This document shows, one piece after another, positions 1 to 36,342 of a stretch of DNA of 36,342 nucleotides (positions are counted from its first letter, which is position 1; the number at the start of each line of letters is the position of its first letter). The DNA is from Flavobacterium sp. (GTDB lineage: Bacteria > Bacteroidota > Bacteroidia > Flavobacteriales > Flavobacteriaceae): assembly GCA_030145825.1 (NCBI GenBank), contig JAIXHM010000005.1:1-36342 (forward strand). The letters are read 5' to 3'. The translations under genes and the position numbers were made by a program. The notes beneath the pieces were generated by a model that worked only from the letters and a program-made list of their open reading frames with translations, was not told the DNA's origin and made no database searches.

Positions 1-169
1 GTTCATAATTACCATATTCATTAGAAGCTGTACCAATGTAAGTATTCTCAATAAAAATATTTACAAAAGGAACGGGAGCATTATCTTTACTTAAAACTTT
101 ACCTCTAATTTGTGCCGAAGAAAGATTAAAACATAGTAAAACTAAAAAAACGGATAAAATTCGCATCAT
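1..169 (-). CDS. Secreted protein with carboxypeptidase-like regulatory (CarboxypepD_reg/DUF5686-type) N-terminal domain, partial (runs off window start)
   Basis: Minus-strand translation from ATG at 169/166: MMRILSVFLVLLCFNLSSAQIRGKVLSKDNAPVPFVNIFIENTYIGTASNEYGNYE. Signal peptide followed by 'IRGKVLSKDNAPVPFVNIFIENTYIGTASNEYGNYE', typical of CarboxypepD_reg-like domains. Not in the ORF track because it is open at the window edge. Confidence 0.75.
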   Translation of the reverse strand, partial: MMRILSVFLVLLCFNLSSAQIRGKVLSKDNAPVPFVNIFIENTYIGTASNEYGNYE

Positions 170-591
170 TAACTTTCTAATAAGAACGATTGAATAGCTA
201 ATTCGTAACTCTGTAATACAAAACCAACGATTACTCCTTTTGCGCTTCCAGCAATATAAGATTGATGTCTAAAACTTTCACGAGAATAGGTATTGGTAAT
301 ATGAACTTCTACAACTGGAGAATGTACCCCTTTTACAGCATCGCCAATTCCAACAGAAGTATGTGTATAAGCTCCAGCATTAAGAATAATTCCATCAAAA
401 GAAAAACCTACTTCATGAATTTTATTAATAATTTCTCCTTCAATATTACTTTGAAAATAATCAAATTCTACAGCACAATATTTCTCTTGTAGTTGATTGT
501 AAAATCTCTCAAAAGAAATATTGCCATAAATATCAGTTTCTCTTTTACCAAGCAAATTCAAATTAGGACCATTAATAATACAGATTTTCAT
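169..591 (-). CDS. aroQ: 3-dehydroquinate dehydratase, type II
   Basis: MKICIINGPNLNLLGKRE...NAGAYTHTSVGIGDAV...EVHITNTYSRESFRHQSYIA is the classic AroQ type II signature. Start placed at the internal Met (591), not 633. Confidence 0.95.
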   Translation of the reverse strand: MKICIINGPNLNLLGKRETDIYGNISFERFYNQLQEKYCAVEFDYFQSNIEGEIINKIHEVGFSFDGIILNAGAYTHTSVGIGDAVKGVHSPVVEVHITNTYSRESFRHQSYIAGSAKGVIVGFVLQSYELAIQSFLLES

Positions 592-798
592 AAGAAGATT
601 TTTAATTAAGTAAAGATAAAAAATGTCGTTCACATAACACGATAATGCCTTGTTTTTGTCTCAAATTTTACAAAAAAAACATTTTATACCTAAATTTTAC
701 ATTTATTTAACAAAATATTCTGAATGTTAAAATATTGAATATCAATAACAAAAGATAATTATTACTAAATAATTGCTAATAGAATCATAAAAGTAGTC

Positions 799-827
799 TT
801 GTATATTGAGAAAAACATATAAATTTG
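799..827 (+). promoter_or_regulatory. Bacteroidota-type promoter (TTG -33 / TAAATTTG -7) for the 858 ORF
   Basis: TTG at 799-801, 18 nt spacer, TAAATTTG at 820-827, about 30 nt upstream of the ATG. Confidence 0.6.
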
Positions 828-857
828 CACTGTTAACTTTTAAAATTTAAACTAAAC

Positions 858-1442
858 ATGAAAAAAGTTTTATTATCTGCAGTAGCTATTTTCGCTTTCG
901 CGTTTGCTAATGCTCAAGAGGTTGAAACAACTGATAATGGTGGTTTTGCTAAAGGAAACGTTTTTGTTTCTGGTGCTGTTTCTTTTTCAAGTGAAAAAGA
1001 TGTTCAAAATACTTTTGTAATTGCTCCTAAAGCTGGATACTTTGTATCTGATAACATTGCGGTAGGTTTGCAAGTAGGTTACACTACTACAAAATATGAT
1101 ACTCCAGACGCAACTGACAATACTTTTTCAGTAGGCGCTTTTGGTAGATATTATTTCACTCCAGCTTCTAAATTTTCTTTATTTGGGGATCTAGGTTTTA
1201 CTTATGATAACTATGATAGAGAATCTCTTGCAGGTTTTGGTTACAATGGTAAAGGAGATGGTTTTACAGTAGCTATAAAACCAGGTATCAACTATTTCTT
1301 ATCTAATCATTTCTCTCTTGAAGCTTCAGTTGCTGCTTTAAGCTATGAAACTACAAAACCTGATGGAGGTTCATCTTCAGATAGATTTTTCGTAGGTGGA
1401 GATTGGACAAATGTTTCTTTCGGAGTAATCTATAAATTCTAA
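858..1442 (+). CDS. Outer membrane beta-barrel protein (OmpA-like/porin family)
   Basis: Signal peptide MKKVLLSAVAIFAFAFANAQ, alternating amphipathic strands, C-terminal aromatic 'FGVIYKF'. Confidence 0.85.
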   Translation: MKKVLLSAVAIFAFAFANAQEVETTDNGGFAKGNVFVSGAVSFSSEKDVQNTFVIAPKAGYFVSDNIAVGLQVGYTTTKYDTPDATDNTFSVGAFGRYYFTPASKFSLFGDLGFTYDNYDRESLAGFGYNGKGDGFTVAIKPGINYFLSNHFSLEASVAALSYETTKPDGGSSSDRFFVGGDWTNVSFGVIYKF

Positions 1443-1464
1443 TTTATAGTCAAACGATACTTTT

Positions 1465-1493
1465 AAAAATCCCGCTAATGGCGGGATTTTTTT
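1465..1493 (+). terminator. Rho-independent terminator
   Basis: AAAAATCCCGC-taatg-GCGGGATTTTTTT, perfect 11 bp stem plus T run, directly after the 1442 stop. Confidence 0.9.
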
Positions 1494-1520
1494 ATACTCT
1501 AAAATGATTACATTTGAAAT

Positions 1521-2417
1521 ATGAGTTGGGCATCTTATTTAAAACAATTTCAAAATTATTTACGATTAGAAAGAGGACTTTCTGAAAATACTATTGCCAA
1601 TTATACTTTCGATATAGAAAAACTTATTTTTTATTTAAATGAGAATAATATTAACGAAAGTCCAATAAAAATTACCGAGGAAACAATACAAACCTTTTTA
1701 TATAAAATTTCAGGAGAAGTTAACGCTAGAAGTCAGTCGCGAATTATTTCAGGTTTAAAGAGTTTTTTCAACTTTTTAATATTTGAAGATTTAAGAAATG
1801 ACACACCTTTAGAACTCATTGAAGTTCCAAAAACAGGCAGAAAACTTCCCGACACGCTTTCTACAAACGAAATTGATAATTTAATAGGCGCTATAGATCT
1901 TTCGACTCCAGAAGGAGAAAGAAACAGGGCCATGCTTGAAACTTTATATAGTTGTGGGCTTCGCGTATCAGAATTAATTACTTTAAAAATATCCGATTTA
2001 TTCTTTAATGAAGGTTTTATTAAAGTGACTGGTAAAGGCGATAAACAACGCTTTGTACCCATAAGTAAATCGACTGAAAAATTTATCACTATTTATAGTA
2101 ACGAAATTCGCAACAAACTTAATATTCAAAAAGGATTTGAAGACACATTGTTTTTAAACCGCAGAGGCAAACAACTAACACGCGCAATGGTATTTACCAT
2201 AATTAAAGATTTAGCGGTTAAAATAGGCTTAAAAAAGTCAATTTCACCCCACACGTTCCGACATTCTTTTGCAACACATTTACTCGAAAATGGAGCTGAT
2301 TTAAGATCAATTCAATTAATGTTAGGACACGAATCGATAACCACAACAGAAGTATATATGCATTTAGATAGAACTTTCTTAGCAGAAGTTTTGAATAACT
2401 TCCATCCGAGGAAGTAG
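1521..2417 (+). CDS. xerD: Site-specific tyrosine recombinase XerD
   Basis: N-terminal SAM-like domain plus catalytic motifs 'LYSCGLRVSEL', 'HTFRHSFATHLLENGADLRSIQLMLGHESITTTEVYMH'. Confidence 0.9.
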   Translation: MSWASYLKQFQNYLRLERGLSENTIANYTFDIEKLIFYLNENNINESPIKITEETIQTFLYKISGEVNARSQSRIISGLKSFFNFLIFEDLRNDTPLELIEVPKTGRKLPDTLSTNEIDNLIGAIDLSTPEGERNRAMLETLYSCGLRVSELITLKISDLFFNEGFIKVTGKGDKQRFVPISKSTEKFITIYSNEIRNKLNIQKGFEDTLFLNRRGKQLTRAMVFTIIKDLAVKIGLKKSISPHTFRHSFATHLLENGADLRSIQLMLGHESITTTEVYMHLDRTFLAEVLNNFHPRK

Positions 2418-2469
2418 TTTTTTTTTACATAGAGAGACTTTTAAAACCAATTAGATTAAGGGTTTAGTT

Positions 2470-2602
2470 TGTCATGCTGTAAGCATCTCTTTTATGAACT
2501 TCAAATAGGAAGTAAGCTCAACATAAAACTTACATGACTTATATGTTTAATAAACAAGCAACAATAATCTCTCCTAAAGAGATTCCTAACGGAATGACAA
2601 AA
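2470..2602. repeat. Composite palindromic repeat: two convergent B-type elements about 90 bp apart
   Basis: Left TGTC-ATGCT-gta-AGCAT-CTC. Right (minus strand) TGTC-ATTCC-gtta-GGAAT-CTC. Confidence 0.65.
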
Positions 2603-2666
2603 GTGAGTATAAAAAAATCGTATTAAAATGAATTAACACGATTTTTTACTTTTAACTAATGCCTAA

Positions 2667-4226
2667 TTATTTAGCAATATTAACCGCTCTAGTTTCTCTA
2701 ATTACAGTAATTTTAACTTGACCCGGATAAGTCATTTCAGTTTGAATTTTGTGAGAGATTTCAAATGATAATGTAGAAGCCATTTCGTCTGAAACTTTTT
2801 CACTTTCTACAATAACACGTAATTCTCTACCTGCTTGAATTGCATAAGCATTTTTAACACCATTAAATCCGTAAGCAATATCTTCTAAGTCTTTTAACCT
2901 TTGAATATAAGAATCTAAAACTTGACGTCTTGCTCCTGGTCTTGCTCCCGAAATAGCATCACATACTTGTACTAAAGGCGAAATTAAATATTTCATTTCA
3001 ATTTCGTCGTGGTGCGCTCCAATTGCGTTACAAACCTCATCTTTTTCACCATATTTCTCAGCCCACTGCATACCTAAAATCGCGTGCGGCAATTCACTTT
3101 CTGTTTCTGGTACTTTTCCAATATCGTGTAATAAACCAGCACGTTTAGCTAACTTTACATTCAATCCTAACTCAGCAGCCATAATACCACATAAATTGGC
3201 AACTTCTCTCGAGTGTTGTAATAAGTTTTGTCCATAAGAAGAACGATACTTCATACGACCTACAATCTTAATTAATTCAGGGTGTAGACCATGAATACCT
3301 AAATCAATAACAGTACGTTTACCAACTTCAATAATTTCTTCTTCGATTTGTTTTTGAGTTTTAGCTACAACTTCTTCAATACGCGCTGGGTGAATACGAC
3401 CATCGGTAACTAATTTGTGTAATGCTAAACGAGCAATTTCTCTCCTTACTGGATCAAAACAAGATAAAATAATTGCTTCAGGTGTGTCGTCTACAATAAT
3501 TTCAACTCCAGTTGCTGCTTCTAAAGCACGAATATTACGTCCTTCACGACCAATGATTCTACCTTTAACATCATCCGACTCAATATTGAAAACAGAAACA
3601 CAATTTTCAACTGCTTCTTCTGTTCCTACACGTTGAATAGTATTGATGATAACTTTTTTAGCTTCTTGCTGAGCGGTCATTTTTGCTTCTTCCATTGCAT
3701 TCTGAATGAAAGACATTGCTGCCGTTTTAGCTTCTGCTTTTAAACTTTCAACCAATTGATTTTTAGCTTCTTCCGCAGACAATCCAGAAATTACTTCTAA
3801 CTGTTCTACTTGACTTCTGTGAAGCTTTTCAATTTCTTGTTGTTTTTTATCCAAAAACTCAATTCTCGTGTTGTAATCTGCTAATTTTTCTTCAAATTCA
3901 TCATTCAATTTCTTGTTTTTAGCCAGTTCACTCGACACTTGAGATTCTTTATCTCTAGTTCTCTTTTCTGCTTCCGCAATTTTCTTGTCTCTCGATAAAA
4001 TTACCTGCTCATGTTCAGCTTTTAATTCTAAAAACTTTTCTTTTGCTTGTAAAATTTTATCCTTTTTAATTGATTCAGCTTCAGTTTTAGCATCTTTCAA
4101 AATTGAAGCTGCTTCCTTTTTTGCATTTTTAATAAGATTTGAAACATTGCTTTTCTCTAAAAATTTAGCAATTCCAAACCCTAAAGCAATTCCCAAAACA
4201 ATTCCTATAATCGTTATAAAATCCAT
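2667..4226 (-). CDS. rny: Ribonuclease Y
   Basis: N-terminal TM, coiled coil, KH domain '[34 protein letters not shown]', HD domain '[10 protein letters not shown]'. Confidence 0.97.
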
Positions 4227-4247
4227 AGTTTTAAAAAATATTTATAT

Positions 4248-4404
4248 AAAAAAAGCCTACATTAGGTGTTTGTATAAACTCGTAAAGACAAGTTTTGAGC
4301 TAGCTCGTTTTTCATGTTTCCCACTTAAGGGCTTACAATAGTACGAAGATTCGCTCATTTTAATTTGTTAGTGTTGAGTTTATCAAATATATGCTAATGT
4401 AGGC
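4248..4404 (-). ncRNA. 6S-like RNA candidate (ssrS / 6S-Flavo-like) with terminal stem and T run
   Basis: Located between zapA and rny. Perfect 11 bp closing stem (4255-4265 with 4394-4404), second 8 bp stem (4274-4281 with 4376-4383), inner TGAGC/GCTCA pairing, large central bubble. On the minus strand the closing stem is followed by TTTTTTT (4254-4248). Confidence 0.7.
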
Positions 4405-4434
4405 AGTATCTTTATCTTATTTGTAAGAACGTAT

Positions 4435-4728
4435 CTATCTTGAGAGTAACTCACTCAATTTCAAATCCAAGCTTTGCAAGCGCTTTAACGCATTTTGCTG
4501 TTCTTCTGAAGCATCTAACTTCTTTTGCTCGGTTTGCGCTGCAAATTGTAACGCACACATAGCTAGAACATCTTGCTTATCTCTAACTGCATAGCTTTGT
4601 TCAAATTGTTTTATCATCGCATCTATCTTTTTTGAAGCAGTTCGTAACGCTTCTTCTTGTGTATCTTCAATTGTTAATGGATATACACGATCGGCTATAG
4701 ATATTTTGATATTTAATTTTTCACTCAT
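4435..4728 (-). CDS. zapA: Cell division protein ZapA
   Basis: MSEKLNIKISIADRVYPLTIEDTQEEALRTASKKIDAMIKQFEQSYAVRDKQDVLAMCALQFA, ZapA family. Confidence 0.9.
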   Translation of the reverse strand: MSEKLNIKISIADRVYPLTIEDTQEEALRTASKKIDAMIKQFEQSYAVRDKQDVLAMCALQFAAQTEQKKLDASEEQQNALKRLQSLDLKLSELLSR

Positions 4729-4734
4729 GACTTC

Positions 4735-5025
4735 CTAATCAGAAAGTTGTGCTATGCAATGATCGATTTCACGAATTAATGAATTTATTTTGAGCTTCGT
4801 TTCTCGTTTATTTTCGTCACTGCCTAACAATGAATTTACCATTTTCAATTTATCAATTTGCTCATTTAAAACCGTTATTTGAGCTGATTTGATGTCATTA
4901 TCTTTCTTAACTTGTTCTAATAATTCATTGATTTCAATATTTTTCTTCTCTAATTGAACCAATTTCTGATTCAATTTAAAGAACTTAACTTCAAGAGCAT
5001 CAATAAGTTTGGACAAATCGTTCAT
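4735..5025 (-). CDS. Small coiled-coil protein (ZapB-like), cotranscribed with zapA
   Basis: 96 aa, almost entirely heptad-like, immediately upstream of zapA with a 6 nt gap. Confidence 0.65.
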   Translation of the reverse strand: MNDLSKLIDALEVKFFKLNQKLVQLEKKNIEINELLEQVKKDNDIKSAQITVLNEQIDKLKMVNSLLGSDENKRETKLKINSLIREIDHCIAQLSD

Positions 5026-5225
5026 TAATGGAAAAAATCATTTTCACTACATACAAAATTAAGATTACATTTTAACAATCACAATTTTTTTTGTTTTTTT
5101 TTATACTATTTTTCAACTTTTTTACAATAAACTGAGTTTTAGAATGTTGTAACTATATTAAAAAAATATTTTTTCAAATTATAAGTTTTACTATTTTAGC
5201 TGTAACACAAAACATATACAAGCCA

Positions 5226-6914
5226 ATGAAAAAATTTTTCGCCCTATTATTTTTATCTTCAATTGGATTTTCTCAAAACGATTATCCTAAAGAATTCATT
5301 TCTCCTTTAAATATTCCATTAGATGTTTCAGGTTCATTTGGAGAATTAAGAAGCAATCACTTTCATTCTGGTTTAGATTTAAAAACACAAAAAAAAGAAG
5401 GACTTGAAGTTTTTGCAGTTGCAGACGGATATGTTTCGAGAATTAAAATTTCTTCTTTTGGTTACGGGAAAGCGATTTATATTACACATCCTAATGGCTA
5501 CACTACAGTTTATGGACATTTACAAAAAGGAAATGGTTTAATTGAAGATTATATTAAAAAGAAACAATACGAAAAGAAATCTTTTGAAATAGAGCTCTTC
5601 CCTACTCCATCTGAATTACCAGTAAAACAAGGCGATGTTATTGCTTTAAGCGGGAATTCTGGAGGAAGTGGTGGACCGCATTTACATTTTGAGTTTAGAG
5701 AAACAAAATCGGAAAAAATTGTAAATCCATTACAATTTGGCTACAATAAACTTGCGGTTGACAATCATAATCCAGAATTGTATGGCATTATGGCTTTCCC
5801 AATAGATAGCACCATTGTAAACAAATCGCAATTACCTATTCCCATTTCATTTTCTAAACAAGCTGATGGCACTTACAAAGCTTCAAAAGTAATTGCAAAT
5901 GGCAAAGTTGGTTTTGCTATAAATGCCAATGATAAATGTACCAATCCTTACAATAAAAACGGACTTTATAAAGTAAATGCTTATTTAAATGGAGTACTCT
6001 ATTTCCAATATGAATTTGATAAATTCGCTTTTGACGAATCGCGCTATGTTAATAATTTCATAGATTATTTTACTTACAAATCTAAAGGGCAACGTTTTCA
6101 AAAGCTATTTTTTGAAACAAGTTATCCACTTTCTGTAATAAAAAACAATAAAAACAACGGAATAATTAATACACAACCAAAAGCAAGTTATACGTTAAGA
6201 GTAGAAATGTTCGATTTTCAAGGACACCAAGTAAATATTTTAATTCCAATTGAATATGGAACTTCAGAAGTTGCCATAAAAAAAGAAGTCAATACTTCAC
6301 CCTATTTTTTAAAATCTAAAATTGAGAATAATTATTCTAAAGAAAATATATCGGTTTTTATTCCAGAAAATACTTTCTACGATGATTTTAGATTAAATTT
6401 TGATGTAAAAGACAATGTTTTGTATTTGCATAATGATAAAGTTCCTGCTCATAAAAATTTTACGATTACTTACAGTAATGTTGAAGGCTTAAGTGAAGAA
6501 CAATTAAAGAAGACTTTCATAGCATCTGTTGATGGTGTAAAATTAGATTATAACAAAACAACAAGAAAGGGAAATTCACTTTCAGCAAGAGTAAGAGAAC
6601 TTGGAGTTTTTAAATTAGCACAAGACACCATTGCGCCACGAATTTATAATGTAAACTTTGTGGAAGGCAAAAATTTAATAAAACAAAATACAATTAGCGT
6701 TTCCATATCAGATAACATGTCGGGAATTGATACCTATAATGCTTATTTGAATGGCGAATGGATATTGATGGAATACGATTATAAAACCAATAAATTAGTA
6801 CATCAATTAGCTGATGGTAAATACAAAGAAGGAAGAAATTATTTTAAAATAATTGTAACTGATGATTTACAAAATTCAACTACCTTTGAATCCTATTTTT
6901 TTATGAATCCTTAA
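5226..6914 (+). CDS. M23 family metallopeptidase (secreted)
   Basis: Signal peptide; 'SGSFGELRSNHFHSGLDLKT...YGKAIYITHPNGYTTVYGHL...GNSGGSGGPHLHFEF', the M23/LytM motifs HxxxD and HLHFE. Confidence 0.93.
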   Translation: MKKFFALLFLSSIGFSQNDYPKEFISPLNIPLDVSGSFGELRSNHFHSGLDLKTQKKEGLEVFAVADGYVSRIKISSFGYGKAIYITHPNGYTTVYGHLQKGNGLIEDYIKKKQYEKKSFEIELFPTPSELPVKQGDVIALSGNSGGSGGPHLHFEFRETKSEKIVNPLQFGYNKLAVDNHNPELYGIMAFPIDSTIVNKSQLPIPISFSKQADGTYKASKVIANGKVGFAINANDKCTNPYNKNGLYKVNAYLNGVLYFQYEFDKFAFDESRYVNNFIDYFTYKSKGQRFQKLFFETSYPLSVIKNNKNNGIINTQPKASYTLRVEMFDFQGHQVNILIPIEYGTSEVAIKKEVNTSPYFLKSKIENNYSKENISVFIPENTFYDDFRLNFDVKDNVLYLHNDKVPAHKNFTITYSNVEGLSEEQLKKTFIASVDGVKLDYNKTTRKGNSLSARVRELGVFKLAQDTIAPRIYNVNFVEGKNLIKQNTISVSISDNMSGIDTYNAYLNGEWILMEYDYKTNKLVHQLADGKYKEGRNYFKIIVTDDLQNSTTFESYFFMNP

Positions 6915-6926
6915 TCTTTAAATTTC

Positions 6927-9386
6927 TTGAAAAAGTTATTTTTTATTGTAATAGTTCTTTTAACACACCTTATTAATGCACAAACTGCGAGAATAAAAGG
7001 GGTTATTTTAGACGAATTTAACGCACCTGTTGAAGGTGTTTCCATTAATGTAAACAAAACTGGAACAGTTTCAGACGCTACTGGTTTTTTCCTAATTGAA
7101 GTTCCAGCAAACACAGATTTAACCGTTACATTCACTCATATTTCGTTTAAAAAATCTACTTTAAAATTAAACTTAAAACCAAACGAAGATTTTGAATTAA
7201 ATCCAGTTATGAGTTCAAAAGTGGAACAAATTGGCGAAGTGGTTTTAGTTGGTACAAGCAATAAAAAAAGAATTGAAGGAGTTACCGCGATTGATCCGGT
7301 TATTATTAGAAAAATTCCCGGAGCAAATGCTGGAGTAGAAAACATTATTAAAACTTTACCCGGAGTTTATTCTAATAACGAATTAAGTACATCTTATGCT
7401 GTTAGAGGTGGTAACTACGATGAAAATTTAGTTTATGTTAATGAAATTGAAGTGTACCGTCCGTTTTTAATTCGTTCTGGTCAACAAGAAGGTTTGAGTT
7501 TTACCAATACAGACATGGTCGAAAATGTTGACTTTTCAGCAGGAGGATTTCAAGCTAAATATGGTGATAAAATGTCTTCTGTTTTAGATATCACCTATAG
7601 AACACCTAAAAAATTTAAAGCTGGTCTAGAAGCTAGTTTCCTTGGTGGAAGTTTAACATTCGAAGGTATTTCTAAAAATAATAAATGGAGTAATATTACA
7701 GGAATTCGTTATCGAGACAATAGTTTATTAGTCAATAGTCAAGATACGGAAACTAATTATCGTCCTCAATTTGCTGATATTCAAACTTTATTCAATTACA
7801 ATGCTTCAACTAAATGGCAATGGAGTTTTTTAGGTAATATTTCTCAAAACAAGTATCATTATCAACCTTTAACTAGACAAACAAATTTTGGTACAATTAA
7901 TGAGCCTATAGCGTTATTAGTATATTACGAAGGCCAAGAAAAAGACGAATATTTAACACTTTTTGGAGCTGTAAAATCGGTTTATCAATACAATGATAAA
8001 AATAAACTGAAATTTTTCGTTTCTACTTACCATACACAAGAACAAGAATATTATGACATTTTAGCACAATATAGATTAGGCGAAGTAGATGCAAATATTG
8101 GTTCAGAAACTTTTGGTGATGTTATTTACACTCGTGGTGTGGGTGGCCAATTAACTCATGCTCGTAACGATTTAGACGCTTTAATAGTAAATGTTGAAAC
8201 TAAAGGGTTTCATGAATTAAACGAAAAATCTCAAATTGAATGGGGAATAAAATACACTAGAGAAGATATTAGAGATAGAATTGTAGAATGGGAAGTAATA
8301 GACTCTGCCGGATTCTCGCTACCAGCTCCTATTTTAGAATATCAAAACGACCAACCTTATAATTCTTACAACGGTCCTCTTGCTCCTTATCACAATGTTA
8401 GAGCTACAAATTTTACAAAAATCGATAGAATTTCAGGTTATGCGCAATGGAATAGAAGAGGAAATATTGGAGCACATCAATATTGGTTAAATGCAGGTGT
8501 TAGAGCTCATAATTGGCAAGTAGAATCGGAAGAAGGGAAAGGAAAATCTCAAATAACATTTTCTCCAAGAGCACAATTTGCTTTCAAACCAAATTGGAAC
8601 AAAGATATGCTGTTTAGAATCTCAAGTGGTCTATACCATCAACCGCCATTCTATAGAGAACTTCGAGATGCAGATGGAATGGTGCAACCTAACGTAAAAG
8701 CACAACAATCTTTTCATTTAGTTTTGAGTAATGACTATAGTTTTAAAATGTGGAATCGTCCATTTAAATTAGTAAGTGAAGCTTATTATAAAAGTATGAC
8801 TAATGTAAATACGTACACTATAGACAATGTTCGTATTCGCTACAAAGCCGATAATAATGCAGAAGCTTATGCTTATGGTTTTGACGCTCGATTAAATGGA
8901 GAATTTGTTCCAGGAACAGAATCGTGGTTTAGTTTTGGTTACTTAAAAACTGAAGAAAATTATGATAACAAAGGATATATAGCTCGTCCTACGGATCAAA
9001 GGTTAAAATTTGGATTATTGTTCCAAGATTATATGCCAAATATTCCGAATGTAAAAATCAATCTTAATTTAGTATACAATACAGGTTTACCCGGTGGTTC
9101 TCCATCTTATGCAGATCCTTATGACTATCAATTTCGTCTAAAAGATTACACAAGAGCCGATGTAGGTTTCTTGTATGCTTTTAAAGATGAAACTATAAAA
9201 TCAGATAAAAAATGGTTGCGCCGTTTTAACGAACTTTCATTAGGTTTAGAAATTTTCAATTTGTTTAATAATCAAAATGCAATTACAAATACTTGGGTTC
9301 GCGATGTATATACTAAATCGCAATATGGAATTCCAAACTACATGACTACTCGTGTTTTTAACTTGAAGTTGGTAGCTCGTTTGTAA
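6927..9386 (+). CDS. TonB-dependent receptor with CarboxypepD_reg-like N-terminal domain
   Basis: TTG start; signal peptide; 'ARIKGVILDEFNAPVEGVSINVNKTGTVSDATGFF'; plug 'IKTLPGVYSNNELSTSYAVRGGNYDENLVYVNEIEVYRP'; C-terminal barrel. Confidence 0.93.
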   Translation: MKKLFFIVIVLLTHLINAQTARIKGVILDEFNAPVEGVSINVNKTGTVSDATGFFLIEVPANTDLTVTFTHISFKKSTLKLNLKPNEDFELNPVMSSKVEQIGEVVLVGTSNKKRIEGVTAIDPVIIRKIPGANAGVENIIKTLPGVYSNNELSTSYAVRGGNYDENLVYVNEIEVYRPFLIRSGQQEGLSFTNTDMVENVDFSAGGFQAKYGDKMSSVLDITYRTPKKFKAGLEASFLGGSLTFEGISKNNKWSNITGIRYRDNSLLVNSQDTETNYRPQFADIQTLFNYNASTKWQWSFLGNISQNKYHYQPLTRQTNFGTINEPIALLVYYEGQEKDEYLTLFGAVKSVYQYNDKNKLKFFVSTYHTQEQEYYDILAQYRLGEVDANIGSETFGDVIYTRGVGGQLTHARNDLDALIVNVETKGFHELNEKSQIEWGIKYTREDIRDRIVEWEVIDSAGFSLPAPILEYQNDQPYNSYNGPLAPYHNVRATNFTKIDRISGYAQWNRRGNIGAHQYWLNAGVRAHNWQVESEEGKGKSQITFSPRAQFAFKPNWNKDMLFRISSGLYHQPPFYRELRDADGMVQPNVKAQQSFHLVLSNDYSFKMWNRPFKLVSEAYYKSMTNVNTYTIDNVRIRYKADNNAEAYAYGFDARLNGEFVPGTESWFSFGYLKTEENYDNKGYIARPTDQRLKFGLLFQDYMPNIPNVKINLNLVYNTGLPGGSPSYADPYDYQFRLKDYTRADVGFLYAFKDETIKSDKKWLRRFNELSLGLEIFNLFNNQNAITNTWVRDVYTKSQYGIPNYMTTRVFNLKLVARL

Positions 9387-9413
9387 ATTTAGGAACAAAA
9401 ATTAGTATATTTG
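9381..9413 (+). promoter_or_regulatory. Candidate Bacteroidota promoter for the 9432 lipoprotein gene, overlapping the end of the TonB receptor gene
   Basis: TTG 9381-9383, 22 nt spacer, TATATTTG 9406-9413. Confidence 0.4.
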
Positions 9414-9431
9414 ATAATCAAAAAATAGAAC

Positions 9432-10145
9432 ATGCGAATTTATTTAGTATCAATTATTAGCGCTTTAACTTTGGTTGCTTGTAAAAAAGAAAGTGAAAAA
9501 CCAAAAGTTATTTATGAAGAAAAAGCAACTACTGAAGAGCGAAAAGTTGATTCTACTTCTATTAAAATTGCCGATTTGCCGATTTTAATGGATGGAACCA
9601 AATACTTAATTCATCCTGTTGGCGATGTGCGTGTGTATGAAGATTACAAAAGTGTTTATGGTTCTAGTAAAACCAACCAAGTAAGTTATGCTATTTCAAA
9701 TTACAATCGTTATGAAATTACAGGTTATTTCGATAATCTGAAATTTCAACATATCGATTCTACAACGGTTTGTGCTTTAACTACTCAAAAAGTACAAATT
9801 CAAACGGTTACTTATTTGAATACTATTGCCGAAAAATCAAAAAAGCAAATCTTAGTATATTCATTAGTTGATAGTGATACAAATAAAGACGGAAAAATTG
9901 ATCAAAACGACATTAAATCGCTTTACTTAAGTAATATTGATGGAACACATTTAACCAAGATTTCTGACGATTTAAACGAAGTTGTAGATTGGAATGTTAT
10001 TGAAACTTTAAATCGATTGTATTTTCGTTCTATTGAAGATATCAATAAAAATGGTGCTTTCGATAAAAACGATAAAGTGCATTATCATTATGTAAATCTT
10101 TTAACAAACGATTGGACAGCTGAGGAATATTCTCCAATTAATTAA
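9432..10145 (+). CDS. Hypothetical lipoprotein with two EF-hand-like Ca-binding loops
   Basis: Lipobox 'LTLVAC|KKE'; loops 'DTNKDGKIDQND' and 'DINKNGAFDKND' fit the 12-residue EF-hand/dockerin pattern. Confidence 0.75.
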   Translation: MRIYLVSIISALTLVACKKESEKPKVIYEEKATTEERKVDSTSIKIADLPILMDGTKYLIHPVGDVRVYEDYKSVYGSSKTNQVSYAISNYNRYEITGYFDNLKFQHIDSTTVCALTTQKVQIQTVTYLNTIAEKSKKQILVYSLVDSDTNKDGKIDQNDIKSLYLSNIDGTHLTKISDDLNEVVDWNVIETLNRLYFRSIEDINKNGAFDKNDKVHYHYVNLLTNDWTAEEYSPIN

Positions 10146-10190
10146 TTTGTATTGCCTAAAGCAAAATGCATTAAGCCGTAAGCTATTTTT

Positions 10191-10472
10191 ATGTTTAGAA
10201 ATTTTAAACGTAATTCTTATTTAATAGCTGCTTTACTTATTTTTACAATTATATTCTGTAAAATAATTGGAAGCTATAGATATTCAGAGTTTCATGAAAT
10301 TTATAAAGTTGGAATTTATTTTTGTTATTTCTTACATATTTTAAATTTTTCCTTATCAATCTTCAACTTATTTAAAATGCATGAAGTTGGTTTTCTAAAA
10401 ACAAAAAATTTTATTTTTATATTGTTAAGTTTATCTCCAATATTTTTTTTGCTTATTGCTTCCTACTTATAG
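10191..10472 (+). CDS. Small hypothetical membrane protein
   Basis: 93 aa with about 3 hydrophobic segments; no family recognised. Confidence 0.5.
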   Translation: MFRNFKRNSYLIAALLIFTIIFCKIIGSYRYSEFHEIYKVGIYFCYFLHILNFSLSIFNLFKMHEVGFLKTKNFIFILLSLSPIFFLLIASYL

Positions 10473-10479
10473 CTTAAAA

Positions 10480-11181
10480 CTAAATCAAAATATCGCTTTC
10501 TAAATCTGATTTTTCAATTGTAAAGTTAAAACCTAATTTCTCAACCAATTCGATTACTAGTTTCTTATACCAATTTTCACTTTTAGGATGAATGTAAATT
10601 TTCTCAATTAACTGGTTCAAATTTACTTCAATCTTTAATCCATTATCGATGGTTAAATTAGTTTTGCTTACATCGGAAATAATACGAATTTCTCGTTCAT
10701 ATTGAAAACTTTTTCTCTTGAACAAAAACGGAAAAAAAGTATCATCAAAAGGAATAAAATCTTTCTTGTAATCAATATAGTTTACTTCGCCTATATATTG
10801 TTCGTAATGCTTTTCAGGTTTTAACGCTTCTTTTAATCTTCCTATTGTAGATTGTATGGCTAAACCTTCGTTGTTTTTTGTAAAAATTTGCCACATTGCA
10901 AACGATTCATATTCGTTAGCATGCCACGAACTAATTACAACTTTTTCGCGATGCGATTTGTAATAATCTAAAAACTTGGGATTGTTTGCTGCAATTTTTT
11001 TTATTTCCTCGTAAGTTGGTTCCGAAAATGTTCCTTCATATTGATCTTCAAATTTATCGGAACGCGACATAAATAATTGATGCGCTAACAACATATCTAG
11101 AAACTTAGATAAATCTAAGTATTTCCAAACTATAGTGTCATCGTTTTCGGTTAACTTTATATTTTTATTGAGTATGTACAT
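10480..11181 (-). CDS. DUF2971 domain-containing protein
   Basis: 'WKYLDLSKFLDMLLAHQLFMSRSDKFEDQYEG...ISSWHANEYESFAMWQIFTKNNEGLAIQST' is the DUF2971 pattern. Confidence 0.8.
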   Translation of the reverse strand: MYILNKNIKLTENDDTIVWKYLDLSKFLDMLLAHQLFMSRSDKFEDQYEGTFSEPTYEEIKKIAANNPKFLDYYKSHREKVVISSWHANEYESFAMWQIFTKNNEGLAIQSTIGRLKEALKPEKHYEQYIGEVNYIDYKKDFIPFDDTFFPFLFKRKSFQYEREIRIISDVSKTNLTIDNGLKIEVNLNQLIEKIYIHPKSENWYKKLVIELVEKLGFNFTIEKSDLESDILI

Positions 11182-11249
11182 AAAAGAAAAATCTCCATAA
11201 ATTTAGTAATTATATGGAGATAATTTGATAATAAAATTTCTTAAATGGT

Positions 11250-11313
11250 CTCGACTCCGCTCGACCTGACAATTTTGTTAATTCCACTGTCACTTCGAGC
11301 GGAGTCGAGAAGT
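11250..11313. repeat. Divergent pair of B-type palindromic elements forming a 15 bp perfect inverted repeat
   Basis: ctcgactccgctcga (11250-11264) with tcgagcggagtcgag (11295-11309). The right copy TGTCACTTCGAGCGGAGTCGAGAAGT (11288-11313) is identical over 26 nt to one in prmC. Confidence 0.8.
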
Positions 11314-11314
11314 A

Positions 11315-13144
11315 TTATTCGAAAGATTGTAACGAAACTAATTTTGCATAAGTTCCGTTTTTAGCTAAAAGTTCCTCGTGATTTCCTTGTTCAACAATTT
11401 GTCCTTTTTGCATTACCACAATAGTATCGGCGCGTTGAATAGTTGATAAACGGTGTGCAATAACCACTGAAGTTCTATTTTGCATCATATTTTCTAAGGC
11501 TACTTGAACTAATTTTTCGCTTTCTGTATCTAAAGCAGATGTCGCTTCATCTAAAATCATAATCGGTGGATTTTTTAAGACCGCACGAGCAATAGACAAA
11601 CGTTGTTTTTGTCCGCCTGAAAGTTTATTTCCAGCATCACCAATATTTGTATGAATTCCTTGAGGTAAATCTTTTACAAACTCAAAAGCATTAGCCACTT
11701 TTAAAGCTTCAATAATTTCTTCATCAGTTGCATCAAGTTTACCAATTTTAATATTCTCGGCAACTGTTCCATTAAACATGATAGAATCTTGTGTTACCAA
11801 TCCCATTTGATTACGAAGTGATTTCATAGTGACATTTTTGACATTAGTACCGTCAATTTCTATTTCACCTTTTTCTACATCGTAAAAGCGCATTAATAAA
11901 TTAGCAATAGTACTTTTCCCTGAACCAGATTGACCAACTAATGCAACTGTTTTACCTTTTGGAACATACAAAGAAAAATCTTTTAAAACAGGTTCATCAT
12001 TATAAGCGAACGTTACATTTTGTATCGAAATTCCGTCTTCAAACTTCTGAATTTCAGAGGCACCTTCTTTATCTACAATTGGATTTTCAACTTCTAATAC
12101 TTCAAAAACACGCTCTGCAGCGGCCAAACCATTTTTAACTTGGTAAGAAGCTTTTGAAATAGATTTTGCAGGAGTTAAAATATTGTAAGCCAAACCAATA
12201 TATGCAATAAAAAGGGAACCCGTTAATGATTTTTCTACTAAAACTAAATTTCCACCATAGAATAATAATACCGAAATAACAACAATACCTAAGAACTCAC
12301 TTAAAGGAGAAGCTAAATTGTTTTTTTTGCCAATATTATTTGTTAAACGATATAATCTATTAATAGAGGCATTAAAATTACCAATAAAAAAGTTTTCGGC
12401 ATTATAGCCTTTTACAACTTTTAAACCCGTTAAACTTTCTTCAACTATTGAAATTAAATATCCGTTTTCTTGTTGAACTCTTATCGATTTACTTTTTAAA
12501 GATTTTCCTATTTTAGAAATAATAAAACCTGAAATTGGAATAAAAATAAACACAAACATGGTTAATTTCCAGCTAATGTTTATCATGGCTATTAACGAGA
12601 AAATAATCGTTAAAGGTTCTTTTACAATTAGCTCTAATACCATAAAAAAGGAATTCTGTACTTCGTTAACATCGCCAAGCATTCGAGCCATAACGTCTCC
12701 TTTTCTCTTTTCAGAATAGTACGAAACTGGGAGCGAAATTATTTTGCTATACATTTTATCTCGTAAATCTCTTAGAACTCCCGTTTTTAACTTGGTTAAA
12801 TGTTGTAGTGCTAAATAGTTGAATAAATTCTTTAATAAGAAAGTAGAAACTACTAAAGATACTGTTAACAACAAAGCATAATTTGCTCCATAATTCTCAG
12901 AAAACAGATTTACATAATAAAATAAATATTGTTTTGCATAAGAACCAATTTCAAGAATGCCTTCATAGTTTGGAAGTTTTGTAATCTTTTCTTCGTTTTT
13001 AAATAATACTTCAAGAACAGGAAATACTAATACCATTCCAAGAGTACCAAACAATGCATACAATACATTATAAATTACATTCCAAACTACATGAAACTTA
13101 TATTTCTTTGCAAAAGGAATTATTTTCTTTAAATTATTATCCAT
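11315..13144 (-). CDS. ABC transporter ATP-binding protein/permease (MsbA-like exporter)
   Basis: ABC_membrane TM domain; Walker A 'GQSGSGKST', signature 'LSGGQKQR', Walker B 'IMILDEATSALD'. Confidence 0.93.
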   Translation of the reverse strand: MDNNLKKIIPFAKKYKFHVVWNVIYNVLYALFGTLGMVLVFPVLEVLFKNEEKITKLPNYEGILEIGSYAKQYLFYYVNLFSENYGANYALLLTVSLVVSTFLLKNLFNYLALQHLTKLKTGVLRDLRDKMYSKIISLPVSYYSEKRKGDVMARMLGDVNEVQNSFFMVLELIVKEPLTIIFSLIAMINISWKLTMFVFIFIPISGFIISKIGKSLKSKSIRVQQENGYLISIVEESLTGLKVVKGYNAENFFIGNFNASINRLYRLTNNIGKKNNLASPLSEFLGIVVISVLLFYGGNLVLVEKSLTGSLFIAYIGLAYNILTPAKSISKASYQVKNGLAAAERVFEVLEVENPIVDKEGASEIQKFEDGISIQNVTFAYNDEPVLKDFSLYVPKGKTVALVGQSGSGKSTIANLLMRFYDVEKGEIEIDGTNVKNVTMKSLRNQMGLVTQDSIMFNGTVAENIKIGKLDATDEEIIEALKVANAFEFVKDLPQGIHTNIGDAGNKLSGGQKQRLSIARAVLKNPPIMILDEATSALDTESEKLVQVALENMMQNRTSVVIAHRLSTIQRADTIVVMQKGQIVEQGNHEELLAKNGTYAKLVSLQSFE

Positions 13145-14871
13145 TAGTTCAAATTCATTTCTGCAATAATAGTTGCAATTTTTTGGTCTAATTGATTTTC
13201 AACAGATTCAAAATTTTGAGGCATATCTAATTGCGCATGTACACTGAAATAAAATTTAATTTTAGGTTCTGTTCCACTAGGGCGTGCACAAATTTTACTT
13301 CCATCTTCTAAATAATAAATTAATACATTCGATTTTGGAATAGTAATATCAAACTCTTCATTATTCATAAAGTCTTTACCTTTTGAAGTTTGATAATCTT
13401 CTATACAAACCACACGCTCGCCAGCGATTTCTTTCAAAGGATTTTCGCGTAAATCTATCATCATCTGTTTGATTTCGTTTGCACCTTCAATTCCTTTTTT
13501 AGTAATCGAAATTAAATGTTCTTTATACAAACCAAAATCTACCGAAAGATTAATTAATTCTTGGTACAAACTACTTCCTGAAGCTTTTGCTTGCGCTGCA
13601 ATTTCGCAAACTAAAAGTATAGCTGCTACAGCATCTTTATCGCGAACTTTATCGCCTACCATGTAACCAAAACTTTCTTCTCCTCCTCCAATAAACTCTA
13701 GTTCAGGAAAATCTTTAATGAATTTTGCAATCCATTTAAAACCTGTTAAACCTACTTTACACTCTACTCCGTAAGCTTCTGCTAAATCTAACATCAATGG
13801 CGTAGAAACAATAGTTGAACCAATGAATTGCTTTCCTGTAATTTTTCCTGCATGCTTCCATTGTTCTAAAAGAAAAGCTGTCATAATAACCATAGTTTGA
13901 TTACCATTTAACAACTTCATATTTCCTTCTAAATCGCGAACTGCTACACCTAATCGGTCCGAATCAGGATCAGTTCCTACTACAATATCCGCATTAATTT
14001 TATTAGCCAAAGCTAATGCCATTGTTAGTGCTTCTGGTTCTTCAGGATTTGGCGATTTTACTGTAGGAAAGTTTCCGTTTGGTTCTCTTTGTTCTTCTAC
14101 AATATTTACATCATTATACCCTGCTAAATCTAAAACATTTGGAATAGCTTTTACAGAAGTTCCGTGTAAAGGAGTGTAAACAATTTTTAATTTGTCTTTG
14201 AACTCTTGTGGTGTATTAAAACTTGCATTTTCAACTGTAGATTTCCAAAATGCTTGATCAATATCGTTATCAATATACTCGATTAAACTTTCATTTGCTT
14301 CAAAGTTAATATCGCTATATTGTAAGTTTTCAATTTCTTGAATAATTTCAGCATCTTGAGGTGGAACTAATTGTCCGCCATCTTGCCAATATACTTTATA
14401 TCCGTTATATTCTGGTGGATTGTGAGAAGCAGTTAAAACAATTCCTGCATGACAATTTAAATAACGAACTGCAAAAGATAACTCAGGTGTTGGACGTAGC
14501 TCAGAAAACAGAAATACTTTAATTCCGTTTGCCGAAAAAACATCAGCCACAACTTTTGCTAGTGTATTACTATTATGTCTACAATCGTATGCAATTGCAA
14601 CTTTTAATTCTTCTCCTGCAAAAACTTTCTTCATATAATTTGAAAGTCCTTGAGTATTTTTTCCTAAAGTATATTTGTTTATTCGGTTGGTTCCTACACC
14701 CATTACGCCACGCATTCCACCTGTACCGAATTCTAAATTTTTATAAAAACTATCTTCTAATTCTTTCGGACTAGAAGTCATCATTTCTTTAATATTTTCT
14801 TGCGTTTTTTCGTCAAAAACTGGAGTAAGCCATTCGTTGACTTTCTCTAAAATATGTTTTTCAATATGCAT
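13144..14871 (-). CDS. Phosphoglucomutase/phosphomannomutase family (alpha-PGM)
   Basis: 'GTGGMRGVMGVGTNRIN', catalytic 'TASHNPPEYNGYKVYW', 'DPDSDRLGVAV', 'GGGEESFGYMVGD', 'RPSGTEPKIKFYF'. Overlaps the msbA-like start by one base. Confidence 0.95.
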   Translation of the reverse strand: MHIEKHILEKVNEWLTPVFDEKTQENIKEMMTSSPKELEDSFYKNLEFGTGGMRGVMGVGTNRINKYTLGKNTQGLSNYMKKVFAGEELKVAIAYDCRHNSNTLAKVVADVFSANGIKVFLFSELRPTPELSFAVRYLNCHAGIVLTASHNPPEYNGYKVYWQDGGQLVPPQDAEIIQEIENLQYSDINFEANESLIEYIDNDIDQAFWKSTVENASFNTPQEFKDKLKIVYTPLHGTSVKAIPNVLDLAGYNDVNIVEEQREPNGNFPTVKSPNPEEPEALTMALALANKINADIVVGTDPDSDRLGVAVRDLEGNMKLLNGNQTMVIMTAFLLEQWKHAGKITGKQFIGSTIVSTPLMLDLAEAYGVECKVGLTGFKWIAKFIKDFPELEFIGGGEESFGYMVGDKVRDKDAVAAILLVCEIAAQAKASGSSLYQELINLSVDFGLYKEHLISITKKGIEGANEIKQMMIDLRENPLKEIAGERVVCIEDYQTSKGKDFMNNEEFDITIPKSNVLIYYLEDGSKICARPSGTEPKIKFYFSVHAQLDMPQNFESVENQLDQKIATIIAEMNLN

Positions 14872-14926
14872 ATTCGAATATGTTAAAAAGCAAATTTACG
14901 AAGAATAAAAGTAGTAATAAAGCAAC

Positions 14927-15877
14927 TTAAACTTCTTGCTCTATTTTATAGCGTTCTTCGTTATTTTTAGTTCGTAAAATTATTTCTCCTAAAAAGCCAG
15001 CTAAAAATAATTGTGTTCCAATAATCATGGTTGCTAATGCAATATAAAACCACGGATTATCAGTCACTAAAATTGTAGGTTCTTGATGATATAATTTCCA
15101 AAGTTTTAAAACTCCAATAAAACCTGCTGAGATAAAACCGATGATAAACATCAACACGCCAAGAGCGCCAAATAAATGCATAGGGCGTTTACCAAATTTA
15201 GATAAAAACCAAATAGTGATTAAATCTAGAAATCCATTAATGAAACGTTCCATTCCGAATTTAGATTCTCCGTATTTTCGGGCTTGATGCTGCACTACTT
15301 TTTCGCCTATATTAGCGAAACCAGCGTTTTTAGCTAAAACAGGAATATAACGATGCATTTCACCAGAGACTTCTACGTTTTTTACTACTTTGCTATTGTA
15401 AGCTTTTAAACCACAATTAAAATCGTGCAACACAACACCAGAAGTTTTTCGGGCTGCCCAGTTAAATAATTTTGAAGGTAAGTTTTTGCCAATAACCGAA
15501 TCGTAGCGTTTCTTTTTCCAACCTGAAACTAAATCAAACCCTTGTTGAGTAATCATATTATACAGTTCAGGAATTTCATCAGGGCTATCTTGTAAATCGG
15601 CATCCATGGTAATGACCACATCACCATTTGTTCGAGCAAAACCGGCATGCAAGGCTTGACTTTTTCCGTAGTTTCTTAAAAAACGAATACCTTTCACGGC
15701 TGTATCTTGCTGTGAAAGGTTGTGTATGATATCCCAAGAATTATCGGTACTACCATCATCTATAAACCAAATTTCGTAGGAATAGTTATGGGTTGTCATA
15801 ACTTTCTTAATCCAATTATATAGTTCGGGCAACGATTCTTGTTCGTTAAGTAATGGAATAACTACAGATATATTCAT
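14927..15877 (-). CDS. Glycosyltransferase family 2 (DPM1/GtrB-like, polyprenyl-phosphate glycosyltransferase)
   Basis: 'SVVIPLLNEQESLPEL...WFIDDGSTDNSW...VITMDADLQDSPDEIPEL' plus two C-terminal TM helices. Confidence 0.92.
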   Translation of the reverse strand: MNISVVIPLLNEQESLPELYNWIKKVMTTHNYSYEIWFIDDGSTDNSWDIIHNLSQQDTAVKGIRFLRNYGKSQALHAGFARTNGDVVITMDADLQDSPDEIPELYNMITQQGFDLVSGWKKKRYDSVIGKNLPSKLFNWAARKTSGVVLHDFNCGLKAYNSKVVKNVEVSGEMHRYIPVLAKNAGFANIGEKVVQHQARKYGESKFGMERFINGFLDLITIWFLSKFGKRPMHLFGALGVLMFIIGFISAGFIGVLKLWKLYHQEPTILVTDNPWFYIALATMIIGTQLFLAGFLGEIILRTKNNEERYKIEQEV

Positions 15878-15880
15878 GTA

Positions 15881-16411
15881 TTATATTAATTCTTGTGGTT
15901 TTCTTTTGAAGATTGCTGCCAAAATTAATCCAAAAATAATAGAACCAATTAAAGAACCTCCAAAACTTTTTACAACTCCCATTGTTGAGAACTGAGGTGT
16001 TTCTTCCATTTGAGTTACAACTTCTTTTATTTTCTCTGTTGGTACATTATATTTTTGTAAATTTTCTACTTGAAATTCAACCAAAGCCTGACTTACTAAA
16101 TCGCGAGTATCTGTATCAATAACATTAAACAATAATATAGTAAAAAGCGAAGACATTAAAATTCCTATTAATGCACCCAGGAAATAACCCGTAAATCCGT
16201 CTTTAAAACTCATGTAACCGCCTAATTCTTTTCTTAAATTCATTAACTGAAATACACCAATTCCTATATAAATGAAAAGCAAAGAAAAACCTATCCACAT
16301 ATTAGTAAATAAATGATAATCAATTAAATACATTAAAAGAGTAGCTGTAATTGCAAATATTCCAGAGATTAATCCAAATTTAATAGCATTTTTTTTAATA
16401 ATTTCGTTCAT
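15881..16411 (-). CDS. DUF4199 domain-containing membrane protein
   Basis: 4-TM pattern with 'GGYMSFKDGFTGYFLGALIGILMSSLFTILLFNVID', DUF4199-like; 3 nt from the GT2 gene. Confidence 0.8.
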   Translation of the reverse strand: MNEIIKKNAIKFGLISGIFAITATLLMYLIDYHLFTNMWIGFSLLFIYIGIGVFQLMNLRKELGGYMSFKDGFTGYFLGALIGILMSSLFTILLFNVIDTDTRDLVSQALVEFQVENLQKYNVPTEKIKEVVTQMEETPQFSTMGVVKSFGGSLIGSIIFGLILAAIFKRKPQELI

Positions 16412-16493
16412 GTTTTTGGTTGTTTAGTTATACAAATATAGAATTTTATTATTACTACTTATCAGTATAAAATATTTAAAAAAAGTTACACTA

Positions 16494-16526
16494 TTGCTTG
16501 TAAATTAAAAATTTAGTGTAAATTTG
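16494..16526 (+). promoter_or_regulatory. Bacteroidota-type promoter for rpmE2
   Basis: TTG (16494-16496 or 16498-16500) and TAAATTTG at 16519-16526. Confidence 0.6.
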
Positions 16527-16557
16527 CACTCTCAAATAAAAAAGATTAATAATAAAA

Positions 16558-16612
16558 GGTTATTATGTTGCTTACACCTTTTGAAAAGAAAGCCGCGAAG
16601 TAACTGGTAATC
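16558..16612 (+). promoter_or_regulatory. Candidate structured 5' leader of rpmE2
   Basis: GGTTAT (16558-16563) pairs with GTAATC (16607-16612); GTTGCTT (16567-16573) pairs with AAGTAAC (16598-16604). Lies between the promoter and the L31 start codon. Confidence 0.35.
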
Positions 16613-16632
16613 ACAAATAAAAGATTTACATT

Positions 16633-16884
16633 ATGAAAAAAGGTATTCACCCAGAAAATTACAGATTAGTGGCATTCAAAGATATGTCAAATGAAGATGT
16701 ATTTATTACAAAATCTACAGTAGAAACTAAAGAAACTATCGAAGTTGATGGTGTTGAGTATCCTGTATTTAAAATGGAGATTTCTAGAACGTCTCACCCA
16801 TTTTATACTGGTAAATCTAAACTTATCGATACAGCTGGTCGTATTGATAAATTCAAAAACAAATACGCTAAATTCAGCAAATAA
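16633..16884 (+). CDS. rpmE2: 50S ribosomal protein L31 type B
   Basis: [29 protein letters not shown]...[37 protein letters not shown]. Confidence 0.96.
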
Positions 16885-16906
16885 TTTGTTGCAATTTTCA
16901 AAATAT

Positions 16907-16936
16907 AAAAGCTCTGCATTTGCAGGGCTTTTTTTT
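16907..16936 (+). terminator. Rho-independent terminator of rpmE2
   Basis: AAAAGCTCTGCA-ttt-TGCAGGGCTTTTTTTT type hairpin plus T run. Confidence 0.85.
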
Positions 16937-16970
16937 ATGTGCCAAAGTTGTTAAAAGTAAAAGGTGAGGT

Positions 16971-17060
16971 ATAGCCGTGATGGAAACGGTATCTTATTTT
17001 TTGTTGTACTTCGACAGGCTCAGTATGACAAAAAATAAATAAAGTGGACAGCACGATAAC
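16971..17060 (+). repeat. Structured element A, copy 1, with a B-type element in its apical loop
   Basis: TAGCCGTGATGGAAACGGTATCTTATTTTTTGT[tgtacttcgacaggctcagtatg]ACAAAAAATAAATAAAGTGGACAGCACGATA. Pairs with copy 2 at 34871-34956. Confidence 0.7.
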
Positions 17061-17158
17061 TGGTGATTTGAAATCTTGTAGTGTGCTTCATATTTCTAGT
17101 AATTTTTTAGAAAAACTTTGTAACTTAGCGACACTTAAATTTATTGACTTCAAAAATC

Positions 17159-18334
17159 ATGAACTATATACTTTTTGACGGAACGGTTCGCAATGCTTTA
17201 CTTCCGTTTACTTTTACTCGACCAGTGGCCGATATTCGTGTTGGAATTTTAACCATTCGCGAAAAATGGGAAAAATATTTAGGTTACACAACCACCACTT
17301 TAACGGAAGAGTATTTAATGGATAAATTTCCGATGGTGGAAATGGAGGAAAACATAATGATTAATGCTTCGTTTTTTCCGAATGAAGTTTTAGTAGAAAT
17401 GATTTTGAATTTAGAGAAAAATCAGGCGATTATTTCTGGGGAAGAAATTATTGCTTTTTACACGAATGACACGCAAGAAGATATTGATTTTGATGAATAT
17501 GAACTGATTGACTATGAAGAGGATTTTATTCGAATTGAGAATACTTGGGATATTTTTGCAAAAAATGATGTAGCTATTCGTGAAGATTTTGAATTATTGA
17601 CCGAAGGTAGATTTTCGCAACCTATTCCTAAAAGTGTAAATGTAATTGCTCCTGAAAATATTTTTATTGAAGAAGGTGCTAAGTTAGAATTTGTGACTTT
17701 AAACGCTTCTTCTGGCCCCATTTACATTGGTAAAAACACCGAAATCATGGAAGGTTCATTAATTCGCGGACCATTTGCTTTGTGCGAAGAGGCTCAAGTG
17801 AAATTAGGTGCTAAAATTTATGGTGCTACGACTGTTGGACCACATTGTCGTGTGGGTGGTGAAGTAAGTAATTCGGTATTATTTGCGTATTCAAACAAAG
17901 GTCACGATGGCTTTTTAGGGAATTCAGTTTTAGGTGAATGGTGCAATATTGGCGCCGATTCTAATAATTCTAACTTGAAGAATAATTACGAAGAAGTTCG
18001 CTTGTGGAGCTATGAAACGGAAGGTTTTGCTAAAACCGGATTGCAGTTTTGTGGTTTAATGATGGGCGATCATAGTAAATGCGGAATTAATACTATGTTT
18101 AATACAGGAACCGTTGTAGGCGTTTCAGCTAATATTTTCGGAAGCGGATTTCCTAGAAATTTTGTACCAAGTTACTCTTGGGGTGGCGCTTCTGGTTTTA
18201 CAACTTATTTAACTAAAAAAGCTTTTGAAACCGCAAAGATTGTAATGAGTCGCCGTCATGTAGCGTTTACCGAGCAAGATGCTGCCATTTTAGAACACGT
18301 TTTTGAAGAAACTAAGAAATACAGAAAAGAATAA
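17159..18334 (+). CDS. GlmU-like sugar nucleotidyltransferase/left-handed beta-helix protein
   Basis: MNYILFDGTVRNALLPFTFTRPVADIRVGILTIREKWE...; hexapeptide-repeat C-terminus 'IEEGAKLEFVTLNASSGPIYIGKNTEIMEGSLIRGPFAL'. Internal ATG at 17159 preferred over TTG at 17144. Confidence 0.9.
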   Translation: MNYILFDGTVRNALLPFTFTRPVADIRVGILTIREKWEKYLGYTTTTLTEEYLMDKFPMVEMEENIMINASFFPNEVLVEMILNLEKNQAIISGEEIIAFYTNDTQEDIDFDEYELIDYEEDFIRIENTWDIFAKNDVAIREDFELLTEGRFSQPIPKSVNVIAPENIFIEEGAKLEFVTLNASSGPIYIGKNTEIMEGSLIRGPFALCEEAQVKLGAKIYGATTVGPHCRVGGEVSNSVLFAYSNKGHDGFLGNSVLGEWCNIGADSNNSNLKNNYEEVRLWSYETEGFAKTGLQFCGLMMGDHSKCGINTMFNTGTVVGVSANIFGSGFPRNFVPSYSWGGASGFTTYLTKKAFETAKIVMSRRHVAFTEQDAAILEHVFEETKKYRKE

Positions 18335-18669
18335 TGTTTGGATTTGTTTTAATTTATTGGGTTGGCAAATATTTTTATAAACTAGCAGAAGAATATAAAG
18401 AAAACAAATGGCTTTATGCAATTTTAGGAATTGCTGTTTATTTTGGAAGTCAATTATTAACAGGAGTGTTTTTAGGGCTTTTAGATCTTGTATTTGGTTG
18501 GAATATAGATTGGGAAGGAAATACAGCCATTAACTTACTTGGACTTCCGATCGGGATTGGCTTTAGTTATTTATTCTATATACTATTAGAACGCAAATGG
18601 AAAAAAGATAAAATTGAAGTCATTGAATCTATAGACGATATTGGAAACCATAATAATGTGGAACTTTAA
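18334..18669 (+). CDS. Small hypothetical membrane protein
   Basis: 111 aa with 3 predicted TM segments; start overlaps the GlmU-like stop (TAATG). Confidence 0.65.
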   Translation: MFGFVLIYWVGKYFYKLAEEYKENKWLYAILGIAVYFGSQLLTGVFLGLLDLVFGWNIDWEGNTAINLLGLPIGIGFSYLFYILLERKWKKDKIEVIESIDDIGNHNNVEL

Positions 18670-18672
18670 TAA

Positions 18673-18705
18673 AAAAAACACTAAGTTATAACTTAGTGTT
18701 TTTTG
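18673..18705. terminator. Bidirectional terminator overlapping the 3' end of the 18686 CDS
   Basis: AAAAAACACTAAGTTATAACTTAGTGTTTTTT: perfect stem with A run on the left and T run on the right. Confidence 0.85.
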
Positions 18706-20473
18706 CTTTTAAGAATTCTTTTTTAAGCTCTTGCAAACTTTTATTTTCAGTATTTTCATCTGCTGCTTTTACAATTATTTTTTCGATTTCTTTTCTTGAA
18801 TTTGGTGATAAAGCCTCATAGAATTTTTTGAGCAAATTATCATAATCGGGAAAAATCTCGTCTTCACTTAAATTTAATGAATAAATATAACTTAAACCAT
18901 CTGTTTTTTCTTTTTGTAAAGCGTTAGGCTCTTTTATAAATTCAATTAGTGTTTCTACAAAGTTTTTGTAAACTGCATCTCTATTTTCTACATTTATAAA
19001 TTCTTTATTACCAATGAAAGAAGCTATAATATTTTTTTGAACTGCTTTAGAGGCTGGAAATTTTTTCTTTACTTCTATTAAATTATTACTTAAACCTAAT
19101 AATTCGGCAGAAGAGTTTACTCGGCAAAATTTCATGATATATTTACCTGTTTCTGAATATAACGGATTATTTGTTAAAAACTTACAATACAAATCTATAG
19201 AATGTAACTCATCTCCTTTAGGTGAGGTTTGAAACACTGCAAATGATTCTTCCGACATTTTCAAAAACAATTTTGCATAGTATTGTGAGAAAATTGTTAA
19301 TCCATAAAAAGCTTTAATATCTGGAGTTGAAAGTTGCCTCATTTGGTCTAATTCCTGATCAATATTTTCTGTTGAAATATGACTTCCGATACTTGTAGAA
19401 CTTTTATCTAAAAGTAAATTTTTAATGCTTGCTAAAATTTCTTCTTTAGATTTATTTATTTGAATTTTAGATTTAAAATCGTTTGTAAACTTAATTGGCT
19501 TTAACAAACCTTTCATCATAAATCCTAAATTAGGCTCTTCATCTAATGAAAAAACAACTAATAATGCGTTAACTTGCTCTTTTTCGGTTGCATCTTTTTC
19601 ATTTGCTAATATTGTATTAATGGTGTTTTGTAAATCTGAAATAGAAACTTTTCCTTCCGAATTATTATAATTCATCAAATGCCCAAGAGCAAGTTCAGTT
19701 GAAGATGAAATATTTTGTTTACTGATTTTTTCAGCAGCTTCTTTCTTTACCTGATTACATTTTGAGTTATCGCAATTTTTTAAAATTTTAAGTAATTGGT
19801 GAGGAGAAAAATATTCTTTATATACTTCGTATAAATCTAATAAGTCGTTTCTAAGTTTTTTTTCTGAAACTTCTTTTTCTGTATCTCTAAAATCATTTTT
19901 GCTTTGAAAATCAATTTTTAATAAAGAAAAGTAAAGTTTATTTTGAGGATTTAAAGTATTTAAATTCAACAAACTATCGATTGTTGCGATTGATTTTGGT
20001 TTATCTTCTTTAATTTCGTTGTGCATATTTTTATCGCGATAATTAATGATTTTGCGCATTTTTAATTTTAGCACTTCATAATTATTTGGATATATTGCTC
20101 TAAAAACTGTCACTTGCTTATTGTACTTTTTTATATCAGTATAAAACGCAACCCAAAGCTTTGTAAAATCTTTGTTTTCTTTAGATAAATCTGATGCCTC
20201 AATAATTTCATTTGACTTTTTTTCTCCAAATAAATTAAAAGCCAATAGAGCTTCAATTTTTAACTTTTCGTTTGAATTATTTTTAAAAAAATCTTGTTTT
20301 TCCAACAACGCTTTGGCTTTTTCATAATTTCCTTCATAAGAAGAATAAGAAATTGCTTGATTCATTTCGTAAGAACCATTTTCACAATCAAAATAATATT
20401 GCTGAAAGAGTTTAAACTGCGAAAAACCTAAATTTGATATGCCTAATATTAAAACTAAAATAATTATTTTCAT
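18686..20473 (-). CDS. Secreted hypothetical protein (alpha-helical, possibly TPR-like)
   Basis: 595 aa; signal peptide MKIIILVLILGISNLGFSQ; helix-rich body; no family recognised. Confidence 0.7.
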   Translation of the reverse strand: MKIIILVLILGISNLGFSQFKLFQQYYFDCENGSYEMNQAISYSSYEGNYEKAKALLEKQDFFKNNSNEKLKIEALLAFNLFGEKKSNEIIEASDLSKENKDFTKLWVAFYTDIKKYNKQVTVFRAIYPNNYEVLKLKMRKIINYRDKNMHNEIKEDKPKSIATIDSLLNLNTLNPQNKLYFSLLKIDFQSKNDFRDTEKEVSEKKLRNDLLDLYEVYKEYFSPHQLLKILKNCDNSKCNQVKKEAAEKISKQNISSSTELALGHLMNYNNSEGKVSISDLQNTINTILANEKDATEKEQVNALLVVFSLDEEPNLGFMMKGLLKPIKFTNDFKSKIQINKSKEEILASIKNLLLDKSSTSIGSHISTENIDQELDQMRQLSTPDIKAFYGLTIFSQYYAKLFLKMSEESFAVFQTSPKGDELHSIDLYCKFLTNNPLYSETGKYIMKFCRVNSSAELLGLSNNLIEVKKKFPASKAVQKNIIASFIGNKEFINVENRDAVYKNFVETLIEFIKEPNALQKEKTDGLSYIYSLNLSEDEIFPDYDNLLKKFYEALSPNSRKEIEKIIVKAADENTENKSLQELKKEFLKAKNTKL

Positions 20474-20476
20474 TTA

Positions 20477-21631
20477 TTAATCTTTAAAAAATTCTACTCC
20501 ATTTTCACCAACAAGACCTTTTCCTGATGAAGTAGTTACTTCAAATAATCCAAAATACCAGCGATTGCTAATCTCAATTCCAGTAGTACTTTTAATTGAA
20601 TTATATTTAGTTTCAATAGGTTTGTATATAGTATTCATCAATATAAAACCATATTTGTCATCTTTTTGAAGCTTTCCATTTCGTGCTATTTCAGAATATT
20701 CGCAAGGTAACACTAGTTCATTTTTTTCGGTTACTAATCCGTATTTATTATTGAGCTTAACTTTAAAACATTTTTGTCCGTGATAATAACCAAAATTTTC
20801 AATCGCATCGTATTTTAGTTCAACCAATATTTTTTTTCTTTTGGAAGCAATACCATATTTATCTTTTTTCCTTACCACAAACCAGTCGCTATATCTATTT
20901 TCAATAACCTCGTCGAATTGTTTTAAAAACTCAGAATTTTCAAAATCTTTATCAACTCTTTCATCGAAAGTCATTTCTTCGACTACTTTTACATTATCAT
21001 ACAGTAATTCGATATTATCTTTTTTAACTATTCGATTATCAAGAAATTTTTCTTTTACCAGAGCTCCTTTTGCAATCCATACAAACTGAACATTTTTTTC
21101 ATCTTCTTCATCCCAAGAGGGATAAATTTTTAAATATTCGACAGGAATAACAATTTTTCCTACTGAATTTATTAACCCTTCAAATTTTCCCTTACTAACT
21201 TTGTAACTATTATTTTTTGTAGTTTCAATTGAAGAATACTCGCATTTTATAATTTCTTTGTTATTAGAATAAACACCAGCATTTCCATTTTTGTAAACTA
21301 CAAAGGAGTTTGAATCGTCTCTAAACAATTTAATGGAATCGTAATTTTTTTCAACTGGTAATAAAACATTTAGCTTTTCATCGATTACAAAATAACCAGC
21401 ATCTTTTTTAACAACATAACGTGAAGCAAATTTATTTTTATAATCTATTGTAAAATCTTTTATTTCTTTATAAATAGGTTTTACTTTGATGTTTCCTAAA
21501 GTATCTGATAATCCCCATAAATCTTTAACACGATAAGGGATTAAAACATTTTTTTGAGTAGATTGAGAAAATAGTTCTGTTGAAAATAATAGTACTAAAA
21601 AAAATAAACTAGATTTAATTACAAATCTCAT
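20477..21631 (-). CDS. WG repeat-containing secreted protein
   Basis: Signal peptide then repeated '(K)DLWGLSDTLGNIKVKPIYKEI', 'GKFEGLINSVGKIVIPVEY', 'NKYGLVTEKNELVLPCEYSEI', WG_beta_rep pattern. Confidence 0.88.
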   Translation of the reverse strand: MRFVIKSSLFFLVLLFSTELFSQSTQKNVLIPYRVKDLWGLSDTLGNIKVKPIYKEIKDFTIDYKNKFASRYVVKKDAGYFVIDEKLNVLLPVEKNYDSIKLFRDDSNSFVVYKNGNAGVYSNNKEIIKCEYSSIETTKNNSYKVSKGKFEGLINSVGKIVIPVEYLKIYPSWDEEDEKNVQFVWIAKGALVKEKFLDNRIVKKDNIELLYDNVKVVEEMTFDERVDKDFENSEFLKQFDEVIENRYSDWFVVRKKDKYGIASKRKKILVELKYDAIENFGYYHGQKCFKVKLNNKYGLVTEKNELVLPCEYSEIARNGKLQKDDKYGFILMNTIYKPIETKYNSIKSTTGIEISNRWYFGLFEVTTSSGKGLVGENGVEFFKD

Positions 21632-21653
21632 AAAATTGCTTTTGAATAAAAAA

Positions 21654-21684
21654 CAAAGCTATTCATTTATAAAATGGTAAACAA
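21654..21684 (-). promoter_or_regulatory. Bacteroidota-type promoter for the WG-repeat/18686 operon
   Basis: Minus strand TTG (21684-21682), 20 nt spacer, TAGCTTTG (21661-21654), 23 nt upstream of the start codon. Confidence 0.55.
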
Positions 21685-21728
21685 AGAAACTATATAAGAA
21701 TAACCCTATATTTTTATACAATTAGTAT

Positions 21729-22004
21729 TTATTTTGAAATAATGTAAAAAAACATAACTGAAATTAAAACAAAAGCACCTAAAAAAAATAGCAATCTTTT
21801 TCTTCGTTGTTTGTTTTCATTTTGAAGTCTGTTTCTAATTTCTTCTAATAATTCAGGAGTTGCTTTAATTGGATCATGACCAATCTCATTAACATTTGAA
21901 TGATAATCTCCAAAACTTAGCTTTTCTCTTCGTTGACTTCTTTTTTGAGAACGATTAAACTTTAAACTCTGTATTGCATGAGACATTACACCTTCGCCAG
22001 CCAT
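21729..22004 (-). CDS. Small hypothetical protein with C-terminal TM anchor
   Basis: 91 aa, basic N-terminus, one C-terminal hydrophobic segment. Confidence 0.6.
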   Translation of the reverse strand: MAGEGVMSHAIQSLKFNRSQKRSQRREKLSFGDYHSNVNEIGHDPIKATPELLEEIRNRLQNENKQRRKRLLFFLGAFVLISVMFFYIISK

Positions 22005-22057
22005 AACTTTTTATTACTTATACGCTCTGTTATTTTAAAAAGTTACAAAAAACTAAA

Positions 22058-22399
22058 CTATAAGATTTTGCTAGCTAAATATTTTCCTATCCTATATGCA
22101 AAGTAAACTCCGAAAACTAAAATTACATTAGTAACAAACACATATAAAGTATAGAGCAATTTATCTTCTATCGAATTGAAACAAAAATTTGAAAAAATAC
22201 AAATATCTATTGGTTCTTTTACAAATTGAGTCATTACAAAACTTATTGACAATAAACCTATTAAAACAATTAAAATATACTTTAAACCGTTTTTCTTTGG
22301 TTTCTTACCTGTAGGTTTAAAAATGTTCCTTTCTTCTTCTGTTCTCTTATTATTTTGTAACGACCAAATTACTTTTTTTGCTTCGTCATCTACATTCAT
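22058..22399 (-). CDS. Small hypothetical membrane protein (2 TM)
   Basis: 113 aa with two hydrophobic segments; no family recognised. Confidence 0.6.
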   Translation of the reverse strand: MNVDDEAKKVIWSLQNNKRTEEERNIFKPTGKKPKKNGLKYILIVLIGLLSISFVMTQFVKEPIDICIFSNFCFNSIEDKLLYTLYVFVTNVILVFGVYFAYRIGKYLASKIL

Positions 22400-22442
22400 A
22401 TCAAAAACTAATTACAAGTTCAAAAACAAAGTTCAACTATTT

Positions 22443-23813
22443 TTATTTCAATAACGTAACTAATGTTGCAAAGTCAACTGTTTGTTGTTCTCCAGTAACC
22501 AAATTCTTAATACTAAAAACTTGTTTAGAAATTTCTTCTTCGCCAACAATTACAGCATAAGGAATTGCTCTTTTATCAGCATGTTGAAATTGCTTTCCTA
22601 TTTTGGCACTATCAGGATACATTTCTACTTTAATTCCATCTTGTCTTAGTTTTGTAACAGCTTTCATAGCATATTTTGCTTCTTCTAATCCTAAGTTTAA
22701 AAACAAAACTTTTGAAGTTTTTGTTACAGTCTCAGGAAATAAGTTTAATTCCTCAATTACTAAGGCAATTCTATCTAAACCAAAAGATATTCCCACTCCA
22801 CTCATATTTTTTAAACCAAAAATCCCAGTCAAATCATCATATCTTCCACCACCACCAATTGATCCCATGGCAACGCCTTCTGGAGCAGCAACTTCAAAAA
22901 TAGCACCTGTATAATAATTTAAACCACGAGCTAAAGTAACATCTAAATCAAAATTTGCCGATTGTAAACCTATTTCAGATATATTATCACATATAAATTG
23001 TAGCTCTTCTACTCCTTTCATTCCTTCAGTTGAAGAAGCTAAAAGTTGTGCTAGCTTTTCAATTTTCTCAGAAATTGTACCTGTAAAATTAAATAATGGT
23101 TGAACTTTTATTATAGCTGCTTCTGAAATGCCTTTTTCTAACATTTCTTTCTTTACACCATCTTCTCCTATTTTATCTAATTTATCTAAAGCAACCGTAA
23201 AATCTATTAATTTATCTGAAGCACCAATTACCTCTGCAATTCCTGATAATATTTTTCTATTATTTACTTTAATAGTTACTCCTTTTAATCCCAATTGCGT
23301 AAAAACCGAATCGTACAACTGTACTAGTTCAACTTCTTGCCACAAAGAATTAGAACCTACAACATCCGCATCACATTGATAAAATTCTCTGAAACGACCT
23401 TTCTGAGGACGATCGGCACGCCAAACCGGTTGAATTTGATATCGTTTAAATGGAAACTCAATTTCATTTTGGTGCATTACCACATAACGCGCAAAAGGAA
23501 CAGTTAAATCGTAACGCAATGCTTTTTCTGAAATCTTAGAAGTTAATTGTTTATAGTTTATGGTTTGTAATTCGTCCATTGAAACTTTATCCAAGTAATC
23601 TCCAGAATTTAAAATTTTAAAAATCAATCGGTCACCTTCTTCACCATATTTTCCCATTAAGGTTTCCGAATTTTCAAACGTTGGTGTTTCTATAGGTTGA
23701 AATCCAAACTTCTCGAAATTCTCTTTAATAATCGAAAAAATATAATTGCGTTTCGCAACTTCAATTGGCGAAAAATCGCGTGTTCCTTTTGGTATTCCTG
23801 GCTTTTTTGACAT
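22443..23813 (-). CDS. hisS: Histidyl-tRNA synthetase
   Basis: [22 protein letters not shown]...[12 protein letters not shown]...'[25 protein letters not shown]', 'GGGGRYDDL'. Start placed at 23813; the track's 23834 start comes from a flanking repeat. Confidence 0.96.
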
Positions 23814-23827
23814 TTTAAATTTTATTT

Positions 23828-23891
23828 TTGTCATGTTGAGCGAAGTCGAAACATCTCATAATGAGATTCCTCTTTTCACTCGGAATGACAA
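23828..23891. repeat. Convergent pair of B-type palindromic elements (BIME-like)
   Basis: Left TGTC-ATGTT-GAGCGAAGTCGA-AACAT-CTC. Right (minus) TGTC-ATTCC-GAGTGAAAAGA-GGAAT-CTC. Confidence 0.8.
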
Positions 23892-24019
23892 GACGTTATA
23901 TTTACTGCAAATATCGAACTTAAAACTGATTCATAAAAATTAAATATTTACTCTTTTACTTTACACTTTTTACTTTTTACTTGTAACAATTTTAAGTTAG
24001 TTAAGTCTAATAGTTAACT

Positions 24020-25261
24020 ATGGTAGGATTATTTAAAGAAAACACAAAGATAGCATTAGACTCTATCAAAAGTCAGGCGTTAAGAACAACGCTTACTGTT
24101 ATCATCATTTTAATTGGTATTACGTTTCTTGTTGGTATTTTAACACTTACAAAAGCCCTAGAAAACAGTTTATTTGGAAACTTTGCTTCTATGGGAGCCA
24201 ATACGTTTTCGATAAGTCAATATGATTTTTCTTCAGAAATTAACCAAAATAACGAAGAGTTCAAACCAAATCCTATCATAAGTTATCCTGAAGCAAAGGC
24301 TTTTAAAGATCGCTATAATTTTCCATTTACAACGACTTCACTTTCTTTTACCGCAGCTTCAAGTATTGAAGTAAAACACGAAGGAGAGAAAACTGATCCT
24401 GAGATTACAATTGTTGGTGTAGACGAAAACTTTTGTCCTAACAAGGGTTTAGAAGTGGTTAAAGGAAGAAATTTTAATGCTTTTGATGTTATTAACAATA
24501 ATTACGTTTGTGTATTAGGTTCCGATTTCGAAAAAGGTTTATTTAAAGATAAAAATCCTATTGATAAAACTATCTCAATTCGTGGTGCCAAATTTAAAGT
24601 TATTGGGGTTCTAAAGGAAAAAGGTTCCACTTTTGGGAACAGCCAAGATTTAAGAGTTTTAATTCCTAATCAAATTGCACGTTCAATATTTTCTCAACCT
24701 AACATTAATTACGATTTATCGGTAATGATAAATAAAGAAGGACTTCTAAATGAAGCTGTTGATAATGCTAAAATTACAATGCGTCAAATTCGTCATTTAA
24801 ACCCAATTGAAAAAGAAAATTTTGGTATTTCGAGAAGTGATGATTTAATTCAACGATTGGGCGATAATATTGCCGTTATCAATTGGATTGCAATTGTAAT
24901 TGGTGCTATTACCGTTTTTGGTTCTACAGTAGCTTTAATGAATATTATGTTAGTTTCAGTTACCGAAAGAACTAGAGAAATAGGAATTAGAAAAGCATTA
25001 GGTGCCAAAAAATCTACAATTGCTTGGCAATTCTTTACAGAAACTTTTGTGATTAGTCAAATTGGTGGAATTTTAGGAATAATCTTCGGAATTCTTTTAG
25101 GTTCAGGAATCGCAATGGGATTTGGATTTACATTTTCAATTCCGTGGTTGGCCATTATTGCAGCTTTTATTACAACATTTTTGGTAACCATTATTTCTGG
25201 TTTGTTTCCTGCTATTAAAGCTTCAAAACTAGATCCTGTGGAAGCATTGCGTTATGAGTAA
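24020..25261 (+). CDS. ABC transporter permease (MacB-like, FtsX domain)
   Basis: MacB_PCD plus FtsX: 'NIMLVSVTERTREIGIRKALGAKKSTIAWQF', C-terminal 'PAIKASKLDPVEALRYE'. Confidence 0.93.
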   Translation: MVGLFKENTKIALDSIKSQALRTTLTVIIILIGITFLVGILTLTKALENSLFGNFASMGANTFSISQYDFSSEINQNNEEFKPNPIISYPEAKAFKDRYNFPFTTTSLSFTAASSIEVKHEGEKTDPEITIVGVDENFCPNKGLEVVKGRNFNAFDVINNNYVCVLGSDFEKGLFKDKNPIDKTISIRGAKFKVIGVLKEKGSTFGNSQDLRVLIPNQIARSIFSQPNINYDLSVMINKEGLLNEAVDNAKITMRQIRHLNPIEKENFGISRSDDLIQRLGDNIAVINWIAIVIGAITVFGSTVALMNIMLVSVTERTREIGIRKALGAKKSTIAWQFFTETFVISQIGGILGIIFGILLGSGIAMGFGFTFSIPWLAIIAAFITTFLVTIISGLFPAIKASKLDPVEALRYE

Positions 25262-25274
25262 TAATGGTTAGTGC

Positions 25275-25309
25275 ATTTTTACTTTTTACTTTTTACTTTT
25301 TACTTTTAC
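25275..25309. repeat. Heptamer tandem repeat (TTTTTAC)n
   Basis: tttttac x4 plus ttttac, running into the stop codon of prmC. A related degenerate tract lies at 23946-23981. Confidence 0.7.
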
Positions 25310-26205
25310 AAAGAACACTTAATCATCCTATCATTACCTTTTAAATCTTTTCTCAATTCGATATTTTGATAACCAAGTTGGATTAACATTTCAACTGTTT
25401 CTTTGCCTAAATATTGATTGATTTCAAAAAAAAGAAAACCACTGGGTTTTAAAGCTTGCAATGCTAGTTGGGCAATTTTTCTGTAGAAAAGCAAAGCATC
25501 GTTGTCTTCTACAAATAGTGCCAAATGCGGTTCATATTCTAAGACATTCTTTTTGATTTCTACTTTTTCTAAATTTCGAACATAAGGTGGATTGGAAACT
25601 ATAATATCTAATTTAGGAAGACTTCTCGACTCCGCTCGAAGTGACAATAAATCTTCAACTTTTAAAATATCTGACTGAATAAAATTTACTTGAACTTCTT
25701 TTTGCTTCGCATTAAACTTTGCAACTTCCAATGCTTCTCCAGAAATATCAATTGCAAAAACTTCAGCTTCTGGTAAATTAGTTTTTAAACTAATCGGAAT
25801 ACAGCCAGTTCCAGTTCCAATGTCTAGAATGAACATCTCGACTCCGCTCGATGTGACATTCTTTTGACTTTCAACTTTCGTCTTTACACTTTCAATAATC
25901 CATTCAACTAATTCTTCTGTTTCAGAACGCGGAATTAAAGTATTATCATTCACTTTAAATGACATTCCATAAAACCAAGCTTCACCTAAAATATATTGAA
26001 TTGGTTTTTCTTGTTTTAAATCGGAAATGATAGTTTCCCACTCTGCAATATTTTGAATTTCAAAATCAGGTTTTAAGGAAAAATCAATTCGTCTAAAGTC
26101 ATAAAAATATTCTGTAATCATAAAGAAAAAAATATCTATTTCTTCTACATCATAAATTAATTCTAACTGATTCTGAAATTGTATTTTAAGTTCTTTTATT
26201 TTCAC
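25306..26205 (-). CDS. prmC: Peptide chain release factor N(5)-glutamine methyltransferase, with two repeat-derived insertions
   Basis: 'PIQYILGEAWFYGMSFKVNDNTLIPRSETEELV', 'ILDIGTGTGCIPISL', 'DIIVSNPPYV'. Confidence 0.93.
   Translation of the reverse strand: MKIKELKIQFQNQLELIYDVEEIDIFFFMITEYFYDFRRIDFSLKPDFEIQNIAEWETIISDLKQEKPIQYILGEAWFYGMSFKVNDNTLIPRSETEELVEWIIESVKTKVESQKNVTSSGVEMFILDIGTGTGCIPISLKTNLPEAEVFAIDISGEALEVAKFNAKQKEVQVNFIQSDILKVEDLLSLRAESRSLPKLDIIVSNPPYVRNLEKVEIKKNVLEYEPHLALFVEDNDALLFYRKIAQLALQALKPSGFLFFEINQYLGKETVEMLIQLGYQNIELRKDLKGNDRMIKCSL
25621..25646 (-). repeat. B-type element inside prmC (copy 1)
   Basis: Minus strand TGTCACTTCGAGCGGAGTCGAGAAGT, 26/26 identical to 11288-11313; read as L-S-L-R-A-E-S-R-S. 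Confidence 0.9.
25833..25858 (-). repeat. B-type element inside prmC (copy 2)
   Basis: Minus strand TGTCACATCGAGCGGAGTCGAGATGT; read in a different frame as N-V-T-S-S-G-V-E-M. Confidence 0.9.
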
Positions 26206-26275
26206 TTTAACTATTTGATTATTTTATTGTTTTCGATACAATTTTCTTTCAGAAAATCACTCAAACTGACGAAAA

Positions 26276-26770
26276 CTATAATTTTTTTATCATCCAAACA
26301 TCGCAACTAGTATGTCCTGTTGCTCCAAGTGGTTTATCTAAATATTGAAAACCCATTTTTTCATAAAGTTTTCTTGCATTTTCCATAAAAGGCAATGTTT
26401 CTAAATAACAAAACTTAAAACCTTGTTCTTTTGCAAAAACGAAACATTTTTCGATAATTTGTTTACCAAATCCTAAACCTCTGGCTTCTGGTGCAAAATA
26501 CATTTTTTGCAATTCGCAAACTTCATTATTGTCATGCTGAACTTGATTCTGCATCTTTAAGGAAGCTAAACCTCCTCCACCTACTATTTTCCCTTCGTTT
26601 TCAATAACAAAATAAATAGATTTAGGTTCTTGATACACTTCATATAAAGTATCTAAAATAGGATCAGCGTAAGCTGTTCCTACTTTTGGTGCATTTAACT
26701 CGTCAAAAACATTACGAATTATAGTTGCAATTTGTGCATTATCGTCTTTTTTAATCGCTCTAATATTCAT
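26276..26770 (-). CDS. GNAT family N-acetyltransferase, with repeat-derived insertion
   Basis: 'VCELQKMYFAPEARGLGFGKQIIEKCFVFAKEQGFKFCYLETLPFMENARKLYEKMGF'. Start placed at the internal Met MNIRAIKKDD. Confidence 0.92.
   Translation of the reverse strand: MNIRAIKKDDNAQIATIIRNVFDELNAPKVGTAYADPILDTLYEVYQEPKSIYFVIENEGKIVGGGGLASLKMQNQVQHDNNEVCELQKMYFAPEARGLGFGKQIIEKCFVFAKEQGFKFCYLETLPFMENARKLYEKMGFQYLDKPLGATGHTSCDVWMIKKL
26530..26557 (+). repeat. B-type element inside the GNAT gene
   Basis: TGTC-ATGCT-GAACTTGATTC-TGCAT-CT. The antisense codes for KMQNQVQHDNN. Confidence 0.75.
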
Positions 26771-26837
26771 AATGTAAAAGTAATTAAATTCAGACAAGAA
26801 ATAGAGAATCACAATCTAAAAACATTAATTTTGTAAG

Positions 26838-27896
26838 ATGATGACACATGAATATTTTATGCAACGCGCCATTCAATTGGCAAAAAATGGATTAGGAACC
26901 ACTTATCCAAATCCGCTTGTAGGAAGTGTTATTGTACACAACGGAAAGATTATTGGCGAAGGTTGGCATAAAAAAGCTGGTGAACCTCATGCTGAAGTTA
27001 ACGCTGTAAATTCGGTTAAAGATAAGTCTTTACTAAAAGAAGCGACTATTTATGTAACACTAGAACCATGTAGCCATTTTGGAAAAACGCCACCTTGTTG
27101 CGATCTTATTATAGCAAATGAAATTCCAAATGTTATTGTAGGAACCATTGATCCGTTTGCTAAAGTTGCAGGAACAGGAATTCAAAAATTAATAGATTCT
27201 GGTAAAAATGTAGTCGTGGGAATCTTAGAAAAAGAATGCCAGGAATTAAACAAAAGATTTTTCACTTTTCATCAAAAAAAGCGCCCTTATATTATTTTAA
27301 AATGGGCCGAAAGTGAAGATGGTTTTCTTGCACCAGATAAAATTCTTAGACAAGCTCAGAATGACAATCGCCCTTATTGGATTACCAATATTTATTCGCG
27401 ACAATTGGTTCATAAATGGCGAACTGAAGAACAAGGAATTCTTGTTGGTACACAAACTGTCTTAGATGACAACCCTAGTTTAGACGCACGAGATTTTTTT
27501 GGAACTAATCCTACCCGAATAATAATTGATAAAAGCAATAAGATTGATGAGTCCTTTATTGTGAAAAACGGAAAAATCAATACTTTAATATTTTCAGAAT
27601 CTATTTTTTTAACAGAAATTCAAAAATATTCACATAAAAAAAGTATATTTGATACTCATTTTTTATTTTTCCTACTAAATGAATTATACCACGAAAACAT
27701 TCAATCTGTTATAATTGAAGGTGGTAAAAAAACTTTGGAATCGTTTCTTGAAAAAAATCTTTGGGACGAAGCTCGAGTTTTTGTTGGAAAAAATAAATTA
27801 TACAACGGATTAAAAGCCCCAAAAATTAAAGCAACTCATTGTGAACATCAATTCATAATGAATGATGAACTAAAAACATATAGAAATTATGATTGA
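26838..27896 (+). CDS. ribD: Bifunctional diaminohydroxyphosphoribosylaminopyrimidine deaminase / 5-amino-6-(5-phosphoribosylamino)uracil reductase, with repeat-derived insertion
   Basis: 'HAEVNAVNSV...YVTLEPCSHFGKTPPCCDLI', 'KWAESEDGF', 'WITNIYSRQLVHKWRTEEQGILVGTQTVLDDNPSLDAR'. Confidence 0.95.
   Translation: MMTHEYFMQRAIQLAKNGLGTTYPNPLVGSVIVHNGKIIGEGWHKKAGEPHAEVNAVNSVKDKSLLKEATIYVTLEPCSHFGKTPPCCDLIIANEIPNVIVGTIDPFAKVAGTGIQKLIDSGKNVVVGILEKECQELNKRFFTFHQKKRPYIILKWAESEDGFLAPDKILRQAQNDNRPYWITNIYSRQLVHKWRTEEQGILVGTQTVLDDNPSLDARDFFGTNPTRIIIDKSNKIDESFIVKNGKINTLIFSESIFLTEIQKYSHKKSIFDTHFLFFLLNELYHENIQSVIIEGGKKTLESFLEKNLWDEARVFVGKNKLYNGLKAPKIKATHCEHQFIMNDELKTYRNYD
27342..27368 (-). repeat. B-type element inside ribD
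   Basis: Minus strand TGTC-ATTCT-GAGCTTGTCTA-AGAAT. The sense strand reads K-I-L-R-Q-A-Q-N-D-N. Confidence 0.75.
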
Positions 27897-28500
27897 TGCT
27901 ATTATTTTTGACTTTGGTGACGTTTTTATCAATATTGACAAAGAACATTGTCATAACCAACTGAAAAAATTAGGGTTAAAAGAATGGAATAGCGAATTAG
28001 ACATTCTTAATCATAATTATGAAATAGGAAAAATTGACGAACTTCAATTTATGGAAGGTTTACAAAAACAAATTCCAAATGCAAGTGTTCTTGAAATTAG
28101 AGACGCTTGGAATACTGTTTTAAAAGATTTTCCTGAAAACCGATTAGAGTTTATCCAAATGCTTGCTCCAAAATACAAAATGTACTTGCTAAGCAATACT
28201 GACCGAACGCATATTGAAAAATTTGAACATAAATTTGGACTTTCTTTTGCGAGAGATTTTTACAGTTGTTTTGAGAAGGTTTACTTTTCTTTTGAATTTG
28301 GATTTAGAAAACCCGATGAAAAAGCATTTCAATTTATCTTAAACAATCATCATTTAATTCCTAAAAAAACACTTTTTGTTGACGACAACGCTGACAATAT
28401 TGCTAGTGCAAAAAATCTTGGACTTAAGACTTGGCATTTGAATCCAAAAACTGAAGATGTTGTACAACTTTTAGATTATATCAAAAACTTAAATGATTAA
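27889..28500 (+). CDS. HAD family hydrolase/phosphatase
   Basis: 'MIDAIIFDFGDVFINID', 'LLSNTDRTHIEKF', 'GFRKPDEKAF', 'LFVDDNADNIASAKNLG'. Confidence 0.92.
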   Translation: MIDAIIFDFGDVFINIDKEHCHNQLKKLGLKEWNSELDILNHNYEIGKIDELQFMEGLQKQIPNASVLEIRDAWNTVLKDFPENRLEFIQMLAPKYKMYLLSNTDRTHIEKFEHKFGLSFARDFYSCFEKVYFSFEFGFRKPDEKAFQFILNNHHLIPKKTLFVDDNADNIASAKNLGLKTWHLNPKTEDVVQLLDYIKNLND

Positions 28501-29350
28501 TATTTTATTAGCACTCTTTTTTTCAGGGTGTTTGTACATTGCTTTTAAAATCTTCAAACATTTTAATGTAGATACTTTTCAAGCAATTGTTTTCAATTAT
28601 CTTATTGCTTTTATTTTAGGTTTAATTTTAAACCAATCGAATATAGAATTACACCAAGTTTACGAACAAGGTTGGTTTGCTAATTGTGTAATTTTAGGCA
28701 TTTTATTTATAGTTGTTTTTTACGTAATAGGAAAAACTACTCAAGTTAACGGTTTAACAGTAGCTTCAGTAGCCAGTAAAATGTCTATGATTATTCCTAT
28801 TCTATTTGGAATTTTCTATTTTAAAGAAAACGTAACAAATTTAATTGTACTAGGAATTGTTTTAGCTCTTTTTGCTGTTTTCTTTGTTTCCAAAAATGAA
28901 AATGAGAAAATAAATTTTTCCTCATTTAAGTTTCCAATTCTTTTATTTTTTGGCGCAGGAATTATTGACACTTTAATTAATTACACACAGCATACTCATT
29001 TAACAAAAGATGAAGTAAGCTTATTTTCTGCTTTTACCTTTCTATTTGCTTTTATTTTTGGCTGTTTTTCAATAGTTTATAAAATTTTAAAAAAAGAATT
29101 TCACTTTGAACTTAGAAATTTCATAGCAGGAATTGCTTTAGGTGTTCCCAACTTCTTTTCGATGTTTTATTTAACTAAAGCATTACAAACCGAAAACATG
29201 GACAGTTCAATAATTTTTACAATATTAAATATTGGTGTAATTTTGTTCACAACATTTGTTGGCATTATCTTTTTTAAAGAAAAAATGAGCAAACAAAATT
29301 ATTTCGGAATTGCCTTAGCCATTATAGCGCTATTTTTAGTTACCAATTAA
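28493..29350 (+). CDS. EamA/DMT-family transporter
   Basis: About 10 TM segments, EamA-like; overlaps the HAD gene by 8 nt. Confidence 0.8.
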   Translation: MINILLALFFSGCLYIAFKIFKHFNVDTFQAIVFNYLIAFILGLILNQSNIELHQVYEQGWFANCVILGILFIVVFYVIGKTTQVNGLTVASVASKMSMIIPILFGIFYFKENVTNLIVLGIVLALFAVFFVSKNENEKINFSSFKFPILLFFGAGIIDTLINYTQHTHLTKDEVSLFSAFTFLFAFIFGCFSIVYKILKKEFHFELRNFIAGIALGVPNFFSMFYLTKALQTENMDSSIIFTILNIGVILFTTFVGIIFFKEKMSKQNYFGIALAIIALFLVTN

Positions 29351-29351
29351 C

Positions 29352-29978
29352 ATGAATCAAAACGAAATTATTGACACTTACAAAACCATAGACCAACCCT
29401 CAATTGAAGTTTTATTTAAAGATAAAAACAGTAAATTTTTTGGTTATGCTATTCCAGTTACTAGTGAAGATGAAATTAAAGAACATCTAGCAGAACTTAA
29501 AAAACAACATTTTTCTGCTAGACACTGGTGTTACGCCTTTCAAATTGGAACTGAAACAAAATACCATAGAGCTAATGATGATGGCGAACCTAACAATAGT
29601 GCTGGAATGCCTATATATGGTCAAATTCAATCTTTTGAAGTAACTAATGTTTTAGTAATTGTGGTTCGATATTTTGGCGGAGTAAAATTGGGCGTCAGCG
29701 GTTTAATAAATGCCTATAAAACTGCTGCACAAATGGCCTTAGAAGAATGCGAAATAATTGAAAAAACTATTAACAAACATTTCTTAGTAAACTTCGATTA
29801 CAAAAACATGAATAAAGTTATGCGTGTTATCAAGGAAAAAAACATTTCAATAGTTAATCAGAAAATGGAATTAGCTTGCGAAATTGAAATTGCAACGCGA
29901 AAAAAAAATGCTGAAGAAATCTTCAACATTTTTAATACACTTTTCGAAGTATCTATTAAAGAAAAAGAAGATTTATAA
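29352..29978 (+). CDS. YigZ/IMPACT family protein
   Basis: 'KDKNSKFFGYAIPVTSEDEI...HWCYAFQIG...RANDDGEPNNSAGMPIYGQI...VIVVRYFGGVKLGVSGLINAYKTAA'. Confidence 0.94.
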   Translation: MNQNEIIDTYKTIDQPSIEVLFKDKNSKFFGYAIPVTSEDEIKEHLAELKKQHFSARHWCYAFQIGTETKYHRANDDGEPNNSAGMPIYGQIQSFEVTNVLVIVVRYFGGVKLGVSGLINAYKTAAQMALEECEIIEKTINKHFLVNFDYKNMNKVMRVIKEKNISIVNQKMELACEIEIATRKKNAEEIFNIFNTLFEVSIKEKEDL

Positions 29979-30374
29979 AAGCTCAACTTTTTCACTTACA
30001 TATTTTGGAGCCATAGTTGGTCTTCCCGTTTTCATATCAACAAATACTAGTACTGAATTTCCTGTCGTTAATAACTCGTTTGATTCATTATATATTTCGT
30101 AGTCAAATTCAATTTTAACAGAACTCAGTTTCTTCAAAATTGTTCTTATAGTCAGTAAATCATCGTAACGCGCCGATTTCTTATAATTCATAGTAAGCGA
30201 AACTACAGGAAGCATTACACCATTATCTTCCATCCATTTATAAGAGACTCCAAGATTCCTTAACCACTCTACCCTTCCCATCTCAAAATATTGCGCATAG
30301 TTACCGTGATAAACCACACCCATTTGATCTGTTTCAGCATATCGTACTCGAACTTGTATATCAAAAATTTTCAT
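29973..30374 (-). CDS. Acyl-CoA thioesterase (YbgC/FadM-like, hotdog fold)
   Basis: 'VRVRYAETDQMGVVYHGNYAQYFEMGRVEWLR'. Confidence 0.93.
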   Translation of the reverse strand: MKIFDIQVRVRYAETDQMGVVYHGNYAQYFEMGRVEWLRNLGVSYKWMEDNGVMLPVVSLTMNYKKSARYDDLLTIRTILKKLSSVKIEFDYEIYNESNELLTTGNSVLVFVDMKTGRPTMAPKYVSEKVELL

Positions 30375-30617
30375 AAATATTTTCGTAATTTTTTTATTTT
30401 GTAAGATAACACTTTAATATTAAAGAAATGTTAAAAAAAAGCTTCCTAAACCAAAAAATGGTTTACAATATTTTTTTCAAAAAATCAATAGCATTTCTAT
30501 TTTTTTTTACAAAAAATTGTTCACATATTTGTTTTCCCAATCAACCAAAACCTACTCAAGGGCTAAGCCCTGAAAAACAATTTATTAACCTTTAAGCAAC
30601 TATAAAAAAGTTTATCT

Positions 30618-32045
30618 ATGAGTAAAACTGCGCAATCAGTATGGAAAAACTGTCTGTCATTCATAAAGGATAATATCCAAGAACAAGCCTATAAAACTTG
30701 GTTCGAACCGATACAGTCAGTTGACTTAACAGACAATGCGCTTTCTATTCAAGTGCCTAGTAAATTCTTTTACGAATGGCTAGAAGAACATTATGTTAAA
30801 CTTTTAAAAGTAGCATTAACTAAAGAACTTGGACCAAACGCAAAGTTATTGTATAAAATTAAGATGGAAAACTCTTATAACAATAAACTTCCGTTTACAC
30901 ACCAAATTCCTAGTAACGATAGACAAGCAGTAAAACCCCAAGAGGTAGATGTTCCTATTGTACAAAAAGATCCAGAACTAAAAAATCCTTTTATAATTCC
31001 TGGTATTCGAAATATTAACATTGATTCTCAATTAAATGCTAATTACAGCTTTGATAACTTTTTAGAAGGAGACTCAAATAGATTGGCTAGAAGTGCTGGT
31101 ATGGCTGTTGCTAACAAACCAGGAGGAACTTCTTTTAATCCATTGTTAATATTTGGAGGAGTTGGACTTGGCAAAACTCACCTTGCTCATGCAATTGGGG
31201 TTGAAATCAAAGAAAAACATCCTGAAAAAACCGTTCTTTATATTTCGGCTGAAATTTTTACTCAGCAATATATAGAATCTGTTAAGAAAAATACACGAAA
31301 CGATTTTATTCACTTCTACCAATTAATAGATGTGTTAATTATCGACGACGTTCAATTCTTATCAGGAAAATCTGGAACACAAGATGTTTTCTTCCACATT
31401 TTCAACCATTTACATCAAAATGGAAAACAGGTTATTTTAACATCTGACAAAGCTCCTGTCGATATGCAAGATATTGAACAACGTTTATTATCTCGTTTCA
31501 AATGGGGACTTTCAGCGGAGCTACACCAACCTGATTATGAAACACGTATTTCTATCTTAAAAAACATTTTATACCGAGATGGTGTAGAAATGCCAGAAGA
31601 AATTATAGAATATGTTGCAAAAAACATCAAATCAAACGTAAGAGAACTTGAAGGAGCAATAATTTCTTTAATTGCTCAATCTTCTTTCAATAAAAAAGAA
31701 GTTACAATTGAACTTGCAAAACAAGTTGTAGAGAAATTTGTTAAAAATATTAAACGTGAAATTTCTGTTGACTACATCCAAAAGATTATTTCAGATTATT
31801 TTCAACTTGATATTGAAACATTACAATCAAAAACTCGTAAAAGAGATGTTGTTCAAGCTCGTCAATTAGCCATGTTTTTCGCTAAAAAATATACAAAAAA
31901 TTCTTTAGCAAGTATTGGTAGCCAAATTGGAAATAGAGATCACGCAACAGTTCTTCACGCTTGTAAAACAGTAGATAATTTAGTTTCTACTGATAAACAA
32001 TTCCGTAAGTTTGTTGATGACTTAAACAAAAAATTATCGCAATAA
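30618..32045 (+). CDS. dnaA: Chromosomal replication initiator protein DnaA
   Basis: 'NPLLIFGGVGLGKTHLAHAIG', 'VLIIDDVQFLSGK', 'GNRDHATVLHACKTV'. Confidence 0.98.
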   Translation: MSKTAQSVWKNCLSFIKDNIQEQAYKTWFEPIQSVDLTDNALSIQVPSKFFYEWLEEHYVKLLKVALTKELGPNAKLLYKIKMENSYNNKLPFTHQIPSNDRQAVKPQEVDVPIVQKDPELKNPFIIPGIRNINIDSQLNANYSFDNFLEGDSNRLARSAGMAVANKPGGTSFNPLLIFGGVGLGKTHLAHAIGVEIKEKHPEKTVLYISAEIFTQQYIESVKKNTRNDFIHFYQLIDVLIIDDVQFLSGKSGTQDVFFHIFNHLHQNGKQVILTSDKAPVDMQDIEQRLLSRFKWGLSAELHQPDYETRISILKNILYRDGVEMPEEIIEYVAKNIKSNVRELEGAIISLIAQSSFNKKEVTIELAKQVVEKFVKNIKREISVDYIQKIISDYFQLDIETLQSKTRKRDVVQARQLAMFFAKKYTKNSLASIGSQIGNRDHATVLHACKTVDNLVSTDKQFRKFVDDLNKKLSQ

Positions 32046-32503
32046 TGCCTACTAAAATTTTAATGGTTTGTTTAGGTAACATTTGTCGTTCTCCTTTAGC
32101 AGAAGGCATCTTAAAATCTAAACTTTCTAAAAATAATTTTATTGTAGATTCAGCAGGAACAGGCGGATGGCATGCAGGCGAAAAACCAGACAAACGATCA
32201 ATTGCTATTGCTAAACAAAAAGGATTAGATATTTCTCAGCAAAAAGCACGACAGTTTTCGGCTAAAGATTTTAAAGAATTTGATTATATCTATGCCATGG
32301 ATATGTCTAATTACAAAAATATTTTGTCGCTAGCTGAAAATGAAGCAGACAAAACAAAAGTTACATTAATACTTAACGAATTATTTCCTGGCGAAAATGT
32401 TGAAGTTCCAGATCCATACTATGGAGGAGTTGATGGTTTTGAGAATGTTTACAACATGCTCGATAAAGCCTGTGATGTAATTGCAGAAAAACTAACAAAA
32501 TGA
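32045..32503 (+). CDS. Low-molecular-weight protein-tyrosine phosphatase
   Basis: 'MVCLGNICRSPLAEGIL' (CX5R) and 'EVPDPYYGG'. Confidence 0.94.
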   Translation: MPTKILMVCLGNICRSPLAEGILKSKLSKNNFIVDSAGTGGWHAGEKPDKRSIAIAKQKGLDISQQKARQFSAKDFKEFDYIYAMDMSNYKNILSLAENEADKTKVTLILNELFPGENVEVPDPYYGGVDGFENVYNMLDKACDVIAEKLTK

Positions 32504-33222
32504 AACCTTTACAATTTTTAGGCAAACTTTACTTAATCCCAACAACTTTGGGAGAAATGAACCCTGAAGATGTATTACCTCAAACTATTAAAAGAAGTAT
32601 TGATTTTATTGACCATTTTATAGTTGAAAACGAAAAAACAGCAAGACGCTTTATAAAAAGTGTTCAGCCTGATAAAAAACAATCAGAACTTAAACTTAGT
32701 CTCCTTAACAAGCATACTGAAACCAGCGAACATTATAAAATGCTAGAACCTCTTTTAAATGGTTTAAATGTAGGATTGATGAGTGAAGCGGGTTGTCCTG
32801 GTGTTGCAGATCCAGGTGCTGTAATTGTAAAACTAGCTCATGAAAAAGGTATTCAAGTTGTTCCTCTAGTAGGTCCAAGTTCAATTTTATTAGCTATAAT
32901 GGCGAGTGGAATGAACGGGCAAAGTTTTGCTTTTAATGGCTACTTACCTATTGATAACAATGAAAAGAAAGCCGCAATAAAACAATTTGAAAGACTTTCA
33001 CAAGAAAAAAACCAGTCGCAATTATTTATTGAAACTCCCTATAGAAACAATAAACTTTTTGAAGATTTAGTAAATATTTTACAACCCAATACACACCTTT
33101 GTATTGCTTGTGATATTACTTTACCTACCGAGTTTATTAAAACTAAAACTATAAAAGAGTGGAAAAAAAACAAGGTCGACTTACATAAGCGACCTTGCAT
33201 ATTCATTATTCACAAAGAATAA
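32500..33222 (+). CDS. SAM-dependent methyltransferase, tetrapyrrole methylase family (RsmI-like)
   Basis: 'GKLYLIPTTLG', 'GLMSEAGCPGVADPGAVIVKLAHEKGIQVVPLVGPSSILLAIMASGM'. Confidence 0.9.
   Translation: MKPLQFLGKLYLIPTTLGEMNPEDVLPQTIKRSIDFIDHFIVENEKTARRFIKSVQPDKKQSELKLSLLNKHTETSEHYKMLEPLLNGLNVGLMSEAGCPGVADPGAVIVKLAHEKGIQVVPLVGPSSILLAIMASGMNGQSFAFNGYLPIDNNEKKAAIKQFERLSQEKNQSQLFIETPYRNNKLFEDLVNILQPNTHLCIACDITLPTEFIKTKTIKEWKKNKVDLHKRPCIFIIHKE
33163..33197 (-). terminator. Minus-strand Rho-independent terminator nested in the 3' end of the plus-strand methyltransferase gene
   Basis: Minus strand CAAGGTCG-cttatgtaagt-CGACCTTG-TTTTTTTT, 35 nt beyond the stop of the 33232 minus-strand gene. Confidence 0.75.
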
Positions 33223-33231
33223 TTAATTTTT

Positions 33232-33879
33232 TTAATCTAAATCTACTTTAGCATTTTTATTTGCAGGAATGTGTGATACATCATATCCTTCAAATTTTTT
33301 AATGTAACTTCTTAATGAAGTTCCGAAACCGTCTTTAAAACCGCTTCTTCCGTTACTTCTCAAATACTTTTTTACAGAACCAGCTCCACCTAAATGTGCT
33401 GCTGCTAAAAGTCCAGATTCAGTAATTTCAATGCCGTTTATTTTTCTACCGCAATATTTTTCAATTTCATTGCGCAGTTCCCATTTATTTCTAGCAATTA
33501 AAGCTCTAAACGCTTTTTCTTGCCAATCGGCATTATGAAGGAATTCTTGAAAATCGTAAATTCCTAAAGTTCTTAGAGTACTTTTTCCGAATTGGTATTT
33601 TCCCATATATCCAAATGGATTTACCAAACTAAGTTTTCCTCTTGATTCTTTAAAAGCAATTGCTTCTCTAAAACCTACGAATGTTTTTCCTACAAACGGA
33701 ATTACAACACTCGTTTCACTTTCTAGCTCATTTCCTTCTGAAGGCACTCCGTAAACATAGTTACTGTTTTTATCTAAATAGAATCCTTCAAGTGTTTCAG
33801 TTTTTGCTGAATTAAATCCTGTTAAAACTGATAGTACTAGGATGGTTAGTCCCAAAAAATACAAACCTTTTTTCGTCAT
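33232..33879 (-). CDS. Lysozyme/transglycosylase-like peptidoglycan-acting protein
   Basis: N-terminal hydrophobic signal; 'FREAIAFKESRGKLSLVNPFGYMGKYQFGKSTLRTLGI...GLLAAAHLGGAGSVKKYLRSNG', lysozyme-like fold. Confidence 0.75.
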   Translation of the reverse strand: MTKKGLYFLGLTILVLSVLTGFNSAKTETLEGFYLDKNSNYVYGVPSEGNELESETSVVIPFVGKTFVGFREAIAFKESRGKLSLVNPFGYMGKYQFGKSTLRTLGIYDFQEFLHNADWQEKAFRALIARNKWELRNEIEKYCGRKINGIEITESGLLAAAHLGGAGSVKKYLRSNGRSGFKDGFGTSLRSYIKKFEGYDVSHIPANKNAKVDLD

Positions 33880-33976
33880 AAATTTTCATTTCTCAGCGTC
33901 TGTCACCCATCTGAAATTTGCGGGGACAAATATACGAAAAAAATTAGAATATTGATTTACAGGTTGTTAAACTTTT

Positions 33977-34987
33977 CTAAAAGTAGACAAAGTGCCCTTT
34001 AACTCCGTTAAAATCACCTATTTGAAGTGTTGGCGCAGGAACTTTTATGGTATTAAATGCAGAAAAAATAGTCTTTAAAAAATGAGATTTTGTTTCAATT
34101 TTCGTCAAATCTACATCGAGAGAAAGATAAAATTCTCTTTTTGGAGATTGAGAAATTCCATTTTCAAAAGCTTCAGAATTTGAGCCATAAATCATTCCTT
34201 TTCCTCCATATCCTAATGCAAGATTTAACCATTTTGGTAAAACTTTTGAATGCGTGAAAGAATATAAATTAAAAGAAAGCCAATAAGTTTGTCCGTTATA
34301 ATCTTTTAAAAGCTGCTCATTAAAAGAACTTCCTAGAGTTTCTGGTCTATTTTGAGCGAAATGAGTTTGGTGGAAAGAAAATTTTGGTGTTATTCTTTGT
34401 TCGTGCCAAAGTAATTCTTGCCCAACGTAAAGTCCAGTTCCTGAAGCATTCGCTAACATATCGCCCCAAGAAAAACCCCATTCTTGAGAATAACCATCGA
34501 AAATTTCTACTACTGTTAAAAATCCGAAGCCAACTGTAGCACCATATACTAGTTGCTCTTTTTTGGTAGCACCACTCCAAGCTAATAAATCGGCACCAAT
34601 TTTACCTACATGGTAAGTAGAATAAAAATGCCCTACTTTATCTAGTTGTAACCATTGATTATTATCATTAATCGTATGAAAATTTGATTTTGGATAATCT
34701 TTATACCATAATTGGTTCAATCCTATTAAAGCTCCTCCTAGAGTAACACCTTCTGTAATGAGAACGGTTTTTTTTCTAGTAAGATTTAAAGTATCTGAAG
34801 GTTTAAAAAAGTTATCAAAACTTGATTGTCCGAAACTTAAAAAGCTGACAAATAAAAAAAACGACAACACCGTAACCCTGATGGAAGTGATATCCTTTTT
34901 TGTTCTCGAATTTTCTTGAAGTGACAAAAAAGATTTAACGAACAGCAGGAAAATAGACAACTGAAATAACGTTTCGTTTCGTTTCAA
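33977..34987 (-). CDS. DUF2279 domain-containing (YfiM-like) protein; start codon uncertain (TTG 34987 or GTG 34870)
   Basis: 'VYGATVGFGFLTVVEIFDGYSQEWGFSWGDMLANASGTGLYVGQELLW' is the DUF2279 core. No ATG upstream of the signal peptide VLSFFLFVSFLSFGQ. Confidence 0.85.
   Translation of the reverse strand: MKRNETLFQLSIFLLFVKSFLSLQENSRTKKDITSIRVTVLSFFLFVSFLSFGQSSFDNFFKPSDTLNLTRKKTVLITEGVTLGGALIGLNQLWYKDYPKSNFHTINDNNQWLQLDKVGHFYSTYHVGKIGADLLAWSGATKKEQLVYGATVGFGFLTVVEIFDGYSQEWGFSWGDMLANASGTGLYVGQELLWHEQRITPKFSFHQTHFAQNRPETLGSSFNEQLLKDYNGQTYWLSFNLYSFTHSKVLPKWLNLALGYGGKGMIYGSNSEAFENGISQSPKREFYLSLDVDLTKIETKSHFLKTIFSAFNTIKVPAPTLQIGDFNGVKGHFVYF
34871..34956 (+). repeat. Structured element A, copy 2, with a degenerate B-type element in the loop
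   Basis: CGTAACCCTGATGGAAGTGATATCCTTTTTTGT[tctcgaattttcttgaagtg]ACAAAAAAGATTTAACGAACAGCAGGAAAATAG. Confidence 0.7.
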
Positions 34988-34992
34988 ATCTT

Positions 34993-36033
34993 TTATCTAT
35001 TAATTCCTAGTTTATTTACCCAGTCGGCATATTTTCGTGCATTTATCATATGCGCATCATAATTTGCTGCAAATGCATGATAACCAGGATTTTCTGGACT
35101 AGCACAAAAATATAAATAATCGTGCTTTTCAGCATTTAAAACAGCATCGATAGACGAGATATCGGGCATAAAAATAGGTCCAGGTGGTAATCCAGCGTAT
35201 TTATAAGTATTGTAAGGCGAATCTATTATTAAATCGTTATGAAAAACTCTTTTTATAACTTGATCAAAATCGCCTGATTGCTTTTTAATCGCATAAATAA
35301 CAGTAGGATCTGCTTGTAAAGGCATTCCTGTTGCTAATCTGTTTAAATAAACTCCAGCTACTCGTGGTCTTTCGCTAACTTTTGCAGTTTCTTTTTGAAC
35401 AATTGAAGCCAGTACAGAAACTTGTTGCGGTGTTAAATTTAAATTAGCTGCTTTACTTTTTCTTTCGTCATTCCAAAAAACATGATATTCTTTAGCTAAT
35501 TTTTCAGCTAACTTTTCTGCAGAAGTATTCCAATAAAACTCGTAAGAGTTTGGAATAAAAAGACTTAAAACATTTTCTCTATCAATTTCATTTTTACTCA
35601 AAAAGTCTTTATTAGTAAACGCATTCATTAATGCTGTACTATCTGGCTCTAATTGATTCGCTAAACGTTGTGCAAATTTTTCGATACTCTCTTGATTATT
35701 AAAAGCTACTTTTACAGGAATATTACTTCTTAACGCACGAACCATATCGAAACTGTTCATGTTTTGTTTTAGTAAAAACTTCCCCGCCTTAGTATTTGTA
35801 AAATAGTTTCTTTTATTGGCTACAAATTCAAACTTGCTCCAATTTTTAACAAACGGACTTAGAGCTTCTTTTACCTCATCTTGAGTTGCATTTGTAGGAA
35901 TGTAAACAAACACCTCTTTTTGAACAAAAGTTGTATTAGCAGTAAAAGCTTTGTAATACACATAACCAGCTATACTTCCTAAAACAACTAAACCCGATAC
36001 AGCAATAATTGCAATTATTTTCTTTAGATTCAA
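34993..36033 (-). CDS. mltG: Endolytic murein transglycosylase MltG
   Basis: YceG family: 'LASIVQKETAKVSERPRVAGVYLNRLATGMPLQADPTVIYA...SPYNTYKYAGLPPGPIFMPDISSIDAVLNAEKHDYLYFCA'; TTG start. Confidence 0.96.
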   Translation of the reverse strand: MNLKKIIAIIAVSGLVVLGSIAGYVYYKAFTANTTFVQKEVFVYIPTNATQDEVKEALSPFVKNWSKFEFVANKRNYFTNTKAGKFLLKQNMNSFDMVRALRSNIPVKVAFNNQESIEKFAQRLANQLEPDSTALMNAFTNKDFLSKNEIDRENVLSLFIPNSYEFYWNTSAEKLAEKLAKEYHVFWNDERKSKAANLNLTPQQVSVLASIVQKETAKVSERPRVAGVYLNRLATGMPLQADPTVIYAIKKQSGDFDQVIKRVFHNDLIIDSPYNTYKYAGLPPGPIFMPDISSIDAVLNAEKHDYLYFCASPENPGYHAFAANYDAHMINARKYADWVNKLGINR

Positions 36034-36040
36034 GGGGAAC

Positions 36041-36342
36041 TTATTTTTCGTTAATTAACTGAAATAAAATTTCATCTTTATATTGATTATTAATTTTATT
36101 CCATTGTTTTTTGATACCAATTTTTTGAAAGCCAAATTTAGTAAAAAGTTGCAAACTCGCTTCATTATCAGTCGATATGTTTGCATATAATTGATGCAAC
36201 TGAAGATTTGAAAAACTATACTTTATTAATAAATCTAATGCTTCAGTTCCAATTCCTTTGTTTTTATATGATTCTGTATGAATTAAAATTCCAATTCCAG
36301 CTCTTGAATTCTGAGGATCATAATCAAATAAATCAATTAAAA
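36041..36342 (-). CDS. GNAT family N-acetyltransferase, partial (runs off window end)
   Basis: Minus-strand translation: LIDLFDYDPQNSRAGIGILIHTESYKNKGIGTEALDLLIKYSFSNLQLHQLYANISTDNEASLQLFTKFGFQKIGIKKQWNKINNQYKDEILFQLINEK*. Not in the ORF track because it is open at the edge. Confidence 0.85.
   Translation of the reverse strand, partial: LIDLFDYDPQNSRAGIGILIHTESYKNKGIGTEALDLLIKYSFSNLQLHQLYANISTDNEASLQLFTKFGFQKIGIKKQWNKINNQYKDEILFQLINEK

Follow-up and report, generated by a model that had tools for sequence, protein, structure and literature searches.

The two look-alike repeats in the window, by which we mean the whole 36,342-nt stretch of the Flavobacterium sp. contig analysed here, are copies of the Flavo-1 RNA (Rfam RF01705), a class described by Weinberg et al. 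in 2010 (PMC2864571). The reading that we favour, and consider probable, is that Flavo-1 is a dispersed intergenic element of which one defined strand folds into a hairpin, that the base of this hairpin is recognised by a putative protein and that its tip is replaceable, the B element in the tip being a later insert.

When the whole window was scanned against Rfam with cmscan, exactly two matches were obtained and both were Flavo-1, above the gathering cut-off of 42 bits: copy 1 (16969..17062, + strand, 56.0 bits, E 1e-9) and copy 2 (34870..34956, + strand, 64.3 bits, E 5e-12). The first-pass annotation had noticed two similar copies at these places and had suggested Flavo-1 tentatively; the copies are indeed there, and the Rfam scan it had called for confirms the name. 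Copy 1 has the terminator of rpmE2 (L31) on one side and the promoter region of a glmU-like sugar nucleotidyltransferase gene on the other, its apparent position being upstream of this promoter. Copy 2 is located between yceG/mltG and a DUF2279 gene, both on the − strand. Flavo-1 copies start with TAGCCC and finish with AGCTCC or AGCTTC. There is no U run after the hairpin, as an intrinsic terminator would have, and the conserved 3′ end is GGAAAWAGCTCC. The minimum-free-energy RNA folds of the + strand gave the family structure for both copies (z −2.96 for copy 1 and −2.13 for copy 2), and the − strand folds were weaker (z −2.13 and −0.44, respectively).

The same annotation had proposed that the outer helix covaries, with CGTG/CACG in copy 1 and CCTG/CAGG in copy 2. 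This is correct, and it extends far beyond the window. In 28 trimmed copies from the window's genome, 99.4% of the paired cells were standard pairs and nine pairs were changed on both sides. A model built from these 28 copies was used to collect 100 copies, in which 98.5% of the paired cells were standard and double-sided changes occurred at 15 of the 17 pairs. The covariation score of the 100 copies was 0.545, compared with 0.161 ± 0.009 after shuffling and 0.03–0.13 with the helices slid; since the alignment was fitted to the search model the score is biased towards that model, but the slide controls came nowhere near 0.545. The conserved structure of RF01705 is thus backed by covariation both across the 100 copies and among orthologues of one site. 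Four pairs inside the apparent internal loop were supported as well (13-59, 14-58, 18-54, and 19-53 in the numbering of the 28-copy alignment); they are new here and had escaped the first-pass annotation. Of the 100 copies, 74 folded more stably as RNA on the + strand, and G-U pairs outnumbered A-C mismatches by 22 to 8 (binomial p 0.016, kinship ignored). Folding the copies as DNA gave no clear preference between RNA and DNA.

The window's genome (2.83 Mb) contained 28 Flavo-1 matches, 23 of them above the cut-off. Matches were found in 34 of 36 other Flavobacterium genomes, ranging from 1 to at least 65, and in three other genera of the order; two of the 36 had none, and none of the 14 control genomes had any. 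Flavo-1 is therefore limited to Bacteroidetes in the genomes searched. Several members of the genus carry no copy or a single one, so the element is dispensable. None of the 28 copies in the window's genome is contained in a predicted gene or ORF, and their gaps fall between co-directional, divergent, and convergent genes as the background does. Between co-directional genes, six copies were sense and ten antisense, and neither a common gene theme nor a sense bias was found among the neighbours of the copies in this genome. With gap classes at background, this argues against one uniform cis-regulatory role. Likewise, a transcriptome of Flavobacterium psychrophilum placed some Flavo-1 matches in sense, some in antisense, and some beyond any transcript (PMC9723704).

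Many sites are shared between species. Apart from pgm and the glmU neighbours, the genes at these sites were named from their translations and not by family search. In the pgm leader, Flavo-1 was present in 24 of 63 species, always sense, and in about half of the cases its 3′ end was 14–19 nt before the start codon; presence and absence required 11 changes on the gene tree, compared with 19.6 when labels were shuffled. The rpmH-carB gap was occupied in 11 of the 37 loci, and each of these copies was antisense to carB. The truA/ABC transporter site was occupied in 14 of the 19 relatives read and the site upstream of a phosphoesterase gene in 17 of 19, and a copy at serC-serA was common to two species. 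The TAG opening Flavo-1 at the truA site appears to double as the truA stop codon (L041, about 1577-1582, and orthologues L193-L202). Orthologues of copy 2 occur in genomes G012 and G023 at the same place and in the same orientation, with a short tip.

The basal pairs of these orthologues change in step. At the phosphoesterase site, pair 10-62 is U-A, C-G, or A-U, pair 14-58 is A-U or U-A, and pair 18-54 is G-C or A-U; between copy 2 and its G012 orthologue, pair 14-58 changes from G-C to U-A and pair 18-54 from G-C to A-U. The tips are swapped wholesale: at the phosphoesterase site their sequences are wholly different between species, and all of them are still hairpins. Both the stepwise change of basal pairs with exchange of tips and the retention of Flavo-1 in fixed orientation at the pgm, carB, truA, phosphoesterase, and copy 2 sites are new here. 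The copy 2 site is empty in at least nine other relatives, where the gap is 72–81 nt. The DUF2279 gene of the window lacks an ATG close to its signal peptide (34866-34987). Where the site is empty, relatives seem to have a TTG start codon immediately behind the mltG stop, and copy 2 occupies this place.

A constrained base, a free tip, and a defined strand, without a matching constraint on gene context, lead us to favour protein recognition of the basal fold. The recognised part would be the CCYG/CRGG helix followed by a U-A and an R-Y pair and then by GY/RC pairs between conserved purines. We infer a protein that might bind this base; at transcribed sites RNA would be its most likely target, with single-stranded DNA as a possible one, and any effect on nearby genes would be an extension of the same reasoning. 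For the tip, any hairpin would suffice, and it may therefore be exchanged between orthologues and take up small palindromes such as B in this genome; many of the sites would have been retained vertically. The apparent position of copy 1 upstream of the glmU promoter, the mixed placement relative to transcripts in PMC9723704, and the dispensability of the element count against this explanation, and gene conversion between copies could mimic the constraint.

The main rival, which we hold to be distinctly less probable, is that Flavo-1 is a purely selfish REP- or MITE-like repeat mobilised by a transposase acting in trans, so that the structure is a recognition hairpin from which the host gains nothing. 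The element is multi-copy, intergenic, and indifferent to strand, and its number varies from 0 to at least 65 within one genus. Among 80 named loci around the glmU-like gene searched with the own-copy model, Flavo-1 was absent from the rpmE2-glmU gap in those named relatives in which it was read, with one weak partial call (L188), and the empty copy 2 sites can be read in the same way. Moreover, two inverted Flavo-1 copies in the window's genome enclose a RAYT-like gene of 183 aa (L071, G000:C7:5000-16000, 4038-6666). However, this gene has a flanking repeat of its own, the palindrome CCTGCAAGGTTTTTAAAACCTTGTAGG right beside it, which is a likelier RAYT partner than Flavo-1. By Rfam, Flavo-1 was present in only 4 of 14 RAYT loci over the roughly 9 kb examined, and not as direct flanks; scanning with our own model, weak matches included, gave 12 of 40. 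Three genomes (G004, G029, and G030) with 64–65 Flavo-1 copies among the matches listed lack any Y1 transposase. No plasmid or phage copies were found (none in two collections; one contig of a virus collection), no convincing autonomous element was found between Flavo-1 halves, and the copies at common sites are kept with compensatory changes. REP elements associated with RAYT transposases (PMC2817692, PMC3116915, PMC3733652) resemble Flavo-1 in being short, intergenic, multi-copy, and hairpin-forming, but Flavo-1 has no unpaired GTAG or CGTC head and no linked RAYT gene that its copies regularly flank, and its sites are conserved across species. Mobilisation by RAYT is thus disfavoured by the few RAYT loci near Flavo-1, the RAYT's own repeat, and the mismatch in copy number. 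As for an autonomous parent with Flavo-1 ends, the candidates were two far pairs (L068 and L131), and the former was set aside as a truncated copy: in L068 (1233-1914), within a duplicated region, a Flavo-1 5′ arm is cut short in its tip, and an IS200-like transposase gene lies about 130 bp away.

A role for Flavo-1 as a cis-acting 5′ leader RNA controlling the downstream gene is unlikely. In many species it is sense and about 9–20 nt before the start codon at the pgm, truA/ABC, and phosphoesterase sites, which would fit such a role, as would the better RNA folding of the + strand. Yet at carB every species has it in antisense, as do many sites of the window's genome, it is divergent or untranscribed elsewhere (PMC9723704), and no gene function is common to the sites.

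The B element is a separate, later insert and not part of Flavo-1. In copy 1 it is clear (17006..17030, + strand, TTCGACAGGCTCAGTATGACA), a TGTC-tagged, REP-like sequence identified by pattern match with context; in copy 2 it has decayed (34901..34924, + strand, TTCTCGAATTTTCTTGAAGTGACA) and matched the B pattern only at four mismatches. The first-pass annotation had seen B in both apical loops in the same orientation; this stands for copy 1 and, in decayed form, for copy 2, and the shared orientation is a coincidence because B occurs in the Flavo-1 loops of this genome in both orientations (four forward and two reverse at three or fewer mismatches). The nesting itself is real. B was present in 6 of the 28 copies at three or fewer mismatches, whereas the local density predicts 0.21 (Poisson about 1e-7); the range was 6–11 of 28 compared with 0.2–0.7 expected, the background density being taken from genome pattern counts and fetched loci. 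Loops do not always hold B, which was mostly missing from those of other species. The suggestion that Flavo-1 and B form one composite unit spreading together, which the enrichment in loops might seem to favour, is very improbable, since B occurs in both orientations, most of its about 53 occurrences in the genome are outside Flavo-1, and orthologues with and without B differ in the loop (at the carB site, L133 has it and L144, L152, L123, and L157 do not; the copy 2 orthologues in G012 and G023 lack it). By eye, a TGTC head and then a short hairpin can be made out in about 25 B copies, which look like the TGTC/CGTC-tagged REPs (PMC3733652), for which Bacteroidetes are listed among the hosts; the stem and loop were likewise compared by eye only. 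Two inverted B elements 16 bp apart are found in the window at 11250-11309, an arrangement often seen in REP pairs.

Besides the tip, which B enters, two other recurrent entry points were found in Flavo-1: after GAT in either arm (element C) and between GGA and AATAGC (element D). C is a roughly 50-nt imperfect hairpin, TACTTCAC...AGGAGTTCAGTGAA. All ten distinct C copies lie between Flavo-1 arm sequences, interrupting either the 3′ arm or, after GAT, the 5′ arm, and C would thus live solely within Flavo-1; these few copies come from a local BLAST search, supplemented by an exact-pattern search of 40 genomes. D interrupts several Flavo-1 copies at GGA|AATAGC; it is mostly found elsewhere, including eight times in one genome without Flavo-1, and is therefore independent. 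Tentatively, Flavo-1 may serve as a host for smaller elements entering at three fixed points, with C confined to it. Mobile elements that insert into palindromic repeats have a precedent in REPs targeted by insertion sequences (PMC1525189), which likewise take other elements at defined places; in Flavo-1, in contrast, the inserts are tiny palindromic repeats. As the nested inserts show, bacterial genomes can stack small palindromes at positions that recur, and such layers can mislead covariance models and readings of composite elements.

Our copies agree with Flavo-1 as described (PMC2864571) in sequence, structure, host range, intergenic and strand-indifferent placement, and unassigned function. 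The internal-loop pairs, the long, short, and inserted forms, the orthologous retention, and the tip turnover go beyond that description. No function is given in the literature, and a functional clue has been absent since 2010; the pgm, phosphoesterase, and copy 2 loci are now concrete places for testing one. At these sites orthologues keep the base by compensatory change and swap tips, some of them just before a start codon, which suggests which part is recognised. Regarding the forms, several long copies (L140 5508-5652, L131 6952-7096, L074, L096, and L153) have a common conserved tip, GAGCGACCGRAGGAAGCTC, which is seemingly not described by the 76-position Rfam model. In a short form from two lineages (L028-L031, and L121 17908-17961), AAGCTACCNNGTAGC replaces the long stem.
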